64,000 nucleotides of DNA from an uncultured bacterium. Its GTDB lineage: Bacteria; Bacillota_I; Bacilli_A; RFN20; CAG-826. The DNA is taken from assembly GCA_949299195.1 (NCBI GenBank), contig CASFZN010000009.1:1-64000 (forward strand), read 5' to 3'. The notes under the pieces are model-generated. The model searched no databases and was not told where the DNA came from. It was given only the letters and a program-made list of their open reading frames with translations. The number at the start of each line of letters is the position of its first letter. Position 1 is the first letter of the stretch. Shown piece after piece: positions 1 through 64,000 of the stretch. Both the position numbers and the translations under genes were made by a program.

Positions 1-783
1 AGGTGTTCTTGGTCTAATTAAATGATGTTTAATTTTGTTCTCTGTCAAAAACATTTCCAAACAATTATCGTATTCACGGCTATTTTTTCCATCTTTATTT
101 CTTCTAGCTTTATCGGAAAATTCAAATCCATTATCAGTTTGAATTTCTTTTGGTAAACAGCCAAAATATTTTTTGCATATTTTAAAGCATTAACTGTTTC
201 ATACATGCTATGCTCATTAGTAAAATATAAAGCCCTTTTTCTCGAACATTCATCAAGTATTGTATATTGATAAAATCTGCCATCTAAGCCCTCTATTTTA
301 CATTCATTTGGAACATATTTAACATCAACCTGCCGCTTTTCATGAACAATAGTAATTGTATGATAGACCTTATTATGTTTCTTTTTAGCAGGAACATATT
401 TACCGTATTCATGGGCTCTTTTTAATGTTCTTAAGACAGAAATTCCTGAAATTTGCTTTCTTCATGTTTTAAATTTACCCATATTTCAATGAATGAATAA
501 TCTGGGTTTCGTCGGTGCAAATTCAAAATTCTTTTAGTTATTTTACTACATAATTTCTTTGGATGATCTGTTTTTGGCTTATGTGATATTTCAAACAAAC
601 TTTCTTTAGTTCCATCGAATAATTTAAGCCATCATAAAAAGTGATGAGCGTTTAACATGATAATAAGATAAGTTTTTTTAATTGACAATTTTGATTTTTT
701 TCTCCTTAGACAACATTAATATTTGGTCTCAATATCAATTGGCAAATAATTACGTTCTTGTGCTTAAATATTCATAGACATCT
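1..783 (-). pseudogene. IS481-like DDE transposase remnant, cut by window edge
   Basis: Translating the minus strand in changing frames gives pieces of an integrase-core transposase. These are an N-terminal WLKLFDGTKESLFE region, a first catalytic Asp in QVDVKYVP, the block DGRFYQYTILDECSRK, and a second Asp in EIQTDNGFEFS. The pieces lie in different frames: shifts occur near 170, near 455-465 and around 640, and a TGA interrupts the N-terminal part near 625. An AGAGGAG-like ribosome site precedes ATG at about 783, followed at once by an in-frame stop. The 3' end lies outside the window. The gene is clearly inactive. The IS481-like assignment rests on the QVDVKYVP and TDNG blocks and is my judgement. 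Confidence 0.8.
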
Positions 784-1009
784 CCTCTATTTTTGGTTCA
801 AATTTATTATAGATTAGATGTCTTTTTATTTTAATCAATTTATTCTCACATCATTTGATATTAAACAATTTTCTATTAAAAATTTCCGATATTTTTTGAT
901 TTTCATATAAAAACTTTTTAATTTATCTAAAACATAAGCCTCACTCATTAAGAGATTTATTTTTATAAATTATAAATATCCCTTAAAATCTTGTTAAATT
1001 CATTAAAAT

Positions 1010-1041
1010 AATAAATAAAAAAGATTATCTTTCGATAATCT
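1010..1041 (-). terminator. Rho-independent terminator of the YitT gene
   Basis: Read on the minus strand, AGATTATC and GATAATCT pair around a GAAA loop (1022-1041) and are followed by a T-rich run. It starts about 30 nt after the stop codon. The adjacent stretch 784-1009 is AT-rich and shows nothing else that I recognise. Confidence 0.8.
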
Positions 1042-1069
1042 TGAGGTTAAATGATAAATTAGTTACTGC

Positions 1070-2149
1070 TTATTTAATAGGTTGTCTAAAGAATTTTCCA
1101 TAAACTTGTTCAGTTAATAAAACATTAATGAAGCAGTTTGGATCCGCAGCTTTAGCTATTTTTACTACTCTTTTTCTTTCATTTTTTCTAATTGTAACTA
1201 AAATTACATAATTAGTAGCACCAGTATAGCCGCCTTTTCCGTTTAAAATAGTACACCCATGAGGGGTATTGGCTAATAAAACTTGGGCAACATTTTCATT
1301 TCTAGTAATAATTTCAATATGTAACTTCTTATTCGAAGTATTAACGTGATCTACAACAAATGTCGTAATAATCATATAAAAGAAAGTATACATAAAGATA
1401 ATTACTGCTTCAGGAAATTCGACAGCTTCAAAATGAACTCCATCAACAAGTCCACCTTCTAAAGTCGATAAAATTGAGAATAATAACACGATGCAACAAT
1501 TAAATATTGCGCTATATATACCTACTCCAGTCGATTTTTTCTCACTGATATAATAAGCAATAATATCAACTCCTCCACAGGTAGATTCAATTAAATAAGA
1601 TAAGGCAGTTGCTATTCCAGTACAGGTGCCAGCAAAAATGATTCTAGCAACAGGTTGCGCAAAAACATATTCGCTAATAACAGTGATTAAATCTCCACTA
1701 TTATTTGGAAGAATAATACCTAAAATTGTGACAAATAAGACATTTATTAAAGAATATAACGCAAACTTTTTACCTACCTTAAAAAATCCAATAAGTAAAA
1801 GAGGAATATTGATAATAAAGTAAGATACGAAAGTTAAAACATATTGATTAAATGGATCAAGAATAAATTGTAACCCTAAAAGTTTAAAAATAACTAAAAC
1901 TGATTGAGTAATTCCGCTTATTCCACTACTAGCTAAAGCTGAAATTGCACCAGTTTGATGAACAATTGAAGGGTCACTAAAAGCTTGATAGTTAGGTTGA
2001 ATAAAACATTTAAATCCAAATGAAAAGATAAAAGCGCTAAGTAAAGTAACAAGCACTCTCATCGTATTATCAACCACTCCCTTTTGATGAGGGTGATCAT
2101 AGAAATAATTAATAACTCTTTTTTTACTTTTTCTGATAAAATAGTCCAT
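1070..2149 (-). CDS. YitT family membrane protein (DUF161 repeats plus DUF2179)
   Basis: A 359-aa integral membrane protein. Five or six hydrophobic segments lie between about residues 30 and 265, including a TCGGVDIIAYYISEK block typical of the YitT membrane repeat. A soluble C-terminal domain of about 90 residues (HIEIITRN..., GCTILNGKGGYTG) matches DUF2179. YitT proteins are widespread in Firmicutes and their transported substrate is unknown. No Shine-Dalgarno precedes the ATG; a TATATT box ends 8 nt before it, so the transcript may be leaderless. Alternatively, the start could be Met30, before the first membrane segment. It is divergent from the next gene. Confidence 0.88.
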   Translation of the reverse strand: MDYFIRKSKKRVINYFYDHPHQKGVVDNTMRVLVTLLSAFIFSFGFKCFIQPNYQAFSDPSIVHQTGAISALASSGISGITQSVLVIFKLLGLQFILDPFNQYVLTFVSYFIINIPLLLIGFFKVGKKFALYSLINVLFVTILGIILPNNSGDLITVISEYVFAQPVARIIFAGTCTGIATALSYLIESTCGGVDIIAYYISEKKSTGVGIYSAIFNCCIVLLFSILSTLEGGLVDGVHFEAVEFPEAVIIFMYTFFYMIITTFVVDHVNTSNKKLHIEIITRNENVAQVLLANTPHGCTILNGKGGYTGATNYVILVTIRKNERKRVVKIAKAADPNCFINVLLTEQVYGKFFRQPIK

Positions 2150-2257
2150 AGTTTACTAATATATTAAAGAGTTTTAAGGCAATTTAAAAGTGTTTTTAGT
2201 ATTAAAATAATACTAATTTCGACTTGTTTAAATATCACTTTATTGATATATTATTAG

Positions 2258-2286
2258 TTGCATCGATTAGATGAAACATAATATAT
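2258..2286 (+). promoter_or_regulatory. Candidate promoter for the thioredoxin-like membrane protein
   Basis: TTGCAT (2258-2263) is followed by a 17-nt spacer and ATATAT/TATATA at 2281-2287. An AGAAGGGA ribosome site lies about 13 nt before the ATG at 2333. The -10 is poorly defined in this AT-rich stretch. Confidence 0.45.
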
Positions 2287-2332
2287 ATAAAATATATATT
2301 ATTAAGTATAAAAGAAGGGATTTTATTTATAT

Positions 2333-3220
2333 ATGAATTTTTTAAAAAAACTAGGAACTCCATTCGTTGCTTTATGGAGATGGATTAAAGAAACCGCATG
2401 GGTTCAACCATTATTAATTGTTGGTGTAATTTTTGCAATTATCTTCTCAATTCCATATATTACCTCTGGAATTCAAAACCTCATTAATTCTACTGAATCT
2501 GATTTAAAATATTTCGAAAACCATATGTTATCTTTAGAAGGTTGTAAGAATAACGAAGGTAATAGTCAAGCAGAAAAATTCTTCGATAATTTCGAAGCTG
2601 CTCAAGAAGCTTGGAATAATGATGATAAGGAAACCGCAAGAGACTTATTAGATCAATATAGTAGTGAAGATAGATTCTTCCTCTTCCTTGTCCAAGAAGA
2701 ATGCACTGGATGTAGTAACGTTAGAGATGGTCTTGAATATTTAACTGATAACTGGGATTTATTAGTTAATAGTGGCGATTCATCAAATCCAACTGCTCCA
2801 AGTTTATCTTGGCAATCAATCAATGTTAAAGAAACCTATGATAGTGATGACTATTATAGCGATAATAACACCACTCCAATCCAAGAATTAACCTATACTG
2901 GAAGTTATTATTATTTCTACCGTATTGCAATGACTGTTGCTTCAACAACTGATTATTACCATAACATTACAATCGCTAATGAAGGTGATGTTGTTGATAC
3001 TCAAAACGCAGTTTATACCAACACTGAAGGATTAATTAATCCAACTAGTGGCATGCAAACTCCTACCTGTATCTTAATTGATCTTACTGATAGTAATGAT
3101 TCCCCATATTTAATTACTACAATCTTCTATTCTTTAGCAGGAAGTGATGAATATGGCTATGCAGACTTCTTAAAAGATGCATGGAAGAGTGAAGGAATTT
3201 TTGGTAGTGACTACCATTAA
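2333..3220 (+). CDS. Membrane-anchored thioredoxin-fold-like protein
   Basis: A 295-aa protein with one membrane segment at about residues 24-46 and a large, probably extracytoplasmic, acidic domain. At about residues 115-135 the pattern hydrophobic strand, then EECTGC, then a helix resembles a thioredoxin active site with a CTGC redox pair. A cis-Pro block is not obvious; the best candidate is SGMQTPTCILIDLT near residue 245, which has the TPT motif expected before a strand. This suggests a membrane-tethered thiol-disulfide protein, but its partner is unknown. It is monocistronic, with its own promoter. The fold is inferred from motifs only. Confidence 0.6.
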   Translation: MNFLKKLGTPFVALWRWIKETAWVQPLLIVGVIFAIIFSIPYITSGIQNLINSTESDLKYFENHMLSLEGCKNNEGNSQAEKFFDNFEAAQEAWNNDDKETARDLLDQYSSEDRFFLFLVQEECTGCSNVRDGLEYLTDNWDLLVNSGDSSNPTAPSLSWQSINVKETYDSDDYYSDNNTTPIQELTYTGSYYYFYRIAMTVASTTDYYHNITIANEGDVVDTQNAVYTNTEGLINPTSGMQTPTCILIDLTDSNDSPYLITTIFYSLAGSDEYGYADFLKDAWKSEGIFGSDYH

Positions 3221-3274
3221 TTAATAAAATTAATTAAACGTTTGTTGTTGCAAATTAGAAAAATTATATTATTA

Positions 3275-3498
3275 TAAAGACATAAAAGTTAAAGAAGTTT
3301 ATTTTTAAACGATTAACATATTTATTTTTATAAATATATCCTAAGAACTATTCTTTAACTTCCGAACTTCGAGAAAAAGTAGAAGGTCGATCTCCTTGCT
3401 AAAAAATATTGTGTTATCCTTCTATTTTTTTAATCCAATATGTAATTTGGGTATTGTGCATATTGGTAAGGTATTAACCTTCGTTAATACCTTTTTTA
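3275..3498 (+). ncRNA. Candidate structured non-coding RNA ending in a strong terminator
   Basis: This stretch has no ORF but contains several nested helices in order. An 11-bp helix pairs 3286-3296 with 3351-3361 and encloses ATATTTAT/ATAAATAT and GTTT/AAAC hairpins, forming a junction. A 13-bp helix with one wobble pairs 3374-3386 with 3418-3430 and encloses a 31-nt loop. CCAATATG pairs with CATATTGG (3435-3442 and 3459-3466). A terminator hairpin ends it at 3468-3493. Promoter-like TTGTTG or TTGCAA and TATTAT boxes lie at 3244-3275. The downstream gene is on the other strand, so this is not a leader. I do not recognise SRP RNA, 6S, tmRNA, RNase P or 5S signatures. It could instead be a long 3' UTR of the upstream gene. 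Confidence 0.45.
3468..3498 (+). terminator. Rho-independent terminator
   Basis: AAGGTATTAAC and GTTAATACCTT form a perfect 11-bp stem with a CTTC tetraloop, followed by TTTTTT. It ends either the candidate RNA at 3275-3498 or the upstream thioredoxin-like gene. Confidence 0.85.
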
Positions 3499-3556
3499 TT
3501 TACCCTTTAATTCTTTTTAGATATGATTCGATAAATTAAATAAAATAGTGAGAAAT

Positions 3557-3598
3557 AAAAAAATAGAAAGCATTTAAATTTTAAAACAATACTTTCTA
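3557..3598 (-). terminator. Terminator of the ylbF-rsmD-coaD operon
   Basis: On the minus strand TAGAAAG (3598-3592) pairs with CTTTCTA (3570-3564) and is followed by seven T. The loop is long (21 nt) but contains an inner AT-rich helix. It lies 45 nt after the coaD stop. Confidence 0.65.
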
Positions 3599-3642
3599 CT
3601 TTGCTTATATATAAAATAAGGATAGATATAAATTAGATAAAT

Positions 3643-4167
3643 TTATTTTTTAATATTAAATCTATCTTCTAAAGCCTTTAAAACTGGTTTAGGAACAAGT
3701 GGTGAGATATCAACATTTTGAGAATATTTTGCAAGTTCTAAAACACTCGAAGAAGAAATGAAGGTATAGTCTTCTCTCGCCATTAAAAAAATCATTTCAA
3801 TCTCTTTATCAATAAATTCATTAGCTTTATAAAGTTGCCATTCATATTCAAAATCACTAACTACTCTTAATCCCCTAATAATAAATTTTGAATTATGTTT
3901 TTTAGCATATTCAACAGTTAATCCTTCATAAGAATCTACTGTTATTTTAGAAATATCAATTTCATTTTCTAACTCTTTTATCGATTCATTAATTAATCTT
4001 TTTCTAGTTTCAAAATCAAACTTACCACTTTTTTCGTTATTAACGGATACTAAAACAATTACTTCATCAAAAAGATCTAAACTCCTTTTAATAATATCGA
4101 TATGACCATTGGTAATTGGATCAAAACTTCCTGGATAGATACCAATCTTTTTATTACCACTATTCAT
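3643..4167 (-). CDS. coaD: Phosphopantetheine adenylyltransferase
   Basis: A 174-aa enzyme of CoA synthesis that transfers AMP from ATP to 4'-phosphopantetheine in the cytosol. The nucleotidyltransferase signature IYPGSFDPITNGH is at the N-terminus, with the substrate-binding RGLR block near residue 98 and YTFISSS near residue 134. Length fits the bacterial family (about 160 aa). A clear AAAGGGG ribosome site precedes the ATG. It follows rsmD by 37 nt; together with ylbF this is the conserved ylbF-rsmD-coaD neighbourhood of Bacillus. Confidence 0.97.
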   Translation of the reverse strand: MNSGNKKIGIYPGSFDPITNGHIDIIKRSLDLFDEVIVLVSVNNEKSGKFDFETRKRLINESIKELENEIDISKITVDSYEGLTVEYAKKHNSKFIIRGLRVVSDFEYEWQLYKANEFIDKEIEMIFLMAREDYTFISSSSVLELAKYSQNVDISPLVPKPVLKALEDRFNIKK

Positions 4168-4204
4168 TTTTATTTATCCCCTTTCTTATATTAAAAATTA
4201 TAAT

Positions 4205-4813
4205 CTATTTATCTTTCAAAAAGAAAAGATATAAATATGTTTTTCCATATTTATATTCTTTAACTAAATTTAATTCTTCTAAATGAGGTATATCTTCAAC
4301 TTTTTTATCAATTTCATAAATAAATACTGTCTTAGAATTAACTAAATTATTAGTTTTTAAATTATTAATTAAACTATTAAAATCTAGTGTTAATTCATAT
4401 GGTGGGTCTAAAAAAATAACATCGATAGAATCAACAATATTTTTATTTTTTATAATATTAGGAACTTCTAAATAATCATCATTAAAAAGATGGTATTTAT
4501 CTTCTATTTCTTTATCTTTAATAACATTTTTTAAGGTATTATCAATAAAATTAATCACTGTTTTATTCTTATCATTGAATATTACCTTTTCAAATTCTAA
4601 AGATAATGCTTCAATTCCAATACTTCCAGTTCCGCTAAAAAGATCTAAAAATACCATGTTTTTAATATCTTTAGAATTTGTAAAAGCATAGCTTCTAATA
4701 ATATTAAAGACACTATTTTTAACGATATCTTTACTTGGTCTAGTAATATTAGAATCAAGTTTTGAATCATCGATTCTTTTATTTTTATATTTTCCGTTTC
4801 TAATAATAATCAT
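4205..4813 (-). CDS. rsmD: 16S rRNA (guanine-966-N2)-methyltransferase RsmD
   Basis: A 202-aa SAM-dependent methyltransferase. The N-terminus has RNGKYKNKRI and TRPSKDIVKNSVFNII as in RsmD. The SAM loop is LDLFSGTGSIGIEAL, and the catalytic DPPY motif follows at about residue 136. It modifies G966 of 16S rRNA during 30S assembly. No Shine-Dalgarno is visible; the start lies 12 nt after the ylbF stop, so translation may be coupled. It is followed by coaD, as is usual in Firmicutes. Confidence 0.95.
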   Translation of the reverse strand: MIIIRNGKYKNKRIDDSKLDSNITRPSKDIVKNSVFNIIRSYAFTNSKDIKNMVFLDLFSGTGSIGIEALSLEFEKVIFNDKNKTVINFIDNTLKNVIKDKEIEDKYHLFNDDYLEVPNIIKNKNIVDSIDVIFLDPPYELTLDFNSLINNLKTNNLVNSKTVFIYEIDKKVEDIPHLEELNLVKEYKYGKTYLYLFFLKDK

Positions 4814-4825
4814 ATTAATAATAAT

Positions 4826-5230
4826 TTAAAACTTAAAATCTTTATAATATTCCTTTTCTTTTTTAATGCTTTCTTTAAGGATATTAGTTTCCTCAAAACA
4901 ATCGAATATTTCTTCTTGAATAGTAGACATTAAATTTTCATACTCTCTTTTTAATAATAATGCTTTAATAAAGAGTTCATATTCTTGAAGTTTTTTATAA
5001 ATTTCACTGATTTCTTTTTGAAGTGATAATATCTTAACTTCATCTTTTTCTTTTTCGCATTTAATTAAAACTTCTAGTTCTTTTTCTAGTTCATTCTTAG
5101 TTTTTAAAAGATTAAAAATTTCTTCATTATTTATTAATTCTTTTAAAACTTGAAGGTAATTTATATATGTTTCATCGCTTTTTATATCTTCTTTTAACCT
5201 TAAAATTGAGTTTTTAGTTTTTTCGTTCAT
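4826..5230 (-). CDS. ylbF: YlbF/YmcA family protein (RicF-like)
   Basis: A 134-aa mostly helical protein starting at MNEKTKNSIL. Helical blocks rich in E, K and L run through most of its length and match the YlbF/YmcA (DUF964) pattern, with the last third (about residues 75-125) the closest match. In Bacillus, YlbF acts with YmcA and YaaT (RicAFT) to tune RNase Y cleavage and the Spo0A phosphorelay. Gene order supports the assignment, because ylbF sits upstream of rsmD (ylbH) and coaD (ylbI) in Bacillus. An open frame runs further upstream, but it crosses the divergent def promoter and has low-complexity content, so I chose the internal Met. Sequence identity to the family is not strong by eye. 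Confidence 0.7.
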   Translation of the reverse strand: MNEKTKNSILRLKEDIKSDETYINYLQVLKELINNEEIFNLLKTKNELEKELEVLIKCEKEKDEVKILSLQKEISEIYKKLQEYELFIKALLLKREYENLMSTIQEEIFDCFEETNILKESIKKEKEYYKDFKF

Positions 5231-5324
5231 ATATTCAATATTATAGCGACAATTTTTCCCATTTTCTTTATCAAATTTGTTTCTTTTATCATCCAAAATA
5301 TTTATAATAAAGAACGTAAAAATT

Positions 5325-5882
5325 ATGGAATTATTTAAGATTGTTAAAGATAATAAAAAGAGTTTAAGACTCCGTTCAGTTGACATTGAATATCCTTTAT
5401 CTAAAGAGATAAAAGAATTAGGTTTAAATATGCTTGAATATTTACGCCTTTCTCAAGATGAAGAGTTTTTAGAAAAACATAAAAATATTAGAAGTGGCGT
5501 TGGCTTAGCCGCTCCTCAAATTGGAAAAAACATCAATTTAATCGCAGTTTATTTTAATAACTTCGAAGAAAACAATAAGCCTTATCACTACGTATTAGTT
5601 AATCCAAAAATTGTAAGTGAATCTACTAAGAAATGTTATTTAAAAAATGGCGAAGGTTGTTTAAGCGTTGATAAGGAACATGAAGGCTATATTTATCGTA
5701 GTTATCGCATAAAAGTTAAAGCTTTTGATTTAATAAATGAAGAATTTATAGAGTTATCACTAAAAGGTTATCCTGCAATTGTTTTTCAACATGAAATAGA
5801 TCATTTAAAAGGGGTTCTATTTTATGATCACATCAATAAAGATAATCCTTTTAAAACTGACGCTGACAGTATTGAAATTTAG
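5325..5882 (+). CDS. def: Peptide deformylase
   Basis: A 185-aa metalloenzyme that removes the formyl group from nascent proteins. All three signature motifs are present: GVGLAAPQIG near residue 60, EGCLSV near residue 112, and HEIDHLKG near residue 155. These supply the Cys and two His metal ligands and the catalytic Glu. I chose ATG 5325 (MELFKIV) over the longer frame from 5277 because a TATAAT box at 5303-5308 lies inside that extension. The resulting 5' UTR would be only about 10 nt. It is divergent from ylbF. Confidence 0.95.
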   Translation: MELFKIVKDNKKSLRLRSVDIEYPLSKEIKELGLNMLEYLRLSQDEEFLEKHKNIRSGVGLAAPQIGKNINLIAVYFNNFEENNKPYHYVLVNPKIVSESTKKCYLKNGEGCLSVDKEHEGYIYRSYRIKVKAFDLINEEFIELSLKGYPAIVFQHEIDHLKGVLFYDHINKDNPFKTDADSIEI

Positions 5883-5994
5883 TCCCAATTTATCTATAAT
5901 TTTTGCATAAGTTCTAAATAAAAAATAATTAATATTTTTTATTAAAGAAATATTAATAAAAATATAATTTTAAGTAAGGAAAGATAAAAGATTT

Positions 5995-7668
5995 ATGAGA
6001 AATCCAATATTAATTTATGCTTTAGGTGGATTAGGTGAAGTTGGAAAGAATACTTATTGTATTGAATCTGATAAAGACTTAATCATTATTGATGCTGGAG
6101 TTCGTTTCCCAGAAGATGAACTCGTTGGTGTTGACTATGTTATCCCTAGCTATACCCACTTAAAAGACGTTAATCAAAAAATAAGAGCTTTATTTATTAC
6201 CCATGGTCACGAAGACCATATTGGAGCAGTTCCATTTTTATTAAAAACTGTTAATGTCCCTATAATTTATGCTCCAAAACTCGCAATCGCATTAATTAAA
6301 CAAAAAATTGAAGATCAAAAAATTAAAGCTTCTACTAAGTTTATTGAATATTCTTCAGATAATCCTATTAAAGTAGGTGATTTTTTAGTCTCTCCTTTTA
6401 GAGTTACTCACTCAATCCCAGATTCATATGGATTCTGTATTGATACTAAAGAAGGAAGAGTCGTTACAACCGGAGACTTTAAAATCGATTTAACTCCTGT
6501 TGGTCCTGATATTGAATTGCATAAAATTGCTAAAATCGGCGAAGAAGGCGTTACTCTTTTACTTGCAGATTCAACTAATGCATCAAAAGATGGATGGACT
6601 CCTTCAGAAAAAAACGTTTTAAGAGCAATTAATGATATTTTTGATAGAGCAGAAGGAAGACTTATTGTTTCAACCTTCTCTAGTAACGTTTCCCGTATTC
6701 AACAAATCTTAGATTGCGCTTTAAAACATGAAAGAAAATGCGTAATTGTTGGTCGAAGCATGGTCACAGCTGTAGAATGTGCTCGTAAATTCGGTTATAT
6801 CATCTTCCCAGACTCATATTTTAAAGAAGTTGAAGATTTAGATAAATTAAAAGATAAAGAAACCCTTATTTTATGTACCGGTTCTCAAGGTGAAGCTATG
6901 GCAGCTTTAAATAGAATTGCTAATGGAACCTTTAAAGGAATTAGAATTACTCCAGGCGATACTGTTGTTTTCTCTTCTTCTCCTATTCCAGGAAACGGAG
7001 TTTCAATCTCTAAAGTTATTAACCAACTTACAAGAATGGGTGCAGAAGTTATTACCAATTCAATTCTTAGAGACATCCATTCATCAGGTCACCCTTCAAG
7101 AATTGAACTTAAACTTAATTTAAAATTATTTAAACCTAAATACTTTATGCCAGTACATGGAGAATATCATATGTTAAAACTTCATGGAGATATTGCTAAA
7201 GAACTTGGAATGAAAAAAGATAATGTTTTTATCCTTTCTAATGGCGATACCTTAATGATGGAAAACGGAGTCATTGAGCAAGGAATGAGATTCCAAGCAG
7301 ATGATGTTTATATTGATGGATATGATATTAATGGCGTTTCTACTGCAGTTATTTCTGATAGAAAAATCCTTCAAGATGATGGAATGGTATCGGTATTAGT
7401 CTTCTTAGATAGTAAAAATAGTAGACTTATTGCTCCTGTAAGAGTTAATACCGTTGGTTTTGTTTCTTATGGAACCTATGAAAATCATTTAACTCGCCAT
7501 GCGTCAACTCAAGTTGAAGAAGGATTAAATCAACTATTCGCATCTAAACACGTAACATTTAATGATATTAAAAACACTGTTAGAAGTGTTGTATCCAAAT
7601 ATTATTTTAGAAAAACTCAAAGAAATCCAATGATTATTCCTCTTATTTTAGATAAACGTGGAGAATAA
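5995..7668 (+). CDS. rnjA: Ribonuclease J
   Basis: A 557-aa metallo-beta-lactamase/beta-CASP ribonuclease, with both 5'-3' exonuclease and endonuclease activity in mRNA decay. Visible are the zinc motif HGHEDHIGA near residue 74, a following His (VTHSIPDSYG), the TTGDFKID motif, beta-CASP blocks (TGSQGE, SSGHPSRIELK) and the HGEYHMLK motif. Length matches RNase J1/J2 (about 555 aa). Only one copy is in the window, so J1 versus J2 cannot be decided; the symbol follows the commoner name. A TAAGTAAGGAAAG ribosome site precedes the ATG. The stop codon directly abuts the maf start. Confidence 0.95.
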   Translation: MRNPILIYALGGLGEVGKNTYCIESDKDLIIIDAGVRFPEDELVGVDYVIPSYTHLKDVNQKIRALFITHGHEDHIGAVPFLLKTVNVPIIYAPKLAIALIKQKIEDQKIKASTKFIEYSSDNPIKVGDFLVSPFRVTHSIPDSYGFCIDTKEGRVVTTGDFKIDLTPVGPDIELHKIAKIGEEGVTLLLADSTNASKDGWTPSEKNVLRAINDIFDRAEGRLIVSTFSSNVSRIQQILDCALKHERKCVIVGRSMVTAVECARKFGYIIFPDSYFKEVEDLDKLKDKETLILCTGSQGEAMAALNRIANGTFKGIRITPGDTVVFSSSPIPGNGVSISKVINQLTRMGAEVITNSILRDIHSSGHPSRIELKLNLKLFKPKYFMPVHGEYHMLKLHGDIAKELGMKKDNVFILSNGDTLMMENGVIEQGMRFQADDVYIDGYDINGVSTAVISDRKILQDDGMVSVLVFLDSKNSRLIAPVRVNTVGFVSYGTYENHLTRHASTQVEEGLNQLFASKHVTFNDIKNTVRSVVSKYYFRKTQRNPMIIPLILDKRGE

Positions 7669-8319
7669 ATGAAAAAGGAAAAGACTAGAATTCATCTATA
7701 TTTAATCTCTTCTTCTTTAAGAAGAAAGAAATTAATGAATTTGATTAATATAGAAAAGATAGAACTTCTTTCTTTTCCTTTTAATGAAGAAGATCCTAGT
7801 ATTAAAAAAGATATTAATTATTCTCTTAATATCTCTAAACTTAAAATGGATGAATTTTTAAAAAGTGAAAACTTTAATAAACTAAATATCGATGATATTT
7901 CAGATATGGAAAAAGAAATTCACTGCTATTTAACCGCCGATACTTCAATTTATTATGACGGTAATATCTATGGAAAACCTAAAAATAAGGAAGAAGCAAT
8001 CTTTTATTTAAAAACTTTTTCTAATCATTCCCATAAGGTTGTAACTGGCTATACGATGTATATCCCAAAATTAAATAAAAGGTATATTTATAAAAAAGTG
8101 GTATCCAAAGTAAAATTTAATAAACTTAAAGCTTCTTTAATAAATAGATATATCGAAGAAATAAATGTTTATGATAAAGCCGGAGCTTACGCTATTCAAG
8201 ATGATAAAGATTATCACCTAATAAAAAAGACAAGGGGTGATTACTATAATATAGTAGGGCTCCCAATATCTTCGATTAATAAAACTTTAACTAAAATTTC
8301 TAAAAAAATTAAAAACTAG
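7669..8319 (+). CDS. maf: Maf-like nucleoside triphosphate pyrophosphatase
   Basis: A 216-aa protein of the Maf family, cytosolic house-cleaning enzymes that hydrolyse dTTP/UTP or modified nucleotides. Family marks are SSSLRRKKLM near the N-terminus, TADTS with the catalytic Asp near residue 86, GKPKNKEEA, HKVVTGYT, and DKAGAYAIQ near residue 168. The catalytic Asp is present. It begins immediately after the RNase J stop, so the two are cotranscribed. Its 3' end overlaps convergent nadK by 4 nt, and its stop codon lies within a terminator stem. Confidence 0.9.
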   Translation: MKKEKTRIHLYLISSSLRRKKLMNLINIEKIELLSFPFNEEDPSIKKDINYSLNISKLKMDEFLKSENFNKLNIDDISDMEKEIHCYLTADTSIYYDGNIYGKPKNKEEAIFYLKTFSNHSHKVVTGYTMYIPKLNKRYIYKKVVSKVKFNKLKASLINRYIEEINVYDKAGAYAIQDDKDYHLIKKTRGDYYNIVGLPISSINKTLTKISKKIKN

Positions 8320-8346
8320 GATTTAACAAAAGATTTCCTAGTTTTT
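8311..8346. terminator. Bidirectional terminator inside overlapping maf and nadK 3' ends
   Basis: AAAAACTAGGA (8311-8321) and TCCTAGTTTTT (8336-8346) form an 11-bp stem with a 14-nt loop and T runs on both strands. Both genes' TAG stop codons lie in it, so the hairpin codes for the last residues of nadK and terminates maf. Confidence 0.85.
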
Positions 8347-9194
8347 TCAATATAACTAGATTCTAAGTTTCTTAAAACTCTGATCTTTTTATTAGATAAA
8401 GAAATTGATAAATAATCACACTTTTCACCAAGTCCATCACTATTATTATCAAAATCAGTAATCTCTAAAGTCTTTGAATCATAATAAATATTAAACTTTT
8501 CAACATTAAAAATTGATAAATTTATAATATTTTCTTTAGAAAGAATTAAAGGTGAATTGATTGAAAAATATCCCGCATTTGATATTGGTGCATTTTCAAT
8601 AAATTCAATCATTTCAACCTCATTATCAATTAATGGTCCCCCTAAAGATTTAGCAATCCCACTACTTCCTAAACTAGAAGCAATAACTACTCCATCTCCT
8701 CTTAATCTTTCTAAGAAATGATCATTAATTGAAACATCAAATTCTATAGTTCTTTCATCCTTACTACAGATTCTAAACTCATTTATTGCATAGTATTTAT
8801 AGTCTTTATTTTCACTATAATCATGATGAATTAATTCTAAAAGTGAAACCTCTTTAACTCTTTTTTCCATCGAACTATAAAATATGGCAAAAATGGAAGA
8901 TAAATTATCTTTATCAAATTCACATAAATATCCAAAATTGCCAGTATTAATTGTTATAAATAATGGATCAAATTCTCTATAATCATGAGATGCTCTTAAA
9001 AAAGTGCCATCTCCTCCAACACTAAAGACAATATCTAACTTAACTTTTTTATTATTTTTTATTTTTTCTTCAATCTCTTCACCCTCTATTTTTTTAAAAA
9101 CGCCTTTAGGAATAAAGTTCAGTAATTTTTCAATAACTTTAGAGGAATTATCATCTCCTCTTGAAACAATTAAATAATTATATTTAGCTCTCAT
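8316..9194 (-). CDS. nadK: NAD kinase
   Basis: A 292-aa ATP-NAD kinase making NADP. The diagnostic GGDGT motif is at about residue 60, followed by NTGNFGYLCEF. The substrate block GDGVVIASSLGSSGIAKSLGGP spans about 165-186, slightly variant from the usual TPTGSTAY. Length fits (about 270-300 aa). No Shine-Dalgarno is present; TAAAAT ends 9 nt before the ATG, so the transcript may be leaderless. It is convergent with maf and divergent from the CYTH gene. Confidence 0.93.
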   Translation of the reverse strand: MRAKYNYLIVSRGDDNSSKVIEKLLNFIPKGVFKKIEGEEIEEKIKNNKKVKLDIVFSVGGDGTFLRASHDYREFDPLFITINTGNFGYLCEFDKDNLSSIFAIFYSSMEKRVKEVSLLELIHHDYSENKDYKYYAINEFRICSKDERTIEFDVSINDHFLERLRGDGVVIASSLGSSGIAKSLGGPLIDNEVEMIEFIENAPISNAGYFSINSPLILSKENIINLSIFNVEKFNIYYDSKTLEITDFDNNSDGLGEKCDYLSISLSNKKIRVLRNLESSYIEKTRKSFVKS

Positions 9195-9261
9195 ATAGAA
9201 ATTATTTTACCATAACTCTTATCTATTTAATAACACTTAGCGAGATAATTTTTATATCATT

Positions 9262-9290
9262 TTGAGTATAAATTTGAGGTGATTTATAGT
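9262..9290 (+). promoter_or_regulatory. Candidate sigma-A-type promoter for the CYTH gene
   Basis: TTGAGT (9262-9267), a 17-nt spacer and TATAGT (9285-9290) lie upstream of the CYTH gene. A TAAAGGAAAG ribosome site is just before the ATG at 9349. Confidence 0.55.
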
Positions 9291-9348
9291 ATTATATGGT
9301 AGTAAAAATTTTAACAAATTAATATTTAATTAAAGGAAAGATGAATAT

Positions 9349-9933
9349 ATGGCAACAAATATTGAAATTGAAGCAAAAGTCTTAATTAATGAAAAAGAAT
9401 ATAATAATGTCTTAGATATTTTTAAATCTAAAATTATTAAAACCTATACTCAAACCAATTACTATATCGATACCGATAATTTAGATTTAAAAAAGATTGG
9501 AGTTGGATTAAGAATTAGGGAATTAGACGGAAGATATACTCTCACCTTAAAAGCTCCAATGAGTGAAGGTTTATTAGAAAAGGATGAACATTTATCACTA
9601 GATGTCTTTAAAGCCTTCCAAAAATCAAATCTTTTCCCTGAAGCTCATATTGCTGACTTTATTAGAATGCTTGGAGTTGATACTAAAGAATTAAAGATCC
9701 AAACCTCATTAGTTACTTTAAGAAATGAAGTAAGTTATGAAGATGCTACTTATGAATTTAGTGTTGATAAAAATACTTATAATGATGTCGTCGATTATGA
9801 GCTTGAAATGGCAGGAGCAAGTTTATCTAAAGCTAAAGAAAAATTAAAAGCTATCTGTATTAGAACTAACACCTTCTATAAAGATAACTTAAAAAGTAAA
9901 GAAACTAGAGCCTTAGAAACATTAAAAAAATAA
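9349..9933 (+). CDS. CYTH domain protein (triphosphate tunnel metalloenzyme, YjbK-like)
   Basis: A 194-aa CYTH protein. The N-terminal signature EIEAK is present at residues 6-10, followed by tunnel-lining basic residues in GLRIRELDGRYTLTLKAP (about 60-77) and later acidic strands (YEFSVDKN, VDYELEMAG). Family members hydrolyse triphosphates such as inorganic triphosphate or thiamine triphosphate, or make cAMP; the substrate here cannot be told. In Bacillus the yjbK gene is near RelA-like and NAD kinase genes (yjbM, yjbN); here it is divergent from nadK, which supports the YjbK identity. Confidence 0.88.
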   Translation: MATNIEIEAKVLINEKEYNNVLDIFKSKIIKTYTQTNYYIDTDNLDLKKIGVGLRIRELDGRYTLTLKAPMSEGLLEKDEHLSLDVFKAFQKSNLFPEAHIADFIRMLGVDTKELKIQTSLVTLRNEVSYEDATYEFSVDKNTYNDVVDYELEMAGASLSKAKEKLKAICIRTNTFYKDNLKSKETRALETLKK

Positions 9934-9960
9934 ATATAAAATTAAAGTCTATAATAACTA

Positions 9961-9990
9961 AAAAAGTTCGAATCAATCGAACTTTTTTTA
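9961..9990. terminator. Bidirectional terminator between the CYTH gene and spx
   Basis: AAAAAGTTCGA (9961-9971) and TCGAACTTTTT (9977-9987) form a perfect 11-bp stem with a 5-nt loop, T-rich on both strands. It lies between the two convergent genes. Confidence 0.88.
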
Positions 9991-10035
9991 TTTATTATAC
10001 TTTAATAAATTAATTTATCTTATATAAATAAATAT

Positions 10036-10470
10036 TTAAAAATATTTATCCTTATTTTTAACCCTATCACATTCTTTATTTTGACAGTTCATACAATAAT
10101 CTTCATCAATAAATCTTCTTGCTACAGGTAAAAAAGCACTAATATCATCTTCGCTATAACCAACCTGCATATTAACTTCATTAATTAAAATCGGTCTTTT
10201 TAAAACAGTTGGATTCTCTTTAATAAACTTTATAAGTTCATTAATAGTCATATCTTCAACCTTAATCTTCTTTTCTTTAATGATTTTAGATCTATTAGAA
10301 ATAATATCATCAGTCCCGTTTTCACTCATTGAAAGAATCTTTTTAAGCTCTTCCTCTTTTAAAGGGAAGGTTAAAATATTCTTTTCTTTATATGGGACTT
10401 TCTTACTATTAAAATATTCTTTAACCTTTCTACAAGATGAACAAGATGGTGAGGTATAAATTGTAATCAT
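10036..10470 (-). CDS. spx: Spx-family transcriptional regulator
   Basis: A 144-aa ArsC-fold protein that closely follows the Bacillus Spx pattern: YTSPSCSSCRK with the redox CxxC at residues 10 and 13, then MSENGTDDIIS, and RPILINEVNMQVGYSEDDI. Spx binds the RNA polymerase alpha C-terminal domain and redirects transcription under disulfide stress. The family C-terminus is altered: after FLPVARRF it ends in a Cys-rich tail with Cys126, Cys129 and Cys134, which canonical Spx lacks. This tail could bind metal or act as a second redox switch. rpoA, its usual partner, is in the same window. Confidence 0.9.
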   Translation of the reverse strand: MITIYTSPSCSSCRKVKEYFNSKKVPYKEKNILTFPLKEEELKKILSMSENGTDDIISNRSKIIKEKKIKVEDMTINELIKFIKENPTVLKRPILINEVNMQVGYSEDDISAFLPVARRFIDEDYCMNCQNKECDRVKNKDKYF

Positions 10471-10535
10471 CAGCTTTTTTCTCCTAGTTTTTATATTTTA
10501 TACTTAATTAAGATTCTTTTGAATTTAAATCATAA

Positions 10536-10871
10536 TTATTTTTTTGAAAGATATTCAATTAACATTAATAAGGAAGGGAAAACTTCACTTAATAGGTGAT
10601 AGATATAATTCATATCGTAGTTATCATTTTCTTCGATATTTTGATACATTTTTTCAAGTTCATCTAAATTAATATCTTTATATTTTATCTTTAACTCTTC
10701 TTCTTTATTAATTTTAGAGATTATTTCACTAGTTATTAAAATGGTATAAAGTGAAGCGTCAAAACTTTTTTCATCTTTAAAAAATTCATCTATTTCTCTA
10801 TTTCCTAGATAATCAATTCCTTTTTTAAGCCACCTTTTAAGTCCAAAAATTAATTCTTCTTGATAGGTCAT
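10536..10871 (-). CDS. Hypothetical helical protein, distantly HepT-like
   Basis: A 111-aa, highly charged and predicted all-helical protein. I do not recognise its family with confidence. The succession of an ILITSEIISKI helix, a KYKDINLDELEKMYQN segment and a C-terminal FPSLLMLIEYL helix is reminiscent of the HepT/DUF86 four-helix fold. The HepT catalytic RX4-6H motif is absent, and no nucleotidyltransferase partner (MntA) is next to it, so a toxin role is not supported. It has a good AAGGAG site and lies 10 nt downstream of the HAD phosphatase, so the two are cotranscribed. Confidence 0.6.
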   Translation of the reverse strand: MTYQEELIFGLKRWLKKGIDYLGNREIDEFFKDEKSFDASLYTILITSEIISKINKEEELKIKYKDINLDELEKMYQNIEENDNYDMNYIYHLLSEVFPSLLMLIEYLSKK

Positions 10872-10880
10872 AACTTATTT

Positions 10881-11576
10881 TCACTCCTTTATTAATGTCT
10901 TTAGATTATCGATAATATGCGCGTTTTTAATATTATTTTCTTTAATATATTCTTCAATTTTTAAATAATTGCCATATCCATAATTAAAAATATAGATTGT
11001 TCCAACTTTTGAATTTAAGGCACTATATAAATCAGTTATGGAGTCTCCAATATATAAAGAATTATGTATATCAAGATCATACTTCTTAATTAAATAATTA
11101 ATATAAGTAGAATCTGGTTTTAAAGGATAGTTTTTAGCGTCTTCTCCTTCTACTTCTTTAAAATAATAATCAAGCTTTTCTTTAAATACATGATTTACAA
11201 GTTTTTTTAAAATCTCATTAGGTTTATTTGAATAAATAAATAAGAAATATCCTTTATTTTTATAGTAATCTAATAAATCTAAGATATTAGGGAAAAGTGG
11301 CGAAATATATTGATATTTTTCATAATTTATTAAAAATTTAGAATAAAGATTATCAAACTCTTGTTCATTTAACTTTTTATTAATAGAAGATAGCGCTTTT
11401 AAAACTAAATTTTTAGCACCATTCCCAATAAAGGATTTAGTTTCACTATATGTAAAAGAAAAAGAATCATCAATTAATCCCTCTTTTTTAAGTGTAATAT
11501 TTAAAGCTTTATTTATTCCTTTTAAGGTATCAATTAAAGTTCCATCTAAATCAAAGATAACTGCTTTATTTTTCAT
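10881..11576 (-). CDS. HAD-superfamily hydrolase, phosphoglycolate phosphatase-like
   Basis: A 231-aa HAD hydrolase. Motif I is DLDGTLIDT (nucleophile Asp9), motif II is the YSNK block near residue 116, and motif IV is IGDSITDL near residue 176. The cap is inserted between motifs I and II (subclass IA), as in Gph and PpaX. Likely substrates are small phosphorylated metabolites such as phosphoglycolate or pyrophosphate; the exact one is unknown. There is no Shine-Dalgarno, and a consensus TATAAT sits 11 nt upstream of the ATG, so the mRNA is probably leaderless. Confidence 0.88.
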   Translation of the reverse strand: MKNKAVIFDLDGTLIDTLKGINKALNITLKKEGLIDDSFSFTYSETKSFIGNGAKNLVLKALSSINKKLNEQEFDNLYSKFLINYEKYQYISPLFPNILDLLDYYKNKGYFLFIYSNKPNEILKKLVNHVFKEKLDYYFKEVEGEDAKNYPLKPDSTYINYLIKKYDLDIHNSLYIGDSITDLYSALNSKVGTIYIFNYGYGNYLKIEEYIKENNIKNAHIIDNLKTLIKE

Positions 11577-11587
11577 ATCCGTTTTAA

Positions 11588-11593
11588 ATTATA
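11588..11593 (-). promoter_or_regulatory. -10 box placed for a leaderless HAD hydrolase transcript
   Basis: A consensus TATAAT on the minus strand is followed by 11 nt and then the ATG (11576). A transcription start about 7 nt after the box would leave a 5' UTR of only a few nucleotides. No good -35 is visible upstream. Confidence 0.5.
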
Positions 11594-11606
11594 CCATGAA
11601 AAAGTA

Positions 11607-11636
11607 GATAAAAAGAGGGTCGCCCCTCTTTTTATC
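11607..11636 (-). terminator. Terminator at the end of the ribosomal supercluster
   Basis: A perfect 13-bp stem (11607-11619 with 11624-11636, GATAAAAAGAGGG against its complement) with a 4-nt loop lies 45 nt after the rplQ stop. The T-rich part sits within the 3' arm. It should work in both directions and separates rplQ from the HAD gene. Confidence 0.88.
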
Positions 11637-11680
11637 AAATTTGAATTATTATTAAATAAAATTATTTAATATTTTAATTA

Positions 11681-12076
11681 TTAGTCTGCTAAAGTAAGTA
11701 ATCTAACAGGAGCATTATCTCCTTTACGATTTTCTAACTTATAAATCTTTAAATAACCACCATTTCTATTAGCAAATCTTTTTGCTAAATCAGTGAATAA
11801 TTTATTTAAAGCATCGCTATTACCTTCAACATGGTAATTTCTTAAAATAGCAGCAGCTTGTCTACGAGAATGTAAGTCTCCTCTTTTAGCTAAAGTAACT
11901 AAATGATCGAATTCTTTAATTAAGTCTTTAACCATTCCACGAGTTACTGTAACTTTTTCAAAAAGTACTAATTCAGTACATAAATTTCTGATTTGACCTT
12001 TATGTTTTGAAGAAGTATAAGGAGTCTTAAATCTGACACCGCCCTTACCATGAACGTTCTTTCTACCAATTTGCAT
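11681..12076 (-). CDS. rplQ: 50S ribosomal protein L17
   Basis: A 131-aa protein of the large subunit. The L17 core is clear: TLAKRGDLHSRRQA near residue 67 and the C-terminal FANRNGGYLKIYKL. The N-terminus (GRKNVHGKGGVRFKTPYTS) departs from the usual compact start and is about 10-15 residues longer before the QIRNLCTEL helix. It is the last gene of the cluster; in many Firmicutes energy-coupling transporter genes (ecfA) follow, but here a terminator does. Confidence 0.95.
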   Translation of the reverse strand: MQIGRKNVHGKGGVRFKTPYTSSKHKGQIRNLCTELVLFEKVTVTRGMVKDLIKEFDHLVTLAKRGDLHSRRQAAAILRNYHVEGNSDALNKLFTDLAKRFANRNGGYLKIYKLENRKGDNAPVRLLTLAD

Positions 12077-12099
12077 ACATTAATTCTCCTAAAAATCAA

Positions 12100-13086
12100 T
12101 TATTCATCTTCACTTTTGAAAGATAAATTCTTTTCTCTTAATTTTTCTTTAACTTCAGTTAAAGATTTTCTACCTAAATTTCTAACCTTCATCATTTCAG
12201 CTTCTGTTTTTTGAGTAAGGTCTAAAACAGTTGCAATACCAGCTCTTTTTAAGCAGTTGAAACTTCTAACAGTTAAATCTAAATCTTCAATAGATAAGTT
12301 TTCAAATGTAGGTTCTTTTGCTTCTTCTGGGTCTTTGATTAAGTTAATTTGGCTAAATTTTTCGGTTAAATTAGCAAAATTATTAAAGTGAGAAACAAGG
12401 ATGGTTGAAGCTAAACTTAAAGCATCAAGTGGTTCAACTGAGCCATTAGTCCAAACTTCAAGAATAAGTTTATCAAAGCGAGGATCATGTCCTACACGAG
12501 TAGTTTCGACTTTATAATTAACTCTAGTGATTGGAGAGTAGTTACTATCGGTTGCAATAACCATTCTTTTACCAGCGATTAAAGCTTTATTTTCTTCGCT
12601 AGTAGCATAACCTCTACCGTTTCTAGCTAAAAGTCTCATTTCTAAATGACCCTTAGGAGCAACATTAGCAATAACTAAATCTTTATTGACTACTTCGACT
12701 CCGAGAGGAAAATTAATATCTCCACCCTTTAAAGTATATGGTCCATCAATTTTAACGAATGCTTCATATTCTTCATCGTTAATTGAATCACTCTTTAAGA
12801 CTAAATTCTTTAAATTAAGAATAATAGCAAGGACGTCTTCTTCGACTCCTTCAAGTGCAGTGAATTCATGAACGGCACCATTAATTTCTATTGCATAGAT
12901 ACTTGTGCCAGGTAAAGCGCTAAGAAGGACTCTTCTTAAAGCATTACCTAAGGTTAAGCCGAATCCTCTTTCAAGAGGTTCACAAACAACCTTAGCATAG
13001 TTTTCTGATTTATCTTCAAAAGCTAAATTTAATTTAACTTCTTCGAAAGGATGAGCAATTTTTATTTCCATTTTTTCTTCAGCCAT
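12100..13086 (-). CDS. rpoA: RNA polymerase alpha subunit
   Basis: A 328-aa alpha subunit. The N-terminal assembly domain contains GFGLTLGNALRRVLLSALPG near residue 41. The C-terminal domain that contacts UP elements and regulators spans about 255-320 (LDLTVRSFNCLKRAGI, LGRKSLTEVKEKL). Length is normal. It sits between rpsK and rplQ, as is universal in this cluster. The Spx-like protein in this window would act on its C-terminal domain. Confidence 0.98.
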   Translation of the reverse strand: MAEEKMEIKIAHPFEEVKLNLAFEDKSENYAKVVCEPLERGFGLTLGNALRRVLLSALPGTSIYAIEINGAVHEFTALEGVEEDVLAIILNLKNLVLKSDSINDEEYEAFVKIDGPYTLKGGDINFPLGVEVVNKDLVIANVAPKGHLEMRLLARNGRGYATSEENKALIAGKRMVIATDSNYSPITRVNYKVETTRVGHDPRFDKLILEVWTNGSVEPLDALSLASTILVSHFNNFANLTEKFSQINLIKDPEEAKEPTFENLSIEDLDLTVRSFNCLKRAGIATVLDLTQKTEAEMMKVRNLGRKSLTEVKEKLREKNLSFKSEDE

Positions 13087-13127
13087 TTATTTTTTCCTCC
13101 TTATTGTTTAAAAAATAAATTTGTAAA

Positions 13128-13517
13128 TTAACCACGTCTTCTTTTTGGTGGACGACAACCATTATGAGGAATTGGAGTGGTATCAACGATTGAAGTAATT
13201 TGTAATCCTGCTTGTGCTAAAGCTCTAATAGCACTTTCTCTACCAGCTCCTGGCCCTTTAACATCAACATCAACTGTTTTAATTCCTTGATCAACAGCCA
13301 TTTTAGCAGCTGCTTCAGCAGCGCTTTGTGCTGCGAAAGGAGTTGATTTTTTAGCTCCTTTAAATCCTAAAACACCACTTGAACTCCATGCAATAGCATT
13401 TCCGTTTTCATCAGTAATGGTGACGATAGTATTATTAAAGGATGAATGAATATGAGCTACACCCTTCGTATAACTTCTTTTAATTTTCTTTTTACGGGTG
13501 GTTTGTTTCTTTGCCAT
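13128..13517 (-). CDS. rpsK: 30S ribosomal protein S11
   Basis: A 129-aa platform protein of the small subunit. It has the [15 protein letters not shown] motif near the N-terminus and the C-terminal [13 protein letters not shown]. Length is typical. It lies between rpsM and rpoA with a GGAGG ribosome site. Confidence 0.98.
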
Positions 13518-13542
13518 AATTAATATTTACCTCCCTTAATTA

Positions 13543-13917
13543 CTATTTAACTGCCTCTTTCTTATTCGCAACAGTCTTTCTTGGACCCTTACGAGTACGA
13601 GCGTTAGTTTTAGTTCTTTGGCCTCTAACTGGGAGACCTCTTCTATGTCTGATTCCACGGTAGCAACCGATTTCTTGAAGTCTTTTGATATTAAGGAGAA
13701 CATCTCTTCTTAAATCACCTTCAACTTTAATATGAGCTACTTCATTACGAATCTTTGTTAATTCGTCTTCAGTTAAATCCTTAACTCTTGTTTGAGGATT
13801 AACTCCGCATTTTTCTAAGATTTTCTTTGAAGTAGAAAGTCCAATACCATAGATGTAAGTTAATGAGATAACTACATTCTTATCGTTTGGAATATCAACA
13901 CCGACTATACGTGCCAT
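13543..13917 (-). CDS. rpsM: 30S ribosomal protein S13
   Basis: A 124-aa head protein that contacts the P-site tRNA and L5. It starts [12 protein letters not shown] and ends with the basic [17 protein letters not shown] tail that reaches the decoding site. Length is typical. It is followed by rpsK at 25 nt. Confidence 0.98.
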
Positions 13918-13945
13918 ATTTTAAATTTTTTCCTCCAAAATTAAA

Positions 13946-14059
13946 TTAACCTTGTCTTTGTTTGTGCTTTGGGTTTTGGCAGATAACCATAACTCTACCA
14001 TGTCTTTTAATAACCTTGCACTTATCACAAATTGGTTTAACAGAAGGTCTTACTTTCAT
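13946..14059 (-). CDS. rpmJ: 50S ribosomal protein L36
   Basis: A 37-aa gene with start codon CAT at 14057-14059 on the plus strand. The protein starts [14 protein letters not shown] and has a zinc ribbon of Cys11, Cys14, Cys27 and His32, then ends KQRQG. It carries a GGAGG site and lies 28 nt before rpsM. The 177-nt gap to infA upstream (14060-14236) is AT-rich and may hold a weak promoter, but no clear one is visible. Confidence 0.97.
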
Positions 14060-14236
14060 AATTTTTCCTCCATTTTTCTTAACTTTTGACTAAAAAAGAG
14101 TAATTTATTGTTAGCATTTAATTTTTATTTTAATTAAAACATTAAGCGTTTTTTCTATATAGTAATAATAAACTATAGATGACATTTAATTTATTTTCTT
14201 TACTACTAGTTAAAATAAAATTAAATCAATAAACTA

Positions 14237-14455
14237 CTATTTATGTCGATAAACTATTCTGCCATTGTTTAAATCATAAGGCGATAGTTCTACAGTAACT
14301 CGATCACCTGGTAAAATGCGAATGTTATACATGCGGATTTTACCAGAAACAGTGGCATGAATTACAACATCATTCTCAAGCTTTACCTTAAAATGTGCTT
14401 TTGGTAAGGCCTCTACGACTATCGCTTCTACGGTGATAACATCTTGTTTAGCCAT
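14237..14455 (-). CDS. infA: Translation initiation factor IF-1
   Basis: A 72-aa OB-fold factor that occupies the 30S A site during initiation. It runs from [18 protein letters not shown] to [14 protein letters not shown] chose ATG 14455, where an AGGGAGG ribosome site lies 6 nt upstream, over an in-frame Met further upstream inside map. It overlaps the map stop by 8 nt, so translation is probably coupled. Confidence 0.97.
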
Positions 14456-15221
14456 TGTTATCCTCCCTTTTAAGTGTGATAATTTCATATCCATCACTTG
14501 TAACTACAACTGTATTTTCATAGTGGGCACACATTGAATGGTCAACTGTTTTAACAGTCCATCCATCTCCTAATATTTTTGTATCTTTTTTTCCAACGAT
14601 AACCATTGGTTCGATACATAAACACATGCCTTCTTTTAAGATTGGTCCACTTCCTTCCCTACCAACATTCATAATCATTGGATCTTCATGCATATCTTTT
14701 CCGATTCCATGTCCTCCAAAGTCTTCGGTTAAGGAATAACCATAACTATGAGCAATCTCTTCAATTTTATGTGAGATATCACCTAAATGAATTCCTGGCT
14801 TAACTAGTTTTACCGCTTCAAAGAAACATTCTTTTGTTACATCAATGAGTCTTTGATTTTCTTTACTAATTTCACCTACTCCAAATGTTCTACAGGCATC
14901 AACCATATAACCATTTTTTTCAATAACCACATCATAAGAAATGATGTCGCCATTTTTTAAAACAGTTTTTTTAGAGCCAATTCCATGGAGAAGAGTATCA
15001 TTTAAGCTTATACAGATATTTGCTGGAAAGCCTTCATATCCTAAACAAGCAGGACGAGCACCCTTACTTTTAATAAAGTTGCCCGCCTCCTTATCTAAAT
15101 ATTGAGTTGTTAATCCTTCTTTAGTTATCGATTCTAAATAATCAAATAACTCAATCATGATTATTCCAGCTTCTTTCATTAAAGCTATTTCGCGCTTAGA
15201 TTTGATAATAATCTTTGACAT
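14448..15221 (-). CDS. map: Methionine aminopeptidase, type I
   Basis: A 257-aa dinuclear metallopeptidase that removes the initiator Met after deformylation. Metal ligands are visible: Asp in [19 protein letters not shown], His in [13 protein letters not shown] near residue 170, and Glu in CIEPMV and HYENTV. It acts downstream of the Def protein encoded at 5325. It overlaps infA and follows adk by 3 nt. Confidence 0.97.
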
Positions 15222-15224
15222 TAA

Positions 15225-15869
15225 CTATCCTTCAATAATGTGTTTAATATCTTCCATTAAAAGATCAAGATCTTTAGTGCCATCAACTTTATAAACAGCG
15301 CTACCATAGAATTTAACAAGTGGTTCAGTTTGATGATGATATTCATCAAGACGTGATTTAAGAGTTTCTTCGTTGTCATCTTTTCTTTGAATTAACTCTC
15401 CGCCACATAAATCACATTTACCTTCAACTTTTGGTTTAAGGTTAGTAACGTGATATGGAGCGCCACAAGTTTTACAGACACGACGTCCGCAGATTCTATC
15501 AACTAAAACAGATTCAGGAACATCGATATCAATAACATAGTTGATTGGTAAATTTAATTCTTCACCAATTTTTTTGAGTTCTTCTGCTTGATAGACATTT
15601 CTAGGGAATCCATCAAGTAAGAAGCCGTCTTTACAATCATCTTTAGCAAGTCTTTCTTTTACTAAAGAAACTGTAACATCATCAGGAACTAAAAGTCCCT
15701 TATCCATATAGGATTTTGCTAGCATTCCTAATGGAGTTTCATTTTTTAAAGCTTCTCTAAACATATCTCCGGTAGAAATATGTGGAAGCTTGTAATAAGC
15801 AGTAATTCTTTTGGCATTAGTGCCTTTACCAGCTCCAGGGGCACCAAGTAAAATAATTGTTTTTTTCAT
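15225..15869 (-). CDS. adk: Adenylate kinase
   Basis: A 214-aa enzyme interconverting AMP, ADP and ATP. The P-loop GAPGAGKGT is at the N-terminus, with DGFPRN near residue 84. The LID carries a four-Cys zinc site (CKTCG and CDLCGG, about residues 130-152), the Gram-positive type. It lies between secY and map in the usual order. Confidence 0.98.
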   Translation of the reverse strand: MKKTIILLGAPGAGKGTNAKRITAYYKLPHISTGDMFREALKNETPLGMLAKSYMDKGLLVPDDVTVSLVKERLAKDDCKDGFLLDGFPRNVYQAEELKKIGEELNLPINYVIDIDVPESVLVDRICGRRVCKTCGAPYHVTNLKPKVEGKCDLCGGELIQRKDDNEETLKSRLDEYHHQTEPLVKFYGSAVYKVDGTKDLDLLMEDIKHIIEG

Positions 15870-15874
15870 AATTT

Positions 15875-17218
15875 TTACATACCTCCGATAACTTCATCAT
15901 AACTTTTTCCAGCAACGAGACCAGAAATTTGGTTATTAAGTTCTAATGCAACACCAACTACAATAATCATACCAGTTCCTCCTAAGGCTAAAGATGAATC
16001 ATCACCAAATACGCCCGAAAGAGTTAAAACAACTGGAAGTGCGGCAATAAAGCATAAGCTAAATGCGCCAATAAGTGTAACCCTATTTAATACCTTTCTA
16101 ATATATCTTTCTGTTTCAATTCCAGGTCTAATTCCAGGGATATAGCTACCATTTCTTTGGAAGTTGTTAGCAATATTTTCTGGATTGATCTGTAAGTTTG
16201 CATAGAAGAATGTAAAGGCAAAAATAAGAACAATATAGATAATTAATCCCCAAGGGATCATAACTCCACCAGTATCTACAAGAGCATTATAGTTGAAGAT
16301 ATTTAACCATTCAGCATTTAAAGCATCTTGAGAGATAAATGAAGCAATAATACTAGGAGCCATAAGTAAACTTGAAGCAAAGATAACTGGAATAACTCCA
16401 GCGGAGTTAATCTTAATTGGTAAGAAACTTGCTTTAGTTAACTTTTCACTACCTTGAGATTTTGATGCGTGTTGTACAGGAATTTTTCTTCTTGATAATT
16501 CGATGAAGACAACGAATGCAATAATAAGAATAAATGAAGCAATATAAAGGATAAATTGGAAAACGCCACGAGTTGTTTCACTACTTCCTAAGTTCCAGTT
16601 AGCAATGACCCATTTATTGAATGCGGTGCCAATTTGGGTTGGAAGAGATGCAACAATTCCTGCGAAGATTATCATTGAAATACCATTACCAATACCTTTT
16701 GAGGTGATTTGATCACCTAGCCAAATAACTAGGGTCGAACCAGCAATCATAACGGTAATAATATAAAGGTAAGTCCAGAAATTCTCTTCAAAAGTAAAGC
16801 TAATCCATTCGGTATTTAAAGCAGTTTGGATAATTCCATATGCTTGGACAGCCGAAAGTAAAAGCGATAAATATCTTGTTGCCATTTCAATCTTTTTTCT
16901 TCCATATTGACCTTGACGGTTAAGCTCAGTAAGAGCTGGAAGAACATCCATCGAAAGGAGTTGAATAATAATTTGAGCCGTAATATATGGCGATACGCCA
17001 AGAGCAAATACCGAGAAATTCGATAGCGCCCCACCTCCAAGGAGGTTCATTAAGGCTAGCATATTATTCGAAGAAGATATTTGTTCTCTTAAATTAGAGG
17101 CGTCAATTCCAGGAACTGTAATCGCACTACCTAAACGAAATACAAATAAGATCATTATCGTAAAGAATATACGATTAACAACCTCTTTATTTTTGAAAAT
17201 ATCAATGAATTTCTTCAT
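15875..17218 (-). CDS. secY: Protein translocase subunit SecY
   Basis: A 447-aa ten-helix membrane channel of the Sec translocon. It contains the plug region after PGIDAS, the GIGNGISMIIFAGI block near residue 175, and the cytosolic loop RRKIPVQHASK near residue 243. It exports the lipoproteins and membrane proteins seen elsewhere in the window. secE and secG are outside. The stop is 5 nt before adk. Confidence 0.98.
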   Translation of the reverse strand: MKKFIDIFKNKEVVNRIFFTIMILFVFRLGSAITVPGIDASNLREQISSSNNMLALMNLLGGGALSNFSVFALGVSPYITAQIIIQLLSMDVLPALTELNRQGQYGRKKIEMATRYLSLLLSAVQAYGIIQTALNTEWISFTFEENFWTYLYIITVMIAGSTLVIWLGDQITSKGIGNGISMIIFAGIVASLPTQIGTAFNKWVIANWNLGSSETTRGVFQFILYIASFILIIAFVVFIELSRRKIPVQHASKSQGSEKLTKASFLPIKINSAGVIPVIFASSLLMAPSIIASFISQDALNAEWLNIFNYNALVDTGGVMIPWGLIIYIVLIFAFTFFYANLQINPENIANNFQRNGSYIPGIRPGIETERYIRKVLNRVTLIGAFSLCFIAALPVVLTLSGVFGDDSSLALGGTGMIIVVGVALELNNQISGLVAGKSYDEVIGGM

Positions 17219-17275
17219 AATTCTTGTATTCTAATAACTACTAAAAATTTAAATTAATAAATAAAATAAACTAAC

Positions 17276-17716
17276 TTAAATATTTTCAGCCTTTCCGCCA
17301 TTTTTTTCAATACTTTCTTTAGCGCTAGCACTGAAAGCATTAGCTTTGACGGTTAAACCATTGACTTTTAATTCGCCACTTCCTAAGACTTTTAAGCCTA
17401 AGAATTCTTTTTTGATAATTCCTTTTTCAACTAAAACTGTTAAATCAACAGTTTCATTTTCTTTAAATAAATTTAAAGTAGAAAGGTTGATTGTAGCGTA
17501 TTCTTTATGAGCATGGTGTTTGAAACCACGTTTTGGTAATCTACGGAATAATGGTAATTGACCACCCTCGAAGCCGAGTCTTACGCCTCCGCCGCTACGG
17601 GAGTTTTGACCCTTACTTCCGCTACCACCATTTTTACCAAGGCCACTACCTAAGCCTCTACAAATTCTTCTTTTTTCTTTTCTACTACCGGAAACTGGTT
17701 TTAAATTGTTTAACAT
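17276..17716 (-). CDS. rplO: 50S ribosomal protein L15
   Basis: A 146-aa large-subunit protein. It has the Gly/Arg/Lys-rich N-terminal arm (GLGSGLGKNGGSGSKGQNSRSG) and the LPKRGFKH block. It directly follows rpsE with a 1-nt overlap, leaving no room for rpmD (L30), which normally lies between them. Confidence 0.97.
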   Translation of the reverse strand: MLNNLKPVSGSRKEKRRICRGLGSGLGKNGGSGSKGQNSRSGGGVRLGFEGGQLPLFRRLPKRGFKHHAHKEYATINLSTLNLFKENETVDLTVLVEKGIIKKEFLGLKVLGSGELKVNGLTVKANAFSASAKESIEKNGGKAENI

Positions 17717-18363
17717 TATTCAGCTCCTCCTTTTCTTAAAGCCATAACTTTTTCATGATCTTTTAAGAGTGATAAAGCGGCTTGAGTAGCTCTAATAGCA
17801 TTAATACTAGTTCTAGAACCATAAACTTTAGAATAAACGTTTCTAACTCCGCTAAGTTCTAAGATAGCCCTAACAGGACCACCAGCAATAATACCAGTAC
17901 CTTCTGGAGCAGGTTTTAAGAAGACTTTTGTTGCTCCATAATTTCCAATGACTTCATGAGCAATGGAGCCATTTTTAGTAATTTTAACGTCGAAAGTATT
18001 TCTTTTTGCCTTGTCGACTGCTTTTTTAATTGCATCTGGGACTTCGCCACTTTTTCCGGTAGCAAAGCCATATTTTCCTTTGCCATTTCCAACAACAACA
18101 AGGACAGCGAATTTCATTCTTCTACCGCCTTTAACGGTTTTAGAAACACGGTTAACGAAGACGAGTCTTTCTTCAAATTCTTTTTTGACTTCTTCACGTG
18201 GACCTTTCTTACGGTCGAATTTCTTTCCTCCTTTAGAATTTCTTCGATCGTTTTTACCTCTAAATTCTTTTTTAGGAGCGACTCCTTCTTCTTTAACTTC
18301 AGCTTTAGCTTCAGTTTCAACTGTTTTGTTTTCTTCTAAAGTTTCAACAATTTTTTCTTCCAT
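17716..18363 (-). CDS. rpsE: 30S ribosomal protein S5 with long N-terminal extension
   Basis: A 215-aa protein. The S5 core begins near residue 66 ([19 protein letters not shown]), with [13 protein letters not shown] and [13 protein letters not shown] further on. The first 65 residues form a charged extension: acidic to residue 30, then basic ([20 protein letters not shown]). S5 is usually about 165 aa, so this is unusual and parallels extensions on L5 and L22 in the same operon. The stop overlaps the rplO start. Confidence 0.96.
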
Positions 18364-18373
18364 AAATCACTCC

Positions 18374-18730
18374 TTAGAATTTTAATCCGCCTTCTCTAGC
18401 AGCTTCTGCTAAAGCTTTGATACGGCCGTGATAAATATATCCGCCTCTATCAAAGACGACGTTTTCGATCTTAAGTGCTAAACATTTTTTAGCGATATCA
18501 AGTCCAACTTCTTTTGCGCCTTCAACGTTTCCGCCGTTAGCAAGTTTGAGCTGAACTGATGAAGAAGAAGCTAATGTAACTCCCTTAGTATCATCAATAA
18601 CTTGACATTCGATATGTTTATTACTTCTAAAAACACATAAACGTGGAGTTAAAGAAGTTCCGCTAATTTTAGCTCTGACTCTACGATGTTTTCTAGTTCT
18701 GACTTCGTTTTTATCAATAACTTTAATCAT
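18374..18730 (-). CDS. rplR: 50S ribosomal protein L18
   Basis: A 118-aa protein that binds 5S rRNA. It has the [15 protein letters not shown] start and the C-terminal [24 protein letters not shown]. Length is typical. It lies between rplF and rpsE. Confidence 0.97.
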
Positions 18731-18748
18731 ATTTACTTCCTCCTTTAA

Positions 18749-19309
18749 CTATTTACCAGCACGTTTACCTTCTTTACGAAGGATTCTTTCATTTTGATAT
18801 CTAATACCTTTACCTTTATAAGGTTCTGGTCTTCTAACTTCTCTAATTAAAGCTGCGGTTTGACCAACTGCAAATTTGTCTTGACCACTGACTTCAATTG
18901 CTGAGTTAACTTCTTTATTTTTTGTTTCAATAACTTTGATAGTAACTCCTTCAAGTGGAGAAATGGTGATTGGATGTGAATATCCAACACTTAAGACTAC
19001 ATCATTTCCTTTCATGTCGGCATGATATCCAATACCGACGATTTCGAGAACTTTTTTATAGCCCTCCATACAACCAACAACTGCGTTATTTAATAAAGCT
19101 CTTGTTGTTCCATGGATTTGTTTGGTGAATTTTTCCTCATTTAAACGAGTAATTTTAATGTTGCCATCTTCGACTTCAATCTTTAATAAGTTTGGATCAT
19201 ATTTAACAACATCACTACCGAGTTTTCCCTTAACTTCAACGTTATCAGGATTAATTTTAACTTCTAATCCATCAACAATAGGGATTAATTTATTACCAAT
19301 ACGTGACAT
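18749..19309 (-). CDS. rplF: 50S ribosomal protein L6
   Basis: A 186-aa two-domain protein near the factor-binding site. It runs from MSRIGNKLIPI to the C-terminal RRPEPYKGKGIRYQNE, the L6 signature. It is slightly longer than the usual 178 aa, by a basic tail ending EGKRAGK. Confidence 0.97.
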   Translation of the reverse strand: MSRIGNKLIPIVDGLEVKINPDNVEVKGKLGSDVVKYDPNLLKIEVEDGNIKITRLNEEKFTKQIHGTTRALLNNAVVGCMEGYKKVLEIVGIGYHADMKGNDVVLSVGYSHPITISPLEGVTIKVIETKNKEVNSAIEVSGQDKFAVGQTAALIREVRRPEPYKGKGIRYQNERILRKEGKRAGK

Positions 19310-19334
19310 ATTCTTTTATTTTCCTCCCTAATAA

Positions 19335-19733
19335 TTAATAGATATAGCAGATAACTTCGCCACCAACATTTTCTTTTTTACATTCTTTATCAGTGAGAAG
19401 TCCTTTACTAGTAGAAATAATTGCAATACCTAAGCCTTTTAAAACACTTGGGATGTTTTTAGAGTCGCAAGTAACTCTTAAGCCTGGTTTAGAAATTCTT
19501 CTAAGTCCGCTAATGACTTTTTCGCCATTTGGACCATATTTTAAAGCGATTTCTAATTCTTTTTTATTGTTATCTAATTTATTTTCTTTATATGAAAGGA
19601 TAAATCCTTCATCTTTTAAAATCTTAGCAATGCCTACCTTAATTTTACTAGAAGGCATCTTTACACTTTCGTGATGTAAAGCATTAGCATTTCTAATACG
19701 AGTAAGCATATCAGCTATTGGATCTTGATGCAT
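19335..19733 (-). CDS. rpsH: 30S ribosomal protein S8
   Basis: A 132-aa 16S rRNA-binding assembly protein. It starts [14 protein letters not shown] and has the C-terminal [26 protein letters not shown], the S8 RNA-binding block. In many bacteria S8 represses the spc genes; I see no spc-specific regulatory site here. Confidence 0.97.
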
Positions 19734-19757
19734 ATTCTTATTTACCTCCTAATAATA

Positions 19758-19943
19758 TTACCATGAAGATTTCTTCATTCCTGGAATTTCGCCTTTATAA
19801 GCGAGTTCTCTAAGGCAGATTCTACAAAGACCAAACTTCGAATAGACAGAGTGAGGACGTCCACATCTTTTACAACGTGTATATTCTCTAACTTTGAATT
19901 TTTGAGGTTTAGCTTGTTTAACTTTTAAACTAGTCTTAGCCAT
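19758..19943 (-). CDS. rpsN: 30S ribosomal protein S14, zinc-binding type
   Basis: A 61-aa short S14 with two CxxC pairs ([20 protein letters not shown]), the C+ zinc form typical of Gram-positive relatives. It is located between rplE and rpsH as usual. The protein sits in the 30S head. Confidence 0.97.
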
Positions 19944-19970
19944 TTTTTCTTTCTTCCTCCTCTATCATTC

Positions 19971-20606
19971 CTATCTTGCAAAAGGCATGCCAAGTTCTTT
20001 GAGTAAAGCGTATGATTCTTCATCGCTTTTTGCAGTTGTAACGATAACAACGTCCATACCTCTAACTTTGCCAACCTTATCGTAATCGATTTCTGGGAAA
20101 ATTAATTGTTCTTTAACACCAAGGGTATAATTTCCTCTTCCATCGAATGAATTTTTGTTAACACCACGGAAGTCTCTAACTCTAGGGAGAGAAATTGTAA
20201 CGAGTTTATCGAAGAATTCATACATTCTCTTTCCTCTTAAAGTAACTTTACATCCGATTGGTTCACCTTCTCTTAATTTGAAGGTTGCGATTGATTTTTT
20301 AGCTTTTGTAATAATTGGTTTTTGACCACTAATTAAAGCAAGTTCTTCGCTAGCTTCTTCGATACGTTTTTTATCTGCTACTGCATCTCCAACACCGATA
20401 TTAATAACGATTTTAGAGAGTTTTGGACATTCATTAACGTTTTTATATTCGAATTTTTTCATTAAGCTTGGAACGACTTCGTTTTTATAGAATTCTTCAA
20501 CTCTATTAACTTCAGCTTTAACTTTGTGTCCGCTTTCTTTTTTTGAAGCTTTAGGAGTTTCAACTTCTGTAGCTTCACTAACTGTTTTCTTTTTTGTTTC
20601 GGCCAT
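19971..20606 (-). CDS. rplE: 50S ribosomal protein L5 with N-terminal extension
   Basis: A 211-aa 5S rRNA-binding protein. The L5 core starts near residue 36 ([18 protein letters not shown]), with [21 protein letters not shown] further on. The first 35 residues are a K/E/T/S-rich extension starting MAETKKK. L5 is normally about 180 aa. The first seven residues are identical to those of L22 in the same operon, and the DNA there is also almost identical. Confidence 0.96.
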
Positions 20607-20619
20607 AGTTTAATTCCTC

Positions 20620-20931
20620 CTATTTAACTTCCTTACCGGTTGATTTAACGATTCTAACTTTAGAACCATCTTCATTAACTTTATAACCTAAGCGTGAACC
20701 TTTCTTTGCTTTTTCATCATAATACATGACTTTACTAGCATCGAGAGGAGCATACATCTCAACAATTGTTCCTTCTGGATGTGTTTGAGTTGGTTTTTGA
20801 TGTTTTTTAACTTTATTAACACCTTCAACGACAACTTTATTAATTGAAGGATAAGCTCTTTGGATAACTCCAACCTTGCCCTTATCTTTACCAGAGATAA
20901 CAATTACTTTATCACCTTTTTTAAGTTTCAT
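20620..20931 (-). CDS. rplX: 50S ribosomal protein L24
   Basis: A 103-aa assembly-initiator protein with a KOW motif at the N-terminus (KGDKVIVISGKDKGKVG) and the HQKPTQTHPEGTIVE loop. Length is typical. It is followed by rplE. Confidence 0.97.
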   Translation of the reverse strand: MKLKKGDKVIVISGKDKGKVGVIQRAYPSINKVVVEGVNKVKKHQKPTQTHPEGTIVEMYAPLDASKVMYYDEKAKKGSRLGYKVNEDGSKVRIVKSTGKEVK

Positions 20932-20951
20932 AATTTCTTAATCTCCTTTAA

Positions 20952-21326
20952 CTATAAAACTTCACTAGCAAGAGAAAGAATTTTCATAAATCCTTCATCT
21001 TTTTCACGAAGTTCACGAGCAACTGGTCCAAAGACACGAGTTCCAACTGGAGTCTTATCTTCGTTGATGATAACGCAAGCATTATCATCGAATCTAATTG
21101 TTGAACCATCTTTTCTTTCGATTGGATAAGATGTTCTAACGATTACAGCTTTTACAACGTCGCTCTTTTTAACCTTTGCGTTAGGAATAGCGTCTTTAAC
21201 AGCACAAAGGACGATATCACCAACTCCAGCACTTTTACGGTGGGATCCACCATAAATTCTAAAGATACGAACGACTCTAGCGCCAGAATTATCAGCAACT
21301 TTTAAATTTGTTTCGGTTTGTACCAT
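20952..21326 (-). CDS. rplN: 50S ribosomal protein L14
   Basis: A 124-aa 23S rRNA-binding protein at the subunit interface. It runs from [17 protein letters not shown] to the [11 protein letters not shown] block and ends [10 protein letters not shown]. Length is typical. Confidence 0.98.
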
Positions 21327-21328
21327 AA

Positions 21329-21667
21329 CTATTCTTCCTCCTTAGCGCCTTCGCCTTCTTCTTTTTCTTCTTTATGTAAGAGTTCTTCAACCTCTCTTTC
21401 TTCCATGACTTTAATATCTTCTAATGCTTTTTTATCAACGCTAACGAGTTTGAATCTCTTTAATGCTGATAATGGTCTACATTCTTCGATAGTAACGACA
21501 TCGCCAACATTAGCAATGTTGTTTTCATCATGAGCATAATATTTAGCTTTGAAAGAAACTCTTTTCTTATATTTTGGGTGTTTTTTATAACTTGTTAACT
21601 CAACTGTAATAGTTTTAGGAGTTTTATTTGATACAACAACACCTTGAATAGTTCTTTTTTGTCCCAT
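21329..21667 (-). CDS. rpsQ: 30S ribosomal protein S17 with acidic C-terminal tail
   Basis: A 112-aa protein. The S17 OB-fold core ([39 protein letters not shown]) ends near residue 85. It is followed by about 27 residues of mostly Glu and Lys, ending EGEGAKEEE, which the usual 85-aa S17 lacks. It is another case of low-complexity extensions in this operon. Confidence 0.96.
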
Positions 21668-21682
21668 ATCTAATCTTTCCTC

Positions 21683-21883
21683 CTATTTAACACCTAACAT
21701 TTCTCTTTCTTTAATAACGGTATAGACTCTTGCAATATCTTTTCTAACTCTTTTGATTTCATTTAAATCTTCGAGTTGTCCTACCGCTTTTCTTCTACGA
21801 AGATTAAATAATTCTTCTTTTAATGAGTAGATTTTTAAATTTAATTCTTCGCTAGAAAGTTCTCTAACTTCATTAATTTTCAT
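21683..21883 (-). CDS. rpmC: 50S ribosomal protein L29
   Basis: A 66-aa two-helix protein at the exit tunnel. It has ELRELSSEEL-like N-terminal residues (NEVRELSSEELN) and LRRRKAVGQLEDLNEIK, then RVRKDIARVYTVIKE. Length is typical. It lies between rplP and rpsQ. Confidence 0.97.
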   Translation of the reverse strand: MKINEVRELSSEELNLKIYSLKEELFNLRRRKAVGQLEDLNEIKRVRKDIARVYTVIKEREMLGVK

Positions 21884-21885
21884 GA

Positions 21886-22302
21886 CTATTTAACCTCCTC
21901 TTTTTTAATAACTCTAGTTTTGAGTGGAAGTTTATAAGCTGCCATTTCTAAAGCTTTAATAGCAACTTCGTCTGGAACTCCACCAATTTCGAATAAAACT
22001 CTATTTTTTCTAACAACGGCTACCCAGTATTCTGGACTACCTTTACCACTACCCATACGGACTTCAGCTGGTTTTTTAGTTTTAGCTAAGTGAGGGAAGA
22101 TTCTGATCCAAACTTGTCCTTGTCTTTTGGTATATCTACTTAAAACGATACGGCAAGCTTCGATTTGTCTATCGGAGACATAATTTCCTTCAATAGCTTG
22201 TAAGCCATAGTTTCCAAAGTCAACCTTATTTCCGCCTTTGGATAAGCCTTCATATTTAATGAGGTGTGGTCTTCTCCATTTAACTCTTTTTGGTTGTAAC
22301 AT
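21886..22302 (-). CDS. rplP: 50S ribosomal protein L16
   Basis: A 138-aa protein that positions A-site tRNA. It starts [13 protein letters not shown] and has the RKGQ-like [17 protein letters not shown] and the [15 protein letters not shown] signature. Length is typical. Confidence 0.98.
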
Positions 22303-22304
22303 AG

Positions 22305-23009
22305 TTATTCTCCTTTTTTATCTACGACTTTTTCTTCGACTTTTTGACGTGGATTAATTTCTTTTTCACCACGGCAAATCCATACTTTAACACCGAGTTT
22401 TCCGTATGTAGTCATAGCTTCTCTACATGCGTAATCGATATCACTCTTAAGGGTGTTAATAGCGATTGTTCCATCTCTATAACCTTCCTTACGAGCAATT
22501 TCTGCTCCGCCAAGTCTACCTGAAACACTAGTTTTAATACCTTTAGCGCCAGCTTTTCTAACTTCTTGAATCATTCTCTTTTGAACGATTCTAAAAGATG
22601 CTCTTTCTTCAAGTTGACGGCACATTTTATTAGCAACGATAGTTGCATCTAAATTTGGTTGTTTAACATCAACTAAGTCGACTCTAATTTCGCTTCCCTC
22701 TTTAACGAGTTTAAGTAATTTACTCTTTAAATCTTGAATATTTTTACTTGCGTTTTCTTTACCTAAGATAACTCCAGCTCTGCCAACGTGGATAAAGACA
22801 CGGATGTATTGACCTTTTTCTTTCTTCTTTCTTTCGATTTCAACGTGAGAAAGTAAAGCTTCTTTTGGCAAATGTTTTTCTAAGTAGTTTCTAATACGAT
22901 TATCTTCAAGTAAGAAGGTAGAATAATCTTTGTTATTAGCGAACCATCTAGAATTCCAGTTTTTATTAATACCAACTCTCATTCCTACTGGATTAACTTT
23001 TTGACCCAT
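22305..23009 (-). CDS. rpsC: 30S ribosomal protein S3
   Basis: A 234-aa protein at the mRNA entry. It starts GQKVNPVGMRVGINKNW and carries a KH domain with GRAGVILGKENA, where ILGKEN replaces the common VIGKKG. The C-terminal domain has SGRLGGAEIARKEGYRDG. Length is typical. Confidence 0.98.
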   Translation of the reverse strand: MGQKVNPVGMRVGINKNWNSRWFANNKDYSTFLLEDNRIRNYLEKHLPKEALLSHVEIERKKKEKGQYIRVFIHVGRAGVILGKENASKNIQDLKSKLLKLVKEGSEIRVDLVDVKQPNLDATIVANKMCRQLEERASFRIVQKRMIQEVRKAGAKGIKTSVSGRLGGAEIARKEGYRDGTIAINTLKSDIDYACREAMTTYGKLGVKVWICRGEKEINPRQKVEEKVVDKKGE

Positions 23010-23028
23010 GTATTCTATTTCCTCCTAC

Positions 23029-23586
23029 TTAAATCTTTTCCTTTAATGTGACGTAGACATTTGAGAATCTTTTAACCATTCCTGAAGCACTACCTTTAGC
23101 TCTTGGAAGATAACGTCTCATTTTGATTGAATCGCATGCCATAATTTCAGCGATATATAAATTTTCTTCATTCATATTGAAGTTATTAACTGCATTAGCT
23201 TTAGCACTATTGATAAGTTTGATGATATAAGGTGCTGCTTCTTTATGAACTAAAGATAACAATGCAACAGCTTCATCAACCTTTTTACCTCTAACAAGGT
23301 CGATAACTAATCTGACTTTACGAGGTGTAACTTTGAGTCCTAAGACTTTTGCTTTAGCTTCGGTTCTTGCTGGAGCTTCAACTTCTTCAACTTTTTTAGC
23401 TTTTTTAGAAGTTTTAGTTTCGTTAGCGCTTACTTCTTCAACTTCTTTTTTACTAGCTTTTTTAGTTGTAGTTGTTTTCTTGGTTCCAGTTGTCTTTTTG
23501 GATGAAGCTTTTTTAGTAGTCTTTTTAACTTCTGTTTCTTTATTTTCTACTTCTTCAGTAGCAACTTTCTTTTTTGTTTCTGCCAT
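23029..23586 (-). CDS. rplV: 50S ribosomal protein L22 with long Lys/Thr/Glu-rich N-terminal extension
   Basis: A 185-aa protein. The L22 core occupies only the last 110 residues (EAKAKVLGLKVTPRKVRLV to RFSNVYVTLKEK). The first 75 residues are low-complexity, with repeated KKTT, TKKAS and KKVEEVE units. I chose ATG 23586 (MAETKKK) because a GGAG site lies 8 nt upstream; an in-frame GTG at 23595 is the alternative. L22 normally has 110-115 aa. The opening matches that of L5. Confidence 0.95.
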   Translation of the reverse strand: MAETKKKVATEEVENKETEVKKTTKKASSKKTTGTKKTTTTKKASKKEVEEVSANETKTSKKAKKVEEVEAPARTEAKAKVLGLKVTPRKVRLVIDLVRGKKVDEAVALLSLVHKEAAPYIIKLINSAKANAVNNFNMNEENLYIAEIMACDSIKMRRYLPRAKGSASGMVKRFSNVYVTLKEKI

Positions 23587-23605
23587 AACTTTCACTCCAT
23601 CCTAA

Positions 23606-23911
23606 TTATTTAACGCCAGCAGCAGCTTTTGCTGCAGCCTTATCTTCTGCGTTGTTTCCAAAGTGACCTTTGAAGGTTCTTGTAGGAGCAAATTCTCCTA
23701 ATTTATGACCAACCATATCTTCAGTGACATAGACTGTAATAAAGGCATGACCATTATAAACAGCAAAGGTATGTTCAACGAAATCTGGGAAGATAGTTGA
23801 TCTTCTAGACCAAGTTTTGATGACACTTTTCTTATTAGCAGCATTTAAAGCTTGCACTTTTTTCATTAAAGATTCATCAACGAATGGTCCTTTTTTTAAA
23901 CTACGTGCCAT
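23606..23911 (-). CDS. rpsS: 30S ribosomal protein S19
   Basis: A 101-aa head protein with [15 protein letters not shown] and [23 protein letters not shown]. The C-terminus has [15 protein letters not shown] followed by an Ala/Lys tail. Length is slightly above the usual 92 aa. Confidence 0.98.
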
Positions 23912-23932
23912 ATGTTCTTTTTTCCTCCTTTA

Positions 23933-24763
23933 CTATTTATCTCTTCTTCTAACAATTAACTTAGAAGATGCTTTTTTAGTTTTTCTTGTTTTAACGCCAA
24001 GAGCACGTTTGCCCCATGGAGTTCTAGGTGCGTCTCTACCAACTGGACACTTACCTTCACCACCACCGTGAGGGTGATCACATGGGTTCATAGCACTACC
24101 TCTAACAGTAGGTCTAATTCCTAAGTATCTTGTTTTACCGGCTTTACCTAAGTTAACAAGATTGAAGTCTTCGTTTCCGACAACTCCGATTGTAGCTTTA
24201 CATTCACCTAAGAACTTTCTTGTTTCGCCACTTTGAAGTTTTAAGATAACGTATTTTGATTCTTTACCAAGGATTTGAGCGCTACATCCAGCACTTCTAC
24301 AAACTTGGCCGCCTTTTCCTGGTTTTAATTCAATGTTATGAACTAAAGTACCTTCTGGAATATTTTTTAATAAGCAGCAGTTTCCAGTAACGATGTCAGT
24401 AGCTTCGCCGCTTACAATCTTATCTCCAACCTTTAATCCTTCTGGTTGAATGATGTAGCGTTTTTCACCATCAACATAGTTAATTAATGCGATGAATGCG
24501 TTTCTATTTGGATCGTATTCGATAGCTGCAACGTTTCCAACAACTCCATCCTTATTTCTTTTAAAATCAATAATTCTGTATTTGATTTTGTTTCCGCCTC
24601 CTTTATGACGGCAGGTAATAACACCTTGATTGTTTCTACCTCCGGTTTTTTTAATGGTGACGGTTAAACTTTTTTCAGGAGTGGTTTTTGTAATTCCTTC
24701 ATAATTAAGAGAGATCATTGCTCTTCTTGAAGGAGTATATGGTTTATAAGTTTTAATTGACAT
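23933..24763 (-). CDS. rplB: 50S ribosomal protein L2
   Basis: A 276-aa protein needed for the peptidyl-transferase centre. It starts [14 protein letters not shown] and has the universally conserved [14 protein letters not shown] block near residue 222, including the functional His. Length is typical. A 51-nt AT-rich gap separates it from rplW. Confidence 0.98.
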
Positions 24764-24814
24764 AATATTCTCCTATATTTAAGTTATCCTTATTTTATAT
24801 ATAGAAACATTTAA

Positions 24815-25156
24815 CTATTCAGAGAATAAGTTAATTGCTTCTCCTTCTTTTAATGTGACGATTGCTTTTTTATATCCTGGGACAGTTCCGTGATATCTAG
24901 AACCTCTAGATAATTTTTTAGCAGCAACATTGATTGTTGTAACTTTTTCAACGTGAACTCCATAGATTCTTGAAATTGCATTTCTAATTGCAATCTTATT
25001 AGCATCTTTACTGACTTTGAAAGCGTATTTATTACCTTCTTGAGCAAATGCCATTGTTTTTTCAGTAATGATTGGTTCGATAATTAAATCGAAATCTGCA
25101 ATTGTACCTTTTGTAGTTTTAACTTCGCTTACTACTTCTTTTTTCTTTCTAGCCAT
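24815..25156 (-). CDS. rplW: 50S ribosomal protein L23
   Basis: A 113-aa exit-tunnel protein that docks trigger factor and SRP. The core starts near residue 22 (DLIIEPIITEKTMAFA), with the RGSRYHGTVPGYKKAIVTL loop and end. It carries a short basic N-terminal extension (MARKKKEVVSEVKTTKG). Confidence 0.97.
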   Translation of the reverse strand: MARKKKEVVSEVKTTKGTIADFDLIIEPIITEKTMAFAQEGNKYAFKVSKDANKIAIRNAISRIYGVHVEKVTTINVAAKKLSRGSRYHGTVPGYKKAIVTLKEGEAINLFSE

Positions 25157-25158
25157 AA

Positions 25159-25785
25159 CTACTTAAGTGCCTCCTCGATTTCTTTAATTTCGTCTTTATT
25201 AATTAAGACTTTGCTTGCGTTCATAAGATCGTAAACTGAGACATTTTTATAATCTCTTAAGACGACGTTAGGAAGGTTGTTTGCAGCTCTTAAGACTAAT
25301 TCATCACTAGTGACTACTAAGCATTTGTCTTCGCTAACTTTGAATGCATCTAACATTGCTTTAATTTCTTTTGTTTTACCTTCAACCTTTAACTCATCTA
25401 AGACTAATAAGTCTTTTCCTTTAACTTTGAGAGTTAAGGCACTCTTTAAAGCGAGAGTGTGTTCTTTTCTATTTTGTTTAACTTTGAAGGTTTGGATTCC
25501 AGTAGGACCGAAGACTGTTCCACCGCCAACCCAGATTGGGGATCTTGTTGAACCAGCTCTTGCTCTACCTGTACCTTTTTGTCTCCAAGGTTTTTTACCA
25601 CCACCGCTAACTTCGAATCTTTTCTTTGTTTTTGCGGTAGCTTGTCTAGAGTTAGCTTGATAAGTCATAACTGCATCGAAGATAACTCCTTCATTAACTT
25701 CTACTCCAAAGACGCTTTTGTCTAATTTTAAAGTAGAAACTTCTTCAGCTTTTTGGTTATAAACTTTTAATTCGATGTTTGCCAT
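25159..25785 (-). CDS. rplD: 50S ribosomal protein L4
   Basis: A 208-aa protein with an exit-tunnel loop (KKPWRQKGTGRARAGSTRSP, about residues 64-83) and a globular C-terminal domain. In enteric bacteria L4 also represses its own S10 operon by binding the leader RNA; the structured leader at 26830-26942 makes that plausible here, but it is unproven. Length is typical. Confidence 0.98.
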   Translation of the reverse strand: MANIELKVYNQKAEEVSTLKLDKSVFGVEVNEGVIFDAVMTYQANSRQATAKTKKRFEVSGGGKKPWRQKGTGRARAGSTRSPIWVGGGTVFGPTGIQTFKVKQNRKEHTLALKSALTLKVKGKDLLVLDELKVEGKTKEIKAMLDAFKVSEDKCLVVTSDELVLRAANNLPNVVLRDYKNVSVYDLMNASKVLINKDEIKEIEEALK

Positions 25786-25810
25786 AATTACTTCTCCTTT
25801 CTACTTTTAA

Positions 25811-26500
25811 TTAGTTAGCTTCTTCACTAGTAGCGACTCTATTAATTAAAGGTTTGACATCAAGTTTTGAACCGTTAGTTTTAACAGCACTTCTAATTTT
25901 GACTAAGCCTTTTTTAGGTCCAGGAACGCCGCCACTGATGAGGATGTAATTTTTATCAGCATCAACTTTAACAACATTTAAGTTTAAGATTGTAGCTGAT
26001 TGATTACCCATATGTCCGCTCATCTTCTTTCCTGGAATGACACGGTTGTTACATCTACCGTTGTTAGCAAATGAACCTTGTCCTCTATGGTATCCGGAAC
26101 CGTGACCTTTAGGACCAATTGCATGTCCCCATCTTTTAACGGTACCAGCATAACCTCTACCTTTTGAAGTTCCGATAACATCAACGACTTCACCTGCTTG
26201 GAATAAGTCCGCTTTGATTTCGTTACCGACTTCGAATTTCATCATTTCATCACCTTTTAATTCGAATAAATCTTTTTTAGGTGTGACTTTGATTTTTTCG
26301 TATAAGCCTTTTTCGCACTTATTAACATTTTTTAATTTGTCTTCATAACCAACTTGAATTGCTTCATAGCCGTCTTTTTCTAATGTTTTCTTTAAAGTAA
26401 CAACATTTGGTAAGACTTCAATGACAGTGACAGCATACATTGTGCCATCTTCAGCAAATAGTTGAGTCATTCCCATTTTACGACCAATAATTTGTTTCAT
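25811..26500 (-). CDS. rplC: 50S ribosomal protein L3
   Basis: A 229-aa early assembly protein. It starts KQIIGRKMGMTQLFAEDG, has the loop GHGSGYHRGQGSFANN that reaches the peptidyl-transferase centre, and the block PGKKMSGHMGNQ. It is slightly longer than the usual 209 aa, partly by its C-terminus. Confidence 0.98.
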   Translation of the reverse strand: MKQIIGRKMGMTQLFAEDGTMYAVTVIEVLPNVVTLKKTLEKDGYEAIQVGYEDKLKNVNKCEKGLYEKIKVTPKKDLFELKGDEMMKFEVGNEIKADLFQAGEVVDVIGTSKGRGYAGTVKRWGHAIGPKGHGSGYHRGQGSFANNGRCNNRVIPGKKMSGHMGNQSATILNLNVVKVDADKNYILISGGVPGPKKGLVKIRSAVKTNGSKLDVKPLINRVATSEEAN

Positions 26501-26517
26501 CTCAATCTACCTCCTAA

Positions 26518-26829
26518 CTATAACTTAAGATCAATGTCGACGCCGCTTGGAAGATCAAGTCTTCTAAGGTTATTGACAGTATCACTTGTTGGATTATTGA
26601 TAATAATAATTCTCTTGTGAGTTCTAATTTCGAATTGTTCACGGGAATCTTTGTATTTATGAACAGCTCTTAAGATTGTGTAGACTTGTTTTTCCGTTGG
26701 AAGTGGAATAGGTCCGACTACACTTGCACCTGTTTTTGTGATAGCGTCTACAATCTTTAAACTTGCCATATCAAGAATCTTGTGGTCATAAGCTTGTAAA
26801 CGTACTCTAATCTTGTTGACTTTTGCCAT
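26518..26829 (-). CDS. rpsJ: 30S ribosomal protein S10
   Basis: A 103-aa protein of the 30S head that also partners NusB in antitermination. It has [15 protein letters not shown] near the N-terminus and [12 protein letters not shown] near residue 68. It is the first gene of the S10 supercluster, behind a near-consensus promoter and a structured leader. An AGAAAGGAGAAA ribosome site precedes the ATG. Confidence 0.98.
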
Positions 26830-26942
26830 GAGTTTCTCCTTTCTAATTTATCCACGGCTTGTTCAATGCGAATTCCCTGATACATTCATGACAACGCTTG
26901 TGGGTGTATCAGCAACCTCGCATATCAATACAAGCGCTAAAC
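26830..26942 (-). ncRNA. Structured 5' leader RNA of the S10 operon
   Basis: Between the promoter and rpsJ, the minus-strand RNA folds into one long interrupted hairpin made of three nested perfect helices. GCTTGT pairs with ACAAGC (26930-26935 with 26857-26862), ATGCGA with TCGCAT (26918-26923 with 26866-26871), and TGATACA with TGTATCA (26905-26911 with 26878-26884). Purine-rich internal loops (GGTTGC opposite GGGAAT) separate the last two. The shape is typical of autogenously controlled r-protein leaders. L4, encoded in the operon, is the obvious candidate ligand by analogy with Escherichia coli; this is inference. The hairpin ends just upstream of the ribosome site, so it could act on translation. 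Confidence 0.65.
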
Positions 26943-26948
26943 GATGAT

Positions 26949-26977
26949 ATGATATAGAAAACTCATGCAGATGTCAA
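26949..26977 (-). promoter_or_regulatory. rpsJp: Promoter of the S10-spc-alpha supercluster
   Basis: On the minus strand a consensus TTGACA (26977-26972), a 17-nt spacer and TATCAT (26954-26949) are seen. Transcription would start near 26942, about 113 nt before rpsJ. The region from 26978 to 27194 is very AT-rich and otherwise shows only the weak upstream region of the next, divergent gene. Confidence 0.85.
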
Positions 26978-27194
26978 TAAAAATATTTAAAATATTTATA
27001 TATAAATATAGGCCTTAAAAATTAAATCAAAATTAGAGTCAAAACTATAAATAAAATTTTCTTTCTTAAAACTTCTAAAAAGACATTTTTTAATTTTTTG
27101 AAAGATTTTTTAACTACTTTTTTCTCATCTTTTAAGAAAATTCCCCCTTTTATTCGCTTATAGATTTCTACTCATCTAGATAGTAAAATAAGGT

Positions 27195-28154
27195 ATGCCA
27201 AGTTTAATTACACATTACGAATTTTCAAAACAATATTTTAAAGATAAAGAGCGATTTTTTTATATCGCTTCACAAGGACCAGATGTATATTTTTATAATG
27301 GATATAGCTTCTTTCCTACCAAAAATAAAAAGAAACGAGAAAAAATCAAAAATATTCGATCATTTGGCTCTTATTTACATGAAATAGATCCTTATATTTC
27401 TTTCTCTTTTTTAATTCAAAAAGTAAGCGAAGAAAAGGATGAAAGTAAAAGAAAATTACTTCTTAACTTTGTTGAAGGAATGATGTCGCACTATATTTTA
27501 GATAGAGTTGCTCATCCCTATGTATATTACGTTACTGGCTTCCCTTTAAGCGAAAAAATGCATAGTTTTTACCATATGTATTTAGAAACTTGTTTAAATG
27601 TTTTGGTAATGGATTACTATAAAGACTATCCATCTTTTAAAGAAGTATTAAAACCTAATAAAGAAGAGTCTAAAGAAGTTTCTTTACTCATGTATGAACT
27701 TGCTAAACATTTATCTTATGAAGGAATAGAAGACACAACTTATAGAGAATCTTTAAAAACAATGTTAAAGGTCAATAGAGTCATTAATTCGAAAGTATTT
27801 GGATTAAGAAAACGTTTTTTAAATAAATTCATGAAATTTTCTAGCGCTAACTCAATGTCGATTCCAAAATTAAAGAATCTACCTAAAGAAGATATCGCTA
27901 ACTTAAAAAAGAAAGAATATTTTGATACTGTTACCAATGAATCTAAAGGGAACGATACTTTTTTTGAAATCTTAGATAAAGCTAGTAAAGAGTTAAAAAT
28001 AGCTATCACAATTATCGAAGATATCGTTATTAAAAATCTCGATGTATACGATGAATTAAATCGCTTTTTAAATAAAATTGATCATGATGGAGTAAAAGTG
28101 GGGAGCGAAATGAAATATAGCGACGTTATCTTTACTCCCGATTCGTTTAAATAA
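27195..28154 (+). CDS. Zinc-dependent phospholipase C family protein
   Basis: A 319-aa protein of the zinc-dependent phospholipase C / S1-P1 fold family. It starts MPSLITHYEFSKQ, with His7 as a ligand, then GSYLHEIDPY, then the strong cluster GMMSHYILDRVAHPYVYY near residue 105 and HSFYHMYLE near residue 135. The His and Asp residues fit a tri-zinc site. There is no signal peptide, so it probably acts in the cytosol; many Firmicutes encode this family without a known substrate. The ribosome site is weak (AAGGT) and a TAAAAT box lies just before it. It ends at a terminator shared with the MFS gene. Confidence 0.82.
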   Translation: MPSLITHYEFSKQYFKDKERFFYIASQGPDVYFYNGYSFFPTKNKKKREKIKNIRSFGSYLHEIDPYISFSFLIQKVSEEKDESKRKLLLNFVEGMMSHYILDRVAHPYVYYVTGFPLSEKMHSFYHMYLETCLNVLVMDYYKDYPSFKEVLKPNKEESKEVSLLMYELAKHLSYEGIEDTTYRESLKTMLKVNRVINSKVFGLRKRFLNKFMKFSSANSMSIPKLKNLPKEDIANLKKKEYFDTVTNESKGNDTFFEILDKASKELKIAITIIEDIVIKNLDVYDELNRFLNKIDHDGVKVGSEMKYSDVIFTPDSFK

Positions 28155-28158
28155 TTTT

Positions 28159-28201
28159 AAAAATAGGAAGTCTTCTTTAATTAACTAGACTTCCTATTTT
28201 T
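28159..28201. terminator. Bidirectional terminator between the phospholipase-like and MFS genes
   Basis: AAAAATAGGAAGTC (28159-28172) and GACTTCCTATTTTT (28188-28201) form a perfect 14-bp stem with T runs on both strands. It lies between convergent stop codons. Confidence 0.92.
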
Positions 28202-28204
28202 AAT

Positions 28205-29641
28205 TTATTCAGTTTCTACTACTGCTTCCTCTTTACTTTCAGGAGTAATTTTTAACTCTTCTTCAATCCTTCGATTTTCTTCTTCAATTAGGTGGCGATT
28301 ATCTTTATTTGCTTTAGCGGCAAAGATAAATAGAATTCCTCCAGCAAAAACTAAACAAGAAAGCGGAATAATTGAAATATTTGCATTTTGAGTTGCGGTA
28401 TTAATAGTAGCAAAAAGGAATGTTCCTAAAAAACTTGCGCCTTTTCCAAAAGCATCAAAAAGGGAAAATAATTCTCCGCTTTTATTTTTAGGAATAATTT
28501 GAGTGAAATAACTTCTTGATAATGATTGAATTCCTCCTTGGAAGAATCCAACAAAAATAGCTAAAACCCAAAACATCCAGTCTGAATTGATAAAAATAGC
28601 GAATATAGTGATAAATAAATAGCCAATAATACAAACAAATATCATTGGGACCGTGCCAAATTTTTTCGATAAATATGCAATTCCTATGGCACTAGGGAAA
28701 GCAATAACTTGAACTGCAACTAAAGCTGCTAGACTCATTACTTGATTAACTCCAAAACTTTCACTAACTTTAATAGCAAGTTCAATGATTGAATAAACGC
28801 CATCAATATAAAGGAAGAAAGCGATTAAAAAAAGAATAATCCCCTTATATCTTTTAGCATATTTAAAAACTTCATAAATTCTTACATAGGCGTGACCTAT
28901 ATTTTTAAAGAAATGGCCTACTTTACTACCTTTTCTTTTTAAAGGCTCAATATAATATTTTTGTTTATAAACACTAAATAAAGGAATTGTAAAACCAATC
29001 CACCATAAAGCATTGATAATAAAACAAATTAAATATCCACTTGGACAAGCTAAGGAAGCATCCATTCCAGTTAATAATTCGCCATTACTTCCATAGGCTT
29101 CATAATTAGTAAAACCAAAAGCAACGATTGCAAGTCCAATTAAAAATGGAACTAAACTACCAATATATCCAAGTGCATATCCATATGAAGAGACTTTATT
29201 TGATCTTTCATCAGTTGTAACATCAACTAGCATCGAATCATAAATCATCAAAGCTCCATTATAAGCAACTTTTGCAACAACAAAGGCAATAATCCATGCC
29301 ATATAATGCATTGGAATGCCAAGTGCAATACAAGCTAAACAAGAAATAATTGTAAAAATCAAAAACATTGGTTTTTTAAAGCCCTTATAATCGCTTGAAG
29401 AACCAATTAATGGTCCAATTAAAACAGCTATTAAAGTGATTACTGAAGTTGCATAACTCCAAATAGAATCCGATTGCCAAGTTTCTAATTTTGCTTCATC
29501 ACTCATAAGGCCAAAAAATAAAGCAAATAGGGAAACGCTAACCATTGTAAAGGCACTATTTCCTACATCATAAAGGATCCAGTACCACTCTTTTTTCGTG
29601 AACTTGTCCTTCTTTTTCTTATTAACTACTTTTTCTCCCAT
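28205..29641 (-). CDS. MFS transporter, UMF1/Atg22-like
   Basis: A 478-aa membrane protein with about 12 hydrophobic segments. The N-terminal WILYDVGNSAFTMVSV is the signature of the UMF1 family, related to yeast vacuolar amino acid exporter Atg22. The motif PLIGSSSDYKGFKKP (near residue 80) resembles the MFS loop 2-3 signature, and PKNKSGELFSLFDAFGKGAS the symmetric loop in the second half. It is probably an efflux or permease protein for amino acids or small metabolites, with unknown substrate. An AGGGGA site precedes the ATG. The C-terminus is acidic. Confidence 0.87.
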   Translation of the reverse strand: MGEKVVNKKKKDKFTKKEWYWILYDVGNSAFTMVSVSLFALFFGLMSDEAKLETWQSDSIWSYATSVITLIAVLIGPLIGSSSDYKGFKKPMFLIFTIISCLACIALGIPMHYMAWIIAFVVAKVAYNGALMIYDSMLVDVTTDERSNKVSSYGYALGYIGSLVPFLIGLAIVAFGFTNYEAYGSNGELLTGMDASLACPSGYLICFIINALWWIGFTIPLFSVYKQKYYIEPLKRKGSKVGHFFKNIGHAYVRIYEVFKYAKRYKGIILFLIAFFLYIDGVYSIIELAIKVSESFGVNQVMSLAALVAVQVIAFPSAIGIAYLSKKFGTVPMIFVCIIGYLFITIFAIFINSDWMFWVLAIFVGFFQGGIQSLSRSYFTQIIPKNKSGELFSLFDAFGKGASFLGTFLFATINTATQNANISIIPLSCLVFAGGILFIFAAKANKDNRHLIEEENRRIEEELKITPESKEEAVVETE

Positions 29642-29780
29642 ATTATTTTTCCCCTAAAGTATTTAATATTTTTCTATAAGAAAAATTTCTTAACTAACTA
29701 TTAGTTTAAACAATGGGAAATTAAAAATAAACACAAATTTTTCTTAACAATTTTTTAACTTTTTTATTTGACAAATATCG

Positions 29781-31601
29781 TTATTTTTTAAAATAATCGT
29801 TTTTGATTTCTTCAATATATAAATAGATGATTTTTTCCCATTCACTACCTTCATAAGAAAAGGTATTTTTGCTTAATTTTTTAAATTCTTTATCAGTTAA
29901 AGCACGGAAATTTTTAAAGGATAATTCGTTATCTTTAAAGTATTTAATTTGATAATAATATAGTTTTAATTTGACGGCTAAATAAGATACGCGGCTTACC
30001 TTATTTCGCTTAACTCTAATTGAATAAAATTTAATTAAAAATAAGGTGTTAATATAGGTTTTAGTGAAAGTTTCAAAGTTAATATAAGATTCATTTAATT
30101 TATTAAAATTATTAAAGGCAAAGAAAGACTCTCTTTCTAAAAGAAATTCATTGATAAAACCTAATTTTTTAGTAAATAAAAGATAGTTAAAATTGAAATA
30201 AGCATTATTTAATAATTCATTACTTGAAGGGAAAATAATCGAATTATTAAGTAAGATTTCACGTTTATAAATCTTATTTGAAAGATTGTCATTTTTCATT
30301 AAATTAGTGATGACTTTTTTAGTGTAATGATCATTTTTATTTAATCTATTAGGGAATAATTTTCTTAAAAATGAATGTTCTTTATTTTCATAATATTCAG
30401 GAACAACTTTTAAACTTACTGAATTAAAAATTTTAAAAGATGAGGTAACAAAATCTAAGTCATCTTTTGAAATTTTTTGATACATTTTTCTTAAATAATC
30501 ATGTCTTAAAATTGAAGTAGAATCTAAAAATATTAAGTATTTAGAATTCATAGTTTTTATCGAATAATTCTTAATTTTATTAATATTATCTAAAGCTTCG
30601 CTTTCAATATCGTTAACGTCAATCACATTAAATAAATCCCTATTTAAAGATTCATAATATTTAACTGTTTTTAAGTTCTCTTCACTTGGATTAAATAAAT
30701 AGATATTAAGTGCATATTCAATTTTAATATCTTGATTTTTAAGTGATTCTAAATTACGTGATAAAAGCTCATTATTATCGTTACTAACGATATAAGAAAC
30801 TCCAAGTTCATATTCTTTTCTTAATCTTTTTATCTTTAATTCTTTTTCTTTATTGATTAAAGAATATTCACATCCACAATAGTCTTGGCGGTATAAATTG
30901 TTGTTTTTAGCGATTTTAATTCCGATTTCTTGACCGTTATTCTTTTTAAAATCACTATAAATAAATTCAACTTCGCTGCCTTTATATTTATTTTCTAATG
31001 ATTTTCCTACCTTATTTATATAAGTAGCATCTTTATTTCTAGAAATAGACATGACTGTAGTTACGTATTTAAAGCCATTATCAATAGCATATTTAAATAA
31101 AGAATCCATTCTTTTATAAATACAGACCTTACATCTATTGCCAGTAATTTCTTTATCGTCTTTAAACTTAACTAAATCTTTTTTAAATTCTTCATAATTA
31201 TATGAATCTTCAATAATCTCAATTTTAGATTGATAACGATAATTCAAATCTGAAAGATATTTTTTTAAATTATAAAGCCTTTTATCATATTCAACTTTAG
31301 GGAAGATATTTGAATTTGAATAAAAAATAGTAATATCAAAAAGATCGTGAAGGAATATTAAAGGATATGTAGAACAAGGTCCACAACATACATGAAGTAA
31401 TAATTTAGGCTTATTTACCTCTTTTTTCCTAATTTCTTTATATTCTTTAATGAATTCTAAATAGTAATTTATCTCATTATTACTTTCTTCTTTTTCTTCA
31501 TTTATAGATAAATTTAAAATTGAGGATAGATCAATTTTTTCATCCTCTTTTTTCTTTAAAGGTGACTTTTTAATATCTTCAATTTTTCTATTTGTTTCCA
31601 T
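29781..31601 (-). CDS. queH: Epoxyqueuosine reductase QueH fused to a GT2-like glycosyltransferase domain
   Basis: A 606-aa two-domain protein. After a charged linker (1-62), residues 65-262 are QueH, which reduces epoxyqueuosine to queuosine in tRNA. It has the HVCCGPC cluster (Cys72, 73, 76), NRCKVC (Cys157, 160) and YCGC (Cys242, 244), all the iron-sulfur and redox Cys. Residues about 266-606 resemble a family 2 (GT-A) glycosyltransferase: SYIVSNDNNELLSRNLESL, then YSIKTMNSKYLIFLDST. The usual DxD is DST (Asp360, Thr362), so metal binding may be lost. Ordinary QueH has about 180-250 aa. It is the last gene of queT-tgt-queA-queH, 11 nt after queA. The fold of the second half is inferred from motifs. 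Confidence 0.85.
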   Translation of the reverse strand: METNRKIEDIKKSPLKKKEDEKIDLSSILNLSINEEKEESNNEINYYLEFIKEYKEIRKKEVNKPKLLLHVCCGPCSTYPLIFLHDLFDITIFYSNSNIFPKVEYDKRLYNLKKYLSDLNYRYQSKIEIIEDSYNYEEFKKDLVKFKDDKEITGNRCKVCIYKRMDSLFKYAIDNGFKYVTTVMSISRNKDATYINKVGKSLENKYKGSEVEFIYSDFKKNNGQEIGIKIAKNNNLYRQDYCGCEYSLINKEKELKIKRLRKEYELGVSYIVSNDNNELLSRNLESLKNQDIKIEYALNIYLFNPSEENLKTVKYYESLNRDLFNVIDVNDIESEALDNINKIKNYSIKTMNSKYLIFLDSTSILRHDYLRKMYQKISKDDLDFVTSSFKIFNSVSLKVVPEYYENKEHSFLRKLFPNRLNKNDHYTKKVITNLMKNDNLSNKIYKREILLNNSIIFPSSNELLNNAYFNFNYLLFTKKLGFINEFLLERESFFAFNNFNKLNESYINFETFTKTYINTLFLIKFYSIRVKRNKVSRVSYLAVKLKLYYYQIKYFKDNELSFKNFRALTDKEFKKLSKNTFSYEGSEWEKIIYLYIEEIKNDYFKK

Positions 31602-31612
31602 TTTCTTACTAA

Positions 31613-32661
31613 CTATTTAGTTTTGGTATAAATAAACATCGCATCCCCATAAGAAAAGAAATGATATTTATTTTCAACAGCCCTATTATAGCAAGAAATT
31701 GTAAAATCTCTCCCCATAAGTGCGCTAACAAGCATAACAAGGGTTGATTTTGGTAAATGAAAATTTGTAACTAATGAATCGATTGCTTTAAATTCATATC
31801 CTGGATAAATAAAGATTGCAGTATCAGCTTCTTCAGCTTTAAATTCGTTATATTTTGAATAGTTTGATTCTAAAGTTCTAACAACAGTAGTTCCTATTGC
31901 AATAATATTTCTACCTTCTTTTTTTGCTTTATTTAATTTTGATGCAGTTTCTTCACCAATAATATAGGATTCAGAATGCATCTTATGATTTAAAATATCG
32001 TTTTCTTTAACTGGTTTAAAAGTGCCTAGTCCAATAGAAAGCGTTACATCTAAAATTTCTACGCCCTTTTCTTTAATTTTTTCTAATAATTCATTTGTAA
32101 AATGGAATCCTGCGGTAGGAGCAGCACTACTTCCATTAATTTTTGCATAAACTGTTTGATAATCTTCCTTATTTTTACTTTCTTCGTCTAAATTTTGTTC
32201 GATATATGGAGGAAGTGGAGTTAAGCCAATTTCATTTAATATTTCTAAAAATATTCCTTTATAAGTAAATTTTAAAATTCGAATACCTTCTTCTTTTCTT
32301 TCTAAACAATTGGCTGATAATACGCCTTCTTTAAAGATAATTTCAGTACCAATTTTGATAACTTTAGCATTTCCACATATTGCTTCAAAAGTATCGTTTC
32401 CTAAATCTTTTAATAATAAAACTTCTACATGAGCCCCAGTATCTTTTTTAACTCCAAAAAGTCGATAAGGATTAACTTTGGTGTTATTTCTAACTACTAC
32501 ATCGCCTGGTTTTAAATAATCAATAATATCGCTAAAAAGTTTATCTTCTACTTCATGAGTATCCTTATTAATAAGCATCAAACGGCACTTATCTCTTTCT
32601 TTTGATGGATGTTGAGCGATAAGTTCTTTTGGTAATTCGTAATCAAATAAATTTATATCCA

Positions 32662-32662
<1 letters not shown>
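31613..32662 (-). CDS. queA: S-adenosylmethionine:tRNA ribosyltransferase-isomerase
   Basis: A 349-aa enzyme that moves the ribosyl part of SAM onto preQ1 in tRNA, giving epoxyqueuosine. It starts INLFDYELPKELIAQHPS and has DGRFYN-like NNTKVNPYRLFG, SSAAPTAGFHFT near residue 175 and LPKSTLVMLVSALMG near residue 310. Length is typical. Its ATG overlaps the tgt stop (TAATG), implying coupling. It stands between Tgt and QueH in pathway order. Confidence 0.97.
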
Positions 32663-33809
<1,147 letters not shown>

Positions 33810-33853
33810 CTAAATTTAGCGCTAATTACCATAACATTTAATCTTTAGATTAA

Positions 33854-34423
33854 TTACCATTTTACTTTTGTTAAATCTTGGGTGTTATTAATAAGAGTGA
33901 AAAAATGTGGATAAGTCTTTTTTAAAATCATAAAAATCATATATCCTAAAACATTTATAGCTAAAAATTCTCCTAAAAAAGTCCATCCAGCCATAATGAA
34001 AAATATACCACTTTCAAGTAAAAATTCATCGGCAGTTCCTAAAGATGCTAAATAGATAATAAAAGGCACTGCTATCGCATTAATTAAACATGGAACTAGT
34101 CCATTTAAAAATAAGGATCTATTAAAAGTTCTATTCATTACACTAATCAAAACACAGGAAATAAAGGTTGCTAAAGTACCAATAACTATGTCAAAGATCC
34201 CAGCTGTTGAAAAAAGATTTGCTAACAAACAGCCAATAGTTAATCCAATCGTATATGAAGGATTAAAAAATACTAAAAGATTAAGTAATTCCGCGACCCT
34301 AAACTGCATAAAATTATAGGATAAAATTGGAATTGAAATTGTTATAACAGCATAAAGCGCTGCAACAATTGCGTTTAATGTAATCATCTTTACACTAAAC
34401 ATGTTTTTAAAAAATAAACTCAT
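33854..34423 (-). CDS. queT: QueT-type queuosine precursor transporter (ECF S component)
   Basis: A 189-aa membrane protein with about six hydrophobic segments, matching the QueT/COG4708 family of S components that work with a shared ECF module. It starts MITLNAIVAALYAVITI after a short lead and has the FRVAELLNLLVFFNPSYTIGLTIG block. It probably imports preQ1 or queuine. No queD, queE, queC or queF is seen, so the operon is of the salvage type. It is the first gene, behind a leader of about 206 nt and an AGGGGG ribosome site. Confidence 0.9.
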   Translation of the reverse strand: MSLFFKNMFSVKMITLNAIVAALYAVITISIPILSYNFMQFRVAELLNLLVFFNPSYTIGLTIGCLLANLFSTAGIFDIVIGTLATFISCVLISVMNRTFNRSLFLNGLVPCLINAIAVPFIIYLASLGTADEFLLESGIFFIMAGWTFLGEFLAINVLGYMIFMILKKTYPHFFTLINNTQDLTKVKW

Positions 34424-34629
34424 TTAAAATATGTCCCCCTGTTTTCTTTTACGAGTGGTTAGTCATGGGCGAAAAAGACACTCGAGTAAATACAAGAGAG
34501 AATATTACTTCAAACTTAGTCGTATTTCAACCTCAAAACTCTAGAAATATTGAGATTTTATACAACCGATTTAAATATTAATCAACTTAAGAATCTCTTT
34601 AGTTAAATCCTTAAAATCAATAAAAGTTT
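34424..34629 (-). promoter_or_regulatory. Structured leader of the queuosine operon, possible preQ1-type riboswitch
   Basis: The minus-strand RNA between promoter and queT can form three helices in order. CTCAA pairs with TTGAG, AAATAC with GTATTT, and nearest the gene CGAGTG (34484-34479) with CACTCG (34457-34452) around a 21-nt loop. In that loop TCTTTT can pair with downstream AAAAGA, and CCC with the GGGGG of the ribosome site (34435-34439). This would be an H-type pseudoknot that could hide the Shine-Dalgarno, the general logic of preQ1-I, II and III riboswitches. The sequence does not match a class consensus that I recall, so the class is open. The location upstream of queT is where preQ1 riboswitches often occur. 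Confidence 0.5.
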
Positions 34630-34635
34630 TCTAAT

Positions 34636-34663
34636 ATGATAGATAGAGAATTTCATTTGTCAA
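34636..34663 (-). promoter_or_regulatory. queTp: Promoter of the queuosine operon
   Basis: On the minus strand TTGACA (34663-34658), a 16-nt spacer and TATCAT (34641-34636) are seen. The start would be near 34629, giving a 5' UTR of about 206 nt, far longer than needed for translation. Confidence 0.75.
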
Positions 34664-34741
34664 GGAAACTTCTTTTTATACTGGCAAAATTTATTATAAG
34701 TATATATTTTTAACATTATTTAACTTTCCGATAGTTATCGT

Positions 34742-34770
34742 ATATTTTAGGTACAATGTACCTAAAATAT
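34742..34770. promoter_or_regulatory. 29-bp palindrome, DtxR/MntR-like operator candidate
   Basis: ATATTTTAGGTACA and its exact complement flank a single A: 14-bp arms with no mismatch. The inner 19 bp has the TTAGGT...ACCTAA arms and spacing of DtxR/IdeR/SirR-type metal-regulator boxes. It lies between divergent queT and DJ-1 genes, about 80 bp from the queT promoter and 78 bp from the DJ-1 promoter. No T run follows, so it is not a terminator. The regulator identity is inference. Confidence 0.6.
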
Positions 34771-34847
34771 TATTAAATAAAAATTTTTAAAATTTTTTTA
34801 AATTTCTTAATTTTTAATAATTTATAATCATTTAGATAAATTAATTT

Positions 34848-34876
34848 TTGAATATCATTTATAATTAATTTATAAA
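34848..34876 (+). promoter_or_regulatory. Candidate promoter of the DJ-1/PfpI gene
   Basis: TTGAAT (34848-34853), a 17-nt spacer and TATAAA (34871-34876) precede a TGAGG ribosome site and ATG 34895. Confidence 0.5.
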
Positions 34877-34894
34877 CTTTTGAGGTATTTAAAA

Positions 34895-35455
34895 ATGAAT
34901 AAAAAATGTTTAATGATCATCACTGATGGCTTTGAAGAACTTGAAGCATTAGGAACCTATGCGATTCTTTCTAGAGGTGGAATAAGAGTAGATATTTATT
35001 CCTTACATAAAGAAAACATCATTGGTAGTTATAATCTTCCTTTAAACGGCTTAAAAATATTTGATTTAAATAAGTTAGATTTAAATGAATATGATGCTTT
35101 AATTATTGCCGGAGGAAGAGAATATGTTGAACTAGAAGCTTCTCCTACTTTTATCGAAGTAATTAAAAGATTCTATAAAAATAATAAGGTTATTGCTGCA
35201 ATATGTGCTGGGCCTACATTACTCGGACATTTAGGATATTTAGAAGACAAAAACTATACCTGTTTCCAAGCAATGAATGAAGATTTTAAAGGTAATTTCA
35301 TTAATAATAAATACGTAGTTACTGATGGAAATATAATTACTGCCGTAAGTTGCGCAGCTTCTATAGATTTTGGACTCGCAATATTAGAAAAATTAAGTGG
35401 CAAAGAAATCACTAATCTAGTTAAAGAAAGAATCTATTATTCTTGTAATAAATAA
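34895..35455 (+). CDS. DJ-1/PfpI family protein
   Basis: A 186-aa class I glutamine amidotransferase-like protein. The N-terminal DGFEELEALGTYAILSRGG carries the conserved Glu. The nucleophile elbow AICAGPTLLG near residue 103 gives the reactive Cys. The C-terminal VVTDGNIITAVSCAASIDFGLAI matches the YajL/DJ-1 branch, whose members act as chaperones, glyoxalases or deglycases under carbonyl and oxidative stress. I chose ATG 34895 because a GAGG site precedes it; an in-frame TTG at 34880 is less likely. It has its own promoter and terminator. Confidence 0.9.
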   Translation: MNKKCLMIITDGFEELEALGTYAILSRGGIRVDIYSLHKENIIGSYNLPLNGLKIFDLNKLDLNEYDALIIAGGREYVELEASPTFIEVIKRFYKNNKVIAAICAGPTLLGHLGYLEDKNYTCFQAMNEDFKGNFINNKYVVTDGNIITAVSCAASIDFGLAILEKLSGKEITNLVKERIYYSCNK

Positions 35456-35498
35456 AATAAAAAAATAATAAATAATAATAAAATTCATTACTAAAACT

Positions 35499-35532
35499 AC
35501 TATTAATTAAATATTTAATTAATAGTTTTTTT
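35499..35532 (+). terminator. Terminator of the DJ-1/PfpI gene
   Basis: ACTATTAATTAAAT (35499-35512) and its exact complement (35513-35526) form a 14-bp AT-rich hairpin followed by TTTTTTT. It could also slow transcription coming from the integrase on the other strand, though the T run there is short. Confidence 0.75.
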
Positions 35533-35651
35533 ATATTTATTTTTAGTGTAGAAAGATTATTAGAGGTAAAAAAAGCAATATTATCGAAAATATTTATAAT
35601 AAATAAAATAATAAATTAAGTTTCAAATACTTACTAAAAAAATAACTACAA

Positions 35652-37112
35652 TTATTCATTGATAGATGATAATTTCTTTAAATATGAGATTCCTTTAAAA
35701 AATGCTTCATTAGTATCAATATAATGTCTTTCATTAACACTTTCAGTGATTTGACCTAAAAGTGCCATTCTAACCTTATTATCAGCACCTAGTTTATAAA
35801 GCTCAGTATTAATTGATTTTCTTCCAAATCCCTGTAAAGTATTATCAATTTTTACCTTATTTCTCTTCTTTTCCTTATTAAAAATATAAGTGAATTTATA
35901 GTAAGAATAAGGAACTAAGAAATCTTCATCTTTAAGGTGATAATTATCGATATATTCTTTTAAGATTAAGGCGTTTTCGTTAACATAAGCGATTCTTTTA
36001 TAAGAGGCACTAGTTTTAAGTCTTTCACTAATGATATTAAAGTGAGTTAATTTTTGTCTTTTTATCGTAATTATTGCGAGTTTATAGTTATTTTTAAATT
36101 CGATATCCTTAATTTTTATGCCTAAAAACTCCCCGATTCTAAGACCACTAAAATAAAGTAAGCGATATAAATATTTCATTCTTTTACTTTTAACGTTTTC
36201 AATAAATCTTAACGCATCTTTAATAGAGGTATATTTATTCTTATTTTCGTTATTAAATGTCTTTAAACTAGATTCATTTCCTCTTTTATTTTTAATTGAT
36301 GTAAGCATTATTAATAGATCATCTTTTTTATCACTATCAATGAGTTTAATTCGTCTAGCATAATTAATTAAATTCCTTAAAACTATGATATATACGGGGT
36401 TTTTAAGTCCATTGAATCTCAGGTGATTACGATAATCTTCAATTCGATAAATATCAAATAATTCATGGAGATCATTATTAAAGAATTTAATGATAAATTC
36501 TGCTTTTACCTTATAAGAACTATAGGTATTTAAAGAACATTCACTTTCAAAAGAATAAAAGAATCTTTTAACTAAATCTTCAATATCTCTTACTCTAGTT
36601 TTATTTTGTTTCTTTTTAGTGCCAAAATATAAAAAAGGAGTGAAATAGCGCTTAAAGGGAGAAATATTATCCATAATGATGTTATTTCGTAATTCATATT
36701 CATTATTTATTCGATGGTAGTTAATAGAATTATCGTAATAATTAAATTTATTATTAAATAGATTCATTTCTTTTAAGACATATTTTTTAATAGAGTTATC
36801 TTTTTTATCAAATTCATCATGAATGATGAATTTAATATATTCATTATTTACTATTTCTTCTTTATTATTAGCGATATTATTCGATAGTTTACCTTTATAG
36901 GCGTTATCACCAAGTTCATTAATTCTTATATTTTCTAGGTGTTTTTTAGCTCTTTTTATCATCTCTTTTTCGATAGATTTTACATATTCTTTATCTTTAT
37001 ATTTATCGTTTTTATTATCTCGATGAGTGAAGTGATAATATGTTCCATCGTATTTTTTAATCTTTCTATCAATAAAATAATGGTTAGTTTTTTTATCTAA
37101 TACTACAGCCAT
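35652..37112 (-). CDS. Tyrosine recombinase / phage-type integrase
   Basis: A 486-aa integrase. The N-terminus (HYFIDRKIKKYDGTYYH) resembles the arm-type DNA-binding domain. Core-binding helices span about 170-280, and the catalytic domain runs from about 300. Arg in FSGLRIGEFLG and the C-terminal Tyr in NERHYIDT are present. Two usual residues differ: the HxxR box reads GFGR and the LGH box reads LGQ. Its activity is therefore uncertain, although the frame is intact. It marks the start of an accessory island with pseudogenes and defence-like genes. A TAGGGAA site precedes the ATG. No flanking tRNA or attachment duplication was found by eye. Confidence 0.85.
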   Translation of the reverse strand: MAVVLDKKTNHYFIDRKIKKYDGTYYHFTHRDNKNDKYKDKEYVKSIEKEMIKRAKKHLENIRINELGDNAYKGKLSNNIANNKEEIVNNEYIKFIIHDEFDKKDNSIKKYVLKEMNLFNNKFNYYDNSINYHRINNEYELRNNIIMDNISPFKRYFTPFLYFGTKKKQNKTRVRDIEDLVKRFFYSFESECSLNTYSSYKVKAEFIIKFFNNDLHELFDIYRIEDYRNHLRFNGLKNPVYIIVLRNLINYARRIKLIDSDKKDDLLIMLTSIKNKRGNESSLKTFNNENKNKYTSIKDALRFIENVKSKRMKYLYRLLYFSGLRIGEFLGIKIKDIEFKNNYKLAIITIKRQKLTHFNIISERLKTSASYKRIAYVNENALILKEYIDNYHLKDEDFLVPYSYYKFTYIFNKEKKRNKVKIDNTLQGFGRKSINTELYKLGADNKVRMALLGQITESVNERHYIDTNEAFFKGISYLKKLSSINE

Positions 37113-37553
37113 ATATAATTTCCCTATTTTATTAACCTTATTCAGATATTTATCAATTAGAAATACTTAATTTTTAATAAAAAGTTAGTAAATAATTAAG
37201 TTTTTGGGGTTTAAAAAAATCATAGAAAAAATCCTTATTTTTAGTATTTCTTTAATTGATAATAAAATATGTGAATAAAGGTAAATAAATTTTATAAGAT
37301 TAAATCTAAGTTTGCCATCTACTATTTATATATAAGGATATAATAGGTGACATCTGCCATACCTTTACTGGAGTTAGCTATATCTATCTACCACTTCTTT
37401 ACTAATAAACTCCTAGAAAACTACTAGTTAATTACTTGATAATCACATTTATGTATTACAAATTTGATATTTATCGAAAATATTAGTTTTCACGTGGAAA
37501 GTTTTTTATGTACTAGTAGTTTTTCAGTTATTTTAAATAATTATTATAAAGAA
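37113..37553. other. Gene-free island segment
   Basis: This stretch upstream of the integrase holds no ORF that I can support. It contains AT-rich sequence and a TTTTCACGTGGAAAG motif at about 37487. That motif resembles the palindrome of the terminator at 37554-37577 but is less perfect. Confidence 0.5.
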
Positions 37554-37577
37554 AAAAGTTTCCACATGGAAACTTTT
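37554..37577 (-). terminator. Terminator downstream of the surface-protein remnant
   Basis: AAAAGTTTCC and GGAAACTTTT form a perfect 10-bp stem with a 4-nt loop. On the minus strand it continues with six T. It lies about 130 nt after the end of the remnant at 37706. Confidence 0.7.
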
Positions 37578-37705
37578 GTAATAGTAAATTTATCTGGATT
37601 GTGTTAGAAAATTTTTAAATAACAAATGTCAAAGTCGTTCTTTTTCCCAATTCAATTATTTCAATTAAAATCTTATAAGAAAAAGATAATGAATAATAAG
37701 AATAT

Positions 37706-38259
37706 TCAATATTTGAATTTTTCCCCCCAACATTCATTTATAGAAGAATCAACTGTATATGTTTTATCGTTAACTCTAAATTCTTCTGCATAGAAATTGT
37801 CGAATCCAAAATAATAATCTGCAAACTCTTTTTTTCCAAACCGCGACTAATATATCCTCCTATTCCAAACGCGTTGCTTATTAAACTCCCTCCTCCGGTA
37901 TAGATTTCCCTTAGAGGTAAATCACAATCCGGTCCACATAAAATAAGCTTATATCCCTTTGCGCTTTCATTAATTTCAACATCTAAAGTAAATGTTTGTG
38001 TTGTCGAACCTTCATTAGGTTTAATAAGAAAATCCGTTAAAACATAAACATTCTTATAAACTTTCATTAGTTCTTTTATCTCTCCGAAAGTTTTATCATA
38101 AGTGGCAATCTTTGTGGTTGAATTGCTAGAAGAGCTATTTAAAATTCCTAACAAAGAACCATCACAAGCATATAAATACAATTTATTTAAAGAATGTGAG
38201 AAATTGGAAATTTCAAGTTTTGAATCATTTATTTCTGTTGAACCGTCCTTATTAATCAC
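37706..38259 (-). pseudogene. Frameshifted, 5'-truncated surface-protein fragment
   Basis: An ORF of 173 codons from GTG 38259 has Ser/Asn/Thr-rich strands (SSSSNSTTKIATYD, TTQTFTLDVEINESAKG) like an extracellular Ig-like or adhesin domain. It has no signal peptide. At a run of seven A (around 37828-37834) the frame breaks. The other frame continues sensibly after EKK as EFADYYFGFDNFYAEEF and ends at 37706 with EKFKY. So the apparent C-terminus to 37738 is a frameshift product. The upstream frame stays open for several codons without a ribosome site, which fits a truncated gene. Codon use is less AT-biased than in its neighbours. Confidence 0.65.
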
Positions 38260-38334
38260 TTTTATTATATAAATGAGTTAAAAAAATCAATATATTAATA
38301 AATATAGATTTTATCTATATTTTTTAACTATATT

Positions 38335-39649
38335 TTATAAAAAACTTATAAAATATATTGGTAAATAAGTAATATTATCTTTAGTTTTAACCTCTCTATT
38401 ATTTGAAAATACATATCCTTCTTTTATAAGTTTCTTATTTTGTTCAATTAGTTTAGATAATGCCCTAAAATTATTGATATCTTTACCAGATTTAATTTCT
38501 AAAGGAATAACCGATAAACTGCCATAATCATCGATTAAAAAATCAACTTCTCCAACCTTTTGCGGTAATAATAATAAAATTTATGGTTATGAGCAATTAA
38601 TTCTTGAGCAACAACGGTTTCATAAATCGCCTTAAATTAATTCAGCTTTGATCATCTAAAACAGCATTTAAATTATTTTTATATAAAATATTAGTTAATT
38701 ACCCAACATCATTAAGATAAAGTTTAATTAAATTCTTATTAGTAGATTGTAAAAGAGGGAACTTTATATCACTTATAGCTCTAGAATCTAAAACTATTCC
38801 TGAAGATAATAAATAATCAAATGCATCAACATATTTAGAATATCTAACATCATCTAAATCTTCTATTTCTTTAAAGACTACTCTTTTTACCTTATTTTCA
38901 ATATTTGAAGGTATAAAATCATATAAAGCCTTTATCTTAAGCTTATTATTTTTATCATATTTAGAAACATCACTTTTATAGTAATTATAGGTAGCTTCAT
39001 GTATCTTTCTTACTTTATAAATATTATTTGTTTCTTTAAAAGTATTAACAGCATCAGGAAGACCTCCAATAAAAAGATAATATTTAAAGTATTTTAAGAT
39101 TTCTTTATGTAAAGATTCATTTAAAGATTTTTTATCTTTATATGAATCTTTCATTAAAGAAATAACATCTCTTCCTACATTATTTGCAAGTAAAAACTCT
39201 TCAAAATCTAAAGAATACATCTTTATTTTTTTAATACTTCCCATAGGAATGAGGGTAGTATCACTTAAAGCTAGTCCAAGTTCACTTCCACTACAAATAT
39301 ATTTATATTTATTATCTCTTCTTAATTAATTAAGAAGAGATAATAAATGAGGATATATTTGTATTTCATCAATAAAAAAAGGGGTATTATCTAAGGAATC
39401 TAATTTATCCCCATGAGTTAAAGATACTTGGATATAAAAATCTTTAATAGTTCCTACTTTTTCATATAACTTATCACCATTAAAATCATCTGCCATATTA
39501 AGTTCAATATAGTTACTATATCTTTTCTTTCCTAGTTCTCTAATAATAAAACTCTTACCGACTTGTCTAGCTCCATCAATACATAAGATCTTGTCATCAT
39601 TATTATCAAAATAATCGTTAATTATCGTAGAAATTTTTCTATATAACAT
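38335..39649 (-). pseudogene. Broken AAA ATPase of the DUF4143 family
   Basis: The combined frames give a 438-codon AAA_14/DUF4143 ATPase. Walker A is DGARQVGKSFII near the start, Walker B is FFIDEIQIYP, then SGSELG, GSIKKIKMYSLDFEEFL and YLFIGGLPDAV follow. The C-terminal DUF4143 part is VGEVDFLIDDYGSLSVIPLEIKSG in another frame. Lesions are an in-frame TAA near 39326 in a 42-bp palindrome, a TAA just after LYLNDVG (38699), a TGA near 38647, and frameshifts near 38640 and 38570. Such ATPases are common, often mobile genes of unknown role. An ATATTTTATAA inverted repeat at 38330-38356 closes it. Confidence 0.85.
39307..39348. repeat. 42-bp perfect palindrome inside the broken ATPase
   Basis: A 21-bp arm (39307-39327, starting ATTTATTATCTC) is followed immediately by its exact complement (39328-39348). 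The centre TTAATTAATTAA supplies the in-frame TAA that interrupts the gene. Such a long loopless inverted repeat would extrude as a cruciform or DNA hairpin. Confidence 0.85.
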
Positions 39650-39685
39650 AATTAAATACCTTCTTATTTAACTATGTTATAAAGC

Positions 39686-39810
39686 ACTATTTCCGCTTTT
39701 CCTAGAATTTTCTACCTCAAAATATACGCTTTTCCCATTTTTTAGACCCTCATTTTATACGCTTATTCCAACTTTTTTAAGACATATTTTATACGGTTAT
39801 TCCAAAAATT
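39686..39810. repeat. Four degenerate tandem repeats, period 33-34 bp
   Basis: Aligning on the CGCTTTT/CGCTTAT/CGGTTAT box gives copies at 39694, 39727, 39760 and 39794, that is periods of 33, 33 and 34. The best two copies share ATTTTATACG-TTATTCCAA. No ORF spans them. They lie between the ATPase remnant and pnuC and might be iteron-like sites, a decayed coding repeat or a protein-binding array. Confidence 0.6.
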
Positions 39811-39824
39811 AAAGATTTAATAAT

Positions 39825-39872
39825 TTAAATAAAATAAAATCCACTCACATCTATTTTTCTTACGAATGGATT
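39825..39872 (-). terminator. Terminator of pnuC
   Basis: On the minus strand AATCCATTC (39872-39864) pairs with GAGTGGATT (39846-39838), with one wobble and a 17-nt loop. A T-rich tail TTTATTTTATTT follows. It lies about 50 nt after the stop. Confidence 0.6.
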
Positions 39873-39923
39873 CTATATAAATATTATTTATTGCTTATTT
39901 AACTATTCTTTAATAGTTTTTAT

Positions 39924-40772
39924 TTAATCCTTCTTCTTTTTTCTATAAGTATTAATCCATTCGATTAAGGCGTAGGTATTTAATATGACATAAATGATAT
40001 TAATGATCATTAATAAAAGTCCTGCATTTCCACCCATAGATTGAGATTCACTATATTTAATACTCCATAACACTACGAGTACGATTGAATATAAATCCCA
40101 GAATATCCATTGTTCTAAGATACCTTTAGAGGTAAAATAAACACTTATTAAACATAAAGATGTTGCTAAAGCATTAATAAAAGGATAATCAGATTCAATT
40201 AATTTTAAGATATAGCCATACCCTGATGTAAATAAAGGGATAAGAATTATAATGATTATTAGTTCAATCTTATTCATTCTTTTGATATTAAAGGTAGAGG
40301 TTTTTTCTATTCTATTAGTTTTATTAAGATTATTACTTACTTCATTATTACCTTCTTTATTAACTACATCTTCTTCTTTTAGCTCTAACTCTTTATTCTT
40401 ATTATTTTTCTTTTTATCAATAATCCTGTCTTTAATATAAAAATTAAAGACAGTATATAAATACATTATTAGATTAATAACTAAATTTAATATTGCCTCT
40501 CCATATTGATGATAGATTAATGAAGATACTCCATACATAATGGAATATCCAATATAAAAGAAAAAAGCATACTTTTTTCTTTTTAAATTTAAACTAGCAC
40601 CAATTATTCCAAATAAAGCACTAAATAGTTCTATTAATGATAAATAGTTAAAACTATCACTCTCTTTATTAGAATCCACTATCGATAATATCCCTAACAC
40701 TAAAAGAGTAAGAATACTAACGAGTAAAAATATCCATTCATATACTTTAAAAATCTTAAAAAACTTCTTCAT
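39924..40772 (-). CDS. pnuC: PnuC-like nicotinamide riboside transporter
   Basis: A 282-aa membrane protein with about seven or eight segments. The first half has FSALFGIIGASLNLKRKKYAFFF and the second has ALATSLCLISVYFTSKG plus EQWIFWDLYSIV, the two matching repeats of the PnuC fold. A charged cytosolic linker of about 50 residues (KKKNNKNKELELKEED) lies between them, which is longer than usual. It takes up nicotinamide riboside or a related vitamin, feeding NAD synthesis and so the nadK product. Substrate within the Pnu family is not certain. It lies inside the accessory island but is intact. Confidence 0.85.
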   Translation of the reverse strand: MKKFFKIFKVYEWIFLLVSILTLLVLGILSIVDSNKESDSFNYLSLIELFSALFGIIGASLNLKRKKYAFFFYIGYSIMYGVSSLIYHQYGEAILNLVINLIMYLYTVFNFYIKDRIIDKKKNNKNKELELKEEDVVNKEGNNEVSNNLNKTNRIEKTSTFNIKRMNKIELIIIIILIPLFTSGYGYILKLIESDYPFINALATSLCLISVYFTSKGILEQWIFWDLYSIVLVVLWSIKYSESQSMGGNAGLLLMIINIIYVILNTYALIEWINTYRKKKKD

Positions 40773-40894
40773 AAAAACTTCCTATTCTTTAATATAAATA
40801 ATAATTAATAAATTAATATATTATTCCTTTATTTATTGGTGAGAAATATTATATCAAAAATGATTAATCGATTTAAATCCATTTAATTCTTCTT

Positions 40895-40997
40895 ATACAA
40901 AAAATCTTAATTTTTATATATTTTTGTATGGATTTATAATGAATTAATAAAAAATCTAAACAAAATAATACAAAACTGTAATTTTTTGTATTATAAT
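40895..40997 (+). promoter_or_regulatory. Paired inverted repeats and -10 box upstream of the first ATPase module
   Basis: Two inverted repeats share the half-site ATACAAAA/TTTTGTAT. The first is ATACAAAAA at 40895-40903 with TTTTTGTAT at 40921-40929. The second is AATACAAAA at 40967-40975 with TTTTGTATT at 40984-40992. The second overlaps a TATAAT box (40992-40997), so a bound repressor would block the promoter. An AGAGGT ribosome site precedes ATG 41034. Confidence 0.5.
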
Positions 40998-41033
40998 TTT
41001 AGTGGATATTAATTATATAAAGAGGTATTAATT

Positions 41034-42386
41034 ATGCTTAAATCAATTATTCATAGTTTAACTATTCATGGAGTTAAAAATATATCAAAACCTATAACTT
41101 TAACATTTACTAATAAATCGTTATCTACTGATAACGATTTTAGTGATTCAAATATTAAGGCGATATATGGAGCTAATGGAAGTGGGAAAAGTGGAATTAT
41201 AACTGCGTTATATATTTATAAAGATTTAATAACTAAATATAATTCTGGTCTTAATAATGAAAAGCTTTCTTCCTTAGCAAGTCAAATCATCAATAGGAAA
41301 TTAAAAGAAATGTCTATAGATATCATCTTTTCCTTTTATCAAAAAGATTACATCGTTACCTATAAACACTTCCTTAAAATAGGATTAACCCCACATTCAG
41401 ATTTAATAATTAAAAAGGAAGTGATTTCAATTTTAAATGGTTATCGAATTAACGATGAAAAATTTGATACTCTAATTGAAATTAATAACGGGAAAATAAT
41501 AGAAATTAATAACTCCTTAAATGATTTAAAAACAAAAGAATTAATTGTTGATATTAGCACTAATCTATTAGATAAAAATTCAATTGCTTCCATATATTTT
41601 AAAAATTTTAAAAATACTAAGTCATCTAAATCTATTAAAGGAAATAAGTTAGAACTTGCTCTTTTATTTATATCTACATTTGCCTTTAATTTAATAGTTG
41701 AACTTGAAAAAGAAGACAAACATAGCGAATTTTTAAGTTTTAATAATACAGACTTTTTAACTAATAAAGGTAGTAATTTGCCAAGTTTTAATGAGCTATC
41801 TTTTGACGTAATCGGAAGTAATATCGATATAATTGATGACTCAAATTTAAAAAAGTATAAAGAAAAAATCAAAAATTTAGAGAAATTCATAGAAATATTT
41901 AAACCGGAATTAAAAGAAATTAATCTCAAAATCAAAAAACAAGAAACGAAAAATTATTGTGAAAAGGTTTTTAATTATGGGGAATACGAAGTAAATGTTG
42001 AATATGAATCAACTGGTATTAAAAAGCTTGTTAGATTATTTGATGCAATAAGCGCTTCTATCAATGGATCAATTGTTTTCATCGACGAAATGGATTCAGG
42101 TATCCATGATATTTATTTTGCTAAAATGATTGAGTTCTTCTCTTTAAGCTGCAAAGGGCAATTAGTTTTTACAACTCATAACTTAGAACCTATAGAAATA
42201 CTTAAATACAAAAAACACTCGCTTGATTTTTTAAATCCTGATTCAAAAATATATTCACGGAAAAGAGAAGGAAATGTTTCTCCTAAAAATAAATATGTCT
42301 CTGGCTTAATGCCATATTCAAATTTTAATATTGAAGCATTTGATTTTATAATTCTTTTAAATGATGAAGGAGAATCAAAGAATTAA
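41034..42386 (+). CDS. ABC/AAA_15-type ATPase of a two-gene defence-like module
   Basis: A 450-aa SMC/RecF-like ATPase. Walker A is IYGANGSGKSGI near residue 48. After a helical middle part (about 120-300) comes a signature-like ESTGIKKL, Walker B SIVFIDEMDSGIHD near residue 347 and an H-loop TTHN near residue 380. This architecture is that of OLD-, AbiL- and RloA-type ATPases. The gene is followed at 24 nt by a RloB-like protein, the usual partner. By family analogy the ATPase senses phage or DNA damage and gates a nuclease; that role is inferred. Not a chromosomal SMC or RecF protein, since it is too short. Confidence 0.8.
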   Translation: MLKSIIHSLTIHGVKNISKPITLTFTNKSLSTDNDFSDSNIKAIYGANGSGKSGIITALYIYKDLITKYNSGLNNEKLSSLASQIINRKLKEMSIDIIFSFYQKDYIVTYKHFLKIGLTPHSDLIIKKEVISILNGYRINDEKFDTLIEINNGKIIEINNSLNDLKTKELIVDISTNLLDKNSIASIYFKNFKNTKSSKSIKGNKLELALLFISTFAFNLIVELEKEDKHSEFLSFNNTDFLTNKGSNLPSFNELSFDVIGSNIDIIDDSNLKKYKEKIKNLEKFIEIFKPELKEINLKIKKQETKNYCEKVFNYGEYEVNVEYESTGIKKLVRLFDAISASINGSIVFIDEMDSGIHDIYFAKMIEFFSLSCKGQLVFTTHNLEPIEILKYKKHSLDFLNPDSKIYSRKREGNVSPKNKYVSGLMPYSNFNIEAFDFIILLNDEGESKN

Positions 42387-42410
42387 GCAACTAAACCAAA
42401 AGAAAAATAA

Positions 42411-42932
42411 ATGATTCAATTAATTTTTGTAGTAAAAACCAATAAACGAATCCAAAGCGATAACGCTTATATTATTGCTCTTCTTCAACTCTTCTTCCCA
42501 AGCTATAAAAAGAAAAACATAACAATAAACTTTGCATATATGGATGGGAAAGGAAATCATGAAAAAGCTTCAACGAAAAATCAAATAAATGGATATATCT
42601 TAAATAATAAAAAAGGTAAAAACATTATTGTTTATATCTTCGATACCGATAATATTAGAAGCAACATTGACGATTTAAAAACATTTGAAAAAGAATGTAA
42701 TTACTGTAAACAAAACAGTTATCTTTTAATTTGGTTCAACCCAAACATCGAATCCATTTTATTAAAAAAGTCTGTTTCAAATAAAAATAAAAAATCTGAA
42801 GCTTTTAAATTTTTAAAAAACCCACCACTAATTGATAGAAATCTTATTAGTTCTTCAAATGATTCTTTTACTTCAATAGGAAAAAGTAATTTTTTAACAA
42901 TTCTTGAACCCTTATTTAAAAGACTTAAATAA
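42411..42932 (+). CDS. RloB-like protein, putative nuclease effector
   Basis: A 173-aa protein paired with the ATPase upstream. It has an N-terminal strand LIFVVKTNKRIQSD, an acidic FDTDN motif near residue 78 and WFNPNIESILL near residue 107. This matches the RloB pattern of a DxD followed by an NPxxE-type block, a TOPRIM-like metal site. RloB usually starts with a conserved Glu motif (VxEG); here it reads VVKTNKR, so one catalytic acid may be missing. RloB and AbiLii are the partners of RloA and AbiLi. Activity on DNA or tRNA is unknown. The 156 nt after it contain no clear terminator. Confidence 0.65.
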   Translation: MIQLIFVVKTNKRIQSDNAYIIALLQLFFPSYKKKNITINFAYMDGKGNHEKASTKNQINGYILNNKKGKNIIVYIFDTDNIRSNIDDLKTFEKECNYCKQNSYLLIWFNPNIESILLKKSVSNKNKKSEAFKFLKNPPLIDRNLISSSNDSFTSIGKSNFLTILEPLFKRLK

Positions 42933-43088
42933 AATCATATAAAAAATAACTACAAAAAAAGGGAATTATACTTTATTATTCTGCAAATAACTGTAAGAAT
43001 ATTTAAAAATGCATTAAAAAACAAATCAATTTTTAAAAGTTTAATAAACATGTATTAAATGCTTTTAAGAAATAGCATTCATAAAAAT

Positions 43089-43841
43089 TTACGCATAAAA
43101 ATTCATAAACCTTTTATCAATCTCGTGGTAATTGAAATATAAAAGGACTGTCGAATTAAGGGTATAAATTTTATTAGTTAATTCCATTTCTTTTATTTCT
43201 ATATCAATTAATAAATTAGTATCTAAGCCTTTATAAAGATTTTCTTTAATTAAATAAAGATATTTCATTAAATTAAAATAGCTAACAATTTTGAATTTTA
43301 AAGGATCATAAATATATTGATAAAATTGGTTGTTTCCCCACGAAAATGACCTTTCTTTAATATCAATTTTGTATCTATTCCCAATACCCTTATCAACCTT
43401 AAATTCTTTAAATATTTGATATCCGTCTATATCTAATGAAGTTATATCATAAAGCGATTCATACATAGGAAAATTAAATAATAACATTCCTTCATCAGTT
43501 TCATCATTAAATCTAGTTACTAAATATTTAACTTTATCGATTTCAAATTTTTGATAATGAGGTTCATAATCAAAAATTAGATATATTTCACTAAATGTAG
43601 AATCTATTTTTACATTTGCTTTTACATTTTTTAATTGTTCTTCTTTTAAAAGAATCGAGGTCAAACTTTTGCCTTCATTTTCTTTTATAACTAATAGATC
43701 ATAGAGTTCATAAATAGTAGTTTTATAGGAAATTATCATTACATTCTCTTCATTAACATCTATTCCTATTTGTTTTAAAAGATATTTATCTAAATGAGTC
43801 TTTTCTTTATCTCCTTCAACTACGAACAATATCTTTCTCAT
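43089..43841 (-). CDS. TOPRIM-like effector of the second defence-like module
   Basis: A 250-aa protein. The N-terminal ILFVVEGDKEKTHLDKYL has the Glu motif of TOPRIM domains. LIFDYEPH near residue 130 takes the place of the DxD motif, and NFPMYESLYD near residue 165 resembles the NPMxE motif found in proteins that partner AAA_15 ATPases. The C-terminal half is helical and unrecognised. I chose ATG 43841, with an AGGAG site 6 nt upstream, over an in-frame TTG at 43844. The gene overlaps the ATPase by 26 nt, so the two are tightly coupled. It is a likely nuclease-type effector. Confidence 0.65.
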   Translation of the reverse strand: MRKILFVVEGDKEKTHLDKYLLKQIGIDVNEENVMIISYKTTIYELYDLLVIKENEGKSLTSILLKEEQLKNVKANVKIDSTFSEIYLIFDYEPHYQKFEIDKVKYLVTRFNDETDEGMLLFNFPMYESLYDITSLDIDGYQIFKEFKVDKGIGNRYKIDIKERSFSWGNNQFYQYIYDPLKFKIVSYFNLMKYLYLIKENLYKGLDTNLLIDIEIKEMELTNKIYTLNSTVLLYFNYHEIDKRFMNFYA

Positions 43842-44940
43842 CAAATTCTCCTGCTTCCATTAATTTACGGTAATTGTGTCCTTCTCTTAAGATTTTATTT
43901 GTTGATTCACTTAAAGTCTTTAACTCATTATTTCTTAATATCATTACTGCATCTGGTCTAACAAAATTAGCTGCTAATAAAGAATTATCGTGAGTAGTTA
44001 AAACTGATTGAAAAGATGAATATTTATTTATCATATCAACTAAAGATGTTGCTAAATTAGTATGATAAAATGCATCAAATTCATCTATAAAAAGGAAGCT
44101 AATCCTATTAAATCCTGCTTTTAACCAGTAATAAAATAAGGTTAAAGAAATTGTTCCGGTTGATGCAATTTGGAAAAAAGGAACAGCAAAATTTTTCTTT
44201 TTTATTCCTAAAATTTTTCTTCCATCACTCCCACTAAAAGATGTAATTTCCTCATTTATTCCAGCTTTATTTAAAAATTCTTCAAAGTCTTTTTCTAAGT
44301 TATTAGAGATGATAAAAGTATCAATCTGTTCATTATTAAAGTTATTACTAATAAATTCATTAACTCTTAAAGAACGGAACCAAAGCATTCCGTTTACAAA
44401 GTTATAAATAAGTTTTATAGGATTATCATCGCTTATATTAAAGGTATTACTCATTGCAAACTTTAAAGCGCTTATATTTTCGCTTCTTAAAGTGAAATTT
44501 AAGTTTTTAAAATCTTCTATTTCGTTTTCGCACTGATTAGCTAAATAGTCATAATAAAATAAAGTTTTATTGTTTTTAATAATCTCTTCTTTTATTAATT
44601 TACGTTCAGAGTTTTTTTCATATCTATAAATTATTTCTTCATTATCAAATAAGAAGACATATTCAAAACTAGCATTTGCTTTAACAGAATCAAGGTTTAA
44701 ATAATAGTTATAGTTTTCTACATTCATAACCATATTATTTGATAAATGGAAAGTAATATCCATTAAGGCAAATCCTAAATTAGATTTTCCACTCGAATTA
44801 TCTCCATATATTAATAATTTATTTATTAATCCATTTTTAATTAATTCTTTATTGAAATCGTAATCCTTTACTTTAGAAAAATCTAAAGTAATAGGGTCTT
44901 TAAAAGATTTAAAGTTTGAGACTGTAAATTTCTTAATCAT
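43816..44940 (-). CDS. AAA_15-type ATPase of the second defence-like module
   Basis: A 374-aa ATPase. It starts IKKFTVSNFKSFKDPITLDF, the usual N-terminal strand of OLD/AbiL ATPases. Walker A is YGDNSSGKSNL near residue 46, STGTIS near residue 265 is the signature-like block, Walker B is FLFIDEFDAFYH near residue 288, and the H-loop is TTHDNSLLAAN. It ends in TGA inside the next gene. It is not closely similar to the ATPase at 41034, so the two modules are not recent duplicates. Function in phage defence is inferred from family and context. Confidence 0.82.
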   Translation of the reverse strand: MIKKFTVSNFKSFKDPITLDFSKVKDYDFNKELIKNGLINKLLIYGDNSSGKSNLGFALMDITFHLSNNMVMNVENYNYYLNLDSVKANASFEYVFLFDNEEIIYRYEKNSERKLIKEEIIKNNKTLFYYDYLANQCENEIEDFKNLNFTLRSENISALKFAMSNTFNISDDNPIKLIYNFVNGMLWFRSLRVNEFISNNFNNEQIDTFIISNNLEKDFEEFLNKAGINEEITSFSGSDGRKILGIKKKNFAVPFFQIASTGTISLTLFYYWLKAGFNRISFLFIDEFDAFYHTNLATSLVDMINKYSSFQSVLTTHDNSLLAANFVRPDAVMILRNNELKTLSESTNKILREGHNYRKLMEAGEFDEKDIVRS

Positions 44941-44966
44941 ATTCTTTTATTTCCTTTGGTAAATAT

Positions 44967-44995
44967 ATGATACGAAAATAATTTTACATTAGCAA
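44967..44995 (-). promoter_or_regulatory. Promoter of the second defence-like module
   Basis: On the minus strand TTGCTA (44995-44990), a 17-nt spacer and TATCAT (44972-44967) precede an AAAGGAAA ribosome site and the ATG at 44940. The -35 lies inside the first operator repeat. Confidence 0.65.
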
Positions 44996-45023
44996 TGTAA
45001 AATTTTTACATTAAGAATGTAAA
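44980..45023. promoter_or_regulatory. Tandem operator: two TTTACATT-N3-AATGTAAA inverted repeats
   Basis: The first repeat has 11-bp arms (44980-44990 and 44994-45004), and the second 8-bp arms (45005-45012 and 45016-45023). Both have the same core and a 3-nt spacer. Their centres are 22 bp apart, about two helical turns, so two dimers would bind the same face. The first covers the -35 of the ATPase-TOPRIM operon. No regulator gene is adjacent. Confidence 0.75.
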
Positions 45024-45083
45024 TCCTTTAAACCTATAGTAATTTTATTGATAAATGTTGATTATTATGTATCTTTTTTCCTA

Positions 45084-46028
45084 TTAATAATCTAAATATT
45101 CAGTAACGACAATCTTTAAATTCTTACCGCTTAATTTAGTTTTTTCTTTAGATTTTAAAATAATAAAACTAAAACCTTTATTAATTTTATATTTATCATC
45201 TACCATAACTTCGCCTTCAATAACGGATACTATCAAATAATTATTAAGAGTTTCGAAACTACATTCATGAATATTTGTTAAATCATAGTAAGTTACCAAA
45301 AAATACTTATTTTGCCATAAAATAGAAGAATCTAAACCGAAGTGATTCTTAACTTCTTCTTTATAAATGTCAAAAGAAACAACATCTAAAGCTTTATTAA
45401 CGTGTAATTCTCTTTCTTTTCCATCTTTATCTTTTCGATGATAGTCATAAAAACGATAAGTTACGTCGCTTGATTGTTGAACTTCGAGTAAAAGAATATT
45501 TTTTCCTATTGCATGTAATGTTCCTGAAGGAATTGGATAAAATTCACCTTTTTTAACCTTGTAATAGTTTAAATAATTTTCAATTTTATCTTCATTAATT
45601 GCTTTAACTAATTCATTTTTATCTTTAGCTTTATGCCCAATAACAATATTTGAATCTTCTTTAGAATCCAAAATTAACCGACCTTCAGTTTTACCAAGTT
45701 GATTTTCATACTTTTTAGCATATTCATCATTAGGATGAACTTGGATTGATAATAAATCTTTAGTATCTATTAACTTAATTAAAATTGGAAAATCTTCACT
45801 TTTTATTGAATCGTTAAATAATTCTTTATGTTTTTTATATACCTCACTTAAAGTTTTATTTTTAAATTCGCCATTTAAAATAATCGATTCTCCTTCTTTA
45901 TGTCCTGAACAAGACCACATTTCTCCAATATTTGAAGAAGAATCTGTAACTTTAAGTACGTTTTTAAAATAATCTCCGCCCCAAATTCTTTCTTTTAAAG
46001 GAGCACTTAATAGTAAAATCTTTTCCAT
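45084..46028 (-). CDS. manA: Mannose-6-phosphate isomerase, class I
   Basis: A 314-aa zinc enzyme converting mannose-6-phosphate to fructose-6-phosphate. It starts with LSAPLKERIWGGDYF and carries the zinc ligands in SIQVHPNDEYAKKYE and PSGTLHAIGKNILLLEVQQSSDVTYR. Length matches the Bacillus type (about 315 aa). It is the last gene after gntR in the glycan locus, with an AAGGATG site. A second, longer ManA-like protein is encoded at 53824. Confidence 0.95.
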   Translation of the reverse strand: MEKILLLSAPLKERIWGGDYFKNVLKVTDSSSNIGEMWSCSGHKEGESIILNGEFKNKTLSEVYKKHKELFNDSIKSEDFPILIKLIDTKDLLSIQVHPNDEYAKKYENQLGKTEGRLILDSKEDSNIVIGHKAKDKNELVKAINEDKIENYLNYYKVKKGEFYPIPSGTLHAIGKNILLLEVQQSSDVTYRFYDYHRKDKDGKERELHVNKALDVVSFDIYKEEVKNHFGLDSSILWQNKYFLVTYYDLTNIHECSFETLNNYLIVSVIEGEVMVDDKYKINKGFSFIILKSKEKTKLSGKNLKIVVTEYLDY

Positions 46029-46067
46029 TTTATCATCCTTATTTTATATATGTATATTTATTAAAAA

Positions 46068-46814
46068 TTAGTTACCTTTAAACGATTTTATAGATGCGAC
46101 TTCAACGGTATAGTGATAAAGTTTGGCATCATAATAATTTATGGTATATTCGATCAACTTATTATTTAAGTCGTAGCCCTTCCTTATTCTTTTTAATACG
46201 GCATCTTTTTTAGTGATTTTTAAAACTTTTCTTAATTCATCATCTGGGATAATAGCTTCTAATTCCTCTTCAAAGCGAGAAAAGATAATATTATTATCGA
46301 TTAGATATTGATATAAAGATCCGAATAAAAATTCTCTATCGGTAGGAAGGTCTATAGGAAGATTAAGCCAAGTATCAGAATATACAATCGGTTTATCTTC
46401 TGCTCCTCTTAATCTTTTAAGATTATAGAGTTTATCGGTATATTTATCTCTAAATAAGGAATCGACGCTACTTTTTTCAAATACAATCGATAAACTTGAA
46501 GTGAAAGTGATGCAGCTCGAAGAAGTTGATTCTTTCATTTCGTTTGAAAAAGATTGAACAAGTGTGAAGTTTTTTAAGTCGTTATTATCGTGATTAATAA
46601 TCGTTCCAAATCCCGCTCTTCTAATAATTAACTTATCTTTTTCTAATTCAGCTAAAGCTTTTCTAATTGTGACTCTAGAAACTTTATAAATATCACAAAG
46701 CACTAATTCACTAGGTAACAATTCTCTTGATTTGTATTCTCCATTAATAATCTTCTCTTTCAACTCACGAGATATTTTTAAATATAATGATAAATTTGTT
46801 TCGTTTTCTAACAT
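46068..46814 (-). CDS. GntR-family regulator with UTRA sensor domain (HutC type)
   Basis: A 248-aa repressor-like protein. The winged helix spans about residues 8-75 (LSLYLKISRELKEKI, LPSELVLCDIYKVSRVTIRKAL, GFGTII). The UTRA ligand domain follows, with KPIVYSDTWLNLP and YTINYYDAKLYHYTVE. Such regulators usually bind a sugar phosphate, for example GlcNAc-6-P in NagR. It sits between the glycan operon and manA and is the likely local controller. A candidate binding site lies upstream at 46897-46919 and also at the head of the operon. Confidence 0.92.
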   Translation of the reverse strand: MLENETNLSLYLKISRELKEKIINGEYKSRELLPSELVLCDIYKVSRVTIRKALAELEKDKLIIRRAGFGTIINHDNNDLKNFTLVQSFSNEMKESTSSSCITFTSSLSIVFEKSSVDSLFRDKYTDKLYNLKRLRGAEDKPIVYSDTWLNLPIDLPTDREFLFGSLYQYLIDNNIIFSRFEEELEAIIPDDELRKVLKITKKDAVLKRIRKGYDLNNKLIEYTINYYDAKLYHYTVEVASIKSFKGN

Positions 46815-46896
46815 AATAAGCCTCTTTTATTTAAAATAATTAAGGTAAATAACCATTAATCATTTTTTAAAACACAACCGAATTTATATGGCAACT

Positions 46897-46919
46897 ATAA
46901 CACATTTATAATACATTTG
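46897..46919. promoter_or_regulatory. Candidate GntR operator upstream of gntR
   Basis: The 23-bp sequence ATAACACATTTATAATACATTTG matches the site at 63962-63984 at 21 of 23 positions. Read on the minus strand it holds two direct half-sites GTRTTAT 11 bp apart. It lies about 2 bp upstream of a possible -35 (TTGCCA, 46894-46889). A separate 12-bp inverted pair, TTAAGGTAAATA at 46840-46851 and its complement at 46928-46939, brackets it. Confidence 0.6.
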
Positions 46920-46958
46920 CATTATTCTATTTACCTTAAATTTTTAAATGTATACTTT

Positions 46959-49202
46959 TTAAACTTTAAAAAGAGAATAGAATCTTGGTCGATAAATATC
47001 GGCATTCAAATTATTCACTCCTAAACTTGCTTCGTTTAAATTATATGAAAATATTAATTTCTCATAGGTTGATAAAGTAGGATGCATTTTAGCGTTATAG
47101 TAATTTATATCATCAAGTAATAATTTATCTTCAATTGTATAAATAATCATTTCATCTTCATAATTATCAAATAAAGTATCTGATTTAATCATGATGATAT
47201 TATTCCCGGTAGTATATTCTTGAAAAGTAAGAATAAATTTCCCATAATCTTCGTTATTTTTATCATTAATTTCAACTACACTCATTTCACAAGAAACATT
47301 ATCTACAATTCCTTTAGAATCTTTAATATTATTGCTCCAAGAAGTTCCATCATAATATTCATATTTAGAAAAATCCTCGACATCTTCTTCTTTAACTCTT
47401 GAAACAACTAAACTTCGAGGAAGATTATTTTTCCTATCATCTTTATAGCCAAAATTATAAATATATCCATCTGGATTCACTCTATTACTAGATGAAACAT
47501 TTTCAAATATAGCAGCTCCAAAAATAATATCTAAACTGCCATCTTTTTCGAAATAAGATAATTTGTCAGTATTTTCATCCTTAATTAAATGTCTACTATT
47601 TAAATCAATAGTTCCATCTTTAATATCGAACCTAATAAGATCTTCACCCTTTTGAGCAAAACCTAAAACTCCTTCTTTTGCTATATATAAAGCGTGAACA
47701 TAATAATAATTATCAATAACAAAAGAATCACCTAACCAATAAAAAGCATCAGCTTTGCTTCTAGAACTATCTTTTATAGGAGTTAAAGGTTCATAATCTT
47801 CAATTAAAAAATCAATTTGTTTATCTTTATATAAACCAAAAGAATTATTGACTATTACCGAGTTTTTTCTATCTTTTGTTTCTTCTTCGACATTTCCTAT
47901 ATAAGTGTCAGAATAATTAAATATTGATTCATATTTATATATTTCTTCTTCGCTTTCTAAAATTGATTGATTTCCATTAATTCGAGTATTAAAAACTCCA
48001 TCAGATCCACTCCATCCATTATAAGAAGAGTGTAAAAAAGTATATTCTTGATTAAACTCGCTTACCCAGCCACTCCCTAAAGTAAAGATTACTTCACTTA
48101 ACCCATAAAATGAGGTATCTTCAAAATTAGAATTAAATATAAATTTAATGTATTGAACACTGATATTATTCAATTCAATCATATCGGTGTAAGAAATATT
48201 GTTTTCACCACTTGCTTTATTTAATACGTAATTATCTAAAAGAGAATAGTTAATTCCATCTATCGAATAGTAGATTGATAAATCTTTTACTCCATTATCT
48301 AAATTTTCTTCATCGTTATAATTATAAATATAGAGTTTATCTAAAGGATATTTTCCATTAAAAGAGAAGATAATTTCATTATTATTTGAAATATACATAT
48401 CTTCTTTATTATTAGAATGTAGCCCATTTAAACTACTTACTTCGTTCATTCCGCTATAATTAATTAAATTATAAGATTCAGGGATTAAAGCACTATTTTT
48501 ATCAATAAAGATATTAGAAGTTAAAATATTCCCTTTTTTAGCAACATTTTTATATTCATATACCCTTATTTCACTTAATCCATAGGCATTACCACCATAA
48601 TTAGAAATAAAATCAAACTTAATATATTGTGCGGTTAAACCACCTAAATCAAGATCATAAAAGGAATTATTAATTAATGAACTGGTTTCGTTATTAGTGC
48701 CACTATATTTTTCTAAAGTATAAGTATCTCCATTATTTAAATAAAAATAATTTTCATTATCTAAAGATATTGAAACTTTAAATTCTTTTACCGAACAATC
48801 AATTCTTGTTTCATGGTTATAATTCCAAATATCAATATATCCAATACTTCTAGCTTCATTTAACTTTAAAATTACATAATTATCTTCTTTATTAGCCCTA
48901 GTTATAAACATGTTATCTCTAGGAAGAAGAGAGGAATGATAATGAAAATAACCTTCGCTTCCTTCCATTCCAGTATCGTTAACTAGATTTTCGCTTTTAT
49001 ACATTTCACTTGAAGGAATAACCTCGATATTGTCAATAAATCTACCTCTATCGGTTGAAGATTTATTTACTTGGGTTACTAACTTTATCTCTTCATCATC
49101 ATTTTCGTTTCCTTCATTAATATCATTATTAACGCATGAAGAAAGATTAAATAAGGTTAATAAAAAGAAAAGTGCAAGCTTAAAAATAGTTCTTTTTTTC
49201 AT
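46959..49202 (-). CDS. Secreted lipoprotein: F5/8-type C domains plus beta-propeller glycosidase-like domain
   Basis: A 747-aa protein. A signal peptide ends in a lipobox LSSC near residue 22. Two discoidin-like domains follow at about 45-225 and 225-375, each ending in LSEIRVYEY-like strands. From about 385 there is the propeller domain with GWSGSDGVF, SDTYIGN, NNSFGLY, FYWLGDSFVIDNYYYVHAL, LVVSRVKEED, VSCEMSVVEI and YNAKMHPTLS. This pattern is shared with the proteins encoded at 49180, 50243 and 60567. The family looks like DUF4185/DUF5005-type five-bladed propellers, probably glycoside hydrolases. This copy is the only exported one. It overlaps its upstream neighbour by 23 nt. Confidence 0.75.
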   Translation of the reverse strand: MKKRTIFKLALFFLLTLFNLSSCVNNDINEGNENDDEEIKLVTQVNKSSTDRGRFIDNIEVIPSSEMYKSENLVNDTGMEGSEGYFHYHSSLLPRDNMFITRANKEDNYVILKLNEARSIGYIDIWNYNHETRIDCSVKEFKVSISLDNENYFYLNNGDTYTLEKYSGTNNETSSLINNSFYDLDLGGLTAQYIKFDFISNYGGNAYGLSEIRVYEYKNVAKKGNILTSNIFIDKNSALIPESYNLINYSGMNEVSSLNGLHSNNKEDMYISNNNEIIFSFNGKYPLDKLYIYNYNDEENLDNGVKDLSIYYSIDGINYSLLDNYVLNKASGENNISYTDMIELNNISVQYIKFIFNSNFEDTSFYGLSEVIFTLGSGWVSEFNQEYTFLHSSYNGWSGSDGVFNTRINGNQSILESEEEIYKYESIFNYSDTYIGNVEEETKDRKNSVIVNNSFGLYKDKQIDFLIEDYEPLTPIKDSSRSKADAFYWLGDSFVIDNYYYVHALYIAKEGVLGFAQKGEDLIRFDIKDGTIDLNSRHLIKDENTDKLSYFEKDGSLDIIFGAAIFENVSSSNRVNPDGYIYNFGYKDDRKNNLPRSLVVSRVKEEDVEDFSKYEYYDGTSWSNNIKDSKGIVDNVSCEMSVVEINDKNNEDYGKFILTFQEYTTGNNIIMIKSDTLFDNYEDEMIIYTIEDKLLLDDINYYNAKMHPTLSTYEKLIFSYNLNEASLGVNNLNADIYRPRFYSLFKV

Positions 49203-50250
49203 ATTCTTTAATAATCTCCTTCAAATTAATTTTTATAAATCTCGGGCGATAAATATCGACATTTTTAGTATTTTCATCATCTAAAGAATTAACATTATAA
49301 CTTATAATTAATTCTTTATTTTTCTTACGTTTTTTTATTAATCCGTCTTGTATTTTAGCGTTATAAGTTATGATGTTATCTTTAAACTCTTCGCATTCAT
49401 AAATTAATAGATCGTTATTAATATATTCGTCTTTATTCAAAATATCTTTAATTCTTAATAAATAAATCTTATTCCCAACACTATTTTTGGTATAAGCAAT
49501 GTAATAATGATTATCAATTGATGAATAATAAATCTTTGATTCGGTTGTAAAATGTTCTTTTAAAATTAAAAGATCATCTGTTCCTTTTTTAAAAGTTAAA
49601 TCGTTTGAATAAAACTCTAAATCTAAATTTTCTAATGATTTAGTTCTACATAAAATCAACTTCTTATTATCAATATTATTTATATAGCCATAAATATAGT
49701 AATATGGGAAAACCTTAATAATCATGTTCCCTAAAATAATATTTTTATCGACTAAAGAATTAAAATTAATAATTTTATAAAAGGAATGATCATCGGTTAA
49801 ATCCACCTTATTTTTATAATAATTTTTAAATAAATACTTTAAATCTATTTTAATTAAAGCATTTCCTCCAATTTCAAAAGGAATTTCTTTATCATCTCTA
49901 TCTACCATATTTATCGCAAAAACATATAAAAAATTATCTATGATGAGTCCATCTTCCAACCAGAAATAGTTATGCTCATTTTGAGCATGAAGGAGCGTAA
50001 GGGTTGGGTTTTTGCGATAAATATGATAGATATGATGATAGTTTTTATCCATTATTAAGGCGCTATTATTAATAAATTCATAGTTTATTCTTTTATCGGT
50101 TTTTTTATCAGATTTCCCAATAAAAGTATCAGAAAAATAACAAAATATTTTATTTTCATATTTAAAAGAATAGATTCCATCAGCACCGCTCCAGCCACTA
50201 TATCTTTTAAATAATTTATTAATATTTTCTAGTTTTCTTGCCTTAATCAT
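49180..50250 (-). CDS. Minimal beta-propeller glycosidase-like protein, cytosolic
   Basis: A 356-aa protein made of the propeller core only: RYSGWSGADGIYSF, FSDTFIGKSD, NNSALIMD, NYFWLEDGLIIDNFLYVFAI, YNAKIQDGLI and IYRPRFIKI. It has no signal peptide and no discoidin module. It is the shortest paralogue in the locus. The genes overlap on both sides (8 nt with 50243, 23 nt with 46959), pointing to tightly coupled expression. The active-site residues are not assignable without a structure; the acidic residues of GADG, SDTF and LEDG are conserved among the copies. Confidence 0.7.
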   Translation of the reverse strand: MIKARKLENINKLFKRYSGWSGADGIYSFKYENKIFCYFSDTFIGKSDKKTDKRINYEFINNSALIMDKNYHHIYHIYRKNPTLTLLHAQNEHNYFWLEDGLIIDNFLYVFAINMVDRDDKEIPFEIGGNALIKIDLKYLFKNYYKNKVDLTDDHSFYKIINFNSLVDKNIILGNMIIKVFPYYYIYGYINNIDNKKLILCRTKSLENLDLEFYSNDLTFKKGTDDLLILKEHFTTESKIYYSSIDNHYYIAYTKNSVGNKIYLLRIKDILNKDEYINNDLLIYECEEFKDNIITYNAKIQDGLIKKRKKNKELIISYNVNSLDDENTKNVDIYRPRFIKINLKEIIKEYEKKNYF

Positions 50251-52072
50251 CTTTAGAAGTATCCATTAAATTTAAGAATCTTGGATGATAGATCCTACTT
50301 TCACTCTTATTTTTAGCCATTGACATATCATTAAGATTAAAACTTACTACAATCTTATTTTTGCTTGATAGATGTAAATGAGATTTAGCGTTATATGCAT
50401 AGGTTGTAGGAGAATCGAATTCAGTTAAATCTTTTATATATACGATTCTAGGTTCACTAAAAGGACCTACTAAAGTTTCTCCTATAGCATAAGCTACTTT
50501 ATTAGAATTTGTGTCATATTGGAATATTGCAAGATATTTTCCCTTATTTTCGCCACTTTCAATAGTTTGAACACTCATCTCACAAGAAACATGAGTTAAT
50601 AAAGATTTAGCTTTTAATATATCTTTATTCCATTCTTTTCCATCAAAATACCTAATATTATTTAAATCATCAATCTCGCTAGGAAGAATTCTTCCTACGA
50701 TTAAATGTCTTAAAAAAGCCTTTCTTTCGTTATAGTAGCAATAAAAATAGATATATCCATCTCCATTTATATATCTTTCGTGGTTATAAAAAATAGCACT
50801 AGGACCGATATATTCTTTATCGTCATCTAATCGATAAAATGGAGCTTCTCTAACTTCATAATTATTAAAATCTAATTTTTTATGTTTTAAAGGAACCTTA
50901 ATTTGACTAACTCCATTCATTTTAAATTCATAGCCTTCGATACCGTTTAAATCTTCTTCGATCATTACCGGGTAAATATATAAATTATTATTAATAATTA
51001 CTCCATCTTGAAGCCATAACCAAGCTTTAGCAAGTTCACTAAAGAATTCTGAATTTGAAGTTGTTTCAACATCAAATAAAGGACCTTCGTTATCATAAAA
51101 ATATACTTTTTTTAATCCGACAACTTTATCTTCTTCGTTAATTGAACCAGCAAAATTTTCTTTAAAGTTAATTAAAAATTTTACGTATTGAGCCTTAAAA
51201 TTAACTTCGATATTATTCTTTTCTTCTTTTAAAGAGTATTCGTTTAAGGTGACTTTTTTATAGAACCTATATTCATCAATATCATTTTCTTTATAATAAA
51301 TATCTAAGGTTTTTACACCCCTTTTTTCATTATTTATTCCAAAGTTTGGACTATCAAAATAATTAATAATTTCTATTTTATTTAAATCATGAATTCCATG
51401 AAGACTAAAGACTAACTCAACATCTTTAATAGGATTATATTCACTACAATAAGGCTTAAAATCAATGTCTTTACCATAATATTTTGTTAGATTTTCTGCT
51501 ATATATCCTCTTTTTAATAATCTTAAGGAAGGTTTAAAGAAGGATTCATATGCACCAACTTCATTTCTTTTAACCTTAAAATCTAATTTTCCGTTTTTAT
51601 AGTATGCAAATGTATTATTTATAAAAGCAGTTGGTTCAACTCTTCGATAATTTTCAATATTTCCTACAAAAGTATCACCAAAAACAAATAAGGTTTTATC
51701 ATCTTTTTGGTCATAATATTCTAAATTTTCTAAATTAAATGAATAGATTCCATCTCCTCCACCCCAATTTTGAGTAGCTAAAAATTTATCTGATAATTTA
51801 TTATTTTCAATAGCAATATACCCTAAACCACAATAAATTCTTACTTCATTTTTTAAACTGGAAGAAATTACTTTTATATATCTAGCAGTAATATTATCTA
51901 AATTAGAAAAATCTTCGATTTTATAAAAATTATAATCATCTATTGAATAAAATCCTTTAATAGGGATGGCGGATTCTATTTTTTCTAAAGGATAAATACC
52001 TTTTAAATCAATTATCACTTCTTTTTTAGTATTTATTTTAACTTTTTTTATTAAATCACCATGTTTTAACAT
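50243..52072 (-). CDS. Cytosolic beta-propeller glycosidase-like protein with inserted discoidin-like module
   Basis: A 609-aa protein. A short N-terminal F5/8-like strand region (about 10-90) precedes NWGGGDGIYSFNLE near residue 98, FVFGDTFVGN, NNTFAYY. An inserted F5/8-like module (about 185-345) then interrupts the propeller, which resumes at WLWLQDGVIINNNLYIYPVM, LIVGRILPSEI, VSCEMSVQTI, YAIGETLVGPFSEPR, YAYNAKSHLHLS and YHPRFLNL. No signal peptide. An insertion between blades rather than a terminal binding module is unusual. It is likely to act on oligosaccharide brought in by the ABC transporter. Confidence 0.72.
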   Translation of the reverse strand: MLKHGDLIKKVKINTKKEVIIDLKGIYPLEKIESAIPIKGFYSIDDYNFYKIEDFSNLDNITARYIKVISSSLKNEVRIYCGLGYIAIENNKLSDKFLATQNWGGGDGIYSFNLENLEYYDQKDDKTLFVFGDTFVGNIENYRRVEPTAFINNTFAYYKNGKLDFKVKRNEVGAYESFFKPSLRLLKRGYIAENLTKYYGKDIDFKPYCSEYNPIKDVELVFSLHGIHDLNKIEIINYFDSPNFGINNEKRGVKTLDIYYKENDIDEYRFYKKVTLNEYSLKEEKNNIEVNFKAQYVKFLINFKENFAGSINEEDKVVGLKKVYFYDNEGPLFDVETTSNSEFFSELAKAWLWLQDGVIINNNLYIYPVMIEEDLNGIEGYEFKMNGVSQIKVPLKHKKLDFNNYEVREAPFYRLDDDKEYIGPSAIFYNHERYINGDGYIYFYCYYNERKAFLRHLIVGRILPSEIDDLNNIRYFDGKEWNKDILKAKSLLTHVSCEMSVQTIESGENKGKYLAIFQYDTNSNKVAYAIGETLVGPFSEPRIVYIKDLTEFDSPTTYAYNAKSHLHLSSKNKIVVSFNLNDMSMAKNKSESRIYHPRFLNLMDTSKDD

Positions 52073-52111
52073 AATTTTAACTTCCTTATTTAACTTTATA
52101 GTTTTTAATTT

Positions 52112-52888
52112 TTATTTTAAAAGTTCATCAATTTTTTCTTTTATTAATGGGGTGATATATAAATATCCATTAGCATTTAAATGGAGTCCTTCAAGGGTGT
52201 AATCAAGATTTAAATTTCCTTCTTTATCAACTAGTTTGGAATATAAATCTAAATAGTAAACTCCTTCAAAGTTTTTAATTATTTCATTTACTTTTTTAAT
52301 GTTTTCATTAGTTTTAGTATTAACTGAAGCTTTATCAATTTTAGGATTATCACTATTATTAATAGGATATAAGGACTCTAAAATTATTTTTGAAGAAGGG
52401 AGATTCTTTTTAATCTCTTTAACTACTTCAAGTATATTTTTAGCAATAACTTCTATATTATTGCTTGCTTCTTTAACTAGTTCAAAATCATTAATTCCTA
52501 TTAGTAAAACAATAATTTTAGGATTAAGTTCATATATCGATTCATTCATTCTTTTTAATAATCCTTTTGTTGTATCGCCACCAATCCCACGGTTATAAAC
52601 GTTATAATTTTTATAGCATTCATAAACGTTATAATTATCAGTTAAAGAATCACCAACAAATACGATTACATCGTTATTTTCATTATTTTCAACTACTTTA
52701 TTATAAGTTTTGAAACCATCTACTTTATTAAGAAAAGATACTTCTAATAAATAGTTAAAGTATTCTCCAGCACCTTCTTTTTTAGAGTTTTCAATCAACT
52801 TTTTATTATTGAAAAGAACAATAATTATATAAAGAATTAATAATAAAATAATTACTGCTAATACGATGATAGTTATGATTAATTCCAT
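52112..52888 (-). CDS. Membrane-anchored SGNH/GDSL esterase
   Basis: A 258-aa protein. One N-terminal membrane helix (3-28) is followed by a basic segment (NNKKLIENSKK). By the positive-inside rule this puts the catalytic domain in the cytosol. SGNH blocks are FVGDSLTDNYNVY (Ser nucleophile), GIGGDTTKGLL (Gly), LLIGINDFE (Asn) and LEGLHLNANGY (Asp/His). Members remove acetyl or other acyl groups from sugars. In this operon it probably deacetylates an imported glycan; the substrate is not known. Confidence 0.82.
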   Translation of the reverse strand: MELIITIIVLAVIILLLILYIIIVLFNNKKLIENSKKEGAGEYFNYLLEVSFLNKVDGFKTYNKVVENNENNDVIVFVGDSLTDNYNVYECYKNYNVYNRGIGGDTTKGLLKRMNESIYELNPKIIVLLIGINDFELVKEASNNIEVIAKNILEVVKEIKKNLPSSKIILESLYPINNSDNPKIDKASVNTKTNENIKKVNEIIKNFEGVYYLDLYSKLVDKEGNLNLDYTLEGLHLNANGYLYITPLIKEKIDELLK

Positions 52889-52913
52889 ATTTTTACCCCT
52901 TTAATCCAAAAAA

Positions 52914-53834
52914 TTATTTTATTAATTCTTTAGCTTTTATAACGCTCCCTTTATAAGCTTCATTCATCTTTTTAATTATTTTTAAATTAGGTAATTCAGT
53001 ATTTAACCTATTAATTAATGTCTCTTTATATAAGGTATTTGAATTACCTAATGAGCCGATTACACTAAATAAGACTTCCTTATTAGATTCATCAAACTTT
53101 AATTCTTTAAAGCAAGTTTTAATCATTAAAATTACTTCATCTACTCCTTCTAAAATGATTCTTTTAGCAAATTCATTATCTTGATAAAAAGTAACAACTT
53201 TACTTAAGGATGCGATTTCACTTCTTGAAACGTGATTTATATATTTAGAAAAAGCTTGGTAATCATAAACATTTATTTTTTCTTTTAAAGCTTTAGAAAA
53301 TTCACTTTCTTCATAGCGATGATCAATTACTTTAGCTAAATATTTTAAAGCTTTAAATCCTAAATCATAGGAAGATCCTGGATCACCTTCTTTATGACCA
53401 TATCCACCTACTCTTATATATTTCTCATTATTTTTTCCATAAACAACACTTCCAGTTCCAGCAATCAAAATGATTCCATCATTTCCGTTTAATCCACCAT
53501 ATAAAGCACAGATAACATCATTGTCAGAATTAATAATTGTATCTTCTTTAATAATTGGAAGTTTTCTTAATAAATTATTAAAGTTATTGATATCTTCACT
53601 AGATGCAATTCCTCCAATACCAGCAAAAATAGCATCAACCTTATAAGGTAAGGATAAAACTTCTTGATAATTAGCTAAGATTTCTTCATAAGAAAAAGTG
53701 TCAATACTACTTCCCTTACTTTCTTTATAAAAGATAGTATTACCATCTTCATCTTCGATTAAAAATGAAGTTTTACTTCCGCCTCCATCGATTCCTAAAA
53801 ATAGCTTTTTATTTTGATTTATATTATCTGACAT
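52914..53834 (-). CDS. N-acetylhexosamine kinase-like protein (BadF/BadG family)
   Basis: A 306-aa ASKHA-fold kinase. The phosphate-1 motif is FLGIDGGGSKTSFLI, with INSDNDVICALYGG and IILIAGTGSVVYG as the phosphate-2 and adenosine-type motifs, and GGYGHKEGDPGSSYDLG as the substrate block. This is the pattern of eukaryotic-like GlcNAc kinase and MurK, which phosphorylate GlcNAc or MurNAc in the cytosol. The exact sugar is inferred from context. The gene overlaps the ManA-like gene by 11 nt. Confidence 0.85.
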   Translation of the reverse strand: MSDNINQNKKLFLGIDGGGSKTSFLIEDEDGNTIFYKESKGSSIDTFSYEEILANYQEVLSLPYKVDAIFAGIGGIASSEDINNFNNLLRKLPIIKEDTIINSDNDVICALYGGLNGNDGIILIAGTGSVVYGKNNEKYIRVGGYGHKEGDPGSSYDLGFKALKYLAKVIDHRYEESEFSKALKEKINVYDYQAFSKYINHVSRSEIASLSKVVTFYQDNEFAKRIILEGVDEVILMIKTCFKELKFDESNKEVLFSVIGSLGNSNTLYKETLINRLNTELPNLKIIKKMNEAYKGSVIKAKELIK

Positions 53835-55551
53835 AAGCTTTTAAGACCCCGCACATCTCTCCTTCATTTAATGGTCGAATATAATATTCTTTTACTGATT
53901 CTGGAATAATAAATGTTTCGGCATAATGAACGATTAATGGCTCAAATTCATTATTAACTGGTTCAATAATTGCTGCTTTTCCTTCAACTAAATTGCAGGA
54001 ATTACATGAAGAAGATGTTTTGAGTTTAATTCTTTTATTAAAGAAATATCTTCTGGTTTCAATTGGCTCTCTTTCATGTAACCCAGTTTTAGTAGAACCA
54101 TCTTCCATTTCAACAAACTTATTAATTAAGTTTTCTTTTACCCAATTAGTATCACGGTCATATTGAATAACTTTTTCACCATGTTCAATATGAACTGGAC
54201 GAGGTAATCCATCAAGTCCAACTCTTCCCCAGTCCCATAATTTAAAGGTAAAAATATATGGAGTAGAAGAGATTTCTAAAACCATGGAATTACGACCACT
54301 ACAGTGGATTGTTCCCGCAGGAATTAAGATGTGATCGTGTTTTTTAACTTTGAACTTATTAATATATTTTGAATCATCAAAGATTGAATTTCCTTTATTT
54401 GCATCCTTTAAAGCTTTGATAAATTCTTCTTTATCTATATTTTCTTTGACTCCTAAATAAACTACGGCATCACTTCCAGCATCTAAAATGTAATAAGATT
54501 CATCTTGAGTGTAATGCATTCCAAAAGTATCTTGGATATATTCAGTTAAAGGATGAACTTGTAAGGATAAATTTCCTCCATCCATAGTATCTAAAAAGTC
54601 AAATCTAATTGGATATTCAGTGCCATATCTTCCATGAACCTTATTACCTAAAAGGTTGATTGGTTCAAAAAAGACAACATTTATTGAAGGAGTTTCAACT
54701 ATTACTCCATTAAAATCTAAATAAATTGAGTTTTCTTCAGGAACTCCATCAAAACTCCAAGCATAATTTTGTTTTGATTTATCTAAATTACAGACCTCTT
54801 TCATCCATTGTCCGCCCCAAACTCCTGGATCAAAATAAGGAACTAATCTAAATGGAGATCTTGATACTTTGTTTAATCCTTTAAATAGGGCAATAGTTTC
54901 AATCATTTTTGGATTATTCTTTTTAACTGTATCAATATAGTATTTAGATTTTTTTAAGATTTCTTTTTTGACTCTATCAGCAACTCTCCATTCAATAAAA
55001 TAGCCTCTTTTAAACTTTTTAAGGTTATCTTCTTTTGGATTAAATGTCTTCCAGTTACTCATTCCATTTCGATATCGAAGTTGGATTTCCCATCTTGCCA
55101 TATCAAAATAGACAAGTTCATCATAGCTTTTAATTAAACTTGCACCAAATCCATATACTAAAAAAGTTTCATTCTTTCTATCTTCAAAAATTAACTTATT
55201 TAACTTTTCTAAATATGATTCGTCATAAAATTCGTTAATTTTAAAATGAGACATGATTCCAAAAACCCTATCATTAGTAAGATTTTTTTCAATCATTTTA
55301 TTAATTTCATCTTCAGTTTTAGAATAATCATCGATTTTAATAATATGGTTAAAGTTTAATTTTTCTATAAGATTATGAAGAACTTCTTCATAATCTACTC
55401 CTGGATACATTTCAAAAACTACTACTCTTTTATTAATAAAACCCTTTTTTAAAATAGGAAGAATTTCTTCATAATCTTGATAGGCTTTAAATCCTTCTAC
55501 CTTAGTTTTAGGATATTTATCATATTCTGATACAAAATTTAAATAGCTCAT
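53824..55551 (-). CDS. Long ManA-like protein with N-terminal kinase-like domain
   Basis: A 575-aa protein, almost twice the size of normal ManA. Residues about 245-575 are a class I mannose-6-phosphate isomerase-like cupin: YFDPGVWGGQWMKEV, LSLQVHPLTEYIQ, IPAGTIHCSGRNSMVLEIS with zinc-ligand-like His, Gln and Glu. Residues 1-235 look like a P-loop nucleotide kinase fold (RVVVFEMYPGVDYEEV, DRVFGIM, MARWEIQLRYR), but the GxxxxGK loop is lost. Similar long forms occur in gut bacteria. It may be an isomerase for a different sugar phosphate, as ordinary manA is also present. Confidence 0.75.
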   Translation of the reverse strand: MSYLNFVSEYDKYPKTKVEGFKAYQDYEEILPILKKGFINKRVVVFEMYPGVDYEEVLHNLIEKLNFNHIIKIDDYSKTEDEINKMIEKNLTNDRVFGIMSHFKINEFYDESYLEKLNKLIFEDRKNETFLVYGFGASLIKSYDELVYFDMARWEIQLRYRNGMSNWKTFNPKEDNLKKFKRGYFIEWRVADRVKKEILKKSKYYIDTVKKNNPKMIETIALFKGLNKVSRSPFRLVPYFDPGVWGGQWMKEVCNLDKSKQNYAWSFDGVPEENSIYLDFNGVIVETPSINVVFFEPINLLGNKVHGRYGTEYPIRFDFLDTMDGGNLSLQVHPLTEYIQDTFGMHYTQDESYYILDAGSDAVVYLGVKENIDKEEFIKALKDANKGNSIFDDSKYINKFKVKKHDHILIPAGTIHCSGRNSMVLEISSTPYIFTFKLWDWGRVGLDGLPRPVHIEHGEKVIQYDRDTNWVKENLINKFVEMEDGSTKTGLHEREPIETRRYFFNKRIKLKTSSSCNSCNLVEGKAAIIEPVNNEFEPLIVHYAETFIIPESVKEYYIRPLNEGEMCGVLKAYVR

Positions 55552-56150
55552 ATTGCCCCTTCATACTTATACTTTTTCCAAAGTTTTTTTAATAAAAAAC
55601 TTTCAAAAAAATAGATTAATCCGAATATTATGGCTAAAAATCCTAATGAAACATAAATAACTAAAAATATCGATCCGATAAATAAAATAATAAATAATAT
55701 TGAAATATAGATATATCGGTGTGCAAAATAAAATGCTAAATATAATAAATGCATTAAATCCCCTTTAAATTTAGCAATTACCGGAAAAATAAAAGAGGCT
55801 ATTAATCCTATTTCAAATAGGATTAATGTAATAACTGCAAATCCAATTAATTTAATAGTAGAATCTTCAATTGTATTTACCATTAAATAATTTAAATACC
55901 CACATCCTGCAATTAAAATAAGGATAATATCAACAATGATCGTATATTTTAAATTACCTTTAAAATGTTTAAAGTAATTTCTAACATAATATCCTGAATT
56001 ATCAGTTTTTAAATCAAGAAAAGTAGCATAAAGAGCACTTAGACTGGTTCCAAAACAAATAAGTAAGGTACCTCCTGATGTTAATAAGAAGAGGAAATTC
56101 AAAATGATCATATTTCCTACTATGTTTATAACTTTTAATAATGTCTTCAT
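55548..56150 (-). CDS. YesL-like DUF624 membrane protein
   Basis: A 200-aa membrane protein with about five hydrophobic segments. It starts with a LLKVINIVGNMIILNFLFLL helix and has the ICFGTSLSALYATFLDLK block near residue 36, characteristic of DUF624/YesL. YesL-type proteins are nearly always encoded in ABC sugar-transport operons and have no proven role. It overlaps the ManA-like gene by 4 nt. Confidence 0.85.
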   Translation of the reverse strand: MKTLLKVINIVGNMIILNFLFLLTSGGTLLICFGTSLSALYATFLDLKTDNSGYYVRNYFKHFKGNLKYTIIVDIILILIAGCGYLNYLMVNTIEDSTIKLIGFAVITLILFEIGLIASFIFPVIAKFKGDLMHLLYLAFYFAHRYIYISILFIILFIGSIFLVIYVSLGFLAIIFGLIYFFESFLLKKLWKKYKYEGAI

Positions 56151-56232
56151 GCTACTTTTTCTTAATTAATTTTAAATAAAAACAATAATTCTTAATCTAA
56201 TTTAATTCAAATATATATTTTAAATATATTAA

Positions 56233-57222
56233 TTACTTTTTAGCTGCTTTTTTCTTTTTAACAACAATATATGTTGTAACACCTGCTATAACAACTACTG
56301 CCACAACAATAACTCCAATAATTAAAGCCCAGTTTGTTGGTTCAACTAATTTTCCTCTAGCTTCAATAAAGATAGGATTTGCACTTGAATCAACACCATT
56401 AAGATTATCAATTAAAACTGTAACTTCTTCTCCATCTCCAATCTTATAGGTTTGTAAAGCACAGCAGAATGCATTATCAGTTGTAACTTCATAATCTGGT
56501 CCAAATGGAGCATTATTAAAGTAATCGCTATTCATTACTTGATCGCAAATATCATAAACTGACCAATAATTTACTAAATAAGCTTCACTCCATACGTATT
56601 CATCACCATCTTTTTTAAATGTTGCCCATGGAGTTCCAGCTTCTTCTAGTTCTGCTAGATGTGAGTATCCATAAGATTCACCCATTAAGACTTTAGTTTT
56701 TTCAATATATTCATCAACACTTTCCCAAGAATATGTAACATGATATACATAAGCTTTCCATTCAGTTACTTCAGGTCCTGGAATATTACTCATATAATCA
56801 TCACTCCAGCCACTAGATTGAACTTCAGTTATACTAAATTCAAATCCTTCAGGAATATAAGATTCAACTACTCCATTAAATTCATCCCAAATTTCTTGAG
56901 GAGTTGAAAGATTATTTGGATTAGTGAAATAACCATCTGCGATATATTTAACCTTTGCTCCATCAACTTTAGGAGTAAATGAAACTTCAGAGAAATCAGC
57001 ATCTTCAATCAAGTAATATGCTTCATTTCCTTCTTTAATTCCGGTTGAAGGTTCAATTTGGCAAGAGCCATCAACTAACATAAATGCAGAAATTGTTTTG
57101 CTTCCGGCTCCGTTTGTATTAGTAATGGTTGTAGAAGCATTAATTGGTACCGCTTGACAGCTTGCAATCCCTAATGAAAGGGTAGCGAAGGCACCGAGTG
57201 TGAATAACTTTCTTTTTTTCAT
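56233..57222 (-). CDS. Lipoprotein with C-terminal membrane helix, unknown function
   Basis: A 329-aa protein not recognised as a family. A signal peptide with lipobox LGIASC (Cys near residue 22) would lipidate it. The extracellular part is acidic and rich in Trp and Tyr (PGPEVTEWKAYVYHVTYSWESVDEY). The C-terminus has a second membrane segment (NWALIIGVIVVAVVVIAGV) and a Lys-rich tail, so it would be held at both ends. It follows the ABC permease gene, so it may help capture the glycan at the surface. Confidence 0.7.
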   Translation of the reverse strand: MKKRKLFTLGAFATLSLGIASCQAVPINASTTITNTNGAGSKTISAFMLVDGSCQIEPSTGIKEGNEAYYLIEDADFSEVSFTPKVDGAKVKYIADGYFTNPNNLSTPQEIWDEFNGVVESYIPEGFEFSITEVQSSGWSDDYMSNIPGPEVTEWKAYVYHVTYSWESVDEYIEKTKVLMGESYGYSHLAELEEAGTPWATFKKDGDEYVWSEAYLVNYWSVYDICDQVMNSDYFNNAPFGPDYEVTTDNAFCCALQTYKIGDGEEVTVLIDNLNGVDSSANPIFIEARGKLVEPTNWALIIGVIVVAVVVIAGVTTYIVVKKKKAAKK

Positions 57223-57248
57223 AAATTTTAATTACCTCCTAGAAATAT

Positions 57249-58268
57249 TTATTCTTCACCTAAATAGTAGACCCATTTTTTACTGGTTTTGACAACGATT
57301 CCAACAATAATGATGACTATGATAAACATAATCCGTGATATTGCTGAAGCATATCCCAGTTGACGATCAGAGAACGTCTTATCATATAGATAATATGCTA
57401 GATAATACGCTGAATAATTGGTTCCTCTTCCTACCATGATGTAAGCCATCATGAAGTATTGGAAATTACCAATAATTGAAGTTACAAGTAAGAAGAAGAT
57501 CGTTGGAGTAATTAAAGGTAAAGTAATGGTATAGAATTGTCTTGTTTTATTTACTCCTGCTATATCAGCAGCTTCATATAAATGCTTTGGAATATTTTTC
57601 ATAGCTCCAAGAAAGAATAAAGCACTAACTCCACTTCCCCAAGCTCCCATTAAAATAAGAGAAATTTTTACTAAGTTTTCATCACCTAACCAATCGATTT
57701 CAGGAATTCCAAATAATCCTAAAAATTCGTTAATTAAGCCATAATTTTTATTAAACATCCATGTCCATAATAAGGCCATTGCAACTGAAGAGACGACATT
57801 AGGTAAATAAAATATAGTTCTCCATATGCCCATACCTTTAATAGGTTTATTTAAGATACAAGCAACTAAAATTCCCATAACTATCGAGAATATTGTGCCA
57901 AAAACTACTTGAAACATCGTATTTCCTAATGATTTCCAAAACATCGTATCTTGAGTTAATAAATAGATATAATTAGATAATCCAGCCCATGTAGGAGCAT
58001 CAACTAAGTTATAATCTGTAAATGAGAAGAAAAATGATAAAAGTAATGGAAATAAAGTAAAGGCAAATAATCCAACTAGCCATAAAGAAGCAAATGCATA
58101 GGCAATTAATCCTTCTCTTTGTCTTCTAGTTATTCTTCTTTTCTTTTTTGGTTTTTTAACCTTTTCAATAGTCATTGAACCATCACTATTTAAAGATTCA
58201 TTTTCAATAGGAGTTTTTTCTTCAATTAATTCAGCATCATCAAATTCTGTTAAATCAAATTGTTTCAT
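57249..58268 (-). CDS. Sugar ABC transporter permease (MalF type)
   Basis: A 339-aa permease of the MalF/UgpA type. A charged cytosolic N-terminus (1-60) is followed by six membrane segments. The EAA loop that contacts the ATPase is LYEAADIAGVNKTRQFYTIT near residue 230. It pairs with the permease at 59710, the binding lipoprotein at 58286 and the ATPase at 62789. Confidence 0.93.
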   Translation of the reverse strand: MKQFDLTEFDDAELIEEKTPIENESLNSDGSMTIEKVKKPKKKRRITRRQREGLIAYAFASLWLVGLFAFTLFPLLLSFFFSFTDYNLVDAPTWAGLSNYIYLLTQDTMFWKSLGNTMFQVVFGTIFSIVMGILVACILNKPIKGMGIWRTIFYLPNVVSSVAMALLWTWMFNKNYGLINEFLGLFGIPEIDWLGDENLVKISLILMGAWGSGVSALFFLGAMKNIPKHLYEAADIAGVNKTRQFYTITLPLITPTIFFLLVTSIIGNFQYFMMAYIMVGRGTNYSAYYLAYYLYDKTFSDRQLGYASAISRIMFIIVIIIVGIVVKTSKKWVYYLGEE

Positions 58269-58285
58269 TTTTTAATGCCCTCCAT

Positions 58286-59704
58286 TTAATTTCTACTAGA
58301 GAAATAATATTGTTCGATTTTATCGTTTAATAAGGCTTCGATTGATTCCATAGCCTCTTGAACAGTCATCTTATCGCTATAAATATTATTTACATATGTT
58401 TGAATATCGCTGGTCCAGTTAGGAACTGCTTCAATATATTCAGCTTCTTTGGTAGATTCGATTGCTTTACTTAATTCAGTGAAGATAGGATCTTGATAAA
58501 CATATTCATCATAATATTGAGTATTAGCAATCATAAAACCTGATTCATAGATGGTTCCTTGACATTCTTCACTATATAAATATTTTAAGAATTCCCAAGC
58601 ACCTCTATTTCTTTGTTCCTTAATTTCATCACTTAATCCAGCTCTTAAATCATTATTATAAAGTTCGATGGAATAAGAACTTGACCAGTTAACGGTAGGA
58701 GTATCTTCATCAACTGTAGGAAGTAAGAATACCCCATAATCAAAGTCAACATTTGCTTCTCTTAAAGTTAAATATAACCCTTCATTATTAACAACCATTC
58801 CGAGTTTGCCACTAACAAAGGCATCAATTCCTCTTTGAGATATATCAGCTGACCAATCTTCTAATAAATCTTCGCTTTCTTCATCTTTTCTAACATATGA
58901 ATTAACTAAATATTCGATATTTTCAATAAATTCTGGATCTGTGAAATTAGGAACTGGTCTTCCGTTACTATCATAACTCCAGAATTCATGTCCACTTAGC
59001 CAACCCCGTTGATGGATATATTGACCTTCGGCCATAAATGGATCCCATCCAACAATTTCATAACCACTACTAGGATCACCATCTACTTTATATGTAGTTA
59101 GTTTTTTAGAGATTTCTTCCATCTCACTCCAAGTTGTAGGAAGCTCTTCAATTCCTGCAGCTTCAAATAAATCCTTATTATAATAAACGGCTCTAACTGT
59201 AGCTGAGAAAGGCCATGCTCTCATATGATTATTTTCATCATATCTAGCAATATCATTAATTTGAGATTCAAAGAACATTTCGTTAGCATCTAAAGTTTCT
59301 CTTCCATTAGCGACATCATCTTCATACATCTCAGTTAAATCTAAAAGATGAGATAATCTTAAAGGAGTTGAACTAACTGCATGAAGGAAGATATCAGGAG
59401 CATTACCGCCACTTATAGAAAGATTAACCTTTTCCCAATAATCCCAGAAGTTAATGCCGTTTCCTCTAACATAAACATTTAATTCTTCGGCGATTTCGGA
59501 CTCATTAAATTTTTCAATCATATCATTAATCATTTCATAATCGGCATTACCTCTTTGCCACATATGAGTAAAGACTAATTGTTGGCGGTCAGTATAGGTG
59601 GTGCCACCTTGATCTTTTAAAAACCATAGTGGTGGGGAACAAGAGGCAATTGTTAATGAAATAAAACTCAAAATATAAAATAAATAACTCTTTTTACTTT
59701 TCAT
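58286..59704 (-). CDS. Sugar ABC transporter substrate-binding lipoprotein
   Basis: A 472-aa extracellular binding protein. The lipobox LTIASC is near residue 22. The mature part has VFTHMWQRGNADYEMINDMIEKFN, SGGNAPDIFLHAVSS and AGIEELPTTWSEMEEISKKL, the pattern of family 1 extracellular solute-binding proteins for oligosaccharides. Its position between the two permease genes supports this role. The ligand is unknown. Confidence 0.93.
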   Translation of the reverse strand: MKSKKSYLFYILSFISLTIASCSPPLWFLKDQGGTTYTDRQQLVFTHMWQRGNADYEMINDMIEKFNESEIAEELNVYVRGNGINFWDYWEKVNLSISGGNAPDIFLHAVSSTPLRLSHLLDLTEMYEDDVANGRETLDANEMFFESQINDIARYDENNHMRAWPFSATVRAVYYNKDLFEAAGIEELPTTWSEMEEISKKLTTYKVDGDPSSGYEIVGWDPFMAEGQYIHQRGWLSGHEFWSYDSNGRPVPNFTDPEFIENIEYLVNSYVRKDEESEDLLEDWSADISQRGIDAFVSGKLGMVVNNEGLYLTLREANVDFDYGVFLLPTVDEDTPTVNWSSSYSIELYNNDLRAGLSDEIKEQRNRGAWEFLKYLYSEECQGTIYESGFMIANTQYYDEYVYQDPIFTELSKAIESTKEAEYIEAVPNWTSDIQTYVNNIYSDKMTVQEAMESIEALLNDKIEQYYFSSRN

Positions 59705-59709
59705 AACTT

Positions 59710-60561
59710 TTACCCCTTAACTCCAGTATAGGCAGTTGAACCAATAATTTGTTTTTGAGCTAAGAAAAATAAAATTAAGGATGGAGTAACAACTAAAAGT
59801 GATGCCGCCATAATTAAGTTATTTTGATTAGCGTATTGAGTAGAGAATGTTCTAATAGCATATGCAAGTGGGAATAAATTTGAATCACTAATATAAAGGA
59901 GTGGTGAATAGAAATCATTCCAACAAGTCATAAAAGTCATAATGGCAACACAAACTACCATATTTTTAACAAGTGGAAGCATGATGGTTCCAAAAATTTG
60001 GAATTCATTAGCGCCATCAAGTTTGGCGCTTTCTCTTAAGGAATTAGGAATTCCCATAAAGAATTGTCTTAATAAGAAGATATTAGCAGCGGCTCCAACT
60101 GCAAAATATGCAGGAATAATTAAAGGATTATAAGTATCCATCCAACCCAAATAGTTATACATAATAAATAATGGGACTTGCATAACTTGAGAAGGAATGA
60201 CCATGGTTCCAAGCATTACAAAGAACCATTTATCTCTTCCTGGCCGGGATAATTTTGCAAAAGCATAAGCTGTTAAAGTTGAAGAAATTACCATTCCAAT
60301 TGTATTAAAGAATGCATAATATAATGAGTTAAAGGTGTATTGACCAAACTCAATTGCATTAATTGCAGTTAGAAAGTTTTCCCATAACCATTCGGTTGGG
60401 AAAAAGACCCCATTAGCAAGATCTTCACTACTTTTTAATGCCGTTAAAAGCATCCATAATAAAGGAACAATAAAGAATAAAGAACAAATAACAACAAGAA
60501 TATAAGCAACTACTTTTTCTCTTATAAGCTTTTGTTTTCTATTTAGTCTTAAAGCGTTCAT
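59710..60561 (-). CDS. Sugar ABC transporter permease (MalG type)
   Basis: A 283-aa permease of the MalG/UgpE type with six segments. The EAA loop is RESAKLDGANEFQIFGTIMLP near residue 178, and the conserved PLLWMLLTALKSSEDL is near residue 33. It lies 6 nt upstream of the binding protein gene. Confidence 0.94.
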   Translation of the reverse strand: MNALRLNRKQKLIREKVVAYILVVICSLFFIVPLLWMLLTALKSSEDLANGVFFPTEWLWENFLTAINAIEFGQYTFNSLYYAFFNTIGMVISSTLTAYAFAKLSRPGRDKWFFVMLGTMVIPSQVMQVPLFIMYNYLGWMDTYNPLIIPAYFAVGAAANIFLLRQFFMGIPNSLRESAKLDGANEFQIFGTIMLPLVKNMVVCVAIMTFMTCWNDFYSPLLYISDSNLFPLAYAIRTFSTQYANQNNLIMAASLLVVTPSLILFFLAQKQIIGSTAYTGVKG

Positions 60562-60566
60562 ACTTA

Positions 60567-62756
60567 CTATTTTTCCTCCTTTTTATTATTAAAATTATTT
60601 AAATTATTATTACTATTATTATTAGAGTATCCTTCTAACTTTGATGTATGGATAAGATTAATAAATCTAGGTCCATATGTTTCTCCATAAAAGATATTTT
60701 CATCAAAGTTAGAAGTATTGATGTTATAACTTACTAATAAATTATTAGGTTTAGATAAATGAGGATGGGCTTTAGCATTATAAATATACATATGAGGACA
60801 GAGATTTTCTTTACATAAATATGCGATTCTTTCCTCTTTAAATGGTCCATATGGAGTATCGCTTATGGAATAAGCGATATATCTAGATTGAACATCTTTA
60901 GTAAATACTAAGATGTATTTATCGTTATCTTTTGAGATAGAGAATTCGCAAGATATATGTTCAATTAATGGTTTTAACTCATCAATGTTAGAAGTAAATA
61001 TTTCTCCATTAAAGTATTCCCATTTATTAATATCTTCAAAATCATCTTCTTTAACTCTAGAAACTACTAACTTTTTAGGTTCTAGTAGTTTTGACATATA
61101 TCCATATATATAGATATAGCCACTTTCACTATCTTTATAGATTGCTCCTCCTAAGATGATTTCACTATGATCAAGTAAGTTTCGTCTTAATAAATTAGTA
61201 CCTTTTTGAGTTAATTTATTAAAAATTACTTCATCATTAACAAGAGGACATTTAATCATTGCGATTCCTTCAACCTTAAATTGGAATCCTTCTTTTTGGG
61301 TTAAATCACTTGATACAACAAGTGGTAAAGAATAGAAATAATCATTAATAATTACCCCATCTTGAAGCCAAAACCATGATGATTTACTCTTTTTATATAA
61401 TTCAGAATTAGTTTTAACTTTTAAATCAATTAGATAATTATCTTCATCTATATAAAAATATACTTTCTTTAAGCCATATAGAGGTTCATTATTATTGGCT
61501 CCACCATAATTACCCTTAGATATAACATTAGGAATTTCAAAACGTATATTTTTATATACTTCTTTTTTAATATCAATTCTATTAATAACTCCTTTTTTAA
61601 GAGTTACTTTTTTAAAGAATTTATTATCAATATAGATATTTAATTCTTTAACACTTCTTTTTTCATATATCCTCTTATTTTGGTAGTTATAATTAAGAAT
61701 ATTTATAAAAGAGATATAGGTTTTAGAATTAAATATAAAATCTAAGATTATATTTTCTTTAGGATTAAATCCTGAGAGATATCCAATATCATTAGATAGT
61801 TCTTCTACACTATATTCATTATATTTAATTAAGTTGGATGCCATACTTCCTTCATAAGAAAGATAGTTATCAGGTTCAATATAAGAAATAATATGACCTT
61901 TATCATCTTCATTAATATGGAAAGAAATATTATTTGGATTAGTAGTTAATTCTTTTTCTAACTCTTCTTTAATAGTTTCTTTATTATTATTGACATTATT
62001 ATCACTATTACCTTCATCTAATCCATATTTAGCTATTAACTCTTCCTTATTTTTAAACTCTAATATTGAATAAGAGTTATTAGGCATTAAGATTGGATCT
62101 AATCGATTCTTATTAGATTTATTGAATGTAGTTAAGAATGTATCTCCAAAAACCATTAAGGTTTTTGAAGATATATACTCTTTATTATTTAAATAAGAAT
62201 CTTTATAAGTATTACTACTATCAAGATTAAAAGAATATAATCCATCTCCTCCAGTCCAGTATATTTCTTTTTTAAATAGATTATTATATTCTTTATTTTC
62301 TTTACCTATATAACCATCATTACCCTTATAAATATCTATTTCTAAAAGGATTAATGGTTCTAAGTAATCACTATTATTTATTAAATATTCTTTATTTAAT
62401 TCTAGTTTTAAATATTTAACTACTAAGTTATCTAAATAAAAGTAAATATCTATTATTTCATCATTTTCATTCCTATTTATAGTTAAACAAGAATTAGTAT
62501 TGAAGTAATTAACATTATCTAAGGAATAAGAAATCTTAAATTTGGATAAATCTAAATTTTTAGTTTTATCAAAATTTACCATCCTTATATAGTTAATTAC
62601 TTCAATACTATTTAATTCAATTATTACTTCATTAAATTCTTTTGAAAACTTCAGCGATTTTGAAGAATAAATGATTAAATCTTGATTAAAAGGATCTAGA
62701 TTAAGGTTATTGTTAATATAATTATTATTTTTAGTTAATGAATTATTATCATTCAT
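60567..62756 (-). CDS. Large cytosolic beta-propeller glycosidase-like protein with discoidin-like modules
   Basis: A 729-aa protein. The N-terminus is Asn-rich (MNDNNSLTKNNNYINNN) with no signal peptide. It has an F5/8-like region at about 30-155, then WTGGDGLYSFNLD and MVFGDTFL. An inserted second F5/8-like module (about 300-460) is followed by WFWLQDGVIINDYFYSLPL, LVVSRVKEDDF, ISCEFSI, YNAKAHPHLS and YGPRFINL. The arrangement matches the 50243 paralogue. Its place between the ATPase and the permease genes argues that it acts on the transported sugar inside the cell. The C-terminal tail is again Asn-rich. Confidence 0.75.
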   Translation of the reverse strand: MNDNNSLTKNNNYINNNLNLDPFNQDLIIYSSKSLKFSKEFNEVIIELNSIEVINYIRMVNFDKTKNLDLSKFKISYSLDNVNYFNTNSCLTINRNENDEIIDIYFYLDNLVVKYLKLELNKEYLINNSDYLEPLILLEIDIYKGNDGYIGKENKEYNNLFKKEIYWTGGDGLYSFNLDSSNTYKDSYLNNKEYISSKTLMVFGDTFLTTFNKSNKNRLDPILMPNNSYSILEFKNKEELIAKYGLDEGNSDNNVNNNKETIKEELEKELTTNPNNISFHINEDDKGHIISYIEPDNYLSYEGSMASNLIKYNEYSVEELSNDIGYLSGFNPKENIILDFIFNSKTYISFINILNYNYQNKRIYEKRSVKELNIYIDNKFFKKVTLKKGVINRIDIKKEVYKNIRFEIPNVISKGNYGGANNNEPLYGLKKVYFYIDEDNYLIDLKVKTNSELYKKSKSSWFWLQDGVIINDYFYSLPLVVSSDLTQKEGFQFKVEGIAMIKCPLVNDEVIFNKLTQKGTNLLRRNLLDHSEIILGGAIYKDSESGYIYIYGYMSKLLEPKKLVVSRVKEDDFEDINKWEYFNGEIFTSNIDELKPLIEHISCEFSISKDNDKYILVFTKDVQSRYIAYSISDTPYGPFKEERIAYLCKENLCPHMYIYNAKAHPHLSKPNNLLVSYNINTSNFDENIFYGETYGPRFINLIHTSKLEGYSNNNSNNNLNNFNNKKEEK

Positions 62757-62788
62757 ATGATTCTTACTTCCTTAAGAAAAAATAACTA

Positions 62789-63895
62789 CTATCTTTCTCT
62801 TTTAATTCTAGAAGTTGTTTCTTTATCAAAAAGAGAATAGCGAGACATATCAAAATAGAAATCTCCTTCATCATCTAATTTATAAAATGATTTATGTGGG
62901 ATCTTACAAATAACTTTATTAACTCCATCATTTAAATAGTGGATGGTTTCAAATCCTAAAAGTTCAATATTTTCAATATGTCCTTTAAATTCTTCTATTA
63001 AACCACTTTTAATATCTTCTTTATTGATATAACAATCTTCTGGTCGAATTCCAAAAACTACTTCTTTTCCTTCATATTCTTCATAATATTTTAAATCTTC
63101 ACTAGGAAGTTTAATTTTTTTATCGTTAGCAAAAATTATGTATCCATTTTCAAGTTTAGCATCAATAAAATTCATAGCTGGAGCTCCAATAAATCCAGCA
63201 ACAAACATATTTTCTGGATAATCATAAATAATGTCTGGAATATCGATTTGTTGAATATAACCATTATTCATAACTACGATTTTAGTGGCCATAGTCATTG
63301 CTTCGGTTTGGTCATGGGTAACATAGATTGTAGTAGCATTAACTTCGCGGTGAATCTTAGTAATTTCACTTCTCATTTGAATACGAAGTTTTGCATCTAA
63401 ATTTGATAAAGGTTCATCCATTAAAAAGACTTGAGGACGTCTAACGATTGCTCTACCTAAAGCAACACGTTGTTTTTGTCCACCACTAAGTTGACCTGGT
63501 CTTCTTTTTAAATAATCTTCATCAAAACCTAAGATTTTAGAGGTTTCAAGTACTCTTTCATTAATCTCTTCTTTAGGAACCTTACGAAACTTTAATCCAT
63601 AGGTCATATTATCTTTAACAGTCATATGAGGATAAAGCGCATAGTTTTGGAAAACCATAGCAATATTTCGATCCTTAGGTTCTAAATCATTAATTACATT
63701 ATCGTCAATCGAAATTGTTCCAGTTGTAATTTCTTCTAGTCCTGCAAACATTCTTAAAGTTGTGGTTTTACCACATCCACTAGGTCCAACAAAAACGATA
63801 AAATCTCCTTTTTCTACTTCGAGGTTAAAATCTTTAACAGCCTCGAATCCATTTGGGTATGTTTTTCCAACATGTTCAAATTTTAAAAAAGCCAT
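62789..63895 (-). CDS. msmX: Sugar ABC transporter ATPase, MsmX/UgpC type
   Basis: A 368-aa ATPase energising the two permeases. Walker A is GPSGCGKTTT, the signature is LSGGQKQRVALGRA, Walker B is VFLMDEPLSN, and the H-loop is YVTHDQTEA. A C-terminal regulatory OB-type domain follows (FGIRPEDCYIN). This ATPase type often serves several sugar importers; here it heads the glycan operon, with an AGGGG ribosome site. The name msmX follows family usage. Confidence 0.94.
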   Translation of the reverse strand: MAFLKFEHVGKTYPNGFEAVKDFNLEVEKGDFIVFVGPSGCGKTTTLRMFAGLEEITTGTISIDDNVINDLEPKDRNIAMVFQNYALYPHMTVKDNMTYGLKFRKVPKEEINERVLETSKILGFDEDYLKRRPGQLSGGQKQRVALGRAIVRRPQVFLMDEPLSNLDAKLRIQMRSEITKIHREVNATTIYVTHDQTEAMTMATKIVVMNNGYIQQIDIPDIIYDYPENMFVAGFIGAPAMNFIDAKLENGYIIFANDKKIKLPSEDLKYYEEYEGKEVVFGIRPEDCYINKEDIKSGLIEEFKGHIENIELLGFETIHYLNDGVNKVICKIPHKSFYKLDDEGDFYFDMSRYSLFDKETTSRIKRER

Positions 63896-63925
63896 AAAAT
63901 AGTCCCCTATTCTTTATTTGGCTTC

Positions 63926-63954
63926 ATTGTATCATTATTGATTTATAAGGACAA
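63926..63954 (-). promoter_or_regulatory. Promoter of the glycan operon
   Basis: On the minus strand TTGTCC (63954-63949), a 17-nt spacer and TACAAT (63931-63926) lie about 31 nt before the msmX start. The operon downstream shows no strong internal terminator to 46959. Confidence 0.72.
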
Positions 63955-63961
63955 CAAAAAA

Positions 63962-63984
63962 ATAATACTTTTATAATACATTTG
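63962..63984. promoter_or_regulatory. Candidate GntR operator at the head of the glycan operon
   Basis: ATAATACTTTTATAATACATTTG is the partner of the site at 46897-46919 (21 of 23 identical). It lies 7 bp upstream of the -35. On the minus strand it reads as two GTATTAT half-sites in direct repeat, 11 bp apart. Confidence 0.6.
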
Positions 63985-64000
63985 AAAGCCCTTACATTCC

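Follow-up and report, generated by a model that had tools for sequence, protein, structure and literature searches.

The window analyzed here, a 64,000-nt stretch of bacterial DNA, carries a queuosine cluster on its minus strand, with queT, tgt, queA and then a queH gene in one line. The queuosine-precursor transporter gene queT (33854..34423) was recognized by Pfam PF06177 (E 1.5e-36); tgt, for tRNA-guanine transglycosylase (32662..33792), and queA (31613..32662) were named by sequence and synteny, and queA lies upstream of the queH gene in the same operon-like array. That last gene (29781..31601, ATG start, stop codon included) encodes 606 residues without an internal stop, and it joins queH to a glycosyltransferase (GT) family 2 sequence. 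A transporter gene (MFS/Atg22-like; 28205-29641, minus strand) comes after it in the window, while among the other fusion genomes described below this site is held by rpsJ in four and by a 327-residue gene in two. An Rfam scan of the window gave no match at the gathering threshold, i.e., no preQ1 riboswitch was seen.

QueH is an epoxyqueuosine reductase, converting epoxyqueuosine in tRNA to queuosine in the final step of the pathway. The QueH domain spans residues 67-248 (30858..31403) and matched PF02677 at 171.9 bits (cut-off 23.5; E 1.8e-50) over 173 of the 175 model positions; a whole-genome profile search hit the same coordinates, and the nearest solved structure, by both sequence and fold, is that of Thermotoga maritima QueH (7LC5/7LC7, with 7LC7 the fold match). 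The original prediction had placed the QueH Cys clusters in the N-terminal half, and the motif set (CCxxC/D, RCxxC, YCGC) is indeed complete there: HVCCGPC at residues 70-76 (C72, C73, C76; 31374..31394), RCKVC at 156-160 (C157, C160; 31122..31136) and YCGC at 241-244 (C242, C244; 30870..30881), with these cysteines invariant in all eight fusions. QueG was not found in the window's genome (~95% complete), so that QueH is likely its sole epoxyqueuosine reductase, one that must work if queuosine is made.

Beyond a junction or linker (residues 249-267; 30801..30857), profile, fold and alignment evidence marks residues 268-500 (30102..30800) as a GT2-derived GT-A domain that has lost its active-site motifs. 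It is followed by a C-terminal region (501-606; 29784..30101) that alignment shows to be conserved in all eight fusions and that includes YEGSEWEK at 583-590. Across the junction, residues 235-300 contain no in-frame ATG, GTG or TTG; thus no conventional internal start there could free the GT half, which speaks against its separate translation.

The window's GT half on its own matched PF00535 weakly (E 3e-4, 21 bits against a cut-off of 23.3), although all eight fused GT halves matched this family, with a best E of 1.4e-20, and a profile built from the eight reached solved GT2 structures at E 1.2e-26. The intact GT half of one relative (L075), modeled at pTM 0.73, found CgT/GalT1 by Foldseek at E 1.2e-17, then TarP, TarS and RmlT, all enzymes known to decorate surface polymers. 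A full-length model of the window protein, made from eight sequences, was poor (mean pLDDT 58), so we make no claim on domain arrangement; reliable were most of the QueH part, which matched 7LC7, and residues 262-388, the portion of the GT half that matched GT-A enzymes. Structure prediction and fold search together with the family profile thus confirm, at the level of sequence and model, the earlier assignment of the second half to the GT-A fold and GT family 2. Neither the fold nor the family fixes the acceptor.

The DxD site had been read as DST and loss of catalysis suspected on that basis; the fuller alignments strengthen the suspicion. In every unfused GT2 neighbor of queH the DxD site is DSDD or DGDD and the catalytic base lies in ED; the window protein instead has DSTS (360-363; 30513..30524) and NN (465-466; 30204..30209), and LD of the donor site is replaced by FN (303-304). 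DxD is lost in six of the eight fusions. Five of these (L032-L034, L035 and L038) keep ED; only L036 and L037, which share their contigs with L078 and L075, respectively, keep both motifs. Placed on the species tree, these states require DxD to have been lost at least twice after fusion, a count of decay events that depends on the tree. Some GT-A enzymes can dispense with DxD and work without it, hence its loss is no proof of inactivity.

A search of 59 relatives recovered the full-length fusion from seven additional genomes, all in the window's uncultured Bacilli genus, at 43-47% identity end to end. In public records of these contigs, names in the styles of three assemblers were represented among the eight genomes, which excludes the error at the junction that had been raised as a possible explanation and leaves an assembly or frameshift artefact a negligible prospect. 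In a phylogeny based on ribosomal proteins together with tgt, queA and queT, the eight fusion genomes formed one clade (support 100), within which the window's genome branched as sister group of the remaining seven (support 94). The fused GTs also formed one clade, with modest support (77/90, or 90/90 without the window sequence), so the case for a single fusion event rests mainly on the species tree.

Outside the genus, a class-wide survey of QueH architecture in 395 genomes (about 150 of the 204 matching genomes listed) found QueH frames almost all of ~180-265 residues, and the exceptions among the matches listed were two QueA–QueH fusions and an N-terminally extended QueH. The former are single 554-residue frames, each from a different genome within the class (L079 in G220 and L080 in G124); the latter is a 434-residue frame (L081 in G117) whose ~245-residue extension has no Pfam match. 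In phage records the ten matches listed were to QueH alone, and no record covered 80% of the query. We found no published account of a QueH–glycosyltransferase fusion in the literature searched.

Seven congeners outside the fusion clade have an intact GT2 adjoining queH as a separate gene, downstream in three (L041, L043 and L050, where the genes overlap by 14 or 17 nt or stand 2 nt apart) and upstream in four (L044, L045, L047 and L052). With the fused-GT profile these queH-adjacent GT2s scored 143-201 bits, and no other GT2 identified in the genus exceeded 77 bits; many queH-bearing congeners have no such GT2. The spot between queA/queH and rpsJ varies among congeners, holding genes for GT4, UDP-galactopyranose mutase, DUF4422 and NDP-sugar epimerase. 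In two of them (L044 8652-10751 and L047 2378-4477) the GT2 upstream of queH is itself fused to a GT4 in a 699-residue protein, and in another (L048 8890-13626) queH is directly followed by a gene for a 1578-residue protein that on visual inspection resembles RHS/YD-repeat proteins. The best GT2 relatives in other genera of the family scored 91-162 bits with the same profile, and none of the 12 neighborhoods examined had queH, tgt or queA beside them; a GT4-type gene was adjacent in two and within ~5 kb in one. The link to queH is thus a feature of the window's genus, within a glycan-gene setting. Because a GT2 of the same lineage adjoins queH in congeners, while the closest GT2s examined in other genera lie away from it, the fusion looks like a joining of queH to a neighboring GT2 gene.

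We estimated dN/dS by Nei-Gojobori counting from few close pairs; the branch to the window's GT half is too long for a reliable value, and the figures come from sister fusions. For the GT-A part, the DxD-intact pair L036/L037 gave 0.053 (95% 0.028-0.085), indicating strong purifying selection, and three pairs within L032-L034, with DxD lost, gave 0.23, 0.51 and 0.52. The C-terminal part remained at 0.06-0.12 in DxD-intact and DxD-lost groups alike (close sister pairs), and the QueH half was at 0.06-0.16 in pairs with enough change. Overall the GT half is far more variable than QueH, QueA or Tgt. In one pair (L032 7752-9380 vs. L034 7267-8943) even synonymous divergence contrasted, at 0.06 in the QueH half and 0.45 in the GT half, which inter-lineage recombination of the GT half could explain. 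In a neutral simulation at 0.1 substitutions per site stop codons always arose, ~8 of them, where we observed none; selection therefore holds the frame, even in lineages that have lost the motifs. A stop in the GT half, being downstream, would spare QueH, and retention of this half accordingly suggests that some of it is useful.

The joining of a GT to the last queuosine enzyme had suggested a hypermodified, glycosylated queuosine. On such a view the GT half would be, or recently have been, a bacterial analogue of QTGAL/QTMAN glycosylating the product of QueH. Besides the fusion itself, this reading can draw on the queH–GT2 neighborhoods of seven further congeners and on L036 and L037, in which the motifs survive and constraint on the GT half equals that on QueH. 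We nonetheless judge it very improbable: six of the eight fusions lost DxD with QueH intact, many queH-bearing congeners lack such a GT2, the closest relatives examined in other genera lie away from queH, gene neighbors and nearest structures indicate glycans, and the GT half varies far more than the queuosine enzymes. With the GT2 a separate gene among glycan genes in congeners and its motifs lost at least twice in the fusions, glycosylated queuosine from the window protein appears unlikely. There is only a slight chance that the L075 and L078 fusions are bacterial queuosine glycosyltransferases, of which the window protein would be a degenerate descendant; should that be so, proteins of their type would make glycosylated queuosine in bacterial tRNA.

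The glycan setting would be accommodated by a neutral fusion of two unrelated activities in one chain, QueH acting on tRNA and the GT half making a surface glycan or glycolipid. Unfused GT2s sit beside GT4, UDP-galactopyranose mutase and NDP-sugar genes, the closest structures are those of enzymes acting on teichoic acids and other glycans, the QueA–QueH fusions elsewhere show that neighbors of queH do fuse, and L036 and L037 fit well; yet it leaves unexplained why the window protein and five sisters lost the motifs but kept the domain, and we regard this account as unlikely. A further reading is recruitment: the decayed GT domain would have taken on a new QueH-linked role, for instance in binding tRNA or a partner, with selection for that role acting on the C-terminal part. 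In its favor, the frame is kept in all eight lineages, C-terminal dN/dS stays low also in fusions with a relaxed GT-A part, and a YEG-x-WEK motif is common to all fusions. However, a related -WE- C-terminus occurs in the unfused GT2s of L041, L043 and L050, so C-terminal conservation may predate fusion, and the fused GT half is no more basic than its unfused relatives, which leaves no sign of the second role in tRNA binding that had been proposed. We consider such recruitment improbable.

The best reading of the sequence evidence is a working QueH to which a partly decayed GT2 domain is attached, no longer catalytic but with its C-terminal part still in use; that the window protein combines an active QueH half with an inactive GT half is, in our estimation, probable. 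Ancestrally, a separate glycan-making GT2 enzyme would have been encoded next to queH, and the two may have been joined when a small indel arose or the queH stop codon was lost. The window's GT half would since have ceased to transfer sugar and been retained as a folded, non-catalytic appendage, of which the C-terminal ~100 residues may still serve the folding, oligomerization or location of the fused protein. In the window's genome the GT half is thus most probably a remnant, or a fold put to another use, and not an enzyme adding sugar to queuosine. Counting against this best reading, two sister fusions have intact motifs and a strongly constrained GT half, which means that being fused does not in itself preclude an active GT.

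In one bacterial clade, then, a tRNA-modification enzyme appears to have captured a neighboring sugar-transferase gene, and with intact, relaxed and decayed GT states side by side one can trace what becomes of an enzyme after fusion. The case for bacterial glycosylated queuosine, attractive as it was, is weakened, and the two genomes with L075 and L078 remain fair test cases.

Among known systems, QTGAL and QTMAN are the animal Q-tRNA glycosyltransferases (PMC12518689), and like the window fusion they connect glycosyltransferases with queuosine; they act on Q-tRNA, whereas nothing points to tRNA as the substrate of the window domain. The QTMAN_N domain (PF12038) had no match in the window's own genome or in 295 genomes of the phylum, in a search where the control genomes were silent too. 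The surface-glycan GT2s CgT/GalT1 (5HEA), TarP (6H4F), TarS (5TZI) and RmlT (8BZ5) share with the window domain the GT-A fold and order of elements, and sequence similarity to them is detectable for the fused family; the window domain differs in missing DxD and the ED base and in being joined to QueH. The QueA–QueH fusions likewise join QueH to the product of a neighboring gene, although there the partner is a pathway enzyme, QueA, and stands at the N-terminus. The window's QueH resembles T. maritima QueH in its PF02677 domain, Cys motifs and position after queA, but its first Cys motif is CCxxC rather than CCxxD (Cys replacing Asp13 of the T. maritima protein), and it bears an extra 340-residue C-terminal domain derived from a GT2.
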